The position numbers were made by a program, and so were the translations under genes. A stretch of DNA of 64,000 bases from Rhodobacteraceae bacterium WFHF2C18 (GTDB lineage: Bacteria > Pseudomonadota > Alphaproteobacteria > Rhodobacterales > Rhodobacteraceae), in contig NHTQ01000002.1 in NCBI GenBank assembly GCA_002166865.1, positions 496,001-560,000 on the forward strand. The letters run 5' to 3'. Within the stretch, counting starts at the first letter, position 1. Each line of letters begins with the position of its first letter. This document shows positions 1-64,000 of the stretch, piece after piece. A model generated the notes under the pieces. That model was given only the letters and a program-made list of their open reading frames with translations, had not been told where the DNA came from and did no database searches.

Positions 1-71
1 GGCAGTTTCATCTCTTCGATTCGGTGGGGCGGCGGGGGCGGCTGCACCCCCTGGGCGGGCTGCATGTTCAT
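1..71 (-). CDS. AAA-type ATPase of the tad locus, N-terminal fragment
   Basis: Only the first 23 codons lie in the window; the gene runs off the left edge. The peptide starts MNMQ, has a short run of prolines (PPPPP) and continues RIEEMKLP. From memory this resembles the start of AAA ATPases found at the end of Roseobacter tad loci, but the fragment is too short to show a Walker motif. It lies in the same direction and about 96 bases downstream of the prepilin peptidase, so it is probably the last gene of the same operon. A second ATG two codons later is an alternative start. Confidence 0.4.
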   Translation of the reverse strand, partial: MNMQPAQGVQPPPPPHRIEEMKL

Positions 72-167
72 GGGGTTCTGCCTGCGGCTTCTGATGACGT
101 CGCTTGCACCCTGCGCGGCAATGTTGCGGAATTTATGAAGCGCAGGCGGCAGAAAACGGGCGGCGCG

Positions 168-668
168 TCACGCGCCGAGCACAGCCCCCAGAGCGAGGTA
201 GATCACCAGCGTGCTGCCAAGCGCGAACCCCATGGGAAACTTGCGCCCCCGGCTCCAGCTTTGCCAGCCGGGGGCGAGCCGGCGCAGGGCGCTGTACTTG
301 GCCAACCGGTGCGTGGCGAAACAGGCCAGCAGGTTGGCCGAGAAGATGATCGCCAGACCGGCCACATCCCCCGGCGCGACGAAAGGCGCGGCGGCCGCGA
401 GGAACTTGGAATCCCCCGCGCCCATCAGCCCGGCCATGTTGGCCACGAAGCCCAGTACCAGCACCACCACCAGCGAGACCAGCCGCCATCCATAGAGTGG
501 CAGGGGCAGGGCGATCAGCCCGATGACCAGGAAGATCGCCGCCAGCGTCAGGACCGCGGCGTTGGGGATGCGCATGGCGCTCAGGTCGCTCCAGATCACC
601 CAAAGGCAGACGGGCAGGACGAAGGGCAGGAACCACTGCGCATGGGCGGCGGCGATCTGAAGGGCCAT
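168..668 (-). CDS. cpaA: Prepilin peptidase of the tad pilus (CpaA/TadV type)
   Basis: Inner-membrane aspartic protease that cleaves the leader of the Flp prepilins. The 166-residue product is almost entirely hydrophobic helices. It carries the two catalytic aspartates expected of the family: one in IWSDLSAMRIPN near residue 27 and one in the GxGD motif (MGAGDSKF) near residue 84. It lacks the N-terminal methylase domain of the long PilD-type enzymes, as is normal for tad loci. The ATG at 668 lies 15 bases after the stop of the preceding TPR gene. The two Flp pilins at the other end of the locus are its likely substrates. Confidence 0.88.
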   Translation of the reverse strand: MALQIAAAHAQWFLPFVLPVCLWVIWSDLSAMRIPNAAVLTLAAIFLVIGLIALPLPLYGWRLVSLVVVLVLGFVANMAGLMGAGDSKFLAAAAPFVAPGDVAGLAIIFSANLLACFATHRLAKYSALRRLAPGWQSWSRGRKFPMGFALGSTLVIYLALGAVLGA

Positions 669-682
669 GGCGCGGGCCGGGC

Positions 683-1543
683 CTAGTTGGCCACGTTGCT
701 TTCGAGGGCGCGCAGGCTGCGCGCGGCCTCTTCGAAGTGCTGGGGATGGGTGTCGATCGCGTCGCGCATAAGGCCCTTGCCGATGGCGATGTCGCCCTGC
801 TTGATCGCCGACAGCCCCAAGGTGTAGAGCAGCCGCGCGCGTTCGGTCTGGTCGGTGGGGATGACGGGCAGGCTGTATTTCTTCTGGGCCCCCCGCGCCA
901 GGACCAGGTTGTTCTTCGCGGTGAACAGGGAGCCGTCCTGCCGGATGGCATCGGTGAACAGGCGTTCGGCCGCGGCATAGTCGCCCCGTGTCAGCTTGGA
1001 ATAGCCCCAGTTGTTCATCACCGGCCCCGGCGTGGTGGTCAGCCCGACAGCGGTTTCGTAGAAACTGTCGGCCTTTTCCCATTCCTCCTTGCTGTCGGCG
1101 ATCATCGCCTCCAGCCGGTAACGCTTGAAGGTCTCGTGGGTTGGCGGGATCGAGTCCAGCACCCCATCGGCGCGGGCCCATTCGTTGTTGCGGATCAGGG
1201 CATCGGCCAGATGGACGCTGTCATCCTTGGTGGCGTCGGGATGCTCTGTGACCTTCGTCCAGGCCGGAACGGCCTCGGTATAGCGCTTGGCCCGGATCAA
1301 CGACTTGGCAAGACCGCGCTGCAGATCGATGCGGTCGGACTGTTCGGAGGTTGCCCGCCGGAAGTAGGACACGGCCTCGTCCGGGTCCGCGACCGTCAGC
1401 ATGACGTCGTTGAGGTTGGTTTCATCGACGACGTTGACGCCCTGGAAGGCGCGTTCGACATCGCCGTCTTGCCCGGCCTGATCGCAGGCGCCAAGACTGA
1501 GCACCCCCGTGACACAGAGGGAAATGAGGATGGGCTGGCGCAT
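683..1543 (-). CDS. tadD: TPR-repeat lipoprotein of the tad locus (TadD-like)
   Basis: A 286-residue protein with a lipoprotein signal (hydrophobic h-region ending SLGAC, lipidated Cys near residue 20) followed by repeated helical TPR units across residues 50-280. One typical unit is the segment with MNNWGYSKLTRGDYAAAERLF. TadD-type proteins are thought to assist secretin assembly or stability on the periplasmic side. It lies 31 bases downstream of a second, shorter TPR lipoprotein in the same direction. Either one could be the functional TadD; this longer one is the better size match. Confidence 0.8.
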   Translation of the reverse strand: MRQPILISLCVTGVLSLGACDQAGQDGDVERAFQGVNVVDETNLNDVMLTVADPDEAVSYFRRATSEQSDRIDLQRGLAKSLIRAKRYTEAVPAWTKVTEHPDATKDDSVHLADALIRNNEWARADGVLDSIPPTHETFKRYRLEAMIADSKEEWEKADSFYETAVGLTTTPGPVMNNWGYSKLTRGDYAAAERLFTDAIRQDGSLFTAKNNLVLARGAQKKYSLPVIPTDQTERARLLYTLGLSAIKQGDIAIGKGLMRDAIDTHPQHFEEAARSLRALESNVAN

Positions 1544-1574
1544 TTCGGTGCGTCCTTTTACTGCTCTTGCCTCG

Positions 1575-2123
1575 TCATGGTATCTTGCGGATCAGGTAGT
1601 CGCTGCTGCCCCGCCGTACCAATTTGTATTCTTGTTCTGAGGCCGTATCATACCCGGGATTTTCCGATTTTGCGAGAGCCAAGCGCAGATTGTCGCGAAT
1701 CGCGTCACTTTCGCCATCGTCCAGGGCATAGGCCCGGCGGAAGATCTCGGCAGCCTCCGTCGCGTTTCCCTTTTCCATCAGGACCACGCCCAGGTTGTTC
1801 CAGACCTCGGGCACCGCGTCGTCCTGCTCGACGGCCCGGCGCAGCAGCCGCTCGGCGGTGCCCAGCCGACCCAGCCCGAGGTGCGCACTGCCCAGACCGG
1901 CCAGGATATCGGTGGTCATGCCGCGACCGGCCGCGGCGCGCGAGAAGGCATCGATCGCCAGTTCGTATTCGCCGGCCTGCATCAGGCGATGGCCCACGAG
2001 CGTGCCTTCCACTGCCTCGGCCCCGGGGGCGATCCCGGGTGCATAGGGGCCTTCCGGCACAGGCTCCGCGCCGCAGGCCGCAAGCAGAAGAATGCCTGTA
2101 AGTCGTGCCCCCGCCCGCGTCAT
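1575..2123 (-). CDS. Second TPR-repeat lipoprotein of the tad locus
   Basis: A 182-residue lipoprotein. The short signal ends LLLAAC, with the Cys at about residue 17. The rest is TPR units, including a clear one with VWNNLGVVLMEKGNATEAAEIF. It starts 15 bases after the tadC stop and precedes the longer TPR gene. The pair probably arose by duplication of a TadD-like gene and may form a periplasmic scaffold for the pilus machine, but the sequence does not show the individual role. Confidence 0.78.
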   Translation of the reverse strand: MTRAGARLTGILLLAACGAEPVPEGPYAPGIAPGAEAVEGTLVGHRLMQAGEYELAIDAFSRAAAGRGMTTDILAGLGSAHLGLGRLGTAERLLRRAVEQDDAVPEVWNNLGVVLMEKGNATEAAEIFRRAYALDDGESDAIRDNLRLALAKSENPGYDTASEQEYKLVRRGSSDYLIRKIP

Positions 2124-2138
2124 GGGCTCCTGCCGTTG

Positions 2139-3119
2139 CTATTCCGACATCGCCATCAGTTCCATGATCCCCAGAACCGAGGGACCGACGAGAATGATGA
2201 GCAATGGCGGGACTGTAAGCATCATGGTGGCCAATGTCATCTTCGTTGGCAGCTTGTTGGCCTTTTCCTCGGCGCGCATGACCCGTTTGTCCCGCATCTC
2301 GCCGGCATACACGCGCAGCGCGTCGGCGATCGAGGTGCCGAAGCTCTGCGACTGGACAAGAACAGTGACAAAACTAGAGATATCCTGCACCCCGCAGCGT
2401 TCGGCCATTTCGTTCAGCACCGAGGGTTTGTCGCGGCCTGCCTTGATCTGGTGGGCGACGATCTCGTACTCCTCTGACAGGGCGGGGAAGGAGGCCCGGA
2501 TTTCGCGCGCGACCCGGATGATAGACTGGTCCAGCGATTGCCCCGCCTCCACGCAGGTCAGCATCATGTCCAGACTGTCGGGAAAACCGTCCGCGATCTC
2601 TTGCTGACGTTGCTGCTGGCGTTTGGTCACCCAGTACTTGGGCGCCATGTAGCCCAGGGCCCCGGGGCCGAGGATGTAGAGCAGGGTTTCTTGCGTGCTG
2701 GTGTCGCTGCTCGACTTGAACAGAAGGAAATAGATGACCCCGAGTGCAAGCAGCCCCATGCCGAGCGCAAACTGCGCGAAATGGAAGAACCGCACCGCAT
2801 CCCGGCTGCGGTAGCCTGCCTGCATCAGGGTCAGGCGGATCTGCGACAGCTGCTTTTCGTCCTGCGGTTCGAGGAAATTCGCGTATTTGTCCAGCTTCTG
2901 GTTGCGGCTGGTGGCGCGCAGGCGCTTCTGGCTGGTCTCGGTCTTGGCGGGGGCCTTGTCGGTCTTTTTCAGCTTGTCCAGCGGGTCGCGGGATTCCCGG
3001 ATCAGAAGCGGCACCGTGATCAGGACCAGAAGAATCCCGAGCGTTCCGATCGCGATGAGCGGGCCGAAGGGGCCCAGGGCGTCGGTGAGGGTCTGCTCTG
3101 TCCGGGTGAGGAAGTCCAT
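2139..3119 (-). CDS. tadC: Flp pilus platform protein TadC
   Basis: Inner-membrane platform protein of the type II secretion F (GspF/TadC) family, 326 residues. There is an N-terminal membrane helix (PLIAIGTLGILLVLITVPLL), a charged linker, two central helices around residues 110-155, the cytoplasmic F domain (DGFPDSLDMMLTCVEAGQSL, residues about 175-195) and C-terminal helices. It works with TadB and the TadA ATPase to drive pilin polymerisation. It starts 13 bases downstream of tadB. Confidence 0.92.
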   Translation of the reverse strand: MDFLTRTEQTLTDALGPFGPLIAIGTLGILLVLITVPLLIRESRDPLDKLKKTDKAPAKTETSQKRLRATSRNQKLDKYANFLEPQDEKQLSQIRLTLMQAGYRSRDAVRFFHFAQFALGMGLLALGVIYFLLFKSSSDTSTQETLLYILGPGALGYMAPKYWVTKRQQQRQQEIADGFPDSLDMMLTCVEAGQSLDQSIIRVAREIRASFPALSEEYEIVAHQIKAGRDKPSVLNEMAERCGVQDISSFVTVLVQSQSFGTSIADALRVYAGEMRDKRVMRAEEKANKLPTKMTLATMMLTVPPLLIILVGPSVLGIMELMAMSE

Positions 3120-3132
3120 CGGTGCAGCCCTT

Positions 3133-4101
3133 TCAGACCTTGATGTTCACGAGGGCGCGCATGACGATCAGGTTGGCCACCAGGAACGCGCCGACGACCA
3201 GGCAGGCAGGAACGAACCAGGGATGTTCCATCACCTTGTCGTAGTAGTTGGGATCGAGTAGCTGGATGCCCACCAGCGCGACGATCGGGAAGCCCGACAG
3301 GAACTTGCCCGACCATTGCGCTTCGGCGGTGATTGCCTTGACCCTGCGGAACAGGCGAAACCGCGCGCGGATGACCTTGGCCAGCCCGTCGAGGATCTCG
3401 GCCAGGTTGCCGCCCGACTGCTGCTGGATCGTCACCGCCACCGCGAGAAAGCGCAGATCCTGCATGTCCAGACGTTCGGCCAGATCCTTCAGCGCCTCGC
3501 CCATATCCCGTCCGTAAGCGGACTCGTCGGCGATGACGCCGAACTCGGTGGCCAGGGGATCGGCCACCTCGTTGGCGACGATCGAAATCGCCGAGGAGAA
3601 GGGATGTCCCACCCTAAGAGAGCGCACCATCAACTCGATGGCGTCGGGGAGCTGCTCCTCGATCAACCCCATCCGCTTCTTGGCCTTCATGTTGATCCAG
3701 GTGACCACGCCGCCCACGCCGATCGCCACCGAGACGAGGGCGCGCACCGCGATCCCGGTTTCGGTCCCCACGGACAGCCCGACGAAGGCCAGCATGCTGA
3801 GGGCGACCATGATCATGATGAGCTGCTTGGGCGTGAAGGCGATCGCTGCTTTCTGGGCCTTGTCCGACAGGACCGAGTACAGCGGGATGCTGCGCGCCTT
3901 GAGGTGCTGGCGCATTTCCTTGCGCAGCTGTTCCATCACCTCTTCGCGGTTTCCGCCCTTGTTGAGCATCTCCAGTCGGCGGTTCACGCGGTTGTTGAGG
4001 CTGATGGAGCGGCCGAAGACGGTGAGGTAGAGCCCCTCCACCAGCACGAGCACGCCGATGAAGATCAGCCCGTAAATGATCGGTTCCGCACTCAGGGTCA
4101 T
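3133..4101 (-). CDS. tadB: Flp pilus platform protein TadB
   Basis: TadB, 322 residues, the second F-domain inner-membrane platform subunit. There are membrane helices at the N-terminus and near residues 95-135, then a conserved cytoplasmic domain with QLPDAIELMVRSLRVGHPF, and a C-terminal helix pair. The ATG at 4101 is chosen because it sits 8 bases after the tadA stop and begins a normal TadB N-terminus; an in-frame start further upstream would lie inside tadA. The gene is part of the tadA-tadB-tadC core. Confidence 0.92.
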   Translation of the reverse strand: MTLSAEPIIYGLIFIGVLVLVEGLYLTVFGRSISLNNRVNRRLEMLNKGGNREEVMEQLRKEMRQHLKARSIPLYSVLSDKAQKAAIAFTPKQLIMIMVALSMLAFVGLSVGTETGIAVRALVSVAIGVGGVVTWINMKAKKRMGLIEEQLPDAIELMVRSLRVGHPFSSAISIVANEVADPLATEFGVIADESAYGRDMGEALKDLAERLDMQDLRFLAVAVTIQQQSGGNLAEILDGLAKVIRARFRLFRRVKAITAEAQWSGKFLSGFPIVALVGIQLLDPNYYDKVMEHPWFVPACLVVGAFLVANLIVMRALVNIKV

Positions 4102-4109
4102 GATGGATG

Positions 4110-5558
4110 TCACTCCGCCGCAATGGGTTCGTAGATGCTGGGGGGCAGGTCGTACCCCCACAGCCGGAAGCGTTCGGAATAGTTCGATCGGACGCCGGTG
4201 CCGGTGAAATGCCCGATGATCTTGTTGTCGGGCGTCAGGCCCATCCGCTGGAAGCGGAAGATCTCCTGCATCGAGATGACGTCACCCTCCATGCCGGTGA
4301 TTTCCGTGATCGAGGTCATCCGCCGCGAGCCGTCCTGCAGCCGGCTGGCCTGCACGATCAGGTTGACGGCGCTGGCGATCTGGCTGCGCACCGCCTTGAT
4401 CGGCATCTCGATGCCGGCCATGGCGATCATGTTTTCCAGCCGGCTGATCGCGTCGCGCGCGTTGTTGGCGTGGATCGTGGTCATCGAGCCGTCGTGGCCC
4501 GTGTTCATGGCCTGCAGCATGTCGATCACCTCTTCGCCGCGCGTCTCGCCAACGATGATGCGGTCGGGGCGCATCCGCAGGGCGTTCTTCACGCAGTCAC
4601 GGGCCGAGACCTCGCCCTTGCCCTCGACGTTGGGCGGGCGGCTTTCCATGCGGCCGACGTGGACCTGCTGCAGCTGAAGTTCCGCCGTGTCCTCGATGGT
4701 CAGGATCCGTTCGGCGTGATCGATGAAACTGGACAGGGCATTGAGGGTAGTCGTCTTGCCCGAGCCGGTACCACCCGAGACGATGACGTTCAGCCGGCAG
4801 GCGACAGCGGCCTGGAGGTAGGCGGCCATCTCCTCGGAGAAGGCGCCGAACTTGATCAGGTCGTCGATCCCCAGCTTGTCCTTCTTGAATTTCCGGATCG
4901 AGACGAGGCTGCCATCCACCGCGATGGGGGGCACCATCGCGTTGAAACGCGATCCGTCGGCCAGGCGCGCGTCGACATAGGGGTTCATCTCGTCGACCCG
5001 CCGGCCCACGGCCGAAACGATCTTGTCGATGATGCGCAGCAGGTGCTTTTCGTCCTTGAAGGTTACGTCGCTCAGCTCCAGCCGGCCGTTGCGTTCGACG
5101 AAGATCTGGTGTGGGCCGTTGACGAGGATGTCGTTCACGCTGTCGTCGTTGAGCAGCGTCTCCAGCGGGCCGAGCCCGCGCACCTCGTCGTAGAGTTCCT
5201 GATTGAGCTGGCTGCGGTCCTCGCGGTTCAGGACGATACTTTTCTCTTCCAGCACCTCGCCGGCGATGGCGCTGATTTCCGCGCGCAGGTCCTTTTCCGA
5301 CGCGGTCTCGATGGCTGATAGATTGAGATTGTCCAGAAGCGCGCGGTGAAGGTCCAGCTTGATCTCGGCCAGACGTTCCTTGCGCTTGCGCTCCTTGTCC
5401 ATGGGCGCCGGCTGTGCCGCGGCGGCCTGCGGCGGCTTGCGCAGCATTGTCACCTGCGCCTGTTCCGCCGCGGCCGGTTCGGGCGCGGCCTTGCTTGGCT
5501 GGGGGGTGGTCCCCGTCGTCTCGGGGCGGGACGGCGATTTCTTGTAGCGCGAAAACAT
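4110..5558 (-). CDS. tadA: Flp pilus assembly ATPase TadA/CpaF
   Basis: Cytoplasmic hexameric secretion ATPase of the VirB11/GspE superfamily that powers Flp pilus assembly; 482 residues. The N-terminal 65 residues are a low-complexity Pro/Ala/Lys stretch. Then comes the N-terminal domain ([15 protein letters not shown]), the Walker A motif GGTGSGKT at residues 262-269, the Asp box ([10 protein letters not shown]), the Walker B region ([12 protein letters not shown]) and the His box (TTIHANN). All catalytic elements look intact. It lies between cpaE and tadB in the conserved order. Confidence 0.95.
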
Positions 5559-5572
5559 CGCTTCGTGTCCTT

Positions 5573-6814
5573 CTATGCGGCTTCGGCGTCACTCTTGCCG
5601 ATTTCGTGCAGGGAACTGGCCAGTTTGGCGATCTCGCGGCGCAGCGGGTTCTTGGCCGCCGAACTGGCCATCGGCAGGCCGTGATCACCCGCTTGCGTGA
5701 CCGCGCGGCCGCCATCGGGCAGCTGAACCTCGATCGAGATCTCAAGGCTTTCAGCGAGGCGCTTGACCCGGCCGCGGCCGCTGAGGTCGGTGAACTTGGG
5801 CGCCCGGTTGAGGCAGAAGCGCAGTTTTTCCAGGGGCAGTTCCTCGGCCTTGAGCGCGCGCTTGAGCCGCAGCGCGTTCTGGGCCGAGCGCATGTCGAGT
5901 TCCAGCGTGACGAAATAGATCTGGCAGGCGTTGAGAACCGTTTCGGTCCATTGCACCAAGGTGCCCGGCATATCCACGATCACGTAGTCGAAGTGCTTGC
6001 GCGCCTGCTCTAGCACGCGGCTCACATCCTCCGGGGTGACCATGTCCAGCGGCAGAATATCCGTCGGCGCGGTGAGAACCCAGAGCGTTTCGTCGTGGCT
6101 GACCAGCGCCTGCCGGAAGATGTCGTCGTCCATCGATTCGGTGTCGGCCCACATCTCGTAGACGACTTCGCGGCGAGGCAGGTCAAGATAGGTCGCGGCC
6201 GAACCCGTCTGCAGCCCGAAGTCCAGCAGGCACACGCGCGGCGGGTCCGTCTTCTCGACGGTGGCCAGTTCCCAGGCCAGGTTGACCGCCAGCGTGGTTG
6301 CCCCGGTCCCGCCCGCGATCGCCTGGACCGCCAGCAGAACGCCGTCGGCCTCGCCGCCGCCGCCCTGGAACGTGGGCTCGGTGGCGGCGCGCTGTGCTTC
6401 CTCGGCGCGCTTGCGCAGCCGGTCGATCGCCGCCTGAAGCTCGTTTTCGGGCAGCGGGTAGGGCACGAACTCGTCTGCGCCCTTGCGCAGCAACTGGTGC
6501 AGGACCGAGGGGCTGACATCCTCGGCGATCAGGATCACCTTGATGCCCCGGGCATTGGCCAGCGTGATCACCTCGCCGAGCATGGCGATATCCTGCTCGT
6601 CGGTCTCGTCGATCGCCAGCGCGACGAATTCCAGCGCTTCCGCCTCGGGCTGGTTGAAGAAGGCCAGCGCCTCGGGGAAGCCAAGGTCGCCCCAGTTTTC
6701 CCCAAGGGCGGCCTCCATGTCCTCGATCAGCAGATCGAAATTCTGCACATCGCGGCTGATGGTGCAGGCCACGATGGGGCTGGGCTCGGGCTGTGTGATC
6801 GCAGTGCTCGTCAT
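5573..6814 (-). CDS. cpaE: Pilus localisation ATPase CpaE/TadZ
   Basis: A 413-residue protein with an atypical receiver-like N-terminal domain (residues about 10-135) and a MinD/ParA-type P-loop domain from about residue 150. The P-loop is degenerate (AGGTGATTLAVNLAWEL, with no lysine after the GT), as in other TadZ/CpaE proteins that localise the pilus machine to a pole. The ATG at 6814 is used because a GGAAGC ribosome site lies about 10 bases upstream; the longer in-frame extension looks non-coding. It is followed 14 bases later by tadA. Confidence 0.9.
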   Translation of the reverse strand: MTSTAITQPEPSPIVACTISRDVQNFDLLIEDMEAALGENWGDLGFPEALAFFNQPEAEALEFVALAIDETDEQDIAMLGEVITLANARGIKVILIAEDVSPSVLHQLLRKGADEFVPYPLPENELQAAIDRLRKRAEEAQRAATEPTFQGGGGEADGVLLAVQAIAGGTGATTLAVNLAWELATVEKTDPPRVCLLDFGLQTGSAATYLDLPRREVVYEMWADTESMDDDIFRQALVSHDETLWVLTAPTDILPLDMVTPEDVSRVLEQARKHFDYVIVDMPGTLVQWTETVLNACQIYFVTLELDMRSAQNALRLKRALKAEELPLEKLRFCLNRAPKFTDLSGRGRVKRLAESLEISIEVQLPDGGRAVTQAGDHGLPMASSAAKNPLRREIAKLASSLHEIGKSDAEAA

Positions 6815-6990
6815 ATGATCCAAGCTTCCATTGTCTCCGGCCCGCGAATGCTCCCGCGGATGACCTCTGCCCGCCCCGGTCCGGGGCGCTGCAACGCGCA
6901 CCGTGCACGGGATCCTGGGCATGTTGCGAAAATCCCCGGAAATCTGGGCAACATTTGGGCCAAAAAACCGAAATTGTGCGATTTCGGAAG

Positions 6991-7021
6991 ACAAAGAAAA
7001 ACCCGCCCTGAAGGCGGGTTA
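6991..7021 (-). terminator. Intrinsic terminator between the OmpA-like gene and cpaE
   Basis: Read on the minus strand, an 8-bp perfect stem (AACCCGCC paired with GGCGGGTT, loop of 5) is followed by TTTTCTTTG. It lies about 45 bases downstream of the OmpA-like lipoprotein gene and 177 bases upstream of cpaE. It probably ends or reduces transcription from the upstream half of the tad locus, so cpaE-tadA-tadB-tadC and later genes likely have their own promoter in the gap. Confidence 0.75.
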
Positions 7022-7065
7022 AGGTGGCCCGGCCAATGCCGGGCAGGGAGAAAGCTACATGTGCG

Positions 7066-7740
7066 TCAGCCGCCGCCGCCGCCGCCTCCGCCGCCACCCG
7101 TAAGCGTGCCCTCGTCGCCGACCATCGACAACTCCGAGGTCGGTTGCGCACTCTTGACATATTCTCGATAGACCACCTCGGCGTACTTTCCGTCCATCAC
7201 GATGGGGTGCGATTCGACGAAGCCCGAGACCTCTGTGACGGTCCGGCGGTTGCGCCGCTCCCGGCCCTGGGTCACGATCAGTGGCTGGGTTTCGCCGAAA
7301 GACGCAACCGCCTCAAGACGGTGCCGGCCGATGCCTTCCGACACCAGATAATTGACCACGACCCGCGCCCGACGCAGGCCGAGGCGCTTGTTGTAGGCTT
7401 GCGATCCGACCTTGTCGGTATGGCCGTAGACGCGGAAGCGCACCTCGGGGAACTGCTTGATCCAGCGGGCCTGACGGCGCAGGGTCGCCCGCGCCTGGGG
7501 GCTGAGTTGCGCGGAGTCGAAGGCGAAGTTCACCGTGCTGTCCACCTCCTCGGCGAAGCGTTCGGAGAGGTCCAGAACGAACTTCTTCTCGCCCTTCATC
7601 ACGAGGTGGTTGTTCATGGTGGCGTTGCCGAAATTGCCGCTGTCCACCACCGCGCCTGCCTCTTGATAGGACGGGGCCGCGCCCTGCTGGGAACAAGCGG
7701 CCATCGCCGCCAGCCCCGCCATTGCCACAAGATACCGCAT
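7066..7740 (-). CDS. OmpA-family lipoprotein of the tad locus with poly-glycine tail
   Basis: A 224-residue lipoprotein (signal MRYLVAMAGLAAMAAC) with an OmpA-type peptidoglycan-binding domain at about residues 75-170. It has the family signature NFAFDSAQLSPQAR, then VYGHTDKVGSQAYNKRLGLR. It probably anchors the secretin complex to the cell wall. The protein ends in ten consecutive glycines after LTG, encoded by a GGC/GGT/GGA-rich stretch at 7069-7100. It starts 16 bases after the cpaC stop, so the two are co-transcribed. Confidence 0.88.
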   Translation of the reverse strand: MRYLVAMAGLAAMAACSQQGAAPSYQEAGAVVDSGNFGNATMNNHLVMKGEKKFVLDLSERFAEEVDSTVNFAFDSAQLSPQARATLRRQARWIKQFPEVRFRVYGHTDKVGSQAYNKRLGLRRARVVVNYLVSEGIGRHRLEAVASFGETQPLIVTQGRERRNRRTVTEVSGFVESHPIVMDGKYAEVVYREYVKSAQPTSELSMVGDEGTLTGGGGGGGGGG

Positions 7741-7756
7741 CTGCCGCCCCTTTCGA

Positions 7757-9175
7757 TCAGTCCATCACGTAGCCATAGGAGCCACTGAAATCCTGCTTGG
7801 CCACTTCGCCTGCGGGGTCGCCCTCTTCGCTCTCCCGCACGACGCGGCCGTTGAGAAACAGGTCACGCTCGGTTGGCAGCTTGACCCGATCGGTGGGCAG
7901 GGCAAGCGCCTCTCCGCGCGTGGGCGTGACCAGATGTGCCGAGACGATGATGACAAGCTCGGTCTGCGAGCGCTGGTAATCGGCACTGCGGAACAGCGCC
8001 CCCAGCACGGGCACATCGCCCAGCCAGGGCACCTGGCCGTTGTTGTCGCGGAAGTCGTCCTGCAGAAGGCCGGCGATGGCGAAGCTTTCGCCGTCGCGCA
8101 GGGCGACGGTGGTCGAGGTGTCGCGCCGGCGGAAGGCATCCACCGTGAATCCTTCGACCTGGACCCCGTTGGTGGCGTCGATCGAGGAGACCGCCGCCCC
8201 CAGTTCCAGGTTGATCACCCCGTCGTCCACGACCCGCGGCACGAAATTGAGTTCCACGCCGAAGGGCTTGAACTCGATGGTCGTGGTGTCGTTTTCCTGT
8301 GCCACCGGCACCGGGTATTCGCCGCCGGCCAGGAACTTGGCTTCCTGTCCGGACAACGCGGTGAGGTTCGGTTCGGCCAGGGTGCGCACGACGCCCTTGG
8401 TCTCCAGCGCTTCCAGCAGGATTCCCACCTCGACCGACCCAACGTCGAAGCCGAAGGCGATGGCGCCGTTGTTTTCGTTGGTCGCCGGAACGGCACCGGA
8501 CAGGGTGTCGAGGATGGCGGTCTGGCCCGCGGTGGCATTGGTACCGCCGATCGCGCCCAGGCCCCCGCCGTTGCGCCCGTCGATCGACAGCGAGGTCGAC
8601 AACGCCTTCGAGACGCTGCGCTGCATTTCCGCGAAGCGCACCTTCAGCATGACCTGCTGCTTGCCGGAGACCGACATCAGGTTCGAGACGCGCTCGGGCG
8701 CATAGCGTTCGGCCAGGGCCAGGGCCCTGTCCATGCGCGTGGTGCTGGAAACGCTGCCTGACAGCACGATCCCGTCGTTGGCCGCGCGCACCTCGATCTC
8801 CTCGCCCGGCAGGATCTGGCGCAGACGTTCCTTGAACTCGGAAATGTCCGCGGTGACGTGCACGTCCACGTTCGTGATGAGCCGGCCATTGGCGTCCAGC
8901 AACGTCAGCGTCGTGCGCCCCGGCGCCTTGCCCAGCACATAGATGGTGCGGTCCGACAGCGTCGAGAAGTCCGCGATCGTGGGGTTGGCGATACTCAGTT
9001 CCGCGAAGGGAACGGCGCTTTCCACAACGACGGCGCGGTTCATCGCGACATTCAGATCGCGGCCCGTCCCCTTGCGCAGGATCTGCAGGGATTCCGCCTG
9101 TACCGAACTGGCGAACGGCGCCAGCGCCGTCACCAACCCCAGCAGGGCGGCCCCGAAAAAGCCCTTGATTTTCAT
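7757..9175 (-). CDS. cpaC: Outer-membrane secretin CpaC/RcpA of the Flp pilus
   Basis: The outer-membrane channel for the Flp pilus, 472 residues. There is a Sec signal peptide (residues 1-28, ending VQA), an N-terminal pilus-secretin domain and BON-like segment (residues about 30-165), and the conserved secretin core. The core includes VEVGILLEALETKG, PVPVAQ and VPWLGDVPVLGALFRS near residues 385-400. The ATG at 9175 follows an AAAGGCAGG ribosome site; the in-frame codons upstream have no such site. An intrinsic terminator separates it from cpaB. Confidence 0.93.
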   Translation of the reverse strand: MKIKGFFGAALLGLVTALAPFASSVQAESLQILRKGTGRDLNVAMNRAVVVESAVPFAELSIANPTIADFSTLSDRTIYVLGKAPGRTTLTLLDANGRLITNVDVHVTADISEFKERLRQILPGEEIEVRAANDGIVLSGSVSSTTRMDRALALAERYAPERVSNLMSVSGKQQVMLKVRFAEMQRSVSKALSTSLSIDGRNGGGLGAIGGTNATAGQTAILDTLSGAVPATNENNGAIAFGFDVGSVEVGILLEALETKGVVRTLAEPNLTALSGQEAKFLAGGEYPVPVAQENDTTTIEFKPFGVELNFVPRVVDDGVINLELGAAVSSIDATNGVQVEGFTVDAFRRRDTSTTVALRDGESFAIAGLLQDDFRDNNGQVPWLGDVPVLGALFRSADYQRSQTELVIIVSAHLVTPTRGEALALPTDRVKLPTERDLFLNGRVVRESEEGDPAGEVAKQDFSGSYGYVMD

Positions 9176-9320
9176 GTGACCTGCCTTTCCGATCACGCCT
9201 CATTGATCCGGGTCTTCGCGCCCGTGTTTGTGCCGAGTGTGCGTCAGTTCGCAAAAATTTTCAAGAATCAATGGATTTTCGCAGGGATTTGTCGCCTGTG
9301 TGACGAAACTGCCGCGCAGT

Positions 9321-9350
9321 AAAAAAGGCGCCCCGGCATGGGGCGCCTGA
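9321..9350 (-). terminator. Strong intrinsic terminator downstream of cpaB
   Basis: On the minus strand, GGCGCCCC pairs perfectly with GGGGCGCC across a 5-base loop and is followed directly by six Ts. It is 25 bases beyond the cpaB stop and about 145 bases before cpaC. It should stop or attenuate transcripts running from the pilin genes and cpaB into cpaC. Confidence 0.85.
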
Positions 9351-9374
9351 TCCAGAAACGGGGCAATGCGCGGA

Positions 9375-10244
9375 TCAGTTGGTGCAGGGGATCTGGCTGA
9401 CCACCACTTCCGCGCCGCGGCGCGTGCGCACCGTGCAGATCTCCTCCTCGATCTTTTCGGGCTCGGGGCGGACCTCGGCCAGTCCCAGGAGCCGGCGCTG
9501 ATCCACCTCGACCGCGTCGGCCACGGTGTTGTCCTCGGCCCCGACCAGCGACAGCGAAAGACGCCCGGTCGCCTGGGCCTGGGCCAGCGCCGCGACCTGC
9601 TGCGGCTTGGCCGAGACGGTGACCGTGCGCGCGATGATCGCCTCGGTCGTGTCCTCGTCGGCCACCTGGTCCACGGCGATCAGCTTGATGCCGCTCTGGA
9701 TCAGCTTGGTCACCTCCCCGGTGGAATTGCCTTCGGTCCGCATGCGGCCATCTCCGACTTCGCCGGTCCAGTAGACATCCACCCGGTCGCCCGGGCGCAG
9801 GAAGCCCGACACGCCGCTGGAGACGTCCACCTTGATGGCGAAGGCGCGCATGCCGCGCTCCAGCTGCGAGGTGATGCCGGCATCCTGTCCCGGCTCGGTC
9901 AGCTTGACCGCCAGAAGGGCCTCGTGCTTTTCCATCGTGCGCAGGACGGTCCGCGGCTCCTTGCCGCCGTCGGGAAACAGATCCTCTTCGGCGTTGAACA
10001 CGCCTTCGGGCAGGGAAGTCTTGGGAAACTTCACCAGCTTCGCGTCCTCGCGGGTCAGCCGCTCGCCGTATTTCAGGCGCCGGTCGGCAACAAACACTTC
10101 CACCGTCTCGATCGCCGGGGGCTGTTCGGCGCGTTCCTTTTCAAGTTCGGCCTGATAGGTCTGAATGTAGTTCTTGGCCATGAAGACGGCGAAGCCCGCC
10201 AGGCCAAGGCCGAGGATCAAAACCAGTCCGAATACCAAACGCAT
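9375..10244 (-). CDS. cpaB: Flp pilus assembly protein CpaB/RcpC
   Basis: A 289-residue protein with one N-terminal membrane anchor (residues 3-24) and a periplasmic SAF-type domain. Recognisable segments are RRLKYGERLTREDAKLVKFP (residues about 56-75) and GFLRPGDRVDVYWT (about 147-160), which are typical of CpaB/RcpC. It probably works alongside the secretin. Two cysteines lie near the C-terminus (EEICTVR and QIPCTN). An AAAGGA ribosome site precedes the ATG. The gene follows the first Flp pilin by 128 bases. Confidence 0.92.
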   Translation of the reverse strand: MRLVFGLVLILGLGLAGFAVFMAKNYIQTYQAELEKERAEQPPAIETVEVFVADRRLKYGERLTREDAKLVKFPKTSLPEGVFNAEEDLFPDGGKEPRTVLRTMEKHEALLAVKLTEPGQDAGITSQLERGMRAFAIKVDVSSGVSGFLRPGDRVDVYWTGEVGDGRMRTEGNSTGEVTKLIQSGIKLIAVDQVADEDTTEAIIARTVTVSAKPQQVAALAQAQATGRLSLSLVGAEDNTVADAVEVDQRRLLGLAEVRPEPEKIEEEICTVRTRRGAEVVVSQIPCTN

Positions 10245-10305
10245 GGTCTATCCTTTCGCGGTTTGCGCTGTCCCGGCAGGCCGGGAGAATTCCGAGAGTG
10301 GAGCC

Positions 10306-10324
10306 TGGCCCACAATTGTGGCCA
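10306..10324 (-). repeat. Inverted repeat between the Flp pilin and cpaB
   Basis: An imperfect palindrome with the perfect 12-base core CCACAATTGTGG (10310-10321), extended by TGGC/GCCA arms with one bulged base. It lies in the 128-base gap downstream of the pilin gene and about 62 bases before the cpaB start. It could be an operator or an mRNA hairpin; no U-tract follows, so a classical terminator is unlikely. Confidence 0.35.
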
Positions 10325-10372
10325 AACAAGGGAGGCGGGGCGGCGGATTCCGGCCAGCAAGCGTGTTGCGTC

Positions 10373-10552
10373 TCAGTCGACCTTCGTCTCCGAAACTTCG
10401 GTGGACACCTTGTCCGCCCCATTCTTCACAGCGGTCACTGTGGCCATGCCCACACCAGCGGCTAGGACGACGACAGCGGCCGTCAGAACGAGCCAGTCGA
10501 CGGTGACAGCCCCGTCGTCTTCTGTGATACTCTTCTTAAGGAAGCGGCTCAT
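10373..10552 (-). CDS. Flp-family type IVb pilin (copy closer to cpaB)
   Basis: A 59-residue prepilin, structural subunit of the Flp pilus. There is a charged leader (MSRFLKKSITEDDG), then the cleavage glycine and hydrophobic helix GAVTVDWLVLTAAVVVLAAG. In place of the usual Glu-Tyr after the cleavage site it has VDW, shared with the neighbouring copy. The ATG at 10552 gives a normal pilin leader; the long in-frame upstream extension crosses non-coding sequence. It is the second of two pilin genes. Confidence 0.9.
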   Translation of the reverse strand: MSRFLKKSITEDDGAVTVDWLVLTAAVVVLAAGVGMATVTAVKNGADKVSTEVSETKVD

Positions 10553-10667
10553 TGAAGCCTCCAATAATTGATGACGGCCTGCGGTGACTAGACTTCGGCT
10601 CAGGCGACAGCATCGGTGTTTTCCGGTGCAGACGATACTTGCCTCGGGGAATTTCCGGCCGTAAGCT

Positions 10668-10701
10668 AGTGGCCGCAAACCTGTACAGGTTTGCGGCCAC
10701 T
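10668..10701. repeat. 34-bp perfect palindrome between the two pilin genes
   Basis: Every base from 10668 to 10701 pairs with its partner, with AGTGGCCGC at one end, TGTACA at the centre and GCGGCCACT at the other. As RNA it would form a hairpin of about 14 bp with a 6-base loop. It lies 25 bases beyond the stop of the upstream pilin gene and about 115 bases before the next. No T-run follows on the minus strand. The placement suits an mRNA 3'-end stabiliser or partial terminator that lets the first pilin be made in excess. Confidence 0.8.
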
Positions 10702-10726
10702 TGCGTTTCATTCGCGAGGACCCGCC

Positions 10727-10909
10727 TTACTGATTGTTTTTCGCGTTGTCGAGGCTGGTCGAGATGTCGCTTGAGACCCCAGTGACGGCGGTTTCCACTG
10801 TCGCCAGCGCGGCCACGCCCAGGCCCACGACGGCTGCGGTCAGAACGACCCAGTCAACGGTCACGGCGCCTTCTTCTTCCTTGCGGAACTTGTTGATGAA
10901 CTTGATCAT
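10727..10909 (-). CDS. Flp-family type IVb pilin (first gene of the locus)
   Basis: A 60-residue prepilin. The leader MIKFINKFRKEEEG is followed by the processed helix AVTVDWVVLTAAVVGLGVAA and a short Ser/Thr/Asn-rich C-terminus ending DNAKNNQ. A GGAGGG ribosome site lies 8 bases before the ATG. It is the promoter-proximal gene of the tad locus. The core VDWxVLTAAVV is the same as in the second copy, but the C-terminal half differs, so the copies may be major and minor pilins. Confidence 0.92.
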   Translation of the reverse strand: MIKFINKFRKEEEGAVTVDWVVLTAAVVGLGVAALATVETAVTGVSSDISTSLDNAKNNQ

Positions 10910-11269
10910 GGTATGGTCCCTCCATTGGATCGGTTACACAGGTTGTCCAACCGCTTCGCCAGGTGGCGGGCCCTGTCTTCGGTGTGGCCCTCTGCCGTTG
11001 CGGTATGGTGCTAATTAGCCACCGGATTCGGGCAGGATTTGGGCGCGATTCGAGGCATTTTCGTGAACGCCGGGTTTATCGGCGGAAATCCAGCCAAGGC
11101 ACTGATTTATATTAATAAAAACATGTAAAAAATTCGAGTGGCGCGTTGCCGGCGCGCTTGCGGGCCGGATTCGCCGAGGTTCCGGTTTCGATTTGGAAAA
11201 CAGTTCTGGCCGCCCGCGGCGACTTTTGCGGGACTCGCGTCACAAGAGGGCGAGGCCGGGCAGGCCCTC
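10910..11269. promoter_or_regulatory. Upstream region of the tad locus
   Basis: About 360 bases without a convincing gene. It should hold the promoter for the first pilin on the minus strand, but I could not identify a clear -35/-10 pair. The segment 11107-11135 is strikingly A/T rich (TTTATATTAATAAAAACATG) against the surrounding GC and could be an UP-type or regulator-binding element. Short open frames here on both strands lack coding character. Confidence 0.35.
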
Positions 11270-11447
11270 ATGCGCCTTCTGGCGATTCTTGCGTGCCGTT
11301 CACGGCTGCGCGGGCGTGCCGCCCTTCGCCGCAACCCGTGAGGAGGGGCCCAAGGCGCTGGCCGCCTTCGCGGTCGCGTGCGCCCTGTGCAAGACGCCCC
11401 CCGCGCTTGTCACCGACGCCTGCGCGCTGGATCTGGCCGGGCGGTAG
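11270..11447 (+). pseudogene. Small ORF, probably a frameshifted lipoprotein gene
   Basis: From about 11289 to the TAG at 11447 one frame has nearly every codon ending in G or C and encodes a plausible peptide (VHGCAGVPPFAATREEG, then ALAAFAVACALC). Its only in-frame start is a TTG at 11289 without a ribosome site. In another frame an ATG at 11270 encodes MRLLAILAC, a good lipoprotein signal, which then runs out of coding character. The simplest reading is a short lipoprotein whose signal and body are separated by a small indel near 11292. A sequencing error would give the same picture. No function is recognised. Confidence 0.3.
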
Positions 11448-11483
11448 CGGGCCGGGCGGTGGCCTGGCCGCCCGGCCGGTGGG

Positions 11484-12110
11484 TTACACGATGGTGGCCT
11501 CGGTCGCTTCGCGGATCATGTCCTCGGTCACGCCCTCGGCGGTTTCCACGATCTTGAGCCCGCCCTCGACCACGTCGAGCACGCCGAGGTTGGTGATGAT
11601 CCGGTTGACCACGCCGGTGCCGGTCAGCGGCAGCGTGCATTCCTTCAGCAGCTTGGACTGGCCGGCCTTGTTGGTGTGATCCATCACGACGATCACCCGG
11701 CGCACGCCCGCCACCAGGTCCATCGCGCCGCCCATGCCCTTCACCAGCTTGCCCGGAATCATCCAGTTGGCCAGGTCGCCGTTCTCGGCCACTTCCATCG
11801 CGCCCAGGATCGCCATGGCGATCTTTCCGCCCCGGATCATCCCGAAGCTCATCGCGCTGTCGAAGTAGGAGGTATGAGGCAGTTCCGTGATGGTCTGCTT
11901 GCCGGCGTTGATGAGGTCGGGATCGACCTCGTTCTCGGTGGGGAAGGGGCCCATGCCCAGCATCCCGTTTTCCGATTGCAGCGTCACCTCGACGCCCTCG
12001 GGGATGAAGTTGGGCACCAGCGTGGGGATGCCGATGCCGAGGTTCACGTAGGTGCCGTCCTCGAGCTCCTGCGCCGCGCGGGCGGCCATCTGATCGCGAT
12101 CCCAGGGCAT
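11484..12110 (-). CDS. scoB: 3-oxoacid CoA-transferase, subunit B
   Basis: Subunit B (208 residues) of succinyl-CoA:3-ketoacid / acetoacetate CoA-transferase, which moves CoA between acyl donors and acetoacetate in ketone-body and polyhydroxybutyrate turnover. The catalytic glutamate is in the conserved [10 protein letters not shown] motif near residue 46. The family glycine-rich start [12 protein letters not shown] is also clear. The ATG overlaps the stop of subunit A (TAATG). Which donor it prefers (succinyl-CoA or acetyl-CoA) cannot be read from the sequence. Confidence 0.9.
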
Positions 12111-12838
12111 TACAGATCCTCCCCTTGAGCGGCGCCAACCTTCTCGGAGGGGCGCGTGGTGCGTTTCTCGATGCGCTTCTCGTGCTCGCCCTGGATCAGG
12201 CGGTGCACATAGATCCCCGGCAGGTGGATGCCGTCGGGGTCCAGCTCGCCGGGCTCGACGATCTCTTCCACTTCCATCACGCAGGTCTTGCCGCACATGG
12301 CCGCCGGCGGATTGAAGTTGCGCGCCGTCTTGCGGAAGATCGCGTTGCCGGTGGTGTCGGCCTTCCAGGCCTTGACGATCGACAGATCCGCGAAGATCCC
12401 CCGCTCCAGGACGTAGGTTTCGCCGTCGAAGTCCTTGTGCTCCTTGCCCTCGGCGATCTGCGTGCCCACGCCCGTTTTGGTGTAGAAGCCCGGGATGCCC
12501 GCGCCGCCGGCGCGCATGCGTTCGGCCAGGGTGCCCTGCGGGTTGAACTCCAACTCCAGTTCCCCCGACAGGTACTGCTGCATGAAGGTGTCGTTCTCGC
12601 CCACGTAGGAGCTCATCATCTTCTTCACTTGCCGGGTCTGCAGCAGGATGCCGATGCCGAAATCGTCCACGCCTGCGTTGTTGGAGGCAAAGGTCAGATC
12701 CTTCGTCCCCGCCTCCTTCATCGCCTGCAACAACAGTTCCGGAATGCCGCACAGCCCGAAGCCGCCGGCGGCGACCAGCATGCCGTCGAACAGCAGACCG
12801 TCCAGGGCCTCGGCTGCCGAGCCATAGACCTTGTTCAT
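12110..12838 (-). CDS. scoA: 3-oxoacid CoA-transferase, subunit A
   Basis: Subunit A, 242 residues, with the CoA-binding glycine loop [13 protein letters not shown] (residues about 26-38) and the conserved segments [15 protein letters not shown] and [15 protein letters not shown]. The start at 12838 has an AGGGA site upstream; an in-frame ATG 63 bases earlier is less likely. It is followed by subunit B with overlapping stop and start. The gap to topA has short palindromes (12917-12929 and 12942-12958) but no U-tract. Confidence 0.9.
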
Positions 12839-12954
12839 GGGAATGTCCCTCCTCAGATCATGATCGGTTTCGGTATGGGGCGGCTCGCGGGGCGGTGTCA
12901 ACGCCCGCCGCCCGCCAAGCGCGGCGCTTAGGGATTACTACGTAGGCCGCCGGC

Positions 12955-15564
12955 CTACTTCTGCGCCGCGGTCTTCTTGCGCCCGCCGCCCTTGCCCTTC
13001 TTGGCGGCCTTCTGATCGATCAGGTCCACGGCGGTGGCCAGGGTAACCTCCTGCGGGTCGGTGTCCTTGGGGATCGTGGCGTTGATCTTGTCCCATTTCA
13101 CGTAAGGCCCGTACCGGCCGTCCATGACGTTGACGGGCCCGCCCTTGGCGGGATGCTCGCCCAGTTCCTTCAGCGGCTTCGCGCCGCCGCGCCCGCGTCC
13201 GCGGCTGGCGGCCTTCTTGGCCAGCACCTCCACCGCGTGGTTCATGCCGATGGTGAAGACGTCCTCGGCGTTCTCCAGGTTGGCGTACAGCCGCCCGTGG
13301 CGCACATACGGCCCATAGCGGCCGATCCCGGCCTCGATCATTTCCCCGTCGTCGGGGTGCGGGCCCACCTCGCGCGGCAGGCTCAGCAGCTTCAGCGCCT
13401 TCTCAAGGTCCATCTCCTCGGGCGACCAGCCCTTGGGAAGGCTGGCGCGCGGGGGTTTCTTGTTGTCCTCGGTGGCTTCGCCGCGCTGGACATAAGGCCC
13501 GAACCGGCCCGAGCGCAGGCTGATCTCGTCGCCGTCGTCGTAGCCCAGCACCCGGTCGCCCTGACCGTCGTCCCCGCCTATGGGGCGGGTATAACGGCAC
13601 TCGGGGTAGCGCGAGCATCCGACGAATCCGCCCGAGCGCGAGGTCTTGAGATGCAGGTTCCCCTCGCCGCACAGCGGGCAGACCCGCGGGTCCGAGCCGT
13701 CCTCGCGCGGGGGATAGAGCTGCGGGGCCAGCGCGTCGTCGAGAACGTCCAGAACCTCGGTGATCCGCAGCTCCGACGTTTCGGCGATGGCGGCCGAGAA
13801 ATCGCGCCAGAACTGCCGCAGCACCTCTTTGTAATCCATGTCCCCGGCGCTGATCCGGTCCAGTTCGTCCTCGAGTTCCGCGGTGAATTCGTAGCCCACG
13901 TAGCGGCGGAAGAAGTTCAGCAGGAAGACGGTGACGATCCGGCCCTTGTCCTCGGGGATCAGGCGGCCCTTCTCCTTGCGGACATATTCGCGGTCCTGGA
14001 TCGTGGTGACGATGCTGGCGTAGGTGGAGGGCCGGCCGATGCCCAGTTCCTCCATCTTCTTGACCAGCGTAGCCTCGGTGTAGCGCGGCGGCGGCTGGGT
14101 GAAATGGCGCAGGGCCAGTACCGCGCCATCCTCCGACAGGATGGCGGGGCGGTCGTCCTTGCGGGCCGGCGTGTCCTCGGCCTTCTGGTCCAAGGCCTTG
14201 GCGTGGGCATCCCTGAAGGAACCCGCGGCGAAGGCCGCGGCATCCCCCTCGGCGATCTGGGGCAGGCGCTTGTCGTCGTCGTCGCCGGCGGGCTCGTCGC
14301 GGCCCTCTTCGTAGACGCGCAGGAACCCGTCGAAAAGCACCACTTGGCCGGTGGCGCGCAGCCCGACCTCGCCATCGGCGCTTTCGATCTCGACAGTGGT
14401 GCGCTCAAGCCGCGCCGCCTCCATCTGGCAGGCCAGCGTGCGCTTCCAGATCAGGTCATAAAGCTTGCGCTGATCCGCATCCGCGCCCTTGAGCGCCGCA
14501 GGCTCGCGCGTCATGTCGGTCGGCCGGATGCATTCGTGCGCCTCCTGGGCGTTCTTGGCCTTGTTCTTGTACATCCGGGGCGACTTGGGCACATAGTCCG
14601 CGCCATAGCGGTCGCGGATCGCGTCGCGGGCGGCATGCACCGCTTCCGGCGCCATGTCGATCCCGTCGGTCCGCATGTAGGTGATGTAGCCCGCTTCATA
14701 GAGGCGCTGGGCCGTGGACATGCACTGCCGCGCGCCCATGCCGAACTTGCGGCTCGCCTCCTGCTGCAGCGTCGAGGTCATGAAGGGGGCGGCGGGATTG
14801 CGGCTGGTCGGCTTGGCCTCGACCGAGGCGACGCGCAGATCGCGGGAGGCCACCGCCTGCACTGCCAATTCGGCCTGCGTGGCGTTTTCCAGGTCGTATT
14901 TCTCGAGCTTCCGGCCCGCCAGCTTGGTCAGCCGCGCCTCGAAGGCCTGCCCGCGCGGCGTGACGAGTTGCGCCTTGACCGACCAGTACTCGCGCGGGTC
15001 GAAGGCTTCGATCTCCATTTCGCGCTCAACGATCAGGCGCAGGCATACCGATTGCACCCGTCCCGCGGATTTCGCGCCGGGCAGCTTGCGCCAGAGCACG
15101 GGGGACAGGTTGAAGCCCACGAGGTAATCCAGCGCCCGGCGGGCGAGATAGGCCTCGACCAGGTCCTCGTCGATGGCGCGCGGGGCCTGCATCGCCTCGG
15201 TCACGGCGGACTTCGTGATGGCGTTAAACACGACGCGCCGGACCTCGGTGTCCTTCTTGATGGCACGACGGTTGCGCAGCGCTTCTTCCAGGTGCCAGCT
15301 GATCGCCTCGCCCTCGCGGTCGGGGTCGGTGGCGAGGATCAATTCGTTGTCGTCCTTCAGCGCGTCGGCGATCGCCTTGACGTGTTTGCGCGAGTCCGTG
15401 CCGACCTCCCAGGTCATGTCGAAATCGTTGTCGGGATCGACAGAGCCGTCCTTCGGCGGCAGGTCACGGACGTGCCCGTAGGAGGCCAGAACGGTGTAAT
15501 CGTCGCCGAGATACTTGTTGATGGTCTTGGCCTTGGCCGGGGATTCGACAACGACGACTGGCAT
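12955..15564 (-). CDS. topA: DNA topoisomerase I
   Basis: Type IA topoisomerase that relaxes negative supercoils; 869 residues, normal for alphaproteobacteria. The Toprim domain opens with VVVESPAKAKTINKYLG and has DPDREGE. The active-site tyrosine is in GYITYMRTD (Tyr 296). One C4 zinc-finger-like module (CPLCGEGNLHLKTS, then CSRYPEC) is followed by repeated RYGPYV-type modules and a Lys/Gly-rich tail. The ATG at 15564 is chosen because the protein then begins at the Toprim strand. The 17-base palindrome at 12942-12958 overlaps the stop codon. Confidence 0.96.
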   Translation of the reverse strand: MPVVVVESPAKAKTINKYLGDDYTVLASYGHVRDLPPKDGSVDPDNDFDMTWEVGTDSRKHVKAIADALKDDNELILATDPDREGEAISWHLEEALRNRRAIKKDTEVRRVVFNAITKSAVTEAMQAPRAIDEDLVEAYLARRALDYLVGFNLSPVLWRKLPGAKSAGRVQSVCLRLIVEREMEIEAFDPREYWSVKAQLVTPRGQAFEARLTKLAGRKLEKYDLENATQAELAVQAVASRDLRVASVEAKPTSRNPAAPFMTSTLQQEASRKFGMGARQCMSTAQRLYEAGYITYMRTDGIDMAPEAVHAARDAIRDRYGADYVPKSPRMYKNKAKNAQEAHECIRPTDMTREPAALKGADADQRKLYDLIWKRTLACQMEAARLERTTVEIESADGEVGLRATGQVVLFDGFLRVYEEGRDEPAGDDDDKRLPQIAEGDAAAFAAGSFRDAHAKALDQKAEDTPARKDDRPAILSEDGAVLALRHFTQPPPRYTEATLVKKMEELGIGRPSTYASIVTTIQDREYVRKEKGRLIPEDKGRIVTVFLLNFFRRYVGYEFTAELEDELDRISAGDMDYKEVLRQFWRDFSAAIAETSELRITEVLDVLDDALAPQLYPPREDGSDPRVCPLCGEGNLHLKTSRSGGFVGCSRYPECRYTRPIGGDDGQGDRVLGYDDGDEISLRSGRFGPYVQRGEATEDNKKPPRASLPKGWSPEEMDLEKALKLLSLPREVGPHPDDGEMIEAGIGRYGPYVRHGRLYANLENAEDVFTIGMNHAVEVLAKKAASRGRGRGGAKPLKELGEHPAKGGPVNVMDGRYGPYVKWDKINATIPKDTDPQEVTLATAVDLIDQKAAKKGKGGGRKKTAAQK

Positions 15565-15820
15565 GAACGCTCCTTTGAACACGGACCCCGACTCGGGCCG
15601 GGCGGTCGGCGGCGCAACATGTGGGACTGAGTCGCGCTTTGTCAATGCAGGTCATCATGCCCCCGCATGGCCCCGACCGCGGCAACGGGGCGTCACGCGG
15701 ACCGGGCGACCCTTGCGCGGCCCGCGGCGGGGAAGGGGCGGGGGAAGCTCTTCCTTTCGGGCGCCGCCGCACGCCCGGGAGGCAGGGCCGGACGCCGTCG
15801 GCGCCGGGCTTGAACGTCCG

Positions 15821-16975
15821 TCACTCGACGCGTGACAGCAGCCCGCCGGCCTGCCTGCGGACCCGGCCCTCAAGCTCAAGGTCCGTGAGAAGCGGCGTGA
15901 CCTGGCCGGCGGGCGCGCCGAGGTCGCGGATCAGCTGGTCCTCCGCCAGGGGCGAGGGGCCCAGTCGGTCCAGTATCTGCCTGTGCAGCGCCGCCGTCTC
16001 GCGCAGGCCGCGCCGCTCCGGCGGCGGGGGCGGCACCTCCTCCAGCGTCAGTTCGGGCTGTGCGGCCGCCTCCGCCGCCTGCGCCGGCAGGGCTTCCAGC
16101 ACGTCCTCGGCACGGCGGACCAGGTGCGCCCCGTCGCGGATCAGCATGTTGCAGCCGGCCGCGCGCGCGTCGAAGGGATGGCCGGGCACCGCCAGCACCT
16201 CGCGCCCCTGGTCAAGCGCGGTCCGCGCGGTGATGAGCGAGCCGGATTTCGCCGCCGCCTCCACGACCACGATGGCGCGTGCGAGGCCGCTGATGATGCG
16301 GTTGCGGCGGGGGAAGTGGCGGGCCTGCGGGACCATGCCGAAGGGCTGTTCGGAAATCCGCAGGCCCGTCTCGACGATTTGTTCGGCCAGGCGGGCATTC
16401 TCGGCCGGGTAGAGCACATCGGCCGCGCCCGCCATGACGGCGACGGTGCCGGCTTCCCGGCTGGCGGCATGGGCGGCGGCGTCGATGCCGCGCGCCAGGC
16501 CCGACACGATCACCTGGCCCTGGGCCGACAGCTCGCCGGCCAGGGCCCGGGCCATGCGCAGACCCAGAGAGGATGCGTTGCGCGCCCCCACCAGCGCGAT
16601 CATCGGCCGCGACAGGATGGCCGGATCGCCGATCGCCCAGAGAACCGGCGGCGCGTCCGGCAGCTCGCGCAGGGGGGCGGGGTAATCCGGCGCGCCGATG
16701 CAGATCATGCGCGCCCCGGCGGTTTCGGCCGCTTTCAGTTCGGCCCGCGCCGCGTCGGCCGTGCAGGGGGTGTAATCCTCGACCCCGGCGGCGCGGGCGA
16801 CCTCGGGCAGGGCGGCCAGGGCGGCCTGCGCCGATCCGTGCGCGCCCATCAGCCGGTGAAAGGTGGTCGCGCCCACGCGGCGCGACCGCAGCAAACGAAG
16901 CCACGACACCCTGTCATCTTCCGTGGTGGGTGGGAGTGGGGGGTGAGTGGAAGAGGGATGTGTATCCTCGGGCAT
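15821..16975 (-). CDS. dprA: DNA-processing protein DprA (Smf)
   Basis: Cytoplasmic protein that binds incoming single-stranded DNA and loads RecA during natural transformation or gene-transfer-agent uptake; 384 residues. The Rossmann-like core runs from about residue 110 to 310, with MIALVGARNASSLG, SGLARGIDAAAHAASRE, PFGMVPQARHFPRRNRII and EVLAVPGHPFD. A C-terminal winged-helix-like domain follows a proline linker. An N-terminal extension of about 20 residues is Pro/Thr rich. A GCGGAG ribosome site precedes the ATG. A perfect palindrome with TTAACC half-sites lies about 40 bases upstream. Confidence 0.93.
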   Translation of the reverse strand: MPEDTHPSSTHPPLPPTTEDDRVSWLRLLRSRRVGATTFHRLMGAHGSAQAALAALPEVARAAGVEDYTPCTADAARAELKAAETAGARMICIGAPDYPAPLRELPDAPPVLWAIGDPAILSRPMIALVGARNASSLGLRMARALAGELSAQGQVIVSGLARGIDAAAHAASREAGTVAVMAGAADVLYPAENARLAEQIVETGLRISEQPFGMVPQARHFPRRNRIISGLARAIVVVEAAAKSGSLITARTALDQGREVLAVPGHPFDARAAGCNMLIRDGAHLVRRAEDVLEALPAQAAEAAAQPELTLEEVPPPPPERRGLRETAALHRQILDRLGPSPLAEDQLIRDLGAPAGQVTPLLTDLELEGRVRRQAGGLLSRVE

Positions 16976-17012
16976 CGTGACTCCGCCTGCTTGCGGATTC
17001 GTGATAGCCGCG

Positions 17013-17028
17013 CTCTGGTTAACCAGAG
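17013..17028 (-). promoter_or_regulatory. CtrA-like palindrome upstream of dprA
   Basis: CTCTGGTTAACCAGAG is a perfect 16-base palindrome containing TTAACC on both strands, close to the TTAACCAT half-site described for alphaproteobacterial CtrA. A weak -10-like TATCAC lies about 6 bases downstream on the minus strand, so the palindrome would overlap the -35 region, where CtrA usually activates. The site is seen; the regulator is inferred. Confidence 0.5.
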
Positions 17029-17092
17029 GTAAATCGCAGCGGGCCGGGCCGGCATTTTTCGCACATGGCGGGCCAGCACGCGCCCCGGCGGC

Positions 17093-18514
17093 TCACGTGG
17101 CCGATCCGCCGACCGTCAGCCCCCCGATCATCACCGTCGGCTGGCCCACGCCCACGGGCACCCACTGGCCGGCCTTGCCGCAGGTTCCCATGCCGGGATC
17201 CAGGTCCATGTCGTTGCCCAGGGCCCGGATCTGCTTGAGCGCGGTCGCGCCGTCCCCGATGAGGGTCGCGCCCTTCACCGGCGCGCCGACCTTGCCGTTG
17301 GCGACCCGGTAGGCCTCGGTGCAGGAGAAGACGAACTTGCCGTTGGTGATGTCCACCTGCCCGCCGCCGAAGCCCACGGCGTAGATCCCGTCGTCCAGAT
17401 CGGCCAGGATGTCGGCCGGGTCGGTCTGGCCGCCCAGCATGATCGTGTTGGTCATGCGCGGCATCGGTGCATGGGCATAACTTTCGCGCCGGCCGTTGCC
17501 GGTGGCCGGGACGCCCATCAGGCGCGCGTTGTGCCGGTCCTGCATGTAGCCCACGAGCATCCCGTCCTCGATCAGCACGGTCCGGTGCGAGGGCGTGCCC
17601 TCGTCGTCCACCGAGATCGAGCCGCGGCGGTCGGGGATCGTCCCGTCGTCCACGACGGTGACGCCCGGCGCGGCCACCTGCTGTCCCATCAGGCCGGCGA
17701 AGGCGGAACTGCGCTTGCGGTTGAAATCCCCCTCCAGGCCGTGGCCCACGGCCTCGTGCAGCAGGATCCCGGGCCAACCCGGGCCCAGGACCACGTCCAT
17801 GACGCCGGCGGGGGCGGGCTCGGCCCGCAGGTTCACCAGCGCGATGCGCAGCGCCTCGCGGGTCTTGGCCTGCCAGTCGTCGGCGGCGATCAGACCGTCC
17901 AGCCCGATGCGTCCGCCGCCCCCGGCGGAGCCGGCCTCGCGCCGGCCGTCCTGTTCCACGATGACCGAGACGTTGAGCCGTGTCATCGGGCGGGTATCGG
18001 CCACCTCGGTGCCGTCGGGGCGCAGGATGACCACCTCCTGGTGCGCGGCGGCCAGTGTTGCCGTCACCTGCACGACCCTGGGGTCCAGGTCGCGGGCGAA
18101 GGCGTCGATCTCGCGCAGGGTGTCGAGCTTGACCGGAAACGCGGCCCCCGCGATCGGGTCGGCATCGGTATAAATCCGGCGGTTGGATGGTGCCGGCCCC
18201 GCGGCCAGCGTGGCACCGCCGCCGCTGACGGCCAGCCGCGCCGTCTCGGCCGCTCGCGCCAGGGCCGGGGCCGATATCTCCGAAGAATGGGCATAGCCCG
18301 TGACCTCGCCGCAGACTGCCCGCAGCCCGACGCCCTCGGACGCGTCGTATGAGGCGGTGCGGACCCGCCCGTCGTCGAAGACCAGCGATTCAGCGCGCCG
18401 GCGCTCGAAGAAAAGCTCGCCGTCGTCGGCTCCGTCGGTGACCGCGCGCAGCGTGGCCAGGGCGCTGTCACGGTCGAGCGCGGTATCGAAAGGGCGGAAG
18501 GGGGCGTCTGTCAT
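17093..18514 (-). CDS. tldD: Metalloprotease TldD
   Basis: TldD, the zinc-bearing half of the TldD/TldE peptidase that trims unfolded or modified peptides; 473 residues. The metal motif HEAVGHGLEGD is intact near residue 260. The conserved C-terminal glycine-rich segment (GFGGGQVDITNGKFVF) is also present. No tldE (pmbA) gene is adjacent. The ATG at 18514 is preferred to one 72 bases upstream because the latter would place the FNR-like palindrome inside the coding region. The protein faces ctaC across a 197-base divergent gap. Confidence 0.93.
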   Translation of the reverse strand: MTDAPFRPFDTALDRDSALATLRAVTDGADDGELFFERRRAESLVFDDGRVRTASYDASEGVGLRAVCGEVTGYAHSSEISAPALARAAETARLAVSGGGATLAAGPAPSNRRIYTDADPIAGAAFPVKLDTLREIDAFARDLDPRVVQVTATLAAAHQEVVILRPDGTEVADTRPMTRLNVSVIVEQDGRREAGSAGGGGRIGLDGLIAADDWQAKTREALRIALVNLRAEPAPAGVMDVVLGPGWPGILLHEAVGHGLEGDFNRKRSSAFAGLMGQQVAAPGVTVVDDGTIPDRRGSISVDDEGTPSHRTVLIEDGMLVGYMQDRHNARLMGVPATGNGRRESYAHAPMPRMTNTIMLGGQTDPADILADLDDGIYAVGFGGGQVDITNGKFVFSCTEAYRVANGKVGAPVKGATLIGDGATALKQIRALGNDMDLDPGMGTCGKAGQWVPVGVGQPTVMIGGLTVGGSAT

Positions 18515-18549
18515 GGGGTATCCTGCGTCTGTCCGGTGCGGCCGGAAAA

Positions 18550-18565
18550 TTTGATCTAGATCAAA
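18550..18565. promoter_or_regulatory. FNR/FnrL-type box in the tldD-ctaC intergenic region
   Basis: TTTGATCTAGATCAAA is a perfect palindrome whose core TTGAT-N4-ATCAA matches the FNR/Anr consensus at every position. Its centre is 43 bases upstream of the tldD start and 154 bases upstream of ctaC. A TATAAT on the plus strand at 18609-18614 would put the box near -63 of a ctaC transcript, close to a class I activator position. Confidence 0.7.
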
Positions 18566-18608
18566 AAAAGCGTCCGTTTGCCGCAACTGTCTTTCTTGTC
18601 TGACCGCC

Positions 18609-18614
18609 TATAAT
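18609..18614 (+). promoter_or_regulatory. Candidate -10 element for the cytochrome oxidase operon
   Basis: A perfect TATAAT about 98 bases before the ctaC start, rare in this GC-rich DNA. No good -35 lies 16-18 bases upstream, which fits a promoter that depends on an activator such as the nearby FNR-type box. This is inference from position only. Confidence 0.35.
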
Positions 18615-18711
18615 ATGGTTCAAACCAGCGATGACACAACGGCCAGCGGGCTCTGAAGGCCGGGCCGTCTGACCACAAGACGCGTCACAATAAAACCGAT
18701 CAGGGTGCAAA

Positions 18712-19557
18712 ATGCGACTAACTACCAGCGTTCTGGCCGCAGCGGCCGCTCTTTCTGCCCTTCCCGCCCGAGCCCAGGAGCAGGGACTTGACGTCGTGGG
18801 CGCGCCCCAAGATGGCGCCACGGGTTTCCAGCCGGCGGCGACCGGCCTCGCGCGGGACCTGCAATGGCTTGACGGCATGATCCTGGTGATCATCACGGCC
18901 ATCGTGCTGCTGGTCTGTGCGCTCCTGGTGGCGGTGATCGTCCGCTACAACCGCCGCGCCAACCCGGAGTCGGCCAGTTTCACCCATAACTCGCCGCTCG
19001 AGGTCGCCTGGACCATCGGGCCGATCGTGATCCTGGTGTTCATCGGGGCCTTCTCGCTTCCGGTCCTGTTCGAGCAGCAGGAAATCCCCGAGGGCGACGT
19101 GCACATCAAGGTCACCGGCTATCAGTGGTTCTGGGGCTATGAATACACCGACCACGACTTCGGCTTCGACAGTTTCATGCTGGCACGCGACGAGCTGGAA
19201 GAGCACGGCTACAGCCAGGATCTCTACAAGCTGGCGACGAACACCGCCGTCGTGGTGCCCAAGGGCAAGACCGTCGTGATGACCGTGACGGGTGCGGATG
19301 TGATCCACAGCTGGACGATCCCCTCCTTCGGCGTGAAGCAGGATGCGGTCCCCGGCCGTCTGGCCGAACTGTGGTTCACCCCCGAGAAGGAGGGTGTCTA
19401 CTTCGGCCAGTGCAGCGAACTCTGCGGCAAGGATCACGCCTACATGCCCATAACCGTTAAGGTGGTCAGCCCCGAGGCCTACGAGCAGTGGCTCGAAGAC
19501 GCCAAGGCCGAATACGCCGGCAAGCCGGCCAGCTACGACGTCGCCGCGGCCGAGTGA
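18712..19557 (+). CDS. ctaC: aa3-type cytochrome c oxidase subunit II
   Basis: Subunit II of the proton-pumping terminal oxidase; it takes electrons from cytochrome c through the CuA centre on the periplasmic side. The 281 residues have a signal peptide ending PARA, two membrane helices (about residues 55-80 and 95-120) and a cupredoxin domain. The CuA ligands are the His in VIHSW and those in GQCSELCGKDHAYMP. The electron-entry aromatic stretch YQWFWGYEY is present. It is the first gene of a run of oxidase genes; subunit I is not in the window. Confidence 0.96.
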   Translation: MRLTTSVLAAAAALSALPARAQEQGLDVVGAPQDGATGFQPAATGLARDLQWLDGMILVIITAIVLLVCALLVAVIVRYNRRANPESASFTHNSPLEVAWTIGPIVILVFIGAFSLPVLFEQQEIPEGDVHIKVTGYQWFWGYEYTDHDFGFDSFMLARDELEEHGYSQDLYKLATNTAVVVPKGKTVVMTVTGADVIHSWTIPSFGVKQDAVPGRLAELWFTPEKEGVYFGQCSELCGKDHAYMPITVKVVSPEAYEQWLEDAKAEYAGKPASYDVAAAE

Positions 19558-19618
19558 TCGGCCCCGATCCTGTCATGCCATGTCGGGTGCGCGCAGGCGC
19601 ATCCGAACGGAGAGCCAG

Positions 19619-20569
19619 ATGAGCGATGCAACCCTGAATACCTCCGTGCAGGCCCCGTCGCAGCCCGGCGAGGCCGGCTTTGCCGACTATTTCGCGCTGC
19701 TCAAGCCCCGGGTGATGACGCTGGTGGTCTTCACCGCCTTCGTGGGGCTCATCGCGGCGCCGGGCGCGATCCATCCCCTGATCGGCTTCGCCGCGATCCT
19801 CTTCATTGCCGTGGGGGGCGGCGCAAGCGGCGCGCTCAACATGTGGTGGGATGCCGACATCGACGCGGTGATGAACCGCACGCGGCGCCGCCCGGTGCCC
19901 GCAGGCCGCGTCACGGCGGAGGAGGCCAAGGCGCTCGGCCTGACGCTGTCGGCCTTCGCGGTGGTCATGCTCTGGCTCGCCACCAACGTTCTGGCGGCGG
20001 CGCTGCTGGCTTTCACCATCTTCTTCTATGTCGTCGTGTACTCCATGTGGCTCAAGCGCCTGACCCCGCAGAACATCGTGATCGGCGGCGCCGCGGGCGC
20101 GTTCCCGCCGATGGTGGGCTGGGTCGCGGCCACCGGCAGCCTTGCGATGGAACCGGTGCTGATGTTCACCCTGATCTTCATGTGGACACCGCCGCATTTC
20201 TGGGCTCTGGCGCTGTTCATGAAATCCGACTACCACGAGGCCGGCGTGCCGATGCTCACCGTGACCCACGGCCGGCGCCCGACGCGGGTGCACATCCTGG
20301 TCTATACCGTCCTGCTGGCGCTTTTCGCGCTCGGCACGGCCTTCACCGGCGTTGGCGGCCCAGTCTACCTGGCGGTGGCGGCGGCGTTCAACGCGCTGTT
20401 CCTGCAGGGGGCCTGGACGATCTGGCGCCGGGACGAGGCGGCGGCGCAGGCCGACGGCTATGCTTGCGAAAAGCGCTTCTTCAAGCTGTCGCTGTTTTAC
20501 CTTTTCGCGCATTTCGGCGCGATCGCGCTGGAGGCCACGCTGCCCGCGGGCTGGGGAGGTTGGGGATGA
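19619..20569 (+). CDS. ctaB: Protoheme IX farnesyltransferase (heme O synthase)
   Basis: UbiA-family membrane prenyltransferase that converts heme b to heme o, the precursor of heme a for the oxidase; 316 residues with about nine membrane helices. The family motifs [15 protein letters not shown] and, in the second loop, YHEAGVPML are intact. The start at 19619 follows GGAGAG; an in-frame ATG at 19580 lacks such a site. Its stop overlaps the start of the next small gene (ATGA). Confidence 0.94.
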
Positions 20570-20733
20570 GCTTTTCCAAGATCCACAGCCTGCACAAGCG
20601 CCGCTTCAGCCGCAATCTAGGGCTGGGACTGGTGCTGGCGGCTTTCGTGGCGCTGATTTTCGGCCTGACGGTGGTGAAGGTCGGCAACGACAACTTCTCG
20701 ATGCCGCAGGCGCAAAGTGGGGAGACGCAGTAA
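20566..20733 (+). CDS. Small membrane protein of the oxidase operon (CoxF-like)
   Basis: A 55-residue protein with a basic N-terminus ([10 protein letters not shown]), one membrane helix ([20 protein letters not shown]) and a short polar tail. It overlaps ctaB by four bases upstream and the ctaG start by one base (TAATG). In Rhodobacteraceae a small protein in this place is annotated as CoxF or a cytochrome oxidase assembly protein. The position strongly implies a role in oxidase assembly; the sequence itself shows only the membrane anchor. Confidence 0.82.
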
Positions 20734-21323
20734 TGGCACAGCAGAGCGGTAACACCAGAACCGTCCTTCGCCTTGTGGGCGTGGTTACCTTCATGGGGGC
20801 GATGGCCTGGGCGGCGGTGCCGCTATATGATTGGTTCTGCCGGGTTACCGGCTACGGCGGCGAGACGGGCGTGGCCGAGGCCGGCTCGGACAGGGTGCTG
20901 GACGAAACGATCACCGTGCGATTCGACGCCAGCAAGGAGCGGGACTTCCCCTGGGAATTCAAGCCGGTCCAGCGCGAGATGGAACTCAAGATCGGGGAGA
21001 CGGGGCTGGCCTTCTACGAGGCCTACAACCCCACCGACCGGCCGGTGGCGGGGCAGTCCAGCTACAATGTGACCCCCTTCGACGCCGGTGGCTTCTTCAC
21101 CAAGATCGACTGCTTCTGCTTCCAGGAACAGGTGCTGCAGCCGGGCGAGCGGGTGCAGATGCCCGTCACCTTCTACGTCGATCCCGAGATCGTGGACGAC
21201 CGCGACGCCAAGTACGCGCACACGATCACCCTGTCCTACACCTTCTACGAGATCGACCTGCCCGAGGACGTGCAGCAAGCCGGCCTTGCGCAGGAGCGCA
21301 AGACAGATAAAAACTTGAACTGA
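20733..21323 (+). CDS. ctaG: Cytochrome c oxidase copper chaperone CtaG (Cox11)
   Basis: Membrane-anchored periplasmic copper chaperone that delivers copper to CuB of subunit I; 196 residues. One N-terminal helix ([21 protein letters not shown]) is followed by the Cox11 beta domain with the copper-binding motif [10 protein letters not shown] near residue 125 and the conserved [13 protein letters not shown]-like segment. The ATG lies within the TAATG junction with the preceding small gene, so translation is probably coupled. Confidence 0.94.
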
Positions 21324-21345
21324 GCCTTCGACGAGGGATTGCGAG

Positions 21346-22146
21346 ATGGCACACGAGAAAAACCACGATTACCACATTCTGAACCCCTCCATCTGGCCGT
21401 TCCTCGGCTCGTTGTTCGGGTTCATCATGCTGTTCGGTGCGGTTCTGTACTTCCACGATCAGGGGCCCTGGATGCTGCTCATCGGCACCGTGGGCGTGGC
21501 CTATGTCATGGTCGGATGGTGGGCCGACGTGATCGCCGAAAGCCGTCAGGGCGATCACACGCCAGTCGTGCGCATCGGCCTGCGCTACGGGTTCATCCTT
21601 TTCATCATGTCCGAGGTGATGTTCTTCGCCGCCTGGTTCTGGAGCTTTTTCAAGCACGCGCTCTATCCCATGGGGCCGATGAGCCCGGGCATGGACGGCC
21701 AGTGGCCCCCGCAGGGCATCGAGACCTTCGATCCCTGGCACCTGCCGCTCATCAATACGCTGATCCTGCTGTGCTCGGGCGCGGCGGCCACATGGGCCCA
21801 CCATGCGCTGGTGCACGAAAACAACCGCAAGGATATGAAGTGGGGCCTGATCATCGCGATCCTTTTGGGCGTGATCTTCACGATCTTCCAGGCCTACGAA
21901 TACAGCCATGCCGCCTTCGGTTTCGCCGGCAATATCTACGGCGCGAACTTCTTCATGGCCACGGGCTTCCACGGGGCGCATGTCATCATCGGCACGATCT
22001 TCCTGTTCGTGTGTCTGATCCGGCTCATGCGGGGCCACTTCACCCCCGAAAAGCACGTCGGTTTCGAGGCCGCAGCCTGGTACTGGCACTTCGTCGACGT
22101 GGTCTGGCTGTTCCTCTTCGCATCGATCTACATCTGGGGCGGCTGA
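21346..22146 (+). CDS. ctaE: aa3-type cytochrome c oxidase subunit III
   Basis: Integral subunit III, 266 residues with seven membrane helices, which stabilises the oxidase and its proton-uptake path. Family segments are clear: [13 protein letters not shown] at the start, [20 protein letters not shown] with the conserved glutamate, and the C-terminal [14 protein letters not shown]. It lies 22 bases after ctaG with a GAGGGA site upstream. A bulged GC-rich hairpin follows its stop. Confidence 0.95.
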
Positions 22147-22168
22147 CAGGGGCGCGGACGCGCCCTGT
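22146..22168 (+). terminator. GC-rich hairpin after ctaE
   Basis: A 9-bp stem (ACAGGG-bulge-CGC pairing with GCGCCCTGT) begins in the ctaE stop codon. No U-tract follows, so it may be an mRNA 3'-end stabiliser or a weak terminator rather than a full one. The next gene, surf1, starts about 100 bases later in the same direction. Confidence 0.3.
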
Positions 22169-22270
22169 TCCGGTCCGCCGTCATGCCTTCGCGGTTGCGA
22201 TACTGGCGCGGACACGCCAAGTACGAAGTGCGCGGGTTCCGCGCGCTTCGCCTTTGAAGGGACCCCCATC

Positions 22271-22954
22271 GTGAAGCGCTTTGTCATTCCCCTGAGCTTC
22301 GGTCTGCTCGGCGCCGCGGTGCTCGTTGCTCTCGGTGTCTGGCAGCTTCAGCGGCTGGAGTGGAAACAGGGGATCCTTGCCGAAATCGAGGCGCGTATCG
22401 CCGCCGCGCCCGTATCCCTGCCTGAGGATCCCGACCCGCAGGCGGACCGCTACCTGCCGGTCCGGGTGACGGGCCGCATGGGCGAGCGCGCCTTGCGCGT
22501 TCTGGTCAGCCAGAAACGCGTGGGTGCGGGCTACCGGCTGATCTCGGTGCTCGACACGGGTGCGCGACGCATCATGGTGGACCGCGGCTTCATCCCCGTG
22601 GACGCCGAGATCCCCGACCCGCCGCCCGGCGAGGTGACCGTCACCGGCAACCTGCACTGGCCGCAGGACCGCAACAGCTCCACCCCGGACAACGACATCG
22701 CCGGCAACACCTGGTTCGCCCGCGATCTTCAGCCGATGGCACGACAACTGGACACGCGCCCCGTGATGGTCATCGCGCGCGAGGTGTCCTATGACGACGG
22801 CCCGGTGGCGCCGCTGCCGGTGGACACCAGCGGGATTCCCAACGATCACCTGGAATACGCGATCACCTGGTTTTCGCTGGCCGGCATCTGGCTGGGGATG
22901 ACCGGCTACTACCTCTGGCGCAAGCGCAGGTCTGATAAAGGCGGGACGGCATGA
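22271..22954 (+). CDS. SURF1 family cytochrome oxidase assembly protein
   Basis: A 227-residue inner-membrane protein with the SURF1 layout: one helix at each end (residues about 4-24 and 195-215) around a periplasmic domain. It has the signature LGVWQLQRLEWKQ near residue 25 and HLEYAITWFSLAG at the C-terminus. It helps with heme a handling during oxidase assembly. The start codon is GTG. Its stop overlaps the start of thrC (ATGA). Confidence 0.93.
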   Translation: MKRFVIPLSFGLLGAAVLVALGVWQLQRLEWKQGILAEIEARIAAAPVSLPEDPDPQADRYLPVRVTGRMGERALRVLVSQKRVGAGYRLISVLDTGARRIMVDRGFIPVDAEIPDPPPGEVTVTGNLHWPQDRNSSTPDNDIAGNTWFARDLQPMARQLDTRPVMVIAREVSYDDGPVAPLPVDTSGIPNDHLEYAITWFSLAGIWLGMTGYYLWRKRRSDKGGTA

Positions 22955-24339
22955 AATACGTATCGACACGGGGGCAGGCCCCGGAACTGGATTTCGAAGA
23001 GGCGATGCTGACCGGGCTTGCCCGGGATGGCGGCCTCTATCTTCCCAAGTTCATTCCCGAGATGAGCCGGGCCGACATCGCCGCGCTCGAGGGCGCACCC
23101 TACGAAGAGGCCGCGTTCCGCGTGATGCGTCCCTTCATCGGCGACAGTTTCACCGACGCCGAGCTGCACGGGATCATCGAACGGGCCTACGCCGGTTTCG
23201 GCCACGCGGCGCGCGCGCCCTTGGTGCAACTGGACAGCGGGCACTTCCTGCTGGAACTGTTCCACGGGCCCACGCTGGCCTTCAAGGATTTCGCGATGCA
23301 GCTCATCGGCCAGCTTTTCGAGACCGCGCTCAAGCGGTCGGGGCGCCGCGTGTGCATCGTGGGGGCCACCAGCGGCGACACCGGCAGCGCCGCGATCGAG
23401 GCCTTCCGGGGCCTCGACGCTGTCGATGTCTTCATCCTGTTCCCCCACGGACGCGTGTCCGAGGTGCAGCGCCGCCAGATGACAACGCCGGTCGAATCCA
23501 ACGTGCACGCCCTGGCGCTCGACGGGCATTTCGACGACTGCCAGGCGCGTGTGAAGGACATGTTCAATGATTTCGCCTTCCGCGACGCGGTGGCGCTCGC
23601 GGGCGTCAACTCGATCAACTGGGCGCGGGTGCTGGCGCAGGTCGTCTACTACGTCACGGCCGCCGTCAGCCTTGGTGCGCCGCACCGGCCCGTCAGCTTC
23701 ACGGTTCCGACCGGCAATTTCGGCGACGTCTTCGCCGGGTACATTGCCAAGCGGATGGGGCTGCCCATCGACCGTTTGGTCGTGGCCACCAACCAGAACG
23801 ACATTCTTCACCGCTGCCTGAGCGGCGGCGCCTACCACCCCTCGGGGGTCGCGCCCTCGATCAGCCCGTCCATGGACATCCAGGTCAGTTCCAACTTCGA
23901 GCGTGCGCTCTACTACGCCTACGGGCGGGACGGGGGCGCCGTGGCCCAGCTCATGGAGGAACTGAAAGAGGGCGGCTTCACCGTCAGCCAGGGCGCGCGC
24001 GAGGCGCTGCGCGAAAGCTTCGACAGCGGCCGCGCCTCCGAGTCCGAGACCGGCGCGGCGATCCGCACGACCCGCGCGCGCACCGGCCAGCTGATCTGCC
24101 CGCACACGGCCGTCGGCGTGAAGGTGGCCGAAGAGCGGCGCGCCCCGGGAACACCGATGGTTACCCTGGCAACCGCCCATCCCGCCAAGTTCCCCGATGC
24201 CGTGGAAGAGGCCAGCGGCCTCCGCCCCCCCTTGCCCCCGCGCATGGCCGACCTGTATGAGCGGCCCGAACGCGTGACCGCCGTCGCCAACGACCTCGGC
24301 GCGCTGGAGACACTCTTAAAGGAACGGACCGCGCATTGA
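22951..24339 (+). CDS. thrC: Threonine synthase
   Basis: PLP enzyme converting O-phosphohomoserine to threonine; 462 residues, typical of the longer proteobacterial form. The N-terminus MKYVSTRGQAPELDFEEAML is characteristic, and the PLP lysine lies in LAFKDFAMQ near residue 115. The phosphate-binding loop ATSGDTGSAA follows. It overlaps surf1 upstream and the M16 peptidase downstream by four bases each, an arrangement common in this bacterial group. Confidence 0.95.
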   Translation: MKYVSTRGQAPELDFEEAMLTGLARDGGLYLPKFIPEMSRADIAALEGAPYEEAAFRVMRPFIGDSFTDAELHGIIERAYAGFGHAARAPLVQLDSGHFLLELFHGPTLAFKDFAMQLIGQLFETALKRSGRRVCIVGATSGDTGSAAIEAFRGLDAVDVFILFPHGRVSEVQRRQMTTPVESNVHALALDGHFDDCQARVKDMFNDFAFRDAVALAGVNSINWARVLAQVVYYVTAAVSLGAPHRPVSFTVPTGNFGDVFAGYIAKRMGLPIDRLVVATNQNDILHRCLSGGAYHPSGVAPSISPSMDIQVSSNFERALYYAYGRDGGAVAQLMEELKEGGFTVSQGAREALRESFDSGRASESETGAAIRTTRARTGQLICPHTAVGVKVAEERRAPGTPMVTLATAHPAKFPDAVEEASGLRPPLPPRMADLYERPERVTAVANDLGALETLLKERTAH

Positions 24340-25598
24340 CCGTCGACCTCACGACCCTTTCCAACGGTTTCCGCATCGCCAGTGAACCGATGCCGGGGCT
24401 CAATTCCGCCGCCATTGGTGTCTGGGTGCTGGCGGGGGCCCGCCACGAACAGGCGCAGCAGAACGGTATCGCGCATTTCCTCGAACACATGGCCTTCAAG
24501 GGCACCAAGCGGCGCAGCGCGCTCCAGATCGCCGAGGCGATCGAGGACGTGGGCGGATACATCAATGCCTATACCAGCCGCGAGGTCACGGCTTACTATG
24601 CCCGCGTGCTCAAGGACGACGTGCCGCTGGCGCTGGACGTTGTCGCCGACATCCTGCGCAATCCGGTTTTCGATCCGCGCGAGATCGAGGTGGAGCGCGG
24701 CGTGATCCTGCAGGAGATCGGGCAGGTGCTGGACACGCCCGACGACATCATCTTCGACTGGCTGCAGGAACAGGCCTATCCCGATCATCCCTTGGGCCGC
24801 ACCATCCTGGGCGAGGAGGCCCGCGTGGCCAGCTTCACCCGCGCCGACCTGGAAGGCTTCGTGGGCCAGCACTACCACCCCGGCCAGATGGTTCTGGCCG
24901 CGGCGGGCGCCGTGGATCACGAGGCGCTGGTGCGCGCCGCCGAGGGCCTGTTCGGCGACATGCCGGCCAGCGCGCCGGTGGATCCCGTGCCCGCGCGCTT
25001 TGCCGGGGGGGAAACACGGCACGTCAAGCCCCTGGAACAGGCGCATTTCGCCCTGGCCTTCGAAAGCCCCGATTACGCCCACCCCGAGATCTACGCCACA
25101 CAGATCTACGCCACCGCGCTCGGCGGTTCCATGTCCTCGCGGCTGTTCCAGGAAATCCGCGAGCGCCGGGGATTGTGCTACACGATCTTCGCCCAGGCCG
25201 GTGCTTATGCCGACACCGGCATGACCACGATCTACGCCGGCACCTCGGCGGACCAGATGGAAAACCTGGCCCGCATCACCGTGGACGAGATCAAGCGCAC
25301 CGCCGAGGATCTCAGCCCGGCCGAACTGGAGCGCGCCCGCGCCCAGATGAAGGCGGGGCTCTTGATGGGCCTGGAAAGCCCCTCCAACCGGGCCGAACGG
25401 CTGGCGCGGATGTTGCAGATCTGGGGCCGCGTGCCCGATCTGGAAGAAGTGGTGGAGCGCATCGACCTTGTCACCCTGGACGAGGTGCGCGGCCTGGCCG
25501 AGCGGACAGCCAGCACCGCGCCCGCGGCGATGGCGCTCTACGGACCGGTGGAAGGCGCCCCCAGCCTTCAAGCGCTGCAGGACAGGCGCGCCGCCTGA
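24336..25598 (+). CDS. M16-family zinc peptidase (processing-peptidase-like)
   Basis: A 420-residue member of the pitrilysin/mitochondrial processing peptidase family. The inverted zinc motif HFLEH is near residue 47, with the downstream glutamate in ERGVILQEIGQ. The C-terminal lobe has the conserved RGLCYTIFA. The start is TTG, overlapping the thrC stop. No signal peptide is visible, so it is probably cytoplasmic. The physiological substrate is unknown. Confidence 0.9.
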   Translation: MTVDLTTLSNGFRIASEPMPGLNSAAIGVWVLAGARHEQAQQNGIAHFLEHMAFKGTKRRSALQIAEAIEDVGGYINAYTSREVTAYYARVLKDDVPLALDVVADILRNPVFDPREIEVERGVILQEIGQVLDTPDDIIFDWLQEQAYPDHPLGRTILGEEARVASFTRADLEGFVGQHYHPGQMVLAAAGAVDHEALVRAAEGLFGDMPASAPVDPVPARFAGGETRHVKPLEQAHFALAFESPDYAHPEIYATQIYATALGGSMSSRLFQEIRERRGLCYTIFAQAGAYADTGMTTIYAGTSADQMENLARITVDEIKRTAEDLSPAELERARAQMKAGLLMGLESPSNRAERLARMLQIWGRVPDLEEVVERIDLVTLDEVRGLAERTASTAPAAMALYGPVEGAPSLQALQDRRAA

Positions 25599-26182
25599 TG
25601 TTCCTGCCGCGCCGGAAAGTCAGGATCGAGACCGAGCGTCTGACCCTGCGAGAGCCGGTGCTGACCGATTACCGCCCCTGGGCAGAGCTGCGCGAGGACA
25701 GCGCCGACTTCCTGATCCCCTGGGAGCCGACCTGGGCTGCCGACCACCTGTCGCGCAAGGGCTTTTCCAACCGGGTCTACTGGGCGCAGCGGTCGCTGGC
25801 GTCCGGCACGGCGCTGCCGCTCTTTCTCATCCGGCGGGAGGACGAGGTGCTCGTCGGGGCCGTCACCCTGGACAACATCCGGCGCGGCCCGGCGCAGTCG
25901 GGTACGCTCGGCTACTGGATCGGCGCGCCCTTCGCCCGTCGGGGATACATGCGCGAGGCGCTTCTCGCGGTCGTGCATCACGCCTTCCAGCGGCTCGACA
26001 TCAGCCGGATCGAGGCCGCCTGCCTGCCCGAGAACAGGGCTTCCCGCGGGCTGCTGGAGAAATGCGGTTTCAAGTACGAGGGCGTGGCGCAGAGCTACCT
26101 TCAGATCAACGGCCGCTGGCGCACCCATGTACTTTATGCCGCGCTCAGATCCGACCGCCGCGGGCGCGCCGGGCCCGAGTGA
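25598..26182 (+). CDS. GNAT-family N-acetyltransferase (RimJ-like)
   Basis: A 194-residue acetyltransferase. It has the RimJ/RimL N-terminal signature (IETERLTLREPVLTDYRPWAEL), the acetyl-CoA loop around RRGYMREALLAVVHHAF, and the C-terminal NRASRGLLEKCGFKYEG. RimJ acetylates the N-terminus of ribosomal protein S5, but many relatives modify other amines, so the substrate is not assigned. The ATG overlaps the M16 stop by one base (TGATG). Last gene of the plus-strand run. Confidence 0.88.
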   Translation: MFLPRRKVRIETERLTLREPVLTDYRPWAELREDSADFLIPWEPTWAADHLSRKGFSNRVYWAQRSLASGTALPLFLIRREDEVLVGAVTLDNIRRGPAQSGTLGYWIGAPFARRGYMREALLAVVHHAFQRLDISRIEAACLPENRASRGLLEKCGFKYEGVAQSYLQINGRWRTHVLYAALRSDRRGRAGPE

Positions 26183-26200
26183 GGCGCCGCCCGACTCCGT

Positions 26201-26944
26201 TCACTCCGGCTGGAAAATGCAGGCAAGACGGAAGCCCGCGCCGACCGCCCCGCGCTCGAGCCGGGCGCCGGCCTGGTCGGCCAGCGCATCCACGATCGTG
26301 GACCCCAGTCCCGCGCCACCCGGCGTCGTCCGCCCGCGGGCCGCGTTCTCGACTGCCAGTCGCGCCCGGCCGTCGGTCTGCCGCGCCAGCGTGACGCTGA
26401 CCATCTCGCCCTCGGCCGGCATGCCGTGCTTGACGGCGTTTGTCAGGGCCTCGTTGAGGATCAGCAGCAGCGGCTGGGCTTGCCGGTACGCGACCATCAC
26501 GGGCTCGATCGTCAGCCGGATGGACAGGCCCTTGCCGGGTGCGAAGGCCTCTTCCAGCGCCGCCACCAGCCGCGCGCAGAGCTCGCCCAGGTCCACGCGG
26601 CCTGCCGGGGTCTGCGCGTCGAGCATGCGGTTCAACTCGGCGATGGCGCGGGCCTGCCCGATGCAGCCGTCGCAGCGCGGCGCGCCCGTTTCCTGCGCCT
26701 CCCGTGCGCGCTGACGCATGGCGGCGATCATCATCGACATCTGGTTGTGCAGACGGTGCGTTGCTTCGGCGCGGTCCGCGCGTCCCGACGGACACTGGCC
26801 GAGGAAGGCCGATACGGCCTCGACCGCGGTGTCCGGCGTGGTGCCGTTTTGTCTGCAGTAGTGCAGGATCGATGCCTCCAGCCGGTCGCGCCAATTCTGC
26901 GGGTGGTCGGGCTGCATGAAGAACTCGTGGAGTTTCGGTGTCAT
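26201..26944 (-). CDS. Soluble histidine kinase-like protein (HisKA_2/HATPase)
   Basis: A 247-residue protein without membrane segments. Residues about 58-80 (EATHRLHNQMSMMIAAMRQR) look like a HisKA_2/HWE-type phosphoacceptor helix. An ATPase domain follows with the N-box NEALTNAVKHG near residue 165 and the glycine box GGAGLGSTIVDAL. The N-terminal 55 residues show no known sensor domain. A C-x2-C pair (RCDGC) lies after the helix. Kinases of this type feed general-stress or light pathways in alphaproteobacteria, but no response regulator is adjacent. Confidence 0.72.
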   Translation of the reverse strand: MTPKLHEFFMQPDHPQNWRDRLEASILHYCRQNGTTPDTAVEAVSAFLGQCPSGRADRAEATHRLHNQMSMMIAAMRQRAREAQETGAPRCDGCIGQARAIAELNRMLDAQTPAGRVDLGELCARLVAALEEAFAPGKGLSIRLTIEPVMVAYRQAQPLLLILNEALTNAVKHGMPAEGEMVSVTLARQTDGRARLAVENAARGRTTPGGAGLGSTIVDALADQAGARLERGAVGAGFRLACIFQPE

Positions 26945-27131
26945 GAGGTGCCGCTCCTCGGGCAGTGGCGCGGATGCCTACGAGACCAGAGCCTAGATCG
27001 ATTCGATCTCGCCGGCGATGACCACCGTCAAGACGGCGTGACCCGGCGCGCCGGCCCCTTGGCGGCGGATTTCGCACTGACAGGCGCGGATGGTGCGCTA
27101 TCATCTGGTCATCAACAAGGAGACACGTGTC

Positions 27132-27950
27132 ATGCACCGCCTCATCGCTCTTTGCCTCGTCGTCCTTGCCGGTGCCGTGTCGGCACAGGATCGCCGCCCC
27201 AGCCATTGCATCGCCGTGGCGCAGCATACTCCGGGCGTGCAATACCTGCACAGGGCCGGCTACCGGGATCCGGTGCCCGCACAGTCCGTGCGCCTGCGGT
27301 ATATCGCGCACGCCTCCTTCCTGATCCAGACGCACGACGGGCTGTCGGCCGTGACCGATTTCACCGGGTTCATCGGCAACGCCGATTTCCTGCCCGACGT
27401 GGTGACCATGAACCACGCCCATGCCACCCATTTCACCGAAAACCCGGATCCGGCCATCCCGCACGTCCTGCGCGGCTGGGGCCCCTTCGGCGAGGGCGTC
27501 GATCACCATCTCGACCTTGGCGGGATGCTGGTGCGCAATGTCTCGACCGATATCCGGCGCTTCGACGGGGTCGAGGAGGAGGGCAACTCGATCTTCGTCT
27601 TCGAGGCGGCGGGCCTGTGCATCGGGCATCTGGGCCATCTGCACCATCAGCCCACCGAAGATCAGTATGCCGCGCTTGGCCGCATGGATGTGGTCATGGC
27701 CCCCGTGGACGGCGGCTATACCATGCCTCTGGCAGACATGATGGCGGTCCTGCGCCGGCTGAAAGCGCGCATCGTCATCCCGATGCACTGGTTCCGCGAC
27801 GGCTCGCTGCAACGCTTCCTTGCCGGGATGGAAGGCGATTTCGCCATCCGCCGCCCCGGGGCGAGCGAAATCACCGTCTCCCTGCGCGATCTGCCCGACA
27901 GGCCGACCATCGTGGTGCTGCGGCCCGCTTACCTGCGCCCGGGCGAGTGA
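27132..27950 (+). CDS. Secreted MBL-fold metallo-hydrolase
   Basis: A 272-residue protein with a Sec signal peptide (residues 1-18, ending VSA) and a metallo-beta-lactamase-like fold. It has YIAHASFLIQT, a His cluster in NHAHATHFTENP in place of the usual HxHxDH, and IGHLGHLHHQPTEDQY and IPMHWF later on. It resembles the UlaG/YtnP-like branch. An AAGGAG site precedes the ATG at 27132. The exported location and substrate cannot be refined from sequence. Confidence 0.75.
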   Translation: MHRLIALCLVVLAGAVSAQDRRPSHCIAVAQHTPGVQYLHRAGYRDPVPAQSVRLRYIAHASFLIQTHDGLSAVTDFTGFIGNADFLPDVVTMNHAHATHFTENPDPAIPHVLRGWGPFGEGVDHHLDLGGMLVRNVSTDIRRFDGVEEEGNSIFVFEAAGLCIGHLGHLHHQPTEDQYAALGRMDVVMAPVDGGYTMPLADMMAVLRRLKARIVIPMHWFRDGSLQRFLAGMEGDFAIRRPGASEITVSLRDLPDRPTIVVLRPAYLRPGE

Positions 27951-28011
27951 CGGGTCCCGCCCCGCCCGACCGGGGGCTTGATCGCTGCCCGGCCCGTGCT
28001 AGGAGGACCGC

Positions 28012-29433
28012 ATGACCCTGACCGCCGTTGACGATGCCTTCCTCAGCGAGCTGCGCCGCCGCCTGCCCGGAGCGGCCTTCCGCGATCTCGAACCCCGGTA
28101 TGTGGAAGAACCGCGCGGCCGGTGGGTGGGGCAGGCGGGCGCGGTGGTGGCCCCCGAGACGACCGCCCAGGTCGCCGAGGTCATCCGCGCCGCGGCCGCC
28201 GCGCGCGTGCCCGTCGTGCCCTACGGCGGGGGCACGGGCCTTGTCGGTGGACAGGTCAGCCCCGAGGGCCCCGCCCCCGTGCTTCTGAGCCTGGAGCGCA
28301 TGCGCGCCGTCCGGGCGGTTTATCCGCAGGAGAACATCCTGGTGGCCGAGGCCGGCGCGATCCTTTCCGACGTCCACGCCGCGGCCGAGGTCGCCGACCG
28401 GCTGTTCCCGCTCTCCATCGCTGCCAAGGGCAGCGCGCGCATCGGCGGGCTGCTGGCGACCAACGCGGGCGGGGTCAATGTCCTGCGGTACGGCAACGCG
28501 CGCGATCTCTGCCTCGGGCTGGAGGCCGTGCTGCCCGACGGCCAGATCTGGCACGGGCTGAAACGCCTGCGCAAGGACAACACCGGCTATGACCTCAAGG
28601 ACCTGCTGGTGGGGGCCGAAGGCACGTTGGGGGTCATCACGGCGGCCACCCTGCGCCTTGCCCCGCGCCCGGCGGGGGAGGGCACCGCGCTCATGGCCGT
28701 GCCCGGCCCCGAGGCCGCGCTGGACCTGCTGGCACGCGCCCGCGATCACATGGGCGAGGGCATCAGCGCCTTCGAGCTGATGCACCGCGCGGGCCTGGAT
28801 TTCCTGTCCGAGGCGCTGCCGGACCTGCGCCAGCCCTTCCCCGAGCCCCCGGAATGGTTCGTTCTGATCGATGTCGGGCTGGCCCGTGGCCTCGATCCCG
28901 CCGCCGCGCTGGAGGCGCTGTTCGCCGAGGGGGTCGAGGCGGGGCTGGTCGGCGATGGCATGATCGCCCAGTCCGAGGCGCAGCGCCACGATTTCTGGGA
29001 GGTGCGCGAACAGATCCCCGAGGCCAACCGCCGTATCGGCTCGGTCAGTTCGCACGATATCTCGCTGCCCCTCGGCGAGGTCCCCGCCTTCATCGGGCGG
29101 GCGAACCGGGCGATCGCCGATCTGGGCGATTTCCGGGTCAACTGCTTCGGGCACCTGGGCGACGGGAACCTGCACTACAACGTCTTCCCGCCCGAGGGCG
29201 GCCGCCGCGAGGACCACTTCGACCAGCGCGGCGTCATCAAGTGCACCGTGCACGACCTCGTGCATGCAATGGGCGGATCGGTCAGCGCCGAGCACGGCAT
29301 CGGCCGGCTCAAGGTGACGGACCTGGAACGCTACGGTGATCCCGCGAAACTCTCGGCCATGCGGGCGATCAAGGACGCGCTCGATCCCGCGGGGATCATG
29401 AACCCCGGCGCGGTGCTGCGCGCGCGCGGCTGA
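28012..29433 (+). CDS. FAD-linked D-2-hydroxyacid dehydrogenase (D-2-hydroxyglutarate/GlcD type)
   Basis: A 473-residue FAD enzyme of the VAO/PCMH family. The FAD-binding loop is VPVVPYGGGTGLVGG near residue 75, with KGSARIGGLLATNAGG and the C-terminal metal/substrate motif FGHLGDGNLHYNV. GSVSAEHGIGRLK is the family signature near residue 420. It most resembles D-2-hydroxyglutarate or D-lactate dehydrogenases that pass electrons to an electron carrier. An AGGAGG site lies just before the ATG. It stands alone between convergent genes. Confidence 0.88.
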   Translation: MTLTAVDDAFLSELRRRLPGAAFRDLEPRYVEEPRGRWVGQAGAVVAPETTAQVAEVIRAAAAARVPVVPYGGGTGLVGGQVSPEGPAPVLLSLERMRAVRAVYPQENILVAEAGAILSDVHAAAEVADRLFPLSIAAKGSARIGGLLATNAGGVNVLRYGNARDLCLGLEAVLPDGQIWHGLKRLRKDNTGYDLKDLLVGAEGTLGVITAATLRLAPRPAGEGTALMAVPGPEAALDLLARARDHMGEGISAFELMHRAGLDFLSEALPDLRQPFPEPPEWFVLIDVGLARGLDPAAALEALFAEGVEAGLVGDGMIAQSEAQRHDFWEVREQIPEANRRIGSVSSHDISLPLGEVPAFIGRANRAIADLGDFRVNCFGHLGDGNLHYNVFPPEGGRREDHFDQRGVIKCTVHDLVHAMGGSVSAEHGIGRLKVTDLERYGDPAKLSAMRAIKDALDPAGIMNPGAVLRARG

Positions 29434-29447
29434 CCACGGTCCCCGGC

Positions 29448-29933
29448 TCAGCCGCCGCCGTCGGTATCGCCGTGGATCGCGAACTGCTCCAGCCCGGCAT
29501 CGCGCGCGGCGATGGCGCGGAAGCTTTCCTTTACCCCGGCGTCGGTCAGGTCACGGCTGACGGTCAGCAGCGTGTTGGGGGGATGTTCCTCGCAAAGCTC
29601 CACCATGAGGTCGAGTTCCTCCTCGGCCACGGGCCGGGCGGCGTCGATATCCGGCGCGCCGTAGACCGCGACGAAATGGCGTGCAAGCGCCTCGACCAGG
29701 GCGGCGCGTTCCTCGGGCTCGATCTGCGTGACGGCCACGAAGGTGACGCGCCCGAAAGTCTCAACCCCCAGCCAGCCGTTGGCGAAGGCCTGACGCTGCT
29801 TTCCGGTCAGGTCCGCCTCGGTCCAGTTGGAGAACTCGAAACCGCCGGGAATGCACCACTCTCCGGTCCGCGCCGGGGAGTGGAAGACGTTCATGTCGCT
29901 CTCGTCGAAATGGATGGCGCGCGCCAGTTTCAT
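29448..29933 (-). CDS. DUF6505 family protein
   Basis: A 161-residue soluble protein that I recognise, from memory, as the DUF6505 family of Rhodobacteraceae; no function is known. It starts MKLARAIHFDESDMNVFHSP and contains EWCIPGGFEFSNW. There is no signal or membrane segment. Its ATG overlaps the stop of the ligase-like gene upstream (ATGA), and it is the last of four overlapping minus-strand genes next to formate dehydrogenase, which suggests a role in maturing that enzyme. Confidence 0.75.
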   Translation of the reverse strand: MKLARAIHFDESDMNVFHSPARTGEWCIPGGFEFSNWTEADLTGKQRQAFANGWLGVETFGRVTFVAVTQIEPEERAALVEALARHFVAVYGAPDIDAARPVAEEELDLMVELCEEHPPNTLLTVSRDLTDAGVKESFRAIAARDAGLEQFAIHGDTDGGG

Positions 29934-30640
29934 GTGTCCTTCTCCAGAACGCTGCTCAAAGGGATCAGATGCGTGCCCTGAGCATCGCGCAGCAGCATGC
30001 CGAACCGCTCGTCCACGCCCAGGAAGGTGCCGGTCAGGCCATCGCGGCTGACATGCTCGCCCAGGCCGTGGGCCAGCCCGCGCCATTCGCGGTGCAGGGC
30101 CCGGCCGCCGTCCTCCTCCCAGCGGGTGATCCAGACCAGGGTGTGCCGCGCCCAGCTTTCCAGCAGCGCGAGGGAATCGAGGTCGGCGCAGCCCTCCTCG
30201 TACAGCGCGGTCTGGTCCGGGGCATCGCCGGGACGGCCGGAAACCGCCATCAGCGGCACGTCAAGCCCCACCACCAGCCAGCCGGGCAGGGCCGCGGGAT
30301 CCTCCGTGCCGGCCATGACCCGCAGGCGTCCGCATCTGGCCGCGTTCACGCGGATACCCCCGTCCCATTCCAGGTGAACCGCCAGTTCCGGCGGGCCGAG
30401 CGCACCAAGGGCGTTCTGGAACCCCACGGCGCAGGCCGGCAGCATGGTCATGGCCTCCTCCAGCGGCACCTCGGGGGCCATCACCAGCGCCGCGGCCAAC
30501 CGGTCGGCCGTGAGGTTGTGCACCACCAGCCCCGCGTCGCAGCCAAGCGCGGCCATGGCGCAGGCCTTCTCGAAAGGATCGATGCCCGCGTCCACCGCAT
30601 GACCCGACATCAGCGGCGGGAAGGTGGGGGCGGCGCTCAT
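29930..30640 (-). CDS. Biotin/lipoate-protein ligase family protein
   Basis: A 236-residue protein resembling the BPL/LplA fold with a DUF4444-like C-terminal domain. Recognisable parts are LTADRLAAALVMAPEVPLEEAM, the GFQNALGALGPPELAVHLEWDG segment and the C-terminal LTGTFLGVDERFGMLLRD. The lysine and GRG-type loop of a true ligase are not obvious, so it may not activate biotin or lipoate. It overlaps both neighbours by four bases. A role in cofactor or formate dehydrogenase maturation is inferred from context. Confidence 0.7.
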   Translation of the reverse strand: MSAAPTFPPLMSGHAVDAGIDPFEKACAMAALGCDAGLVVHNLTADRLAAALVMAPEVPLEEAMTMLPACAVGFQNALGALGPPELAVHLEWDGGIRVNAARCGRLRVMAGTEDPAALPGWLVVGLDVPLMAVSGRPGDAPDQTALYEEGCADLDSLALLESWARHTLVWITRWEEDGGRALHREWRGLAHGLGEHVSRDGLTGTFLGVDERFGMLLRDAQGTHLIPLSSVLEKDT

Positions 30641-31707
30641 GCCACCCCCTGCGTCACCAGGGCCTGCGCGATCTCGTGAAAGGCCCGGGCCTGCGCCGAT
30701 TCGGGCTTGGACACCGCGATCGGCGCGCCGCCGTCCGAGGCGACGCGGATATCCAGGTGCAACGGGATCTCGCCCAGCAGCGGCACGCCCATCGTCTCGC
30801 ATTCCGCGGCCACGCCCCCGTGCCCGAAGACGTGCTCCTCGTGTCCGCACGCGCTGCAGATATGGGTCGACATGTTCTCGATCATGCCCAGAACGGGCAC
30901 CTTGAGCTGGGTGAACATGTCCACCCCCTTGCGCGCGTCCAGAAGCGCCACGTCCTGCGGGGTGGAGACGATGATCGCCCCGTCCACCACCGCCTTCTGG
31001 CACAGGGTCATCTGGACATCGCCGGTGCCCGGCGGCAGGTCCACCAGAAGCACGTCCAGCGCGCCCCACTGGACCTGGCCCAGCATCTGCTGAAGCGCCC
31101 CCATCAGCATCGGCCCGCGCCAGACAACGGCTTGTCCCTCGTTGGTCATCAAGCCGATGGACATCATCGTGACCCCGTGGTTGCGCAGGGGCAGGATGGT
31201 CTTGCCGTCGGGGCTGGCCGGGCGGCCCGAGACGCCCAGCATCCGCGGCTGGCTCGGCCCGTAGACATCGGCGTCGAGCAGGCCCACCCGGCGGCCCTGC
31301 GCGGCCAGCGCGCAGGCCAGATTGGCCGAGACGGTCGATTTGCCCACGCCCCCCTTGCCAGAGGCGACGGCGATGATATGCGCCACGCCCGGGACCCGTT
31401 CGGGGCCCTGCGGCTCTGCCCGGCGTTGCGGTTGCAGGTCGGGGGGCGCCTTTTCCTGGTGTCCGGTGAGCACGGCCGACACCTCCGCGACCCCGTCCAG
31501 CGCCTCGACCGCGGCCTGGGCGCGCTGACGCACCGGCTCGTAGGCCTCGGCGCGCTTGGGGTCGATTTCCAGCACGAAGCGCACCGTGCCGCCTTCTATT
31601 GTCAGCGCCCGCGTCACCCCGGCCGTGACGACGTCCTGGCCGCTGACGGGATCGTCGATCTGCTTCAGGGTCTCCAGGACCGCCTCGCGCGAAACAGCCA
31701 CGTTCAC
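30637..31707 (-). CDS. mrp: Mrp/NBP35-family P-loop Fe-S carrier ATPase
   Basis: A 356-residue cytoplasmic ATPase thought to carry and insert [4Fe-4S] clusters. An N-terminal MIP18-like domain (residues 1-85) precedes the deviant Walker A motif SGKGGVGKST near residue 117. Walker B lies in LLVDLPPGTGDVQ. A C-x2-C cluster ligand pair (ICSACG) sits near residue 283. Its neighbours encode or mature a formate dehydrogenase rich in Fe-S clusters, which fits. Confidence 0.93.
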   Translation of the reverse strand: MNVAVSREAVLETLKQIDDPVSGQDVVTAGVTRALTIEGGTVRFVLEIDPKRAEAYEPVRQRAQAAVEALDGVAEVSAVLTGHQEKAPPDLQPQRRAEPQGPERVPGVAHIIAVASGKGGVGKSTVSANLACALAAQGRRVGLLDADVYGPSQPRMLGVSGRPASPDGKTILPLRNHGVTMMSIGLMTNEGQAVVWRGPMLMGALQQMLGQVQWGALDVLLVDLPPGTGDVQMTLCQKAVVDGAIIVSTPQDVALLDARKGVDMFTQLKVPVLGMIENMSTHICSACGHEEHVFGHGGVAAECETMGVPLLGEIPLHLDIRVASDGGAPIAVSKPESAQARAFHEIAQALVTQGVA

Positions 31708-31907
31708 TCCTGCGCCTTGATCGTGCCGGTGACGACATGCTCGACGTCCAGACCCTCGACGGTCAGCACCACCTTGGCCGGAAACTCCTTGCCCTCGATG
31801 TCGCCGGCCTCGCGCAGCGCCTCTTCGATGGCCTGTTGCGAGGTCACGCCGACCTGCTTGAGGAACTTGCGCATCGACATGTTGAAGTCGCTGATATCGT
31901 CGTTCAT
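31704..31907 (-). CDS. DUF6494 family small protein
   Basis: A 67-residue acidic soluble protein that matches, from memory, the DUF6494 family (MNDDISDFNMSMRKFLKQVG, then AIEEALREAGDIEGKEFPAK). The function is unknown. It starts the four-gene minus-strand set and overlaps mrp by four bases. The first gene on the other strand begins 61 bases away, so the short gap may hold divergent promoters. Confidence 0.8.
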   Translation of the reverse strand: MNDDISDFNMSMRKFLKQVGVTSQQAIEEALREAGDIEGKEFPAKVVLTVEGLDVEHVVTGTIKAQE

Positions 31908-31967
31908 GGCTGGTCTCCCTTGTTCAAAACCGTTGACGCGGCGCCGCCGGGCTTTCTACCCTCGGGC

Positions 31968-32744
31968 ATGCGTTGCGCCCTGACATGGTTCGCGGCGCGG
32001 GTGGCGCTGCCCGCCTGTGCCGCCATCTTGATCCTGCTGCCGCTGGCGGCCGGCGCCGCCGAGGGCTTCCGCCTGGCCGTGCCCGCGGCCCTGGGCGACA
32101 GCGGGCTTCTCGACTACATCCTGCCGCGCTTCTCGCTCAAGACGCGGACCTCGGTCGCGCGCGTGGCCCCCGGCGACGCGGCCGAGGTGACATTCACGGC
32201 GGGTGGGCCGGGCCAGCCCGTCTTCACCGGCCCCGACGCCACCTGGCACATGCGGGTGCGCAACCCCGAGCACCTCGGCGCGGCCCGCTTCGCCGAGTGG
32301 CTGACCTCCGAGATCGGGCAGCGCACGGTCGCCAGCTACGAGGTGGACGGCAGCACCCCCTTCACCCCGCCCCGGGCGGACGCCAAGGCCGAGGCTGCCA
32401 TCACCTTCGAGGGCGACGCGCGCGCCGGGCGCAAGCTGTCGGTCGAACACTGCGGGCGCTGTCACGTGGTCCGGCAGGATCGCCGCTTCGGCGACATCGG
32501 CTCGACGCCGTCCTTTTTCGTGCTGCGCAGCCTGTCCAACTGGCACGAGCGTTTCCAGACCTTCTATGCCCGCAACCCGCATCCGGCCTTTACGCAGATC
32601 GACGGCGTGACCGACCCTTTTCCCGTCGATCGGCCCTCGCCCATCATACCGGTCGAGCTCAGCATCGAGGACATGCAGGCGCTCCTGGCCTATGTCTCGA
32701 CCCTCCAGCCCGCCGATCTCGGAGCGCCGCTTCAGCATCAGTGA
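31968..32744 (+). CDS. Cytochrome c with tungstate-binding-protein-like N-terminus
   Basis: A 258-residue protein with a Sec signal (ending AAGA, about residue 30) and one heme-binding motif CGRCH at residues 162-166, with a Met-containing C-terminal segment. Residues about 38-70 (ALGDSGLLDYILPRFSLKTR) and 105-135 (FAEWLTSEIGQRTVASYEVD, then PFTP) look like the first and last parts of TupA-type tungstate/molybdate binding proteins with the middle missing. It ends 7 bases inside the convergent polyferredoxin gene. Its place beside formate dehydrogenase suggests a periplasmic electron acceptor or a link to metal supply. Confidence 0.72.
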   Translation: MRCALTWFAARVALPACAAILILLPLAAGAAEGFRLAVPAALGDSGLLDYILPRFSLKTRTSVARVAPGDAAEVTFTAGGPGQPVFTGPDATWHMRVRNPEHLGAARFAEWLTSEIGQRTVASYEVDGSTPFTPPRADAKAEAAITFEGDARAGRKLSVEHCGRCHVVRQDRRFGDIGSTPSFFVLRSLSNWHERFQTFYARNPHPAFTQIDGVTDPFPVDRPSPIIPVELSIEDMQALLAYVSTLQPADLGAPLQHQ

Positions 32745-34696
32745 TCCCGGCGCTTGCTGAAATAATCGTCGCTCGTGCGAACCCGGGGCGGGTCGCCGGC
32801 GGCGAAGGGGTTGTCCTGCGAGTGGTACTGCGCGTTCACCCGGCAATCGTCGCACATCTGGATCATGCGGATCGCCTCGGGGTTCTGGAACATGGCGTGC
32901 TTGTTCGCCAGTTGCTCGGTGATCCGTTCGACGGTGGATTTCACGCCGAACAGCGCGCCGCATTCCACGCAGGCAAAGGGTTCCTCTTCGTTCAGGACAA
33001 CCTGGCTCAGCGCCGCATCGGTGAGGTTGAAGCGCGGCGCGTAGGTGATGGCGTCCTCGGGGCAGACGTTGGCGCAGAGCCCGCATTGCAGGCAGGCGTC
33101 CTCCTGGAAGCGCAGTTGCGGCATGTCCGGGTTGTCCAGCAGCGCCCCCGATGGGCACAGCGATACGCAGGACAGGCACAGCGTGCAGGCATCGGTGTCC
33201 ACCACCACCGCGCCATAGGGCGCGTCCTCGGGCAGGTCCAGCACCTCCGCACCGGGCGCCAGCGCCTTCGCGGCCAGTCGCGCCACCTGGCGGCGGTTGC
33301 CCATGGGCAGCACGGGCTCCTCCACCGGGGCGGGCAGGGCGGCGGGATCATACAGCGCATCGCAAAGCGCGTCCGGGTCGCGCAGGTCCAGCACGCTGAT
33401 GCGGGCATCGCCGGCGATGGCCCGGGCCAAGGGCAGTTCCCGGTCCAGCGCGTCGCGCTCGGTCGCGGGCGACAGAAGCAGCGTTACATCGGCAAACCCC
33501 GAGGCCAGCGCCGCCAGCATCTCCGCATGGCCGAAGCCCGACAGAACCGGCACCTCCAGCGGGATCACGTCCGCCGGGAGCCCGCGGGCGTGCCGCGCGG
33601 CGAGCGAGATCAGCGCGCGCCCCTCGTCCCGGTCGCAGACCAGCAGGCGCGGCGCGGTGCCCCCCGCCTTGCGGTAGGTCGCGGCCAGCGTGTGGATGCG
33701 TCGGAACGTCAGGTCCGGCGGCGGGGCGTCGTAGGTGACGGCGCCCGAGGGGCAGCGCGCCGCGCAGGCCCCGCAGCCGGCGCAGATCATCGGGTCGATA
33801 TTCACGTGATCGCCGTCGGGTGTGATCGCGCCGGTCGGGCAGAGGTCCAGGCACTTGGTGCAGCCGGTCTGCCCCGCGCGGGAATGGGCGCAGATAAGCG
33901 GTTCCAGCGCAACGTAGAGCGGTTTCTCGAAGGTGCCCACAAGCTGGCTGGCCTCCAACACCGCGTCACCCACGGCCACCGGGCTGCCGGGGTCGACGCG
34001 CAAATAGCCCTCGCGCTTCTGGGGGGCGGGAAACAGCGGGGTTCCGCCCGACAGGTCCAGGATCACGTCGCAGTCCGTGCGACCCCCGTCGCGCGGCGTG
34101 GTCCATTCCAGGGGGCCGCGACCGGCCGGTGCGACCTGTTGCAGCGCGTCGATCTCGACCTCGAATTGGCCGAGGGCCCCGCCGGCACGCTTCAGCCGGC
34201 CCCGGATCGCGTCGAAGCTGCGCTCGTCCGGCGGGTCGCTGTCGTCCGTCAGCAGCACGGTGACGCTCAGCATCCCGCTCAGCCGGCGGGCGGCGGGCAG
34301 GGCCACGTCGGCGCGGCCGATGATCAGGCACAGCCCCTCGCTGGTCACGTCCAGGGCCTTTTCCGGGGGGGCGAGCAGGGTGGCCTCGGCCATCAGCGCG
34401 GCCATCTTCGGGCCCTTGGGGCAAGGATCGTCCGACCAACCGGCGCGGTCGCGCAGATCGGCCAGGGCCGGGTCGGGCACCCCGGCCTCGGCAGCCAGTT
34501 CCCGGAAAACGCGGGCTTCCTGCTGGCAGCAGATCACCGCCTCCTCGTCGGCCACCGCCTCGGCGGCCTTGTCCAGTTGCGTGGTGCACAGGCCGGTGTG
34601 AACCTCCGAGCACGCCAGGCCGGTGGCCGCTTCCAGCGCGGCGGTGTCTATCTGCTGCGAGCCTGCGCAGTCACATAAAATCAATCGCTTGGGCAT
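32738..34696 (-). CDS. Large polyferredoxin-type 4Fe-4S protein
   Basis: A 652-residue soluble protein with two pairs of [4Fe-4S] ferredoxin motifs: CTKCLDLCPTGAI with CAGCGACAARCPSGAV near residues 280-325, and CTLCLSCVSLCPSGAL with CLQCGLCANVCPEDA near 510-560. Additional cysteine pairs are at the N-terminus (LCDCAG) and C-terminus (CVECG, CDDC), where they could bind another cluster or zinc. The start at 34696 gives MPKRLILCDC. In Rhodobacteraceae such proteins neighbour formate dehydrogenase; it may carry electrons or act in enzyme maturation. Confidence 0.82.
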   Translation of the reverse strand: MPKRLILCDCAGSQQIDTAALEAATGLACSEVHTGLCTTQLDKAAEAVADEEAVICCQQEARVFRELAAEAGVPDPALADLRDRAGWSDDPCPKGPKMAALMAEATLLAPPEKALDVTSEGLCLIIGRADVALPAARRLSGMLSVTVLLTDDSDPPDERSFDAIRGRLKRAGGALGQFEVEIDALQQVAPAGRGPLEWTTPRDGGRTDCDVILDLSGGTPLFPAPQKREGYLRVDPGSPVAVGDAVLEASQLVGTFEKPLYVALEPLICAHSRAGQTGCTKCLDLCPTGAITPDGDHVNIDPMICAGCGACAARCPSGAVTYDAPPPDLTFRRIHTLAATYRKAGGTAPRLLVCDRDEGRALISLAARHARGLPADVIPLEVPVLSGFGHAEMLAALASGFADVTLLLSPATERDALDRELPLARAIAGDARISVLDLRDPDALCDALYDPAALPAPVEEPVLPMGNRRQVARLAAKALAPGAEVLDLPEDAPYGAVVVDTDACTLCLSCVSLCPSGALLDNPDMPQLRFQEDACLQCGLCANVCPEDAITYAPRFNLTDAALSQVVLNEEEPFACVECGALFGVKSTVERITEQLANKHAMFQNPEAIRMIQMCDDCRVNAQYHSQDNPFAAGDPPRVRTSDDYFSKRRDH

Positions 34697-35020
34697 GGGT
34701 TCCCCGTCCTTGGCGTGCGCGGTTCGGCGGTCCTGCGCATCGTGATCTGGGTGAGAGTAGGCACGATTCGGACCCCTCGTAAACATGAAACGGCCCCCGC
34801 GAACCTGAGCGATTCTCTTTGGTTCCGCCACGGTTGCAGGCCGTGGTGCGCTGTCTTCGACCGATCCGGGAAAAGGCCTGCGATACGCTGCCAGCGGTCA
34901 GCGTTTCGGGCACCGAATCGCCGGATCTTTCCAGAATGTAGACCATGGAATGCAGATTTTACTTTGTTTGGTTCGAAAAATGAACCAATCTGGGGGAACA
35001 GGGAGAGAGGCAACGCGCAA
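34697..35020. promoter_or_regulatory. Divergent regulatory region of the formate dehydrogenase operon
   Basis: A 324-base gap between the divergent polyferredoxin gene and DUF3305. It holds no gene but several inverted repeats: GAACC-N15-GGTTC at 34801-34825, CCACGG-N7-CCGTGG at 34828-34846, and TTGGTTC-N7-GAACCAA at 34968-34988. The first and last share the GGTTC/GAACC half-site, as expected for one dimeric regulator binding twice. No confident -10/-35 was found. Confidence 0.45.
34968..34988. promoter_or_regulatory. Candidate operator upstream of the fdh operon
   Basis: TTGGTTC and GAACCAA are perfect inverted arms around a 7-base A-rich spacer, 33 bases before the DUF3305 start. The TTTGGTTC half also occurs at 34818-34825. 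A LysR- or GntR-like dimer is one possible ligand; no such regulator gene is in the immediate neighbourhood. Confidence 0.45.
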
Positions 35021-35599
35021 GTGACCTACAACCCCCGGAGATTTGCCCGGCTTCCCCTGGGCATTGTCCTGCGGCGCACGCCGGGTGTGACCCGGTGGGC
35101 GCGGTGGTCCTGGAAGGCCACGGCGGTCCTGCCCGGCGCCGGGCCGGCGGACTGGCGCGAACTGCGCCGCGAGGGCGCGGCACGCGAATACCACGCCGCG
35201 ACCCTGCCGCTGGAACTGCACGGCGCCGAGACGGAGGCCTACCTTCACGGCCTGTTCGCCGAGGTTCCGTCCGTCTACGTCATCATGCGCCCGGTCGCCG
35301 CCGGCGCGTCGGGGGAGGCGCCGCTTGAGGTGGTGCTGGTCACCGCGTCCCCCTACGAGGCGCAGGACTACGCCGACAGCGGCGAGGAGATCATCGAGAA
35401 GGTCCCCATGCCCGAGGGCCTGCGCGCATGGGTCGCCGATTTCGTCGAGACCCATCACACCGAAGAGGAATTCAAGAAGCGCCGGCGCGACCGTGTCGAT
35501 GTCGAGAAGCGCGAGGATGGCGTGGGGGATCCGCGCGTGTCCAAGCTGGCCGATGTCTACCGCGCGCCGCGGCCAGAGGAAAAGGGACGCCTGCAATGA
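35021..35599 (+). CDS. DUF3305 domain protein of the formate dehydrogenase operon
   Basis: A 192-residue soluble protein with the DUF3305 core. It starts VTYNPRRFARLPLGIVLRR and contains the segment WKATAVLPGAGPADWRELRR and PSVYVIMRP. The chosen start is GTG at 35021, with GGGAGAGAGG about 8-18 bases upstream; upstream in-frame sequence looks non-coding. Homologues are found in fdh operons, but the biochemical role is not known to me. First gene of the operon, overlapping DUF3306 by four bases. Confidence 0.82.
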   Translation: MTYNPRRFARLPLGIVLRRTPGVTRWARWSWKATAVLPGAGPADWRELRREGAAREYHAATLPLELHGAETEAYLHGLFAEVPSVYVIMRPVAAGASGEAPLEVVLVTASPYEAQDYADSGEEIIEKVPMPEGLRAWVADFVETHHTEEEFKKRRRDRVDVEKREDGVGDPRVSKLADVYRAPRPEEKGRLQ

Positions 35600-36192
35600 G
35601 CACCGGCAGTGACTTCTGGACCCGTCGCCGCGCGAAGGTGCAGCAAGAGGCCGAGGCCGAAGCCCGCGCCGCCGCGGATCGCGCGCGCGCCGCGCAGGAG
35701 GCCGCGCAGGCCGAGAAGAGCGATGCCGAGCTCCTCGATGACCTGGATCTGCCGGATCCCGACACGCTGGAGGCGGGCGACGATTTCACCGCCTTCATGG
35801 CCCGGGCCGTGCCCGAGCGCCTGCGCCGGCGCGCGCTGCGCCGGCTGTGGCTGACCAACCCGGCGCTGGCCAACCTCGACGGGCTGCTGGACTACGGCGA
35901 GGATTTCACGGATGCCGCCACGGTGATCGACAACCTCCAGACGGCCTACCAGGTCGGCCGCGGCATGCTGCGCGACGCCGCGCCCGAGGACCTCGCGCCG
36001 GACACCCCCGAGGAGGCCGCGCCCCCCGCCGAGGCGCCGGATCCCGGCCCCGCGCCCGAAGCGGCCGTGGCGCATTCCGACACGCCCGCACCGGCCCCGG
36101 CCGAGGGCTTGCCACAGGACGACGCGCCGCCCGAGACCCCCGTTCCGCGCCGCCGGATGCATTTCACCTTCGACGGGCAGGAGACGGCATGA
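35596..36192 (+). CDS. DUF3306 domain protein of the formate dehydrogenase operon
   Basis: A 198-residue protein with the DUF3306 layout. It has the N-terminal DFWTRRRAKV and a charged Ala/Glu-rich coiled coil (residues 15-45). The conserved core is DDFTAFMARAVPERLRRRALRRLW, NPALANLDGLLDYGEDFTD. The tail is Pro/Ala rich and ends RRRMHFTFDGQETA. It always accompanies DUF3305 in the loci I know. It overlaps both neighbours by four bases, so the accessory genes are translationally coupled. Confidence 0.85.
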   Translation: MSTGSDFWTRRRAKVQQEAEAEARAAADRARAAQEAAQAEKSDAELLDDLDLPDPDTLEAGDDFTAFMARAVPERLRRRALRRLWLTNPALANLDGLLDYGEDFTDAATVIDNLQTAYQVGRGMLRDAAPEDLAPDTPEEAAPPAEAPDPGPAPEAAVAHSDTPAPAPAEGLPQDDAPPETPVPRRRMHFTFDGQETA

Positions 36193-36818
36193 GCACGAGC
36201 GAGGCCCCCATGAGCGATGCGCCGACCGCCCACAGGATCGCCGAGGAGGATCGGCTGCGCGCCGACCTCTACGATTTCCTGGGCCTTCTGCTGGCCCGGC
36301 CCCCGGACCGCGCGCTGCTGGACAAGACCGCCGCGCTTTCGGGGGATGACAGCGAGTTGGGGACCGCCGTTCAGGCCCTGGCGAAGATCGCGGCCCACAC
36401 CGGCCCGCAAGCGGTGGAGCGCGAGTTCAACGCGCTTTTCATCGGGCTGGGCCGGGGCGAGTTGCTGCCCTACGCCAGCTATTACCTGACCGGCTTCCTC
36501 AACGAGAAGCCGCTGGCGGGCTTGCGCCGGGACATGGCCGCGCGTGGCATGACGCGCGCGCCCAACGTCTATGAACCGGAGGACAACATCGCCTCGCTGA
36601 TGGAGATGATGGCCGGCCTCATCACCGGCCGTTTCGCCCGCCCGGCCACGGTGGCCGAGCAGAAGACCTTCTACAACAAGCACATCGGCCCCTGGGCGGG
36701 CCATTTCTTTTCGGATCTGGAGGCCGCGCGGAACTCGGTTCTCTATGCTCCGGTCGGCGCCGTCGGCCGGATCTTCATGGAGATCGAGGCCGAAGGCTTC
36801 CGAATGACCGCGGAGTGA
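36189..36818 (+). CDS. TorD/DmsD-family chaperone for formate dehydrogenase
   Basis: A 209-residue cytoplasmic all-helical chaperone of the TorD family. It has LRADLYDFLGLLLARPP near residue 25, EFNALFIGLGRGELLPYASYYLTG near 80, and PNVYEPEDNIASLMEMMAGL near 120. Such chaperones bind the TAT signal of a molybdoenzyme and hold it for cofactor insertion; fdhA downstream is the evident client. The ATG at 36189 overlaps the previous stop; a second Met seven codons later is an alternative. Confidence 0.9.
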   Translation: MSTSEAPMSDAPTAHRIAEEDRLRADLYDFLGLLLARPPDRALLDKTAALSGDDSELGTAVQALAKIAAHTGPQAVEREFNALFIGLGRGELLPYASYYLTGFLNEKPLAGLRRDMAARGMTRAPNVYEPEDNIASLMEMMAGLITGRFARPATVAEQKTFYNKHIGPWAGHFFSDLEAARNSVLYAPVGAVGRIFMEIEAEGFRMTAE

Positions 36819-36868
36819 TCCGCACAAACCGGCGGGCAACCGCCACCAACCAAGGGAGGATCCCTTCC

Positions 36869-37063
36869 ATGACGAGGAAACCCGAGGGGGCCAAGACCAG
36901 CCGCCGCGCTTTCCTGAAGCTGGCCGGCACCGCCGCGCCCGCCGCCGTGGCCGCGGCCGCGGTCACCGGGGACGAGGCCGAAGCCGCCCAGCCTGACCTG
37001 TCGTCCGACCGGATGCAGGACACCGCGCATACCCGCGCCTACTACGACAGCGCCCGGTTCTAG
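36869..37063 (+). CDS. Small twin-arginine signal protein of the fdh operon
   Basis: A 64-residue protein with a clear TAT signal (TSRRAFLKLAGTAAPAAVAA) and a short acidic mature part ending YYDSARF. An AGGGAGGA site lies 8 bases before the ATG. Small TAT proteins of this form sit directly before fdhA in many fdh operons. After signal removal about 30 residues would remain, so it might act as a small subunit or export partner. Function unknown. Confidence 0.85.
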   Translation: MTRKPEGAKTSRRAFLKLAGTAAPAAVAAAAVTGDEAEAAQPDLSSDRMQDTAHTRAYYDSARF

Positions 37064-37171
37064 GCCCGGACGCCGTCACCCACCCCGCCGGCGACCGGTT
37101 GCGCAAGGCCCGACTGCCCGGCGGACAACCTTAGTACCCAGCCCCGCAAGGGGGCACAGGGAGGAGAGACA

Positions 37172-40069
37172 ATGCTTAGGAAAAAGACCAACGGGGTTGC
37201 GAAACGCCCCCAGCGGACAAGTATCCTGTCCCAGGTCGCCGAGCGTTCGGTTGACCGCCGCGCGTTCCTGCGCGGATCCGGCCTGGCCATCGGCGGCCTG
37301 GCCGCCATCGGCGCCACGGGCGGCACCGTCAGCCGCGCCAACGCCCAGTCCGCCGCCAAGGAGGCGGTCGAAACCCGCAAATCCGTCTGCACGCACTGCT
37401 CGGTCGGCTGCACGGTCGTCGCCGAGGTTCAGGACGGCGTCTGGACCGGCCAGGAACCGGGCTGGGACAGCCCCTTCAACCTGGGCGCCCATTGCGCCAA
37501 GGGCGCCTCGGTGCGCGAGCATGCCCACGGCGAGCGCCGCCTGAAGTATCCGATGAAGAAAGAGGGCGGCGAGTGGAAGCGCATCAGCTGGGAACAGGCG
37601 ATCAACGAGATCGGCGACGGCATGATGCAAATCCGCGATGAAAGTGGTCCGGACAGCGTCTACTGGCTGGGCAGCGCCAAGCACAACAACGAACAGGCCT
37701 ACCTGTTCCGCAAGTTCGCCGCCTATTGGGGCACAAACAACGTGGACCACCAGGCGCGCATCTGCCACTCCACCACCGTCGCGGGGGTTGCCAACACATG
37801 GGGCTACGGCGCCATGACCAACTCCTACAACGACATCCACAACTCCAAGGCGATCTTTCTCATCGGCGGCAACCCGGCCGAGGCGCACCCCGTCTCGCTG
37901 CTGCACGTTCTGAAGGCCAAGGAGCAGAACAACGCGCCGCTTATCGTCTGCGACCCGCGGTTCACGCGCACGGCCGCGCATGCCGATGAATACGTGCGTT
38001 TTCGTCCGGGCACCGATGTCGCGCTGGTCTGGGGCATCCTGTGGCACATCTTCGAGAACGGCTGGGAGGACAAGGAGTTCATCCGCACCCGTGTCTGGGG
38101 GATGGACCAGATCCGCGAAGAGGTCGCCAACTGGACGCCCGAAGAGGTCGAGCGCGTCACCGGGGCGCCCGGCAGCCAGCTGGAGCGCGTGGCGCGGTCG
38201 CTGGTCAACAACCGCCCCGGAACGGTCATCTGGTGCATGGGCGGTACGCAGCACACCAACGGCAACAACAACACCCGCGCCTACTGCATCCTGCAGCTGG
38301 CCCTGGGCAACATGGGCACCTCGGGGGGCGGCACCAACATCTTCCGCGGCCATGACAACGTGCAGGGGGCCACGGACCTGGGCGTGCTCAGCCACACGCT
38401 GCCCGGCTACTACGGGTTGTCCAAGGGCGCCTGGGGCCACTGGGCGCGCGTCTGGGACGAGGACCCCGAGTGGCTGGCCGGCCGGTTCGCGAAGGTCTCC
38501 GGCAAGGACGGCAAGGAAAAGTCGCTCCAGCACCTCAAGGGCATCCCCGTCAGCCGCTGGATCGACGGCGTGCTCGAAGATCCCGGGAACATGGATAACC
38601 CCGAAAAGGTCCGTGCCATGGTGCTGTGGGGTCACGCGCCGAACTCCCAGACCCGCGGACCCGAGATGAAGACGGCGATGGAAAAGCTGGACATGCTGGT
38701 GGTGATCGATCCCTATCCCACCGTCTCGGCCGTGCTGCATGACCGGACCGACGGCGTCTACCTGCTGCCGGCGGCCACGCAGTTCGAAACCCGTGGCTCG
38801 GTCACGGCGTCCAACCGGTCGCTGCAGTGGCGCGAGAAGGTGGTCGATCCCCTGTTCGAGTGCAAGACCGACCAGGAAATCATCGGCCGTTTCGCCAAGA
38901 AGTTCGGCTTCCACGACCGGATGTTCCGCAACATCGCGCTGGAGGACGACGGCGTGACGCCGGACATGGAGGACACGCTGCGCGAGATCAACCGCGGCAT
39001 GTGGACGATCGGCTACACCGGCCAGTCGCCCGAGCGGCTGAAGCTGCACATGGCCAACCAGCACACCTTCGACCGCACCACGCTACAGGCCGTGGGTGGC
39101 CCGGCCGACGGCGACTACTACGGCCTGCCATGGCCAAGCTGGGGCAATCCGGAGATGAAACACCCCGGCACGCCGAACCTCTACGACATGTCCAAGCCCG
39201 TCAGTAAGGGCGGTCTGACCTTCCGCGCCCGCTTCGGTGTGGAACGTGATGGCGACAACCTGCTGGCCGAAGGCGTCTACAGCCAGGGCTCCGAGATCCA
39301 GGATGGCTACCCGGAGTTCACCATGCAGATGCTGATGGACCTGGGCTGGGACAAGGACCTGACCGACGAGGAACGCGCGACCATCGACGCGATCGCAGGG
39401 CCCGACACCAACTGGAAGACCGACCTGTCCGGCGGCATCCAGCGGGTGGCGATCAAGCACGAGTGCGCGCCCTTCGGCAACGCCAAGGCCCGCGCCGTCG
39501 TCTGGACCTTCCCCGACCCGGTGCCGATCCACCGCGAGCCGCTCTATACCAACCGGCGCGACCTGGTGGCCGACTATCCCACCTACGAGGACCGGCACGA
39601 CTATCGCCTGCCGACCCTCTATGCCTCGATTCAGAAACAGGATTTCTCGAAGGACTACCCGATCATCCTGACCTCTGGGCGCCTGGTGGAATACGAGGGC
39701 GGCGGCGACGAGACCCGCTCGAACCCCTGGCTGGCCGAACTCCAGCAGGACATGTTCGTCGAGATCAACCCGCGGGACGCCAACAACCTGGGGCTGCGCG
39801 ACGGCGCGCAGGTCTGGGTCGAGGGCCCCGAGGGCGGCAAGGTCAAGGTCATGGCCATGGTCACCGAGAGGGTGGGCGAGGGCGTCGCCTTCATGCCCTT
39901 CCACTTCGGCGGCCATTTCCAGGGTCAGGACCTGCGGGACAAGTACCCCGAGGGGGCCGACCCGTATGTCCTGGGCGAGTCGTCCAACACCGCGCAGACC
40001 TACGGCTATGACTCGGTCACCCAGATGCAGGAGACCAAGGCCACGCTCTGCAAGATCTCGGCCGCTTAA
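37172..40069 (+). CDS. fdhA: Formate dehydrogenase, catalytic alpha subunit
   Basis: Mo/W-bis-MGD enzyme oxidising formate to CO2 on the periplasmic side, 965 residues. The TAT signal has RRAFLRGSG at residues 29-37. The [4Fe-4S] ligands are Cys 73, 76, 80 and 108 (CTHCSVGC and HCAKG). The metal ligand is a cysteine, not selenocysteine: RICHST with Cys 198-His 199. The C-terminal MGD-binding domain (PIILTSGRLVEYEGGGDETR) is complete. A GAGGAG site precedes the ATG. It is followed 14 bases later by fdhB. Confidence 0.95.
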   Translation: MLRKKTNGVAKRPQRTSILSQVAERSVDRRAFLRGSGLAIGGLAAIGATGGTVSRANAQSAAKEAVETRKSVCTHCSVGCTVVAEVQDGVWTGQEPGWDSPFNLGAHCAKGASVREHAHGERRLKYPMKKEGGEWKRISWEQAINEIGDGMMQIRDESGPDSVYWLGSAKHNNEQAYLFRKFAAYWGTNNVDHQARICHSTTVAGVANTWGYGAMTNSYNDIHNSKAIFLIGGNPAEAHPVSLLHVLKAKEQNNAPLIVCDPRFTRTAAHADEYVRFRPGTDVALVWGILWHIFENGWEDKEFIRTRVWGMDQIREEVANWTPEEVERVTGAPGSQLERVARSLVNNRPGTVIWCMGGTQHTNGNNNTRAYCILQLALGNMGTSGGGTNIFRGHDNVQGATDLGVLSHTLPGYYGLSKGAWGHWARVWDEDPEWLAGRFAKVSGKDGKEKSLQHLKGIPVSRWIDGVLEDPGNMDNPEKVRAMVLWGHAPNSQTRGPEMKTAMEKLDMLVVIDPYPTVSAVLHDRTDGVYLLPAATQFETRGSVTASNRSLQWREKVVDPLFECKTDQEIIGRFAKKFGFHDRMFRNIALEDDGVTPDMEDTLREINRGMWTIGYTGQSPERLKLHMANQHTFDRTTLQAVGGPADGDYYGLPWPSWGNPEMKHPGTPNLYDMSKPVSKGGLTFRARFGVERDGDNLLAEGVYSQGSEIQDGYPEFTMQMLMDLGWDKDLTDEERATIDAIAGPDTNWKTDLSGGIQRVAIKHECAPFGNAKARAVVWTFPDPVPIHREPLYTNRRDLVADYPTYEDRHDYRLPTLYASIQKQDFSKDYPIILTSGRLVEYEGGGDETRSNPWLAELQQDMFVEINPRDANNLGLRDGAQVWVEGPEGGKVKVMAMVTERVGEGVAFMPFHFGGHFQGQDLRDKYPEGADPYVLGESSNTAQTYGYDSVTQMQETKATLCKISAA

Positions 40070-40083
40070 GGGAGGACTATCAA

Positions 40084-40716
40084 ATGGCAACCCAGAAAGA
40101 ACAACAGGGCGCTCTCGGCGGTCGCGCACGGGCCAAGTTCCTGTGCGACGCGGAACGCTGCATCGAATGCAACGCCTGCGTGACCGCCTGCAAGAACGAG
40201 CACGAGGTGCCCTGGGGCATCAACCGCCGCCGCGTGGTGACGATCGAGGATGGCAAGCCGGGCGAGCGCTCGATCTCGGTCGCCTGCATGCACTGCTCGG
40301 ACGCGCCGTGCATGGCCGTCTGCCCGGTTGACTGCTTCTACCAGACCGCCGATGGCGTGGTCCTGCACTCCAAGGACCTCTGCATCGGCTGCGGCTACTG
40401 CTTCTATGCCTGCCCCTTCGGCGCGCCGCAGTATCCGCAGGCGGGCAACTTCGGCTCGCGCGGCAAGATGGACAAGTGCACCTTCTGCGCCGGCGGCCCC
40501 GAGGAGAACCACTCCAACGCGGAGTTCTCCAAGTACGGGGCCAACCGCATCGCCGAGGGCAAGCTGCCCATCTGCGCCGAAATGTGCTCGACCAAGGCGC
40601 TTCTGGCCGGGGACGGTGACGTCGTCTCCGCGATCTACCGCGAGCGCGTGGTGGCGCGTGGCTTCGGCACCGGTGCCTGGGGGTGGGGGACCGCCTACCA
40701 GCAAAAGGGCCAGTAG
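40084..40716 (+). CDS. fdhB: Formate dehydrogenase iron-sulfur beta subunit
   Basis: A 210-residue ferredoxin subunit that carries electrons from FdhA to the cytochrome b subunit. Four cysteine clusters are seen: CIECNACVTACKNEH, CMHCSDAPCMAVCPVDC, CIGCGYCFYACPFGAPQ, and the fourth made of CTFCAGG with MCSTKAL. There is no C-terminal membrane helix as in the enterobacterial FdnH, and no signal peptide, so it is probably exported with FdhA by hitch-hiking. Confidence 0.94.
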   Translation: MATQKEQQGALGGRARAKFLCDAERCIECNACVTACKNEHEVPWGINRRRVVTIEDGKPGERSISVACMHCSDAPCMAVCPVDCFYQTADGVVLHSKDLCIGCGYCFYACPFGAPQYPQAGNFGSRGKMDKCTFCAGGPEENHSNAEFSKYGANRIAEGKLPICAEMCSTKALLAGDGDVVSAIYRERVVARGFGTGAWGWGTAYQQKGQ

Positions 40717-40813
40717 GCCCGCGCCGACGCGCCCGCGCGCAGCACACAAGAGGACGGGCGGCATCGTGCCGCCCGCCCTGATCGTCTTACGACAGACAAT
40801 CGGGAATATCACG

Positions 40814-42028
40814 ATGGCACGTCTTCTGCTGACCCTGGTCCTGACGCTTTTCCTGTCTCTGCCGGCCGCCGCGCAAGAGGCGCCGCAGGCCCCCGAGCCG
40901 GATCGCTCGGCCACGGGCGGGGCCCCGACGCTGGAGGATATCCTGCGCCGCCAGCGCGGCGAGGAGGTCAGCAACGACTATCGCCGCGATTCCACGACCG
41001 ATGCCCAGACGACCCCGCAGGCCGCCCCGGCACTGGGGCCACTTGGGGGCGCATCCGATTCGGAGGTCTGGCGCGACCTGCGCTTCAACCAGGCCGACGT
41101 CAAGGTTTCCAGCCGCGGTCCCGCCGACCGGGTGCTGGTGCAGGACGCCGGCATGTGGTGGCTGCAGCTCCGCCAGGGACCGCTGGCCACCTACGGCGGG
41201 TGGCTGCTGCTGGCCACGTTGGGGCTGCTGGCCCTGTTCTTGCTCCTGCGCGGGCGTATCCGCATAGACGGGCAGAAGACCGGCCGCACGGTCACGCGCT
41301 TCCAGCCGGTGGAACGCTTCGCCCACTGGCTGATGGCCGGCTCCTTCATCCTGCTGGCGCTCACCGGGCTCATCACCCTGTTCGGGCGGCCGGGGCTGAT
41401 CCCGGTGATGGGCAAGGAGGCCTACGCCACCCTCGCGCAAGGATCCAAGTGGGTGCACAACAACGTCGCCTGGGCCTTCATGCTGGGCCTGGTCATGGCC
41501 TTCGTGCTCTGGGTGGTGCACAACATCCCCGACAAGACAGACCTCAAGTGGCTGGCGCAAGGCGGCGGGCTGTTTTCCAAGGGCAAGCATCCCCCGGCCA
41601 AGAAGTTCAACGCCGGGCAGAAGATCATCTTCTGGCTGGTTGTCCTGCTGGGCGTGTCGGTCTCGGCCTCGGGGCTTTCGCTGCTGTTTCCCTTCGAACT
41701 ACCCATGTTCGCCAAGACCTTCGCGGCGATCAACGAAACCGGTCTGCCACAGGCCCTTGGCTACGGCGCGCTTCCCGAACAGCTCGCCCCGCACGAGGAA
41801 ATGCAATATGCCCAGCTCTGGCATGCCATCGTGGCCTTCGTGATGATGGCCGTGATCCTCGCGCATATCTACTTGGGCTCCATCGGGATGGAGGGCGCCT
41901 TCGACGCCATGGGCTCCGGCGAAGTGGAAGAGCAGTGGGCCCGGGAACACCACAGCCTCTGGCTGGAAAAGCTGCAGGAGGAGGGCGAGGCGCCGCCGCG
42001 CCGCGGCACCGCCAGCCCGGCGGAGTAG
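40814..42028 (+). CDS. fdhC: Formate dehydrogenase gamma subunit, cytochrome b556 type
   Basis: A 404-residue membrane subunit that takes electrons to the quinone pool. There is a signal peptide (MARLLLTLVLTLFLSLPAAA), a periplasmic Pro/Ala-rich region to about residue 125, and then about five membrane helices. Heme-ligand histidines are in ERFAHWLMAGSF, WVHNNVAWAFM and LWHAIVAFVMMAVILAHIYLG. The long periplasmic N-terminal region is typical of this group. The next gene starts on the base after its stop. Confidence 0.92.
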   Translation: MARLLLTLVLTLFLSLPAAAQEAPQAPEPDRSATGGAPTLEDILRRQRGEEVSNDYRRDSTTDAQTTPQAAPALGPLGGASDSEVWRDLRFNQADVKVSSRGPADRVLVQDAGMWWLQLRQGPLATYGGWLLLATLGLLALFLLLRGRIRIDGQKTGRTVTRFQPVERFAHWLMAGSFILLALTGLITLFGRPGLIPVMGKEAYATLAQGSKWVHNNVAWAFMLGLVMAFVLWVVHNIPDKTDLKWLAQGGGLFSKGKHPPAKKFNAGQKIIFWLVVLLGVSVSASGLSLLFPFELPMFAKTFAAINETGLPQALGYGALPEQLAPHEEMQYAQLWHAIVAFVMMAVILAHIYLGSIGMEGAFDAMGSGEVEEQWAREHHSLWLEKLQEEGEAPPRRGTASPAE

Positions 42029-43336
42029 ATGCGCGCGCTGGCGGTGGCGATCCTGTCCCTGTCCCTGGCCGCCAGCGCGGCGGCCGAGGAAGGTTTCACC
42101 ACGCTCAAGGGTCATGGCGGGCCCGTCATGGGCCTGGACGTGGACCCCGGAACGGGGCGGGTGGCCAGCGCCAGTTTCGACAACTCGGTGGGCCTTTGGC
42201 AGGGTCGCGATCCGCGCTGGCTTGAAGGCCACCGCGCCGCTGTCAATGCCGTGCGCTTCCTGCCGGGCGGCGGGCTGGCCTCGGCGGGGGACGACTTCGC
42301 GGTGATCCTCTGGCAGCTCGGCACCGGTGCCGCGACCCGGCTGGAGGGGCATCGCGGCAAGGTGGTGGCGCTGGCCGCCGCGCCGGGCGGGGGGCTTCTT
42401 GCCTCGGCCGGCTGGGATGGCCGGATCGGCCTCTGGCCTCTGGACGGCGGGGTTTCCCGGTTTCTCGATGGCCACGCGGTCGCGGTGAACGACGTGGCCT
42501 TCGCCGGCGACGGCCGGCGGCTTTTTTCCGCATCCGCCGACGGGACGATCCGGGTCTGGACCCTTGCCGAGGGGCAGAGCCGCGTGCTGGTCGACCAGGG
42601 GTTCGGCGTCAACCGGATCGTTCTGGGGCCGGACGATGCCTGGCTGGCCTACGGCGCGGTGGATGGGGCCACCCGCATCGTGGATCCGCGCGACGGCACG
42701 CTGCGCGCCGATTTCTCCCTCGACCGCCGGCCGATCCTGGCGCTGGCCCATCACGGCGGGGCAGGGCGGCTGGCCGTCGGCGACGGGCATGGCTACATCA
42801 TGGTGATCGACACGCGCACCTGGAATATCGCCCGCGACTTCCGCGCCATGCGCGACGGGCCTGTCTGGGCCCTGGCCTTCTCGCCGGACGGCACGCGCAT
42901 CCATGCGGGGGGGCTGCAAGACGTGGTCTATTCCTGGCCGCTTGCGCTGCTCGACAGCTTCGACCCGGCCGGCGGGCAGAAGCGCAGTTTCCTGCGCGAC
43001 CCTGCGGAGATGCCGAACGGCGAGCGGCAGTTCATGCGCAAGTGCTCGATCTGCCACGCGCTGACCCCGCCGCCGTCGCGCAAGGCCGGTCCGACCTTGC
43101 ACGGAATCTTCGGACGCCGCGCCGGCACCGTGCCCGGCTACGGCTATTCGTCCCGGCTTGCGGGGTCCGACATCGTCTGGACCGCTGAAACGATCGACGC
43201 GCTCTTCGCTGAGGGCCCGGACCACTATATCCCGGGGTCCAAGATGCCCATGCAGCGCATCACCGACCCGCGCGACCGGCAGGACCTGATCGGCTTCCTG
43301 CGTCGGGCGGCGTCGGAAAAGGAGGGGAAGGAATGA
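42029..43336 (+). CDS. Periplasmic WD40 beta-propeller / cytochrome c fusion
   Basis: A 435-residue protein with a Sec signal (residues 1-19). Residues 20-305 form WD40-like repeats (TLKGHGGPVMGLD, LEGHRAAVNAVRF, LEGHRGKVVALA, LDGHAVAVNDVAF). The class I cytochrome c domain has CSICH at residues 339-343 and the Met ligand in SKMPMQR. It begins directly after fdhC, so it is co-expressed with formate dehydrogenase and probably serves as a periplasmic electron carrier or scaffold. The domain pairing is unusual. Confidence 0.85.
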   Translation: MRALAVAILSLSLAASAAAEEGFTTLKGHGGPVMGLDVDPGTGRVASASFDNSVGLWQGRDPRWLEGHRAAVNAVRFLPGGGLASAGDDFAVILWQLGTGAATRLEGHRGKVVALAAAPGGGLLASAGWDGRIGLWPLDGGVSRFLDGHAVAVNDVAFAGDGRRLFSASADGTIRVWTLAEGQSRVLVDQGFGVNRIVLGPDDAWLAYGAVDGATRIVDPRDGTLRADFSLDRRPILALAHHGGAGRLAVGDGHGYIMVIDTRTWNIARDFRAMRDGPVWALAFSPDGTRIHAGGLQDVVYSWPLALLDSFDPAGGQKRSFLRDPAEMPNGERQFMRKCSICHALTPPPSRKAGPTLHGIFGRRAGTVPGYGYSSRLAGSDIVWTAETIDALFAEGPDHYIPGSKMPMQRITDPRDRQDLIGFLRRAASEKEGKE

Positions 43337-43470
43337 AAAGCATGTACGCGGCCTTTGCCGCCATCGTCGTCATCACCGTGGCCGCCTGGTTCACGCTGAA
43401 CGAGCTGGGCATGTCCAGCGGGGAGCGCGCCACCGGCCCGGCGGTGCGCCTGGGCGACGGGGAGGGCTGA
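43333..43470 (+). CDS. 45-residue membrane peptide at the end of the fdh operon
   Basis: Starts in the ATGA overlap with the WD40/cytochrome c gene and ends in TGA at 43468-43470. The peptide has one membrane helix (MYAAFAAIVVITVAAWFTL) followed by a short soluble tail (NELGMSSGERATGPAVRLG). Almost every codon ends in G or C, and the coupled start supports translation. It could anchor the preceding cytochrome or assist oxidoreductase assembly. I do not recognise the family. Confidence 0.7.
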   Translation: MKSMYAAFAAIVVITVAAWFTLNELGMSSGERATGPAVRLGDGEG

Positions 43471-43540
43471 CCGCCTTCCAGATCACGGACGGTGCGCAAG
43501 GCCCGTACAGCCCGTACGCCCCGACCGCACCGTGGCGGGC

Positions 43541-44353
43541 TCAGGGTTCGTCCACTTCCAGGACGTGATCGCCGGGCGGGATCTCGTTGACCACGAGGTC
43601 CACGATATCGGGGTGCACCTCGCCGCTGTCGGGCGCGAAAAGGCCCGTCATCCGCAATCCCTGCCGCAGGTCGATGTCCCGTCCCAGGTAGTCCAGAACC
43701 ACCCGGCTGGCACAGGGTTTCCGCCCGCGCCGGGTTGGTCCCCCGGTCTGGATGCCGACCAGACGGTCCAGCCGGTGGCGGTGACTGGGATAGAGGGTGG
43801 CCTGGGTGATCGTGTTGCGCTCAAGCGTTTCGTATTCGACGATATAGATGCGGTCGGCCAGGTAGAAGACGGAGCCTTCGTATTTGTTGACCTGGTGGCT
43901 GCGCCCGCTTCTGGGGTCGCGGATGATCTCGATGTTCTTCCAGTAGTACTTTCCTTCCGCGGAAGTGATCGAGGCGAGCGAGCGAAGGACCAGACCGCTG
44001 TTTCCGAAGGAAAAGAAGTAGCGGAAATACCATCCCAGGTATTTGTCCAGGTTCTGGCTCTTCTGGTAGAGCCGGTCGAGATGCTTCAGCGGCTCGGCCA
44101 GGTCCGTGTTCTGCGCGGGACGCCGGCGCAGGCCGATCAGCTGTTCGAACTGCGCATGATCGAGCAGCATCTCGGCCTCGGAGACGCCGAAGAAGTCGCA
44201 GATACGGCGCATGTTGTTGCGCGAGGGGCGTGATTGTCCGCTGAGATATTTGTTGAATTGCTGACGGTTGATGCTGAGCTTCCGGCAGACCTCGGCGATG
44301 GAGGCATTGTAGCTGCAAAGAAGCGCAAGGTTGGAACTGAAGTCGCTGGCCAT
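43541..44353 (-). CDS. XRE-type helix-turn-helix transcriptional regulator
   Basis: A 270-residue regulator. The N-terminal HTH is at residues about 15-55 (ASIAEVCRKLSINRQQFNKY, then SGQSRPSRNNMRRICDFFGV). A larger C-terminal region, of a type I do not recognise, probably senses a ligand (KYYWKNIEIIRDP, HRLDRLVGIQTGGPTRRG). The start at 44353 gives MASDFSSN; the long in-frame extension upstream runs through the divergent promoter region. It faces the ATP-grasp/hydrolase/ABC genes and is the likely regulator of that unit. Confidence 0.85.
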   Translation of the reverse strand: MASDFSSNLALLCSYNASIAEVCRKLSINRQQFNKYLSGQSRPSRNNMRRICDFFGVSEAEMLLDHAQFEQLIGLRRRPAQNTDLAEPLKHLDRLYQKSQNLDKYLGWYFRYFFSFGNSGLVLRSLASITSAEGKYYWKNIEIIRDPRSGRSHQVNKYEGSVFYLADRIYIVEYETLERNTITQATLYPSHRHRLDRLVGIQTGGPTRRGRKPCASRVVLDYLGRDIDLRQGLRMTGLFAPDSGEVHPDIVDLVVNEIPPGDHVLEVDEP

Positions 44354-44658
44354 CGATATTATCGCATACTGACGCGGCAGTCGTGTCAAGTCGCGAAGTA
44401 CTGCGAAATTGTCACGCGATGGCAGCCTGTCAGACTGCTGCGGGATGCGTCCTGACCGTTGAAGACCCCGACCCCGCGAGAGCCCATGCTTCGGATCCTG
44501 CCGATCATCGCCGAAAACCTCGCCCGTGCGATTGGCGCCCGGACGCGTCTTGCGCCGGCTGGCCGCGATCAAGGAGACAGCGGATCGAATCGCCTAGTGT
44601 TTCTCCAGCTGCGGCCTGTTCCCAGGTGCAGCCCATGCAGGACACAGGAGGCGACGCC
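44354..44658. promoter_or_regulatory. Divergent promoter region of the ATP-grasp/ABC unit
   Basis: A 305-base gap between the divergent regulator and the ATP-grasp gene. Two related elements, TGTCAAGTCGCGA (44384-44396) and TGTCACGCGA (44410-44419), lie 31-66 bases from the regulator start. The TCGCG at 44391 and CGCGA at 44415 also form an inverted pair. They are good candidates for autoregulatory operators. The rest, near 44450-44640, is GC-rich without a recognisable element. Confidence 0.4.
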
Positions 44659-45963
44659 ATGAGGAACATATTCGTTTTGGGGCTCGAGCCCTTCAACCTC
44701 TCCCTGATGCGGCAGATGCCCGGTACCGAGGATGTGCAGTTCCACGAGTTGCTGAGCCATCAGGAGGCTACCCGCCCCGCCGCCGGGCGCATCGATTTCC
44801 AGAACTTGTTGGCCCTGGCAGAGGCGCGGCTCGACGCCTTCGAGGGGACGGTAGACGGGATCATCTGGTACTGGGATTTCCCCAGTTCCGCGCTCGGACC
44901 CCTGCTTTGCGCCCGTCGCGGGCTGCACGGCCCCTCCCTCCCGGCCGTTCTTGCCTGCGAGCACAAGTACCTGTCGCGGCTGGCACAGAGGCGGGCCGCC
45001 CCCGCTGTCGTGCCGCGCTTCTGCGCGGTCGATCCTTTCGGCGACGACCCCCTGTCGCAGATCGACTTGGACTACCCGTTCTGGATAAAGCCGATCAAGG
45101 CGCATTCCTCGCACCTCGGTTTCAAGATCCGCGGGTCCAGGGATTTCCGCGCGGCGTTGCCGGTCATTCGGCGCGGCATCGGGCTTTTCGGCGATCCCTT
45201 CGATGCCTTCATGTCGCACATCGACCCGCCAGAGGAAATGGCGGGGATCGGCGGTCACCATTGCATCGCCGAGGACATCATCTCGGCCGGCCGGCAGTGC
45301 ACGCTGGAGGGCTACGTTCACGGCGGAGAGCCGTGCATTTACGGGGTCGTGGATTCCGTGCGCGAGGGCAAGCACCGGTCGAGCTTCCAGAGATACCAGT
45401 ACCCTTCGCAGCTTCCGGCCGCGGTCCGGGATCGCATGATTTCCGTGGCCGGGCGCGTGATGCGGCACATCGGCTACGACGGGGCTCCCTTCAACGTTGA
45501 GTTCTTCTGGAACCCGCGCAGGGACACGCTCCGCCTGCTGGAAATCAACGGCCGGATCTCGAAATCGCACTCGCCGCTGTTTCACATGGTGGACGGCAGC
45601 GCGCACCAGCGGGTGGCGGTCGACCTTGCCCTGGGGCGCGCGCCGCGGATGCCGCGCCGGGCGGGACGCCATGCCCTGGCCGCGAAATTCATGTTGCGCT
45701 GTTACCACGACGGCGTTGTGCGCCGCGCCCCGGCGGAGGATGACATCGCGCGGCTGAAGGAGAGGTTCCCCGATGCCATGCTGCGGGTGCTCGTGCAACC
45801 TGACCAGCAGCTCAGGCATCTCCATTACCAGGACAGCTACAGTTTCGAACTGGCCGAGTTGTTCCTAGGCGCGAGGAACCAGCGGGAACTGCTGGAGAAA
45901 TACAGGGCGGCGGTGGAGCTGCTGCCCTTCGACATCGAAATAGAGGAGGCCGATCAGGCATGA
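44659..45963 (+). CDS. ATP-grasp family ligase-like protein
   Basis: A 434-residue cytoplasmic protein of the ATP-grasp superfamily. The N-terminal domain (residues 1-110) precedes the ATP-binding segment YPFWIKPIKAHSSHLGFKI (lysines 144 and 147). The metal-binding part is Glu 281 in FNVEFFW and LLEINGR (Glu 295, Asn 297). Relatives join a carboxylate to an amine through an acyl-phosphate, as in dipeptide or amino-acid amide ligases; the substrate is unknown. An AGGAGG site precedes the ATG. It overlaps the hydrolase gene by four bases. Confidence 0.8.
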   Translation: MRNIFVLGLEPFNLSLMRQMPGTEDVQFHELLSHQEATRPAAGRIDFQNLLALAEARLDAFEGTVDGIIWYWDFPSSALGPLLCARRGLHGPSLPAVLACEHKYLSRLAQRRAAPAVVPRFCAVDPFGDDPLSQIDLDYPFWIKPIKAHSSHLGFKIRGSRDFRAALPVIRRGIGLFGDPFDAFMSHIDPPEEMAGIGGHHCIAEDIISAGRQCTLEGYVHGGEPCIYGVVDSVREGKHRSSFQRYQYPSQLPAAVRDRMISVAGRVMRHIGYDGAPFNVEFFWNPRRDTLRLLEINGRISKSHSPLFHMVDGSAHQRVAVDLALGRAPRMPRRAGRHALAAKFMLRCYHDGVVRRAPAEDDIARLKERFPDAMLRVLVQPDQQLRHLHYQDSYSFELAELFLGARNQRELLEKYRAAVELLPFDIEIEEADQA

Positions 45964-48005
45964 AAACCGTGACCGAGTTCCCGCACGAGGTGATCGAGGA
46001 GCCCAATGTCGAGATCCCGATGCCCGACGGGGTGATCCTGGCCGCGCGGATCTGGCGCCCGCGCGGATCAGAGAATGCGCCGGTGCCGGCGGTTCTGGAA
46101 TACATCCCTTACCGCAAGCGTTTTGGCACGGCCGACCGCGACGAGGCGATGCACCCCTACATGGCCGGGCACGGCTATGCCTGCGTCCGGGTCGACCTGC
46201 GCGGCAGCGGCGAGTCCGGCGGCGTGCTGGAAGACGAATACCTTCAGCAGGAACTCGATGACGGGGTCAAGATAATCGAATGGCTCGCGGCGCAGCCCTG
46301 GTGCGACGGCAACGTCGGCATGATGGGAATTTCCTGGGGCGGCTTCAACGGCTTGCAGATCGCGGCGATGCAGCCGCCCGCGCTGAAAGCGGTCACCACC
46401 GTCTGTTCGACAGACGACCGTTTCGCCGATGACGTCCACCACATGGGCGGCTGCCTGCTGGGCGATCAGCTTTCCTGGGCCTCGGTCATGTTTTCCTACA
46501 ACAGCATGCCGCCCGATCCGGCGCTTGTTGGGGATCGCTGGCGCGACATGTGGCTTGAGCGGCTGGACGGCAGCGGGCTGTGGCTGGACAAGTGGATGCG
46601 CCACCAGCGCCGCGACGGCTACTGGCGGCATGGGTCGATCTGCGAGGACTACAGCGCCGTGCAGTGCCCCGTCTACGCGGTGAGCGGTTGGGCCGATGGC
46701 TACTCCAATGCCGTGTTCCGCCTGATGAAAAACCTCGACGTGCCGCGCAAGGGCTTGGTGGGCCCATGGAGCCACCGCTACCCGCACCTGGGGGTGCCCG
46801 GACCGGCGATCGGATTCCTGCAGGAATTGCTGCGCTGGTGGGACCAGTGGCTCAAGGGCCAGGACACCGGCATCATGGATGAACCGATGGTCCGGGTCTG
46901 GATGCAGGACAGCGTGCCGCCCACGACCAGCTACACCTACCGGCCCGGCCGCTGGGCCGGGGAGCCCGCCTGGCCCTCGCCCAACATCGAGGAGGCGGCA
47001 TTCGACCTTGTGCCGGATCGGTTGGTGCCCGCGGGACGCGGCGACGATGCGCGCGAGGACCAGATGCTGACGCTGCAGTCGCCGCTGACCGTTGGGCTCT
47101 TCGCCGGGAAATGGTGTTCCTACTCCTCCGGCCCCGACCTGGCCCACGACCAGCGGGAGGAAGACGGCGGCGCGCTTGTGTTCGAATCCGAACAGCTGGA
47201 AGAAACGGTGGAGATCGTCGGCGCGCCGGTCGCGGACCTGGAGATTGAGGTCGATCGCCCCGTGGCCATGATCGCGGCGCGCCTGTCGGACGTGCGCTCG
47301 AACGGCGAGGCCACGCGCGTCACCTACGGGCTGCTCAACCTCACGCACCGTGACAGCAGCGAAAACCCCACGCCTCTGGAGCCGGGAAAGCGGTATCTTG
47401 TACGGGTGCGGCTCAACGAGGTGGCGCAAAGCTTCCCCGAGGGCCACCGGCTGCGGCTGTCGCTGTCCACGTCCTACTGGCCGCTGGCCTGGCCGTCGCC
47501 CGAGCCCGTGTGCCTGACCCTGCATACCGCCAACAGCCGGTTCCTGCTGCCGGTGCGCCCGCCGCGGCCCGACGATGACGCGGCGTTGCCGGCCTTCGGC
47601 GAGCCCGTGGGCGCCCCCACGTCCAGCCGGACGATTCTGGAGCAGCCAAAGAACACCTGGCGCGTCACGCGGGACCTGGGCACCGACGAATCGGAACTGC
47701 ACGTGGTCGACGGCCGCGGCACCCGGCGGATGGAGGACATCGGCCTGACGATCCGGACCTGGGGTGAGGAGTGGTATCGCTCGCGCGACAACGAGGTCGG
47801 CTCGGTCCAGGGGGAGACGCTGTGGCAGCGGGGGCTGGAGCGCGAGGACTGGGGCGTGCGCACCGTGTGCCACACCACGATGAGCTCTGACGAGGACGCC
47901 TTCCACATCCGTGCGGAACTCGACGCCTACGAAAAGGACGATCGCGGGGAAAAGCGCGTGTTCAGCCGCAGCTGGATTTCCAGCATTCCCCGGGATCTGG
48001 TTTGA
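45960..48005 (+). CDS. CocE/NonD family hydrolase (S15 X-Pro-peptidase fold)
   Basis: A 681-residue alpha/beta hydrolase without signal peptide. The nucleophile is Ser 125 in GISWGGFNG. The acid is probably the Asp in VSGWADGYSN near residue 248, and the His is in VGPWSHRYPH near residue 275. The C-terminal half is a jelly-roll domain of the X-Pro dipeptidyl-peptidase type. Known relatives cleave proline peptides, cocaine ester or acyl amides. Overlap with the ATP-grasp gene and the downstream ABC importer suggest it acts on an imported compound in the cytosol. Confidence 0.88.
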   Translation: MKTVTEFPHEVIEEPNVEIPMPDGVILAARIWRPRGSENAPVPAVLEYIPYRKRFGTADRDEAMHPYMAGHGYACVRVDLRGSGESGGVLEDEYLQQELDDGVKIIEWLAAQPWCDGNVGMMGISWGGFNGLQIAAMQPPALKAVTTVCSTDDRFADDVHHMGGCLLGDQLSWASVMFSYNSMPPDPALVGDRWRDMWLERLDGSGLWLDKWMRHQRRDGYWRHGSICEDYSAVQCPVYAVSGWADGYSNAVFRLMKNLDVPRKGLVGPWSHRYPHLGVPGPAIGFLQELLRWWDQWLKGQDTGIMDEPMVRVWMQDSVPPTTSYTYRPGRWAGEPAWPSPNIEEAAFDLVPDRLVPAGRGDDAREDQMLTLQSPLTVGLFAGKWCSYSSGPDLAHDQREEDGGALVFESEQLEETVEIVGAPVADLEIEVDRPVAMIAARLSDVRSNGEATRVTYGLLNLTHRDSSENPTPLEPGKRYLVRVRLNEVAQSFPEGHRLRLSLSTSYWPLAWPSPEPVCLTLHTANSRFLLPVRPPRPDDDAALPAFGEPVGAPTSSRTILEQPKNTWRVTRDLGTDESELHVVDGRGTRRMEDIGLTIRTWGEEWYRSRDNEVGSVQGETLWQRGLEREDWGVRTVCHTTMSSDEDAFHIRAELDAYEKDDRGEKRVFSRSWISSIPRDLV

Positions 48006-48179
48006 GGCCGCGAAAGAGACGGTGCGGGGCGTATTTTCGACGCCCCGCCGGCGGCAATATGATAGGGTATCGTTTAGTGATGCGCTACACGCGTCACACC
48101 GCGAAGGCGTGCGAAATGGACGAACGGGCGAGCATACCCGCTTAATGAAAAACAGGTTTTGCCAAAGGGAGGAATGGAA

Positions 48180-49736
48180 ATGACGAAACCAACCCTGTCG
48201 AGGAGGGCCTTCCTGGCCTCCAGCGTGGCCGTGGCGGGCACCGCGGGTCTGATGCCGGCCTGGCCGACGCCGGCCCATGCCCAAATGGGCAAGGTGCTGC
48301 GGCTGCGCCTGGACGGCGACCCGGACGTGCTTGACCCCGGATACATGTCCGGCGGCATCGAGATCGAGGCACAGAAGCAGTGCCTGCCCTTCCTGGCCGA
48401 CTACCACCGCGACGGCGACACCATAACCTGGAAGAAGACGCCCTTCGCCAACAGGCTGGAGCAGCGCGACCCGACGCATATCGACTTCGAACTGGCCGAG
48501 GGCCTGGAGTGGTCGGACGGCTACGGCCCGGTCACGGCGGCGGACGTGAAGTATTCCTACGAGCGGATGAAGGGGACCGACTGGTCGGGCTACTTCGAGG
48601 CGCTCGATCATGTCGAGGTCACCGGCGACCGGACCGGGACGATCGTTCTGAACAAGCCCTTCTCGCCGTTCATCATGGTCACGCTCTGCCACGGCCCCGG
48701 CGCGATCCTGAGCGAGAAGGCGATGAAGGACGTGGGCGAGAAGTTCACCACCGAGTTCCCGGCGGTTTGCGGGCCCTACACCTATTCCGCCACCCCCGGC
48801 CAGCGCGTGGTCTATGACCTGAACCCGCAGTGGAGCGGGCCGAAGCCCGGGTTCGAGCGGGTGGAATGCAACGTGATCACCCAGGTGAAGGCGGCCGAAC
48901 TGGCCTTCGAGGCCGGCGAACTGGACTGCACCGAACTGGGCGCGGACACGCTGGCGCGCTACACCGCCGAGATGCCAGAGGGCGCCGAGATCACCACGGC
49001 CGGCGAACTGCAGTACATGTGGCTGGGCATGAACACCGATCACCCCAAGCTGAAGGACAAGACCGTGCGCCGCGCGATCCAGCACGCCGTGGATGTCGAC
49101 GCGATCCTGCAGGGGGCCTATTCGGGCACCACGACCAAGTCCAACGGCATCATCTGCCCCGGGCTCATCGGACGGCGCGAGGACACCAAGCACTACCGCT
49201 ACGACCCGGCCAAGGCCCGCGAACTCCTGGCCGAGGCGGGGATTTCGGACCTCGATCTCACCCTGCGCACGCTCAACACGCAAGAGCGCATGCTGGCGGC
49301 GCAGATCATCCAGGCCAACCTTGCCGGCCTGGGCATCAACGTGAAGGTGCTGCCGCTGGATTCCGGGCCCTACTGGGAGATGGGCCAGGAGAGCAAGGGC
49401 GACACGTGGAAGGAGCTGGAACTCTGGCTGATGCGCTACGGCACGACGCCGGACCCCTACGAGGCGACGCAGTGGTTCGTCTCGGACCAGGTGGGGGTCT
49501 GGAACTGGGAGCGCTGGACCGACCCGGAGTATGACCGCCTCTACGAGGCGGGCATCAAGGAAACCGATCCGCAGAAGCGCCACGAGATCTACGTGCGCAT
49601 GCAGGAGATCATGGAGGAGACGGGCGCCTACGTCTGGATCAACCATGAGCCGGAGGCTTTCGTCCACTCCGCGGAGGTCAAGATCAACGCCGCGCCATCG
49701 GGCGAACTCAACTACCGCCGCTGCAAGCCGGCGTAA
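48180..49736 (+). CDS. Periplasmic solute-binding protein of a dipeptide/oligopeptide-type ABC importer
   Basis: A 518-residue SBP_bac_5 family protein with a TAT signal (LSRRAFLASSVAVAG, residues 8-22). Conserved segments include DPDVLDPGYMSGG near residue 43, the FELAEGLEWSDGYGPVTAADVKYSYERM motif in the first lobe and VRRAIQHAVDVDAI. A strong GGGAGGA site precedes the ATG at 48180. Ligand specificity cannot be read. It is the first gene of the transporter, 174 bases after the hydrolase. Confidence 0.92.
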   Translation: MTKPTLSRRAFLASSVAVAGTAGLMPAWPTPAHAQMGKVLRLRLDGDPDVLDPGYMSGGIEIEAQKQCLPFLADYHRDGDTITWKKTPFANRLEQRDPTHIDFELAEGLEWSDGYGPVTAADVKYSYERMKGTDWSGYFEALDHVEVTGDRTGTIVLNKPFSPFIMVTLCHGPGAILSEKAMKDVGEKFTTEFPAVCGPYTYSATPGQRVVYDLNPQWSGPKPGFERVECNVITQVKAAELAFEAGELDCTELGADTLARYTAEMPEGAEITTAGELQYMWLGMNTDHPKLKDKTVRRAIQHAVDVDAILQGAYSGTTTKSNGIICPGLIGRREDTKHYRYDPAKARELLAEAGISDLDLTLRTLNTQERMLAAQIIQANLAGLGINVKVLPLDSGPYWEMGQESKGDTWKELELWLMRYGTTPDPYEATQWFVSDQVGVWNWERWTDPEYDRLYEAGIKETDPQKRHEIYVRMQEIMEETGAYVWINHEPEAFVHSAEVKINAAPSGELNYRRCKPA

Positions 49737-49798
49737 CCGGCAGGGGCCCCGTGCGCCCGGCGCGCGGGGCCGTCCGGATGTCCGAGGATGCCTTCTGA

Positions 49799-50743
49799 AT
49801 GGTTGTCTACCTGATCAAGCGACTCGGCCTGTCCCTGGCCGTCGTCTGTGCCGTGATCCTGGTGCTGTTCTCTCTGCTGCACCTCATTCCCGGCGACCCG
49901 GCGACGATCGCGCTCGGCCCGCGCGCCACGCCAGAGGCCATCGCGCGCTACGCCGCCAAGATGCACCTGGATGAACCCGTCTGGATGCAGTTCCTGATCT
50001 ATGTCGGCAACGCCCTGACCGGTGATCTGGGCGTCGACGTCTTTTCGGACAGGCCGGTGACGACGATCATCATGGAGCGCATCGGCTTCACCCTGTCGCT
50101 GGTCTTCGCCGGCATGGGCTGGGCCATGCTGCTGGGGATCCCGCTGGGATGCCTGGCCGCGGTCAGGCGCAACAGCTGGCTGGACCGCGTGACCGGCGTG
50201 CTGTCGGTGGGCACCATCGCCGTGCCGTCGTTCCTGGTGTCGATTTGGGCGCTGCTGATCTTCGCCGTCGAGCTGCGCTGGCTGCCGGCCATCGGCGCGG
50301 GCGAGCCGGGCGATCTGGGCGACCAGGCGGTCCACCTGATCCTGCCGGCCTTCGCCATCGGGCTGAGTTGGGTGGGCTACCTGGCGCGCATGGTCCGGGC
50401 CTCCATGCTGGAGGTCATGGGCGAGACCTACATCCGCTCGGCCCGCGCCTTCGGCCTGCGGCCGCGGCGCATCGTCTTCGGCTATGGCCTGCGCGTCGCG
50501 ATCCTGCCCACGATCACGCTGATCGGCATGGGCTTCGGCGGGCTGATATCCTCGACCGTCTTCGCCGAGATCATCTTTGCCCGGCCCGGTATCGGAAAGC
50601 TGATCTTCGATTCCGTGATGGCGCGCAACTTCCCGATCGTGCAGGGCGGGGTGCTGGTGGCCACGGGCCTCTACATCCTTGTCGTGCTCATCTCCGATCT
50701 TCTCATAGCATGGTTGGATCCCCGTGTCCGCGAAACCCTCTGA
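49799..50743 (+). CDS. ABC importer permease, DppB type
   Basis: A 314-residue inner-membrane permease with six helices. It starts MVVYLIKRLGLSLAVVCAVI and has the conserved dipeptide-permease N-terminal layout. The EAA coupling loop lies in MGETYIRSARAFGLRPRRIVF near residue 205. It overlaps the second permease gene by 20 bases. It works with the DppC-type permease and the fused ATPase downstream. Confidence 0.93.
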   Translation: MVVYLIKRLGLSLAVVCAVILVLFSLLHLIPGDPATIALGPRATPEAIARYAAKMHLDEPVWMQFLIYVGNALTGDLGVDVFSDRPVTTIIMERIGFTLSLVFAGMGWAMLLGIPLGCLAAVRRNSWLDRVTGVLSVGTIAVPSFLVSIWALLIFAVELRWLPAIGAGEPGDLGDQAVHLILPAFAIGLSWVGYLARMVRASMLEVMGETYIRSARAFGLRPRRIVFGYGLRVAILPTITLIGMGFGGLISSTVFAEIIFARPGIGKLIFDSVMARNFPIVQGGVLVATGLYILVVLISDLLIAWLDPRVRETL

Positions 50744-51668
50744 AAACGAAACCGGCCTGCCGCCGGTCGACTCCACCGGCCTGGCCGATCACATCACCGA
50801 GGCCGAGGTCCGCGAATCCGCGGCGCGGGAACGGCGCGAGAAGCTGCGCGAGTTCGTCACGAACTGGCAGGGGCTGACGGGGCTGATCCTTGTCGCGATC
50901 TTCTTTGCCAGCGCGATCTTCGCTCCGTGGCTGGCGCCCTACGATCCCAACGCCCTGGACATCCCGGCCCGCCTGTCGGGACCCACCTGGGAGCACGTCG
51001 CCGGCACCGACCAGCTGGGCCGCGACACCTTCTCGCGCATCCTCTACGGGGGGCGCGTCGCGCTCAAGATCGCGGCCATCGGCGTCTCGGTCGCGCTGCT
51101 TCTGGGCCTGCTTCTGGGCATGATCGCGGGGTTCGGGCCCCGGTGGCTGGACAATGCGCTCCTGCTGGCCTTCGATACCGTGCGCGCCTTCCCCACGATC
51201 GTGCTGGCGCTGGCGACCGTGGCGCTGACCGGCCCCAGCCTGGAACTGGTGCTGGCCATCGTGATCGTCACTTCGATCCCGCAATACGCACGCGTGGCGC
51301 GCACCGCGACGCTGACCCTGAAGAACACCGATTTCATTCTGGCCGAACGCGCGCTCGGGGCCGGGACCGCGCGGATGCTGTGGCACCACATCATGCCGAA
51401 CGTGGTGGGCCCGCTGATGATCCTGGCGGCGATGGACGTGCCGGTGGTGGTGACGATCGAGGCCGGCCTGAGCTTCCTTGGTCTCGGCGTGCTGCCGCCG
51501 ACGGCCAGCTGGGGCACCATCCTCAACGAGGGCTACCTGGTCATCCGCGACACGCCATGGATGGTCATCGCGGGCGGCATCCCGCTGATCCTGACGACGC
51601 TGGGCTTCACCTTCCTGGGCGAGGCGCTGCGCGACATCTTCGATCCCCGCATGGGCAAAGGACGCTGA
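50724..51668 (+). CDS. ABC importer permease, DppC type
   Basis: A 314-residue permease. There is an N-terminal cytosolic arm (residues 1-55), then the DppC-type helices with GTDQLGRDTFSRILYGGRVAL near residue 95 and the EAA loop LAERALGAGTARMLWHHIMPN near 210. The start is GTG, inside the end of the first permease gene. The fused ATPase starts two bases after its stop. Confidence 0.93.
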   Translation: MSAKPSENETGLPPVDSTGLADHITEAEVRESAARERREKLREFVTNWQGLTGLILVAIFFASAIFAPWLAPYDPNALDIPARLSGPTWEHVAGTDQLGRDTFSRILYGGRVALKIAAIGVSVALLLGLLLGMIAGFGPRWLDNALLLAFDTVRAFPTIVLALATVALTGPSLELVLAIVIVTSIPQYARVARTATLTLKNTDFILAERALGAGTARMLWHHIMPNVVGPLMILAAMDVPVVVTIEAGLSFLGLGVLPPTASWGTILNEGYLVIRDTPWMVIAGGIPLILTTLGFTFLGEALRDIFDPRMGKGR

Positions 51669-51669
51669 C

Positions 51670-53730
51670 ATGGCAAAGGACATGGAGCCCGTTCCGGAAA
51701 CGCTTCTGGACATCCGCAACCTGTCGGTGGATTTCCGCACGCCACGCGGCCGGGTCAAGGCGCTGCGCGATGTCACCTTTCCGGTGCGAAAGGGACGGAT
51801 CCTGGGCCTTGTGGGCGAGTCCGGATCCGGCAAGAGCACCGTGCTCTGGGCGATCCTGCGGCTGCTTGCGGGCAACGCAGAGGTCACGGACGGCCAGATC
51901 ACTTTCCAGGATCGCGACCTGCTCGGCCTGGGCGAGGGCGCCCTGCGCGCCACCCGTGGCGAGGAGATCTCGGTCGTCTTCCAGGATCCGATGACCAGCC
52001 AGATCCCAGTCCTGACCTATGCCCGGCAGATGTTCGACATCCTCTATCGCCGTCCCAACCTGTCCAAGGCGGAAAAGCGCCGCATGGCGGTGGAGATGAT
52101 GGAAAAGGTCGGCATCCCCGACCCGGCAAGCCGGATCGACCAGTACCCGCACCACTTCTCCGGCGGCATGCGCCAGCGCGCCGGCATCGCCATGGCGCTG
52201 CTGACGGGGCCCAAGCTTCTTCTGGCCGACGAGCCCACCACGGCGCTGGACGTCACCATGGAGGCGCAGATCATCCACCTGCTGCAGGATCTGCAAAGCG
52301 AGACGGGCGCGACCGTGGTGCTGGTGTCCCACAACCTCGGCCTGATTGCCGAGCTTTGCGACGACGTGGTGGTGATGTACGCCGGCGAGGTGGTCGAGGC
52401 CGGCAGCGTGCACGAGATCTTCCATGATGCGCGCCATCCCTATACCCGCGCGCTTCTGGAATGCGATCCGGCGCGCATCCCGGATGTCTCGCGCAAGCTG
52501 CCGGTCATCCCCGGCGACATTCCGGATCTCACCCGCGCGCTCAAGGGCTGCATCTATGCCTCGCGCTGCCAGCGGGTGATGCCGGAATGCCACGAGACCC
52601 CGCCACCGGCGGCCCCGCGTTCCGGCGCGGGCTTTGCCCGCTGTCACCTGCTGGAGGGGCCGCTGCGCGATCCCGACTGGCCGCCGCCGCAGGACGTTCT
52701 GACGGTGTCCCGCGGCGGGGCCGGCGCGGCGGCGGCGCAGAAATCCATCAGCGACACGCCCCTTCTGGAGGTCGAAGATCTCAACGTACGGTTCCGCACG
52801 CTGGGGGCACTGCGCGCGCGCCTGCGCGGGGTGACCGATCCTTTCGTGGATGCGGTGCTGGACGTGAGCCTGACCGTGCGGCCCGGCGAGACGGTGGGCC
52901 TCGTCGGCGAATCGGGCTCCGGCAAGACGACGCTGGGCCGCTGCATCCTCAACCTGGTGCCCGGGGAATCGGGGTCGGTCCGTTTCGAGGGACGCGAGAT
53001 TCTGGGCCTGCCCGAGAGGCGCTTCAAGCCGCTGCGCCGCGACATGGCGATGATGTTCCAGGATCCGGTGGGCTCGCTTTCCCCGCGCAAGTCGGTCCGC
53101 GCGCTCATTACCGAGCCGCTTCAGATCCACGGTATCACCGATCTGGATCTCGACGCCGAGGCCGAGCGGCTGGCCGACATGGTGCGCCTGCCCAAGCCGT
53201 TCCTCGTGCGCTATCCCCACGAGCTTTCGGGCGGGCAGGCCCGGCGGGTGGGCGTGGCCCGGGCGCTGGCGCTGAACCCCAAGCTGATCATCGCCGACGA
53301 GCCCACGGCGGGCCTGGACGTGTCCGTGCAGGGCGAGATCCTCAACCTGATGGCCGACCTGCAGGCCGAGCACGGGCTGGGTTACCTGGTCATCACGCAC
53401 AACCTGCCCGTGGTGCGCCACATTTCGGACCGGATCGCCATCATGTACCTGGGCCGCATCGTCGAGGAAGGCCCCGCCGAGGCCGTCTTTCGCGCGCCGA
53501 TGCATCCCTACACGCAGGCGCTGGTCGAGGGCGTGCCGCAGCCCGATCCGGACCGGCGGCGCGCCCATGTCTCGATTTCCGGCGAGGTTCCCAGCCTTCT
53601 CAACCGCCCCCGGGGCTGCGATTTCGCCACGCGCTGCCCCTACGCGCAGGAGAAATGCCGCCGCGAGGTGCCGCCGCAGTTCCACCCCGAGGAAGGGCGC
53701 CGGCACGCCTGCTTCTTCCCGGTGAACTGA
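51670..53730 (+). CDS. Fused ABC ATPase (DppD-DppF) of the peptide-type importer
   Basis: A 686-residue protein holding both ATPases of the importer. The first domain has GESGSGKST near residue 50 and signature SGGMRQRAGI near 167, and the second GESGSGKTT near 415 and SGGQARRVGV near 520. Each domain ends with a cysteine-bearing oligopeptide-ATPase tail (CIYASRCQRVMPEC and CDFATRCPYAQEKC). In many bacteria these are two separate genes. The fusion implies fixed one-to-one stoichiometry. Confidence 0.94.
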   Translation: MAKDMEPVPETLLDIRNLSVDFRTPRGRVKALRDVTFPVRKGRILGLVGESGSGKSTVLWAILRLLAGNAEVTDGQITFQDRDLLGLGEGALRATRGEEISVVFQDPMTSQIPVLTYARQMFDILYRRPNLSKAEKRRMAVEMMEKVGIPDPASRIDQYPHHFSGGMRQRAGIAMALLTGPKLLLADEPTTALDVTMEAQIIHLLQDLQSETGATVVLVSHNLGLIAELCDDVVVMYAGEVVEAGSVHEIFHDARHPYTRALLECDPARIPDVSRKLPVIPGDIPDLTRALKGCIYASRCQRVMPECHETPPPAAPRSGAGFARCHLLEGPLRDPDWPPPQDVLTVSRGGAGAAAAQKSISDTPLLEVEDLNVRFRTLGALRARLRGVTDPFVDAVLDVSLTVRPGETVGLVGESGSGKTTLGRCILNLVPGESGSVRFEGREILGLPERRFKPLRRDMAMMFQDPVGSLSPRKSVRALITEPLQIHGITDLDLDAEAERLADMVRLPKPFLVRYPHELSGGQARRVGVARALALNPKLIIADEPTAGLDVSVQGEILNLMADLQAEHGLGYLVITHNLPVVRHISDRIAIMYLGRIVEEGPAEAVFRAPMHPYTQALVEGVPQPDPDRRRAHVSISGEVPSLLNRPRGCDFATRCPYAQEKCRREVPPQFHPEEGRRHACFFPVN

Positions 53731-53844
53731 CGCGGGGCCCGCTCCCGGGCAGGCCGGTTTTTCCGCCGTGCCGCAAGCGGCGCCGCGCGCTCGCCCGCGG
53801 GGGGCGAATCTGGCATGCTCTGCCCGACCGCGGAGGAGGCGCAG

Positions 53845-55539
53845 ATGGACGAACTGGAACGGCGTATCGCACAGGGCAGGGGGGAGGAGCCGGCCGATCT
53901 GGTCCTGCGGGGCGGTCGTATCTTCGATGTCGTGACCGGCGCGATGCTTGACGGCGACGTGGCGATCTGCGGCGAGACCATCGTGGGCACCTGCGCCGCC
54001 TACGAGAGCGCCGAGGTCATCGACGTCTCCGGCCTGATCCTGGTGCCCGGCTTCATCGACACGCACCTGCATATCGAATCCAGCCTGGTGACGCCGCTGG
54101 AATTCGACCGCTGCGTGGCCCCGCGCGGGGTGACCACGGCGATCTGCGATCCGCACGAGATCGCCAATGTCATCGGCGCCGAGGGCATCCGCTACTTCCA
54201 GCGGGCCAGTGAATGCACGCTGATGGACATCAAGGTCCAGCTTTCCTCCTGCGTGCCGTCCACGCATATGGAGACGGCGGGCGCCGCGCTGTCGGCCGGG
54301 GATCTGACGGCGCTGCGCGGCCATCCCTCGGGGATCGGGCTGGCGGAGTTCATGAACTATCCCGGTGTCATCCATCGTGATCCCGGCGCGCTGGACAAGC
54401 TGCGGCTGTTCCAGGGCGGGCATGTGGACGGGCACTGCCCGCAGCTGTCGGGCCGCGATCTCAACGCCTATGTGGCCGCCGGAATCCGCACCGAGCACGA
54501 GGCGACCACCGCCGAGGAAGCGCGCGAGAAGCTGCAGAAGGGCATGCGCGTGCTCATCCGCGAGGGCTCGGTCTCCAAGGATCTGGAAGCGCTCCAGCCG
54601 CTACTGGACGAGCGCACCAGCGCCTTCATGTGCCTGTGCACCGATGACCGCAACCCGCTGGACATCGCCGAGCACGGGCATCTGGATTACATGATCCGCA
54701 CCCTCATCGCGCGGGGCACGCCGCCGCTTGCCGCCTATCGCGCCGCGACCGTGTCGGCGGCCGAGGCCTTCGGCCTGAGGGACCGCGGGCTGATCGCGCC
54801 GGGGCGTCGCGCCGACATCGTGGCACTGGAGAGCCTGGAGGACTGCCGCGCGCAGATGGTGTTCTGCGCCGGGCGGAGGGTGGAAGAGGCCGCCTTTGCC
54901 GCCCGTCCCGAGGTGGCGCCGGTGGGCCGCGCCTCGGTGCGGGCGCCGCAGGTGACGCAGGCCGATTTCCGCGTGCCCGCAGAGCGCGAAGAGACCGACG
55001 TTATCGGGATCCGCGCGGGCCAGATCCTGACCGACCACCTGACCGAGGCCATCGCCATCGAAGACGGCGACAAGCCGCCCGACCCCGCCCGTGATCTGGC
55101 GCGTATCGCCGTGGTCGAACGGCACGGCAGGAACGGCAATATCGCCACGGGGTTCGTGCGCGGCTTCGGGATGGGCCGCGGGGCCATCGCCGGCACCGTG
55201 GCGCACGATCATCACAACATAGTCTGCGTGGGCGTGGATTACGGCGACATGGCCGCCGCCGTCACGCGGCTGAGCGAGATCGAGGGCGGCTTCGCGGTCG
55301 TGCGCGACGGCGCGGTGCTGGCCGAACTGGCGCTGCCGCTGGCCGGGCTGATGAGCCTTGAGCGGTTCGAGACGGTGCGCGACCGCCTGCGCGACCTGCG
55401 CGCGGCGGCGCGCGACCTGGGCGTGGGGCTGGAGGAGCCCTTCCTGCAGCTGGCCTTTCTGTCGCTGCCGGTCATTCCGGCGCTGAAGATCACCGATCAC
55501 GGCCTGGTGGATGTCACCCGGTTCGAACTGATCGGGTAG
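53845..55539 (+). CDS. ade: Adenine deaminase
   Basis: Amidohydrolase-family metalloenzyme converting adenine to hypoxanthine and ammonia; 564 residues. The N-terminal [15 protein letters not shown] precedes the metal motif [12 protein letters not shown] near residue 77. The C-terminal adenine deaminase segment ([13 protein letters not shown]) is diagnostic. The start at 53845 has a GGAGGAGG site; an in-frame ATG 30 bases earlier lacks one. It follows the ABC genes by 114 bases, in the same direction, but may be independently expressed. Confidence 0.9.
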
Positions 55540-55545
55540 GCGGGA

Positions 55546-56472
55546 TCACTCCTCTTCCCAGGCCCCCACGTCCGTGATGGCGTCCTTGGTGAGGGTCTGC
55601 TTGTCCGACAGCGCGGCGAGATAGGGGCAATCCTCCGCCAGCCGGTCGGCGGCGGCCGCGGCGTCGAATCCGGCGGGATCTTGCAGCGTTGCAAGCTCTT
55701 CCCAGGTCACGGGAACGGCCACCGGGGCGCCGGGGCGGGCGCGCAGCGAGTAGGGACAGATGCCGGTGGAGCCGCGTTCGTTGCGCAACCAGTCGATGAA
55801 AACGCGGCCCGCGCGCCGTTCCATCGCGGCGGCGGCGGTGATCCTGTCGGGATCCCTCTCGGCAAGCCGTTCGGCGAAGGCCCGGGCAAAACCCTTGAGC
55901 GTGTCCCAGCCCCAAGTGCGCCGCAGCGGCACGCAGACGTGCACCCCCTTGCCGCCCGTGACCAGCGCCGCCGATGCCAGGCCCAGATCGGACAGCTCGC
56001 CCCGCACCTCCGCGGCCATGTCGCGCGTCGCTTCCCATCCCACGCCCTTTCCGGGGTCGAGATCGAAGATCAGCCGATCGGGCCGTTCCAGGCGATCGAC
56101 GCGCGCGCCCCAGATGTGGAATTCCAGCGTGCCCATCTGCACGGCCGAGATCAGCCCCTCGGTCCGCGTGGCGTAAAGGTAGTCGTCCACACTGCCGGCG
56201 CGCTCCTCGATCTCGATGCGCTCCAGGGCCGTGGCGAACCCCCGGCGCCCGTGCTTCTGGTAGAAGCAGTCCCCGTCGATGCCTTCGGGGCAGCGCACCA
56301 GCGACAGCGGCCGGTGCCCGCCGATCTCGATCATCCGCGGCCCGGCTTTCTCGTAATAGCGGGCGACCTCCAGCTTGGTCAGCCCCGCGCGCGGGAAAAC
56401 CTCCCGGCCGGGGTGGGTGATCTTGATACCGGCGACCGTCGCGTCGCCCTCAGATGGTGTTTCATCCGTCAC
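55546..56472 (-). CDS. LigD-type polymerase (primase-fold) domain protein
   Basis: A 308-residue stand-alone version of the LigD polymerase domain used in end joining to fill or extend DNA ends. Typical segments are THPGREVFPRAGLTKLEVARYY, the metal-binding LIFDLDPGKGVGW and RVFIDWLRNERGSTG. The start is GTG at 56472, with GAGG about 11 bases upstream. It lies 45 bases downstream of the phosphoesterase gene in the domain order of LigD, but no ligase domain lies between. It converges on ade with a 6-base gap. Confidence 0.85.
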   Translation of the reverse strand: MTDETPSEGDATVAGIKITHPGREVFPRAGLTKLEVARYYEKAGPRMIEIGGHRPLSLVRCPEGIDGDCFYQKHGRRGFATALERIEIEERAGSVDDYLYATRTEGLISAVQMGTLEFHIWGARVDRLERPDRLIFDLDPGKGVGWEATRDMAAEVRGELSDLGLASAALVTGGKGVHVCVPLRRTWGWDTLKGFARAFAERLAERDPDRITAAAAMERRAGRVFIDWLRNERGSTGICPYSLRARPGAPVAVPVTWEELATLQDPAGFDAAAAADRLAEDCPYLAALSDKQTLTKDAITDVGAWEEE

Positions 56473-56517
56473 GTTTCGTGCCTCGCGCGTCCTCTACACT
56501 GCTGGCCCGGGCCCGGC

Positions 56518-57108
56518 TCAGTCCGCGTCGGCCTCGGCGATCTGCGACATGGTCCGGCCACTCTTGACCGAGGTGTCGTGGTCTTGTGTAAGTGCGTCCG
56601 GGTCCTCGACGGCGTGATCGTCGCGTTCCTTGATCAGCAGCCAGTTCTCCTGATCCCCGTCGCCGCCATTCATGCGGATCAGCGCCCAGCCCCCCGTCAT
56701 GCGTTGCCCGTGCAGGGTGAATTTCAACTCGCCGTCATCCAGACCCTCCGCGGGGTCGTTGCGCGGCTCCCATGTGCCGCTCTCCCAGACCATGACGGTG
56801 CCGCCGCCGTATTCCTCCTCGGGAATCGTCCCTTCGAAATCGGCGTAGTCAAGGGGATGGTCCTCGGTGCGGACGGCCAGGCGCTTCTCCGACGGCGCGG
56901 GGCTCGGGCCCTTGGTGACGGCCCAGCTCAGCAGAACGCCGTCCCATTCCAGCCGGAAATCGTAGTGCAGGGTCGAGGCATCGTGCTTGTGCACGACGAA
57001 GCGTAACGCGTCGCCGCCGCTGGCCTCGGTGTCTCCCCGCGGTTCGCCGCTGCGCGCGAAATCGCGCTTTTCCCGGTAGCTCGATAGTTTGTCGGACGAC
57101 GCGGCCAT
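56518..57108 (-). CDS. LigD-type 3'-phosphoesterase domain protein
   Basis: A 196-residue protein equal to the phosphoesterase domain of LigD, which trims 3' ends before joining. The core is RFVVHKHDASTLHYDFRLEW with the catalytic histidines, LLSWAVTKGPS, and the C-terminal GGWALIRMN near residue 145. It ends soon after the domain (SGRTMSQIAEADAD). The polymerase-domain gene follows 45 bases later. In most alphaproteobacteria both domains sit in one LigD with a ligase domain. Confidence 0.85.
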   Translation of the reverse strand: MAASSDKLSSYREKRDFARSGEPRGDTEASGGDALRFVVHKHDASTLHYDFRLEWDGVLLSWAVTKGPSPAPSEKRLAVRTEDHPLDYADFEGTIPEEEYGGGTVMVWESGTWEPRNDPAEGLDDGELKFTLHGQRMTGGWALIRMNGGDGDQENWLLIKERDDHAVEDPDALTQDHDTSVKSGRTMSQIAEADAD

Positions 57109-57174
57109 CCGGTCGGCCTCCTGAAACGGGGGACATGGTCATCAAACGCGATGCGGCGCAAGAGGTTCCGGGGC

Positions 57175-57789
57175 CTAACGGTCCGGGTGCGCCGGCCCCG
57201 GCCGGAAGGTGGTGACGCGCCACAGATACCACAGTGCGAGCGTTCCCAACACCGCGGCCGAGACCGGATCCAGCCAGTCCGCGATCCGGTGGTACTGCGC
57301 GGCCAGAACGAAACCCGCCGCGGCCAGAAGCGCCGTCCAGAGCGCCGTGCCGACCAGCGTGTAGACCAGGAACCGCCCGAAGGGCATCGCCGTGATCCCC
57401 GCCGGCACCGATATGAAGGTGCGGACCGTCGGCACCAGCCGCCCGACGAGAACCGCCAAACCGCCGTAGCGGGCAAACCAGTCTTCGGCGCGGTCCACGT
57501 CCTGCGGCGAGACGGCCAGCCACCGCCCGGTCCGCCGGGCCAGCCGCTTCATCCTGCGGCGGCCCAGTTTGCGGCCGATCCAGTACCACAGCACGGCGCC
57601 GGCCAGCGATCCGATGGTGCCCGCCAGGATGACCGCGGCAAGGGCCATCTGCCCGCGCGAGGCGATGAAACCGGCCAGCGGCATGATGACCTCGGAGGGG
57701 ATGGGCGGCAGGACATTTTCCAGAAACATCAGAAGCGCGATGCCGGTCTCGCCGATCCGGGTAATGATCGCGGTGATCCAGTCGAACAT
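57175..57789 (-). CDS. DedA-family membrane protein
   Basis: A 204-residue membrane protein with the DedA (SNARE-associated) fold. It has ENVLPPIPSEVIMPLAGF near residue 25, the conserved RFIPGVR-like segment here as GRLVPTVRTFISVPAG near 120, and C-terminal helices. DedA proteins flip lipid carriers or phospholipids and affect membrane homeostasis. It starts 45 bases from the FMN reductase and runs towards the phosphoesterase gene. Confidence 0.92.
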   Translation of the reverse strand: MFDWITAIITRIGETGIALLMFLENVLPPIPSEVIMPLAGFIASRGQMALAAVILAGTIGSLAGAVLWYWIGRKLGRRRMKRLARRTGRWLAVSPQDVDRAEDWFARYGGLAVLVGRLVPTVRTFISVPAGITAMPFGRFLVYTLVGTALWTALLAAAGFVLAAQYHRIADWLDPVSAAVLGTLALWYLWRVTTFRPGPAHPDR

Positions 57790-57833
57790 GGCGCGGATCC
57801 TCGGGGCAGGGGCGGCGTGGTCGGGCGCGACGG

Positions 57834-58391
57834 TCAGGCGCGGTGCCTGGCCACCCAGTTCTCGAAATCGCCGATCATCCTCGCCAGGAAATCGCGGGTG
57901 TCGCCATCGATCAGCACACCGTCGGAAAACCTGTCGCCGGCATGGGCGATGAGCACCTCGCCCGTGGGCAGCAGGGGCATGTCATTGTAATAGATGACCT
58001 CGCGCAGGTGTGTCTGGGAGCGGGTGGTGCCGAACCGGCCGGGGGTCGCCCCGACGATGGCCGCCGGTTTGCCGCGCAGCGCGCCCGCGCCGGCCGGGCG
58101 CGACAGCCAGTCGATGGCGTTCTTCAGCACCCCCGTCATGGAATAGTTGTATTCCGGCGAGGCGAAGATCACGCCGTCGGATGCCGCCACGTCCTCGCGC
58201 AGCGCTGCCACCGGCGCGGGCCAGCCCAGCGCCTCGACATCCTCGTTGAACAGCGGGATCTTGTGCAGCCGCCGAATTTCCAGCCGCGTCGAGGGCGATG
58301 CCAGCTCCTGCAGCGCGGCTAGGGTTGCGGTGTTGTAGGATCCCTCCCGCAAGGATCCCGACAGCCCGATAATTCGAAGCTCTTTCGCCAT
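57834..58391 (-). CDS. NADPH-dependent FMN reductase family protein
   Basis: A 185-residue flavodoxin-like oxidoreductase. It has the phosphate loop GLSGSLREGSYN near residue 10, ASPEYNYSMTGVLKNAIDWLSRP near 75 and VGATPGRFGTTRSQ near 112. Relatives reduce quinones, azo dyes or chromate with NAD(P)H. Ribosome-site-like GAGG and GGAG precede the ATG. It may be co-transcribed with dedA, 44 bases downstream. Confidence 0.9.
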   Translation of the reverse strand: MAKELRIIGLSGSLREGSYNTATLAALQELASPSTRLEIRRLHKIPLFNEDVEALGWPAPVAALREDVAASDGVIFASPEYNYSMTGVLKNAIDWLSRPAGAGALRGKPAAIVGATPGRFGTTRSQTHLREVIYYNDMPLLPTGEVLIAHAGDRFSDGVLIDGDTRDFLARMIGDFENWVARHRA

Positions 58392-58526
58392 CTCCGACCT
58401 CTTGTGCTGACAGGCGGGGGAACGCATCTTCGCCCGGCGCGGTTCCCGGCGCGCGGGAACCGCGCCGCGCCGTGCCACGTTTGCAACGGGCAGGGAAGGC
58501 AAGAGCGCCAAGCCGAAACGAGGGCG

Positions 58527-59465
58527 ATGCACACCATGCAAGACACGCGCACCGATCGGTCCGGGCTGTACCTGATCGTGAACGAGAAGGCGGGCAGCCA
58601 GCAACAGGGCCAGTATCGCGACCGGCTTGAGCGCTGGCTGAGCGATCTGGCCGGCCCGGCGCGCCTGCGCGTGATCGGCAGGAACGACGATATCCGGACC
58701 TGCGCGCGAGAGGCCGCGGCGGCCGGTTACGGCACGGTGGTCGCCGCCGGCGGCGATGGCACCGTCTGCGCCGTCGCAGAGGCGCTGGCCGACAGCGGGG
58801 CGGCGCTTGGCGTCGTGCCGCTGGGGACATTCAATTTCTTCGCCCGGGGGATCGGCGTGCCGCTGGATGTCGATGCCGCGCTTGAGGCCCTGGCCCTGGG
58901 CCGCAAGGTGCCGGTCACGACCGGGGATCTGAACGGCCGGATCTTTCTCAACAACGCCAGCATCGGCCTGTATCCCGCGATCCTCAGCCAGCGCGAGGGG
59001 ATCTACAGACGCTGGGGTCGCAACAAGCTGGTTTCGCACTGGTCCGTGCTCAAGGCGCTTTTCGGGGCCCCCAACTCCCACCGGATGCGGGTCAGCGTGG
59101 ACGGCGCGGTGCACGAGGTGCGCACGCCGCTGGCCTTCGTGGCCAACAGTGCCTTCCAGCTTGAGCAATACCAGCTGGCCGGGGCCGAGCCCGTGCGCGC
59201 GGGGCAGTTCGCGCTTTTCCTTGCGGCCAACGGCGGGCGGTGGCGGATGCTGCTTTTCGCCCTGCGCCTGGCGCGCGGGAAGATGATGAAGAACCGCGAT
59301 TTCACCCTGCTTTGCGGCGACGAGATCGTGATCGAGACGCGCAAGTCCAGCCGCCTTGTGGCGCGCGACGGCGAGAGCGAGCGCATGCAGCCGCCCTTTC
59401 GCTTCACCCACCGGCGGGACGCGCTGCAGGTGGTGATGCCCAACCCCCGCGAGGTGACATCGTGA
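58527..59465 (+). CDS. Diacylglycerol/sphingosine-kinase-like lipid kinase
   Basis: A 312-residue protein of the DAGK catalytic family. [12 protein letters not shown] near residue 14 and the ATP-binding [13 protein letters not shown] near residue 75 are conserved, and [12 protein letters not shown] follows. It probably phosphorylates a lipid. Two starts are possible, ATG at 58527 or at 58536; a GAGGG lies just upstream, with better spacing to the second. Its stop overlaps the next start (GTGA). Confidence 0.85.
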
Positions 59466-60496
59466 CACAAACACCCGAACGCGCCGCCGCCATCCGGCGC
59501 GGGGTCTTCGTGGCCCTGCTGCAGGTGGTGGCCCTGGTCGCCGCCCTGGCGGTGATGTGGTGGCTGCGCAATCTCGTGCTGCTGCTTTTCGCGGCGATCC
59601 TGCTGGCGATCCTGCTTTTCGGCGGGGCGCGTCCGCTCGGCCGCGTGCTGCGCATCGGCGAGCGCGCGGGCGTCATCGTCGTGGCGGCGCTGGCGCTGCT
59701 GGCGTTGACGGCCTTTTCCGCGCTCCTCGGCAACCGGGTGCTGACCGAGATCGCCAGCCTGCGCGAACAGTTGCCGGGCGCCGTGGAGACCTTCGGCACC
59801 TGGCTGGGGATGGCGGACCTCGAGACCTGGATCGCCGAGCGGGTCCAGAGCCAGATGGACGAGATGTCGCTCATCGGCGGGATTTCCGGGGCGACGATGT
59901 GGATGGTCAACGGCCTGATCGGCGTGTTGCTGGTGGTGGGCGGCGGGCTGTTCATCGCGCTCAGCCCCGGGACATACGTACGCGGGGCGCTGGCCATCGT
60001 CCCGCCCGGGCCGCGCCCGCGGGTGAAGGACCTGATGCGCGAACTGGGCCGCGCGCTGAAATACTGGCTTGTTGGGCAGCTCGTGGCGATGGTCTGCGTG
60101 GGCGTGCTCACGGCCATCGGCCTGGTGCTTCTCGGGATCCCCACGCCCTATGCCCTGGCCTTCCTCGCCGGCCTGCTGGAGTTCGTTCCCTATGTCGGCC
60201 CGGTGGCCAGCGCCGTGCCGGCCGTCGCCGTGGCCTTCGCCGAAAGCCCGGTTGCCGCGGTCTGGGTGACGCTGCTGTACTTCGGCATCCAGCAACTGGA
60301 GTCGATCTTTCTCATTCCGCTGATCCAGCGCAAGACCGTCAACCTGCCGCCGGCGGCGACGGTATTTTCGGTCATCGCCTTCGGGATCGTGCTGGGGCCC
60401 ATGGGCGTGGTGCTGGGCGCCCCGCTGACCGTCGTGGCCATCACCCTCTTGCGCGAACTCTGGTCCGATCCGGGCGGCAAGAGCGACACAGGCTAG
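59462..60496 (+). CDS. AI-2E family transporter
   Basis: A 344-residue membrane protein with about eight helices and the AI-2E/YdiK-PerM layout. Two N-terminal helices are followed by a soluble helical segment ([20 protein letters not shown]) and the conserved C-terminal [15 protein letters not shown] and [18 protein letters not shown]. The substrate is not known; family members have been linked to autoinducer export or Na+/H+ exchange. The start codon is GTG, overlapping the kinase stop. Confidence 0.9.
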
Positions 60497-60504
60497 GGCC
60501 CCGG

Positions 60505-60528
60505 GGCCGGCGGCCCTTGCCGCCGGCC
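60505..60528 (+). terminator. Strong GC hairpin between the AI-2E and epimerase genes
   Basis: Nine perfect base pairs (GGCCGGCGG with CCGCCGGCC) around a 6-base loop, beginning 9 bases after the permease stop. There is no U-tract, so it may be a U-less terminator or a 3'-end stabiliser. The next gene starts about 46 bases later. Confidence 0.4.
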
Positions 60529-60573
60529 GGGCCACGGGCTATCGCTGGGCCGTCGGCGGGCACGGGCAGGACC

Positions 60574-61587
60574 ATGACACGCATCTTCATCACGGGCACG
60601 GCGGGTTTCATCGGCTATCACCTGGCCGAATTGCTGCTGGACGAGGGGTCCACCGTCCACGGCTTCGACGGGATGACCCCCTACTACGACGTCACGCTCA
60701 AGCAGCAGCGGCACGCGCGGCTTTCGCGGCGCCCCGGCTTCACGGCGACCGAGGCGGCGCTGGAGGATGCCGCGGCGCTCGACCGCGCGGTGGACGCCTG
60801 CGCGCCGGAGGTGATCGTGCACCTGGCCGCGCAGGCGGGGGTCCGCTACAGCCTGGAAAACCCCCGCGCCTACATCGATGCCAACGTCGTCGGCACCTTC
60901 AACGTCATGGAGGCCGCACGCCGCCATGACGTGCGGCACCTGCTGATGGCCTCGACCTCCTCGGTCTACGGTGCCAACACCGACATGCCCTATACCGAGA
61001 CGATGAAGGCCGACACCCAGATGACGATCTACGCCGCGACGAAGAAGGCGACGGAATCGATGGGGCATGCCTACGCGCATCTGTGGAACCTGCCCACGAC
61101 CCTGTTCAGGTTCTTCACCGTCTACGGCCCCTGGGGCCGGCCCGACATGGCCTATTTCAAATTCGTCGAGGCGATCCTGGCCGGCCGGCCCATCGACATC
61201 TACAATCACGGCGAGATGCACCGCGACTTCACCTATGTGGCGGATCTGGTGCGGGCGATCCGCCTGCTGATCGACGCGGTTCCGCAGCGCCCCGAAAGCC
61301 CCGCCGCGATCGCCGACGGTGACAGCCTGTCGCCCGTCGCGCCCTACCGCGTTGTCAATATCGGCAACTCGCAACCGGTGCGGCTGCTGGATTTCGTCGC
61401 GGCCATCGAGGAGGCGCTCGACCGTCCGGCAAGGCGCAACCTGATGCCCATGCAGAAGGGCGATGTGCCCGCCACCTGGGCGGACGCGACCCTGCTGCAG
61501 GCGTTGACCGGCTACCGGCCGAAAACCGATCTGCGCACGGGCATCGGGCGTTTCGTCGATTGGTACCGGGACTACTACGACCGGTGA
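60574..61587 (+). CDS. UDP-glucuronate 4-epimerase-type NAD-dependent sugar epimerase
   Basis: A 337-residue short-chain dehydrogenase/epimerase. The NAD loop is [15 protein letters not shown] at residues 8-22 and the catalytic YAATK (Tyr-x3-Lys) is near residue 155, with Ser-Thr-Ser-Ser just before. [19 protein letters not shown] and the [17 protein letters not shown] segment are typical of CapI/LspL, which makes UDP-galacturonate for surface polysaccharides. No other polysaccharide gene is adjacent. Confidence 0.9.
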
Positions 61588-61665
61588 CGGCGGTGCATTT
61601 GGCGTTTTCAACGCCGGCGGCCGCGCGTAACACTCGGGCCCGAAGCGGCGGCAAGGGAGACAGCC

Positions 61666-62541
61666 ATGACGCGAACCATGATCGGGGTGATCGGCGGCTC
61701 GGGGCTTTACGATATCGCGGGGCTCGAAGATGCGCAGTGGCAGCGGGCCGAGGGGCCGTTCGGCCCGCCATCGGACGAAATCCTGACCGGCCGGATCGGC
61801 GGCGTGCCCATGGCCTTCCTGCCCCGGCACGGGCGCGGGCACGTGCATTCCCCCTCGTCGGTGCCCTACCGTGCGAATATCGACGCGCTCAAGCGGCTGG
61901 GGGTGACGGATATCGTCAGCGTGTCCGCCTGCGGCTCCTTCCGCGAGGAGATGGCCCCCGGCGATTTCGTGGTGGTGGATCAATTCATCGACCGCACCTT
62001 CGCGCGCGAGAAAAGCTTTTTCGGCGCGGGCTGCGTGGCCCATGTCAGCGTGGCGCAGCCCACCTGCTTCCGGCTGGGTGACGCCTGCGCGCAGGCCGCG
62101 GAGGCGGCGGGTGTGACCGTTCACCGCGGCGGCACCTACCTTGCGATGGAGGGGCCGCAGTTCTCCACGCTGGCGGAATCGACCCTCTACCGCGAAAGCT
62201 GGGGGGCTCACGTGATCGGCATGACGGGCATGCCCGAGGCCAAGCTCGCCCGCGAGGCCGAGCTTTGCTATGCCACCGTGGCCATGGTCACCGACTACGA
62301 CAGTTGGCACCCCCATCACGGCGAAGTGGATATCAGCGACATCATCGCGACCCTGATGGGCAACGCCGACAACGGGCGCGAGACGGTGCGCCGCCTGCCC
62401 GCCCTTCTGGGGGCCGAGCGGGCGCCTTGCCCGCAGGGCTGCGACCGGGCGCTGGAGCATGCCATCCTCACCCCGCCCGAGGCGCGCGACGCCGATGCCC
62501 TGGCGCGGCTGGACGCCGTCGCGGGCCGCGTGCTGGGGTGA
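61666..62541 (+). CDS. mtnP: S-methyl-5'-thioadenosine phosphorylase
   Basis: Splits methylthioadenosine, a by-product of polyamine and homoserine-lactone synthesis, into adenine and methylthioribose phosphate; 291 residues. Signature parts are IGVIGGSGLYDI at the start, the phosphate site PRHGRGHVHSPSSVPYRANI and the C-terminal AMEGPQFSTLAES with GMTGMPEAKLAREAELCYA. An AGGGAG site precedes the ATG. The adenine phosphoribosyltransferase gene downstream would use its product. Confidence 0.94.
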   Translation: MTRTMIGVIGGSGLYDIAGLEDAQWQRAEGPFGPPSDEILTGRIGGVPMAFLPRHGRGHVHSPSSVPYRANIDALKRLGVTDIVSVSACGSFREEMAPGDFVVVDQFIDRTFAREKSFFGAGCVAHVSVAQPTCFRLGDACAQAAEAAGVTVHRGGTYLAMEGPQFSTLAESTLYRESWGAHVIGMTGMPEAKLAREAELCYATVAMVTDYDSWHPHHGEVDISDIIATLMGNADNGRETVRRLPALLGAERAPCPQGCDRALEHAILTPPEARDADALARLDAVAGRVLG

Positions 62542-62672
62542 GCGCGCCACGGCGCCGTGCCGGGGGCTGATGGGCTTGGCGAGCTACGCGCCGCGGTCAC
62601 GCGCGGCCAAATCGGCGCGAGCGGGCCCGCGGGCACTGGACGAAAGGCCCGCGGGCGTGCTCTGCTCGTGCC

Positions 62673-63062
62673 ATGCATGACTGGCTCGACAGGCTGTCGG
62701 ACGAGCGCTTCCGTACCCGCATCGGCCGCCGCTTCGAGGCGCTGACCGACGAGGCGTTCAATGTCCTGCGCTGGACGCTCGTGGTGGGCTTCGCGCGCTA
62801 CCTCTCGGTCGAAACCGCCTCTTGGTGGTTCGACGCGATCTACTGGGTGCTGAGCGCGCTTCTTTTCGGCTATCTGGCCTCGCGCTTCCTGCTGCGCCCC
62901 GAGGTGCCCATCTTTGCCGCGCGCGACCGCCGCTGGAAACGCATCGTGCAGACGCTGGTGAACTACGTGCTGTGCATGATCGCCTTCATGGTGGTCATGT
63001 GGGCGCTCAACCGCCTTGTCGGGGCGATCGCCGAGTACCGTTTCGGGCCGGTGGCGGGCTAG
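62673..63062 (+). CDS. Small membrane protein of unknown function
   Basis: A 129-residue protein with two or three membrane helices (residues about 30-75 and 93-118). It has an N-terminal amphipathic part (MHDWLDRLSDERF) and a conserved-looking LLRPEVPIFAARDRRWKRIV between helices. I do not recognise the family. It follows mtnP in the same direction by about 130 bases and converges on a small minus-strand gene. Confidence 0.65.
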   Translation: MHDWLDRLSDERFRTRIGRRFEALTDEAFNVLRWTLVVGFARYLSVETASWWFDAIYWVLSALLFGYLASRFLLRPEVPIFAARDRRWKRIVQTLVNYVLCMIAFMVVMWALNRLVGAIAEYRFGPVAG

Positions 63063-63068
63063 CCGCGT

Positions 63069-63251
63069 TCACGAGCCGTGCCGGCGCACGAATTCACGGA
63101 TGAAGCCGCGGATTTCGCGCGCCGCGCTGGTATCCATGTCCTTGCACAGGGCGATGAATTCGTCCCGCTCCGCCTTGTCGAGGCGCAGGATGAGCTGGCT
63201 GTTCTTCTTGCCGGCCTTCTTCTTTTCCTTCTTGTCGTCCGTCTTCGACAC
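63069..63251 (-). CDS. Small basic protein, ribbon-helix-helix-like
   Basis: A 60-residue protein with a lysine-rich start (KTDDKKEKKKAGKK). The second half, NSQLILRLDKAERDEFIALC, then TSAAREIRGFIREFVRRHG, looks like an Arc/CopG-type ribbon-helix-helix. The GTG start at 63251 is preferred because upstream codons cross an A/T-rich promoter region; a GACAGGCGG lies just before it. It may be a small DNA-binding regulator. No toxin gene is adjacent, so an antitoxin role is not supported. Confidence 0.6.
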   Translation of the reverse strand: MSKTDDKKEKKKAGKKNSQLILRLDKAERDEFIALCKDMDTSAAREIRGFIREFVRRHGS

Positions 63252-63284
63252 GCCGCCTGTCCCGTGAAGTCTTGAAATTTCGTC

Positions 63285-63316
63285 GTTACAACGTATATAC
63301 ATAGTATATAACGCTG
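63285..63316. promoter_or_regulatory. A/T-rich divergent promoter region
   Basis: GTATATACATAGTATATAAC stands out in GC-rich surroundings, between the divergent 60- and 42-residue genes. On the minus strand it contains TATACT and on the plus strand several TATA steps suited to a -10. Half-symmetric GTATAT/ATATAC elements suggest a repressor site, perhaps for the small ribbon-helix-helix protein. Confidence 0.35.
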
Positions 63317-63361
63317 CTGTCACGAAACCATAATCGGACATTGGCGGGAAAGGAACGAAAA

Positions 63362-63490
63362 ATGGCACCGAATACGGCGAAATCCCTTCTGATGCAGGAC
63401 CGCATGGACTGGAACCGGCCCCATCTGCGGTGGTTCCCGAACCGGGTGTACCGGTTCTTCCACGAGGTCAAGCAGCGCTACCGGCTCTGA
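63362..63490 (+). CDS. 42-residue basic protein of unknown function
   Basis: An ATG 8 bases after an AAAGGAAC ribosome site starts a 42-codon frame ending in TGA at 63488-63490. The peptide is rich in Arg, Trp and Phe ([19 protein letters not shown], then HEVKQRYRL). Codon use matches the neighbours. It has no signal or membrane segment. It is probably a real small gene, divergent from the ribbon-helix-helix-like gene. Function unknown. Confidence 0.6.
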
Positions 63491-63560
63491 CGGCCCTTGC
63501 ATCCCGGTCGTGGCTGGGCCAAAGCGTGGCGTGTCCGCTTGGCCCAGATGGAGACCGGGA

Positions 63561-64000
63561 ATGCCCGACACGCGCACCGTGAAGGATTACATCCGCACCA
63601 TCGCGGACTTCCCCCGCGAGGGGATCATGTTCCGCGATGTCACGACGCTTTTCGCGGACCCGCGCGGGTTCCGCATGGCCATCGACCAGATGCTGCACCC
63701 CTACGCCGGCAGCCGCATCGACGCCGTCGTGGGGCTGGAGGCGCGTGGTTTCATCCTTGGCGGGGCGATCGCGCACCAGCTTTCGCTTGGCTTCGTCCCC
63801 GTACGCAAGAAAGGCAAGCTGCCCGGCGCGGTGATCTCCGAAGACTACCAGCTTGAATACGGCGAGGCCGTGGTCGAAATCCACGACGACGCCATCGCGC
63901 CGGGGGATCGCGTTCTGATCGTGGACGATCTTCTGGCCACGGGGGGCACCGCCGCGGCCGGGGTGAAGCTGATCGAGCGGCTGGGAGGCGAGATCCTGGG
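63561..64000 (+). CDS. apt: Adenine phosphoribosyltransferase (5' part)
   Basis: Converts adenine and PRPP to AMP. The 146 codons seen begin [21 protein letters not shown] and hold the conserved [14 protein letters not shown] near residue 53. The PRPP-binding [17 protein letters not shown] is near residue 120. The gene continues past the right edge; about 30 more residues are expected. It follows the 42-residue gene by 70 bases and lies close to mtnP, whose adenine it would salvage. Confidence 0.94.

Follow-up and report, generated by a model that had tools for sequence, protein, structure and literature searches.

A mono-heme cytochrome c carrying a single lobe of a tungstate-binding protein at a formate dehydrogenase locus of Rhodobacteraceae

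The locus and its formate dehydrogenase

The DNA analysed here (the window) is a stretch of 64,000 nucleotides from contig NHTQ01000002.1 of Rhodobacteraceae bacterium WFHF2C18. One of its open reading frames encodes an exported protein in which a signal peptide is followed by a domain of about 105 residues (31-135) and then by a heme domain with one CGRCH site. As stated in a first-pass annotation made from the letters of the DNA, this is the only CxxCH of the 258-residue product. The gene and the parts of its product are as follows.

31968-32744, forward strand: open reading frame of the exported 258-residue protein (translation)
31968..32057, forward strand: signal peptide, residues 1-30, with a presumed cleavage site (translation; helix 4-27 in the model)
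32058..32372, forward strand: TupA lobe-A domain, residues 31-135, lacking lobe B (hhalign, pLDDT, VIA-align)
32061..32207, forward strand: N-terminal TupA-like segment, strand, helix, strand, DSGLLDYILPRFSLKT (hhalign)
32079..32096, forward strand: place of the TTTS motif of TupA, residues 38-43, motif gone (member alignment)
32124..32144, forward strand: PRFSLKT helix with P53, R54 and K58 (member invariance)
32274..32378, forward strand: C-terminal TupA-like segment, AARFAEWLTSEIGQRTVASYEVDGSTPFTP (hhalign)
32418..32741, forward strand: mono-heme cytochrome c domain, residues 151-258 (Pfam Cytochrom_C, below cut-off)
32451..32465, forward strand: CGRCH heme attachment site, residues 162-166 (single CxxCH of the protein)
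32580..32582, forward strand: His205, candidate second heme ligand replacing the usual Met (from its invariance)

One flank of the fused gene carries genes for a DUF6494 protein, ApbC, a lipoate-ligase-like protein and DUF6505, and the other carries genes for a 4Fe-4S protein, DUF3305, DUF3306, a TorD-like chaperone, a TAT peptide, FdhA, FdhB and a cytochrome b subunit. The following neighbours were placed.

30637..31707, reverse strand: ApbC/Mrp iron-sulfur carrier (Pfam PF10609; ApbC just under the NCBIfam cut-off)
31704..31907, reverse strand: DUF6494 protein, divergent neighbour (Pfam PF20104)
32738..34831, reverse strand: 4Fe-4S protein, convergent neighbour, whose true start may lie downstream (Pfam Fer4; synteny)
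36183..36818, forward strand: TorD-like chaperone (Pfam PF02613; NCBIfam TorD E 1.5e-11, below cut-off)
37172..40069, forward strand: formate dehydrogenase (FDH) alpha subunit FdhA (Pfam; TIGR01591 E 3.5e-142, below cut-off)
40084..40716, forward strand: FdhB iron-sulfur subunit (Pfam Fer4 families)
40814..42028, forward strand: FDH gamma subunit, cytochrome b (Pfam PF01292; TIGR01583 above cut-off)
42029-43336: cytochrome c domain preceded by a WD40 beta-propeller, last in the FDH operon

The location beside a Mo/W formate dehydrogenase that was noted at first pass is correct, with tungsten the probable metal; the catalytic gene starts at 37172, 4.4 kb downstream of the fused gene. DUF3305 and DUF3306 are described beside FDH operons in the available part of PMC4464133. 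The WD40-propeller cytochrome c at the end of the operon shares with the fused protein an extra N-terminal domain and the FDH locus, but its extra domain is unrelated.

Co-occurrence with fdhA, which was to be looked for in related genomes, was found at the level of both loci and genomes. Among 80 named loci (the best 80 of 341, with Alphaproteobacteria names such as Roseovarius, Shimia, Ruegeria and Roseibium), 71 show FdhA, and the contigs of the remaining nine end before its place. All 25 of the 25 fused loci (L057-L081) of the first two region sets, from Rhodobacteraceae, likewise show it, partly or wholly. Among 198 sampled Rhodobacteraceae genomes, counted with FdhA at E <= 1e-100 and TupA at E <= 1e-20, FdhA is present in 72 of the 74 that carry the fusion; the two others have contigs that break off within the locus. 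In nearly all loci examined the fused gene is encoded with FDH genes; the one exception is G484 (L234), where it keeps its upstream neighbours with no FDH genes in the next 10 kb, and where FdhA (86%) sits on another contig. In many relatives the match to FdhA breaks in two near residue 745, as if they carried an insertion that is lacking from the FdhA of the window.

A TupA match is present in all 98 genomes with FdhA versus 40 of the 100 without it, which points to tungsten, and the neighbouring formate dehydrogenase is probably tungsten-dependent. The curated cut-off of the TupA model was reached in 0 of the 198 genomes, and thus the naming of these genes rests on homology, motifs and, in the source genome, upstream ABC ORFs; tupA is there directly preceded by permease-like and ATPase-like ABC ORFs (read by eye). 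In Methylorubrum, a tupBCA cluster occurs together with W cofactor genes, according to the available part of PMC13197769.

A domain descended from lobe A of TupA, without its metal site

The N-terminal domain of the fused protein is derived from lobe A of a tungstate-binding protein. Within the source genome, the sole match of the fused protein other than to itself is to the TupA gene on contig C8, in two separate segments (residues 24-90, 33%, E 0.15; residues 106-135, 47%, E 0.003), although such single-sequence matches to the TupA of the same genome are suggestive only. A first scan with the single sequence as query returned nothing, and family scans with it gave weak matches to TupA (E 0.005), Cytochrom_C (E 0.0056, below the Pfam cut-off) and SBP_bac_8 (E 0.019). 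Against the TupA family model the fused protein scored 16.2 bits, versus a curated cut-off of 400, and 19 of 48 members matched this model at E <= 0.1. With a profile of the 48 members, hhalign aligned residues 32-90 with TupA 29-77 (score 48.3, E 2.7e-8) and residues 89-142 with TupA 240-275 (score 63.2, E 1.4e-11), such that the two halves of the domain match the two ends of TupA in the same order. The top scores in 100 column shuffles per half were far lower (19.9 for the first half and 17.9 for the second), which rules out a chance resemblance. The likeness to the first and last parts of TupA, initially read from one sequence, is thereby placed on a statistical footing.

A lobe-only profile (31 members) was further compared with PDB sequences, and matched 3muq, 5my5, 3cvg, 3lr1 and 3kn3 at E < 0.01. 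Of these, 5my5 is titled TupA and 3cvg only putative metal binding protein, and the available part of PMC5517513 classes 3lr1, 3muq and 3kn3 as TupA; four of the five are thus TupA by title or by that source. Neither ModA nor PstS is among the eight PDB matches of this profile at E <= 10. The choice between the TupA and ModA families, which had been left to profile comparison, falls on TupA, and sequence comparison likewise favours TupA over PstS as the origin of the lobe. The weaker matches of the lobe profile in 40 genomes were paired at both ends of single open frames, in a TupA-like manner; of these, only the ones in G000 and G213 could be assigned to TupA genes, and a few one-segment matches had E > 0.1.

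An AlphaFold2 model (81 sequences) had a mean pLDDT of 87.0, with values of 93-97 in ten-residue blocks from residue 31 to 130, and a pTM of 0.56, at which the mutual placement of the lobe and the cytochrome domain is not fixed by the model. VIA-align superposed residues 31..135 of the model on residues 2..249 of TupA 5my5 (Z 15.0, rmsd 1.9, 105 residues), with lower Z for ModA chains (12.3), TupA 3kn3 (11.9), TupA 3lr1 (11.7) and PstS (11.0). Foldseek gave no match under E 0.001, its best being 5my5 at 3.8e-3. Since ModA chains score above two TupA chains, the fold identifies the domain as a lobe of a type II binding protein, and it is the sequence that points to TupA. The structure prediction proposed at first pass thus yields a binding-protein lobe for residues 31-135, best matched by TupA 5my5, and no different fold. 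In D. alaskensis TupA, as described in the available part of PMC5517513, lobe A consists of A2-R76 and Y201-E251 and lobe B of A91-Q200. Lobe A is thus built from both chain ends, so that the fused domain corresponds to a single lobe assembled from the two terminal parts of its parent. Homology is confined to these two terminal lobe-A segments and does not span the whole mature protein, and in place of two lobes with a cleft there is a single lobe of about 105 residues.

The absence of the middle of the TupA fold, an early observation on this protein, is confirmed by the loss of lobe B and of the RGD[D/N/E]SGT motif, which was found in 0 of 121 fused members versus 21 of 21 TupA sequences. The TTTS motif is likewise missing from all 121 members, including the 48 that were not found by motif scan; TTS is present in 18 of the 21 TupA sequences, and the other three are tblastn pieces beginning past the place of the motif. 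The likely ligands in D. alaskensis TupA, as far as the available part of PMC5517513 describes them, are R118, T124 and D170, facing the TTTS of lobe A, and all three fall in the deleted lobe B. With both lobe B and TTTS lost, tungstate sensing through the known site would be unlikely. Of the two functions first imagined for the domain, a remodelling from oxyanion binding to docking gains from the loss of TTTS and of the lobe-B ligands as regards its first half; docking fits, and would be the second half.

In comparison with TupA (NF041772; 5my5, 3lr1), the fused protein has kept the lobe-A fold, the terminal segments in the same order and export, but it lacks lobe B, TTTS and the anion site, has a new invariant Arg54, and carries a cytochrome. 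One fused member, L233 (genome G168), has a longer middle with VEAGHG, which resembles the VENGHG of TupA, a stretch that lies outside the portion kept by the other members; it is a single sequence, considered without statistics, and is possibly an intermediate.

Conservation, heme site and distribution

P53, R54, K58 and W111 are invariant in all 48 members that were not chosen by motif. This count excludes the remaining 73 distinct members, which had been retrieved with a PRF..K pattern; the contig pattern scan used [HYF][ILM][LIA]PRF[SKA][LF]K[TH], with the best 80 of 341 kept. Since this pattern biases the sample, invariance of PRF..K is claimed only for the 48 BLAST-found members. Among 12 TupA sequences readable by pattern, none has Arg at place 54 and six have Lys at place 58; thus K58 is partly ancestral.

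The lobe is under purifying selection. Its dN/dS has a median of 0.127 and a maximum of 0.33, and that of the cytochrome a median of 0.075 and a maximum of 0.24, in 91 of 93 pairs, which are related and hence non-independent; two pairs were left out because values were missing or dS fell beyond 0.05-3. The gene of the source genome is not a pseudogene, being full length and conserved with low dN/dS.

With a CxxCH, a cytochrome-fold domain and an N-terminal hydrophobic helix, the protein is a c-type cytochrome. Cytochrom_C is matched by 39 of the 48 members at E <= 0.1, and exactly one CxxCH is present in 121 of 121 members. Among the His, Met and Lys residues of the domain, only His166 and His205 are conserved in at least 85% of members, each of them in all 121 (His205 also in 48/48 of those not motif-selected). 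No Met reaches 85% of the 121 members, and the His/Met pair of Class I is thus not seen. In general small cytochromes the loop that follows the PH/SH motif contains a Met (16 of the 16 aligned, L191-L206), the axial heme ligand of such proteins; a Met directly after PH was seen in 0 of the five fused and 0 of the nine lobe-less rows shown. His205 may take the place of this axial Met as a heme ligand, and the heme would have a low potential. Small alphaproteobacterial cytochromes c with a PHxxMP loop share with the fused members the CxxCH, the overall domain and the PH motif, whereas the fused members differ in the absence of Met there, in an STPSF motif and, in most, in a C-terminal ADLGAPL tail.

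A match at E <= 1e-5 was obtained in 76 of the 198 sampled Rhodobacteraceae genomes (source genome included), 74 of which have the lobe. In G004 and G054 the match is limited to the cytochrome part, and the lobe of G168 was confirmed separately. In a class-wide sample of 385 genomes, the fused form was found in five of Rhodobacteraceae and two of one other family. The full lobe is present in 18 of 24 genomes of the genus of the source genome. Another genome of this genus, G858 (L254), has a shortened frame: the signal peptide and the first helix of the lobe are followed directly by the tail of the cytochrome, and the heme motif is missing. Its FdhA is matched only over residues 619-963, which marks the entire locus as either reduced or poorly assembled and makes it uninformative on dispensability.

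The fused gene is not present wherever the enzyme is, being absent from 26 of 98 FdhA genomes. Twenty-three such loci were inspected, of which ten keep both flanks with the gene cleanly missing, the rest being cut, rearranged or distant. The ten clean absences rule out an essential FDH subunit; the fused gene is accessory, and neither a required subunit nor a required acceptor of the enzyme.

Lobe-less relatives were found in other families. They belong to the same cytochrome subfamily and several lie near FDH genes, but they have no TupA lobe. Of 13 lobe-less loci, three have FdhA in view (L085, L086, L088), four show further genes of the locus instead (L087, L091, L092, L095), and six have none. 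The related cytochromes of G293, G004 and G054 have no lobe, and thus the cytochrome can persist alone. In the FdhA tree, lobe-less G293 falls inside a supported group of fused rows, as does lobe-less G004 in the cytochrome tree, and these placements suggest that the lobe was lost and the cytochrome kept. In the cytochrome tree (111 columns, bootstrap not settled), the fused members need four changes on the best tree, and a topology that unites all fused rows in one clade is not rejected by the AU test (p 0.36). The fused, lobe-less and absent states need 18 changes on the FdhA tree versus a shuffled mean of 22.5, by a quick method and with two long branches; this would fit repeated loss, and gains are also possible.

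No full-length TupA joined to a heme was seen in the four TupA-like loci read (L048, L050, L051, L052). L051, in one genome, carries two TupA-like stretches in tandem. Because tupA and cytochrome genes both occur beside such loci, it is plausible that the fusion arose by recombination of the two genes in one neighbourhood.

Proposed role and alternatives

Our leading proposal, put forward tentatively, is that the fused protein is an accessory low-potential redox partner of FDH in which the lobe acts as a docking module. The periplasmic mono-heme c-type cytochrome would belong to the periplasmic, probably tungsten-dependent formate dehydrogenase. Its heme, for which a second His is invariant but no Met is conserved, would be of low potential and would take electrons from the enzyme or exchange them with it, along a secondary route next to the membrane cytochrome b subunit. 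The lobe, presumably no longer able to bind metal, would act as a rigid docking module and keep the cytochrome attached to its partner, for which a subunit of the FDH complex is the likeliest candidate.

It is unlikely that the protein is instead a heme-based sensor of redox state, gas or peroxide, or a protective protein, with the lobe as transducer or scaffold and no role as an electron carrier. The want of a conserved Met ligand and the optional nature of the gene would agree with such a function; however, the invariant His205 could occupy the sixth place, no signalling domain is fused to the protein, and the locus is that of a respiratory enzyme.

We also doubt that the lobe is a passive leftover or a folding aid without a partner. 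The existence of lobe-less relatives, and the positions of G293 and G004 among fused rows, would agree with such a remnant, but lobe dN/dS is at most 0.33 in each of the 91 pairs kept, and the four invariant residues hold throughout the 48 members not motif-chosen.

Similarly improbable is a lobe that still docks on the permease TupB, with the redox state of the cytochrome, or the protein itself, modulating tungstate uptake or competing with TupA. A TupA match accompanies the fusion in 74 of 74 genomes, tupA lies within the examined stretch in 27 of the 80 named loci (best 80 of 341), and genes for an ABC permease, an ATPase and a binding protein directly adjoin the fused gene in Sulfitobacter sp. 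S190. However, FDH explains the co-occurrence with TupA equally well, as TupA is found in every FdhA genome, fusion or not, and the tupA of the source genome is on another contig. A broader version, in which the single lobe is an autonomous adaptor coupling a low-potential bis-His cytochrome either to the tungsten FDH or to the tungstate permease, is very unlikely; if true, it would mean that the reused half of an enzyme's own metal-uptake protein forms a physical link between its metal supply and its electron flow.

Descent from TupA and the tungsten-linked FDH speak for a metal-supply sensor, the other function imagined at first pass, in which the lobe would bind tungstate or molybdate and gate electron flow, but this is hardly credible with TTTS and RGD[D/N/E]SGT missing in 121 of 121 members and with the likely ligands of D. 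alaskensis TupA (in the available part of PMC5517513) in the deleted lobe B, that is, with the known tungstate-site residues gone.

This formate dehydrogenase is common in marine Rhodobacterales, and the accessory redox partner favoured here would be a redox component of it that has apparently escaped study. The fusion offers a clear case in which one lobe of a two-lobed binding protein has been kept by selection after removal of the ligand site, and in which the donor family, through tungstate uptake, serves the enzyme encoded beside the recipient cytochrome. As a defined protein with conserved R54 and K58, it also provides a system for how binding-protein lobes are reused. No description of the fusion was found in the literature searched, most subscription journals lying outside the reach of the search, and PADLOC gave no match. 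In five plasmid records, the gene is named 'c-type cytochrome' once and 'hypothetical protein' four times.
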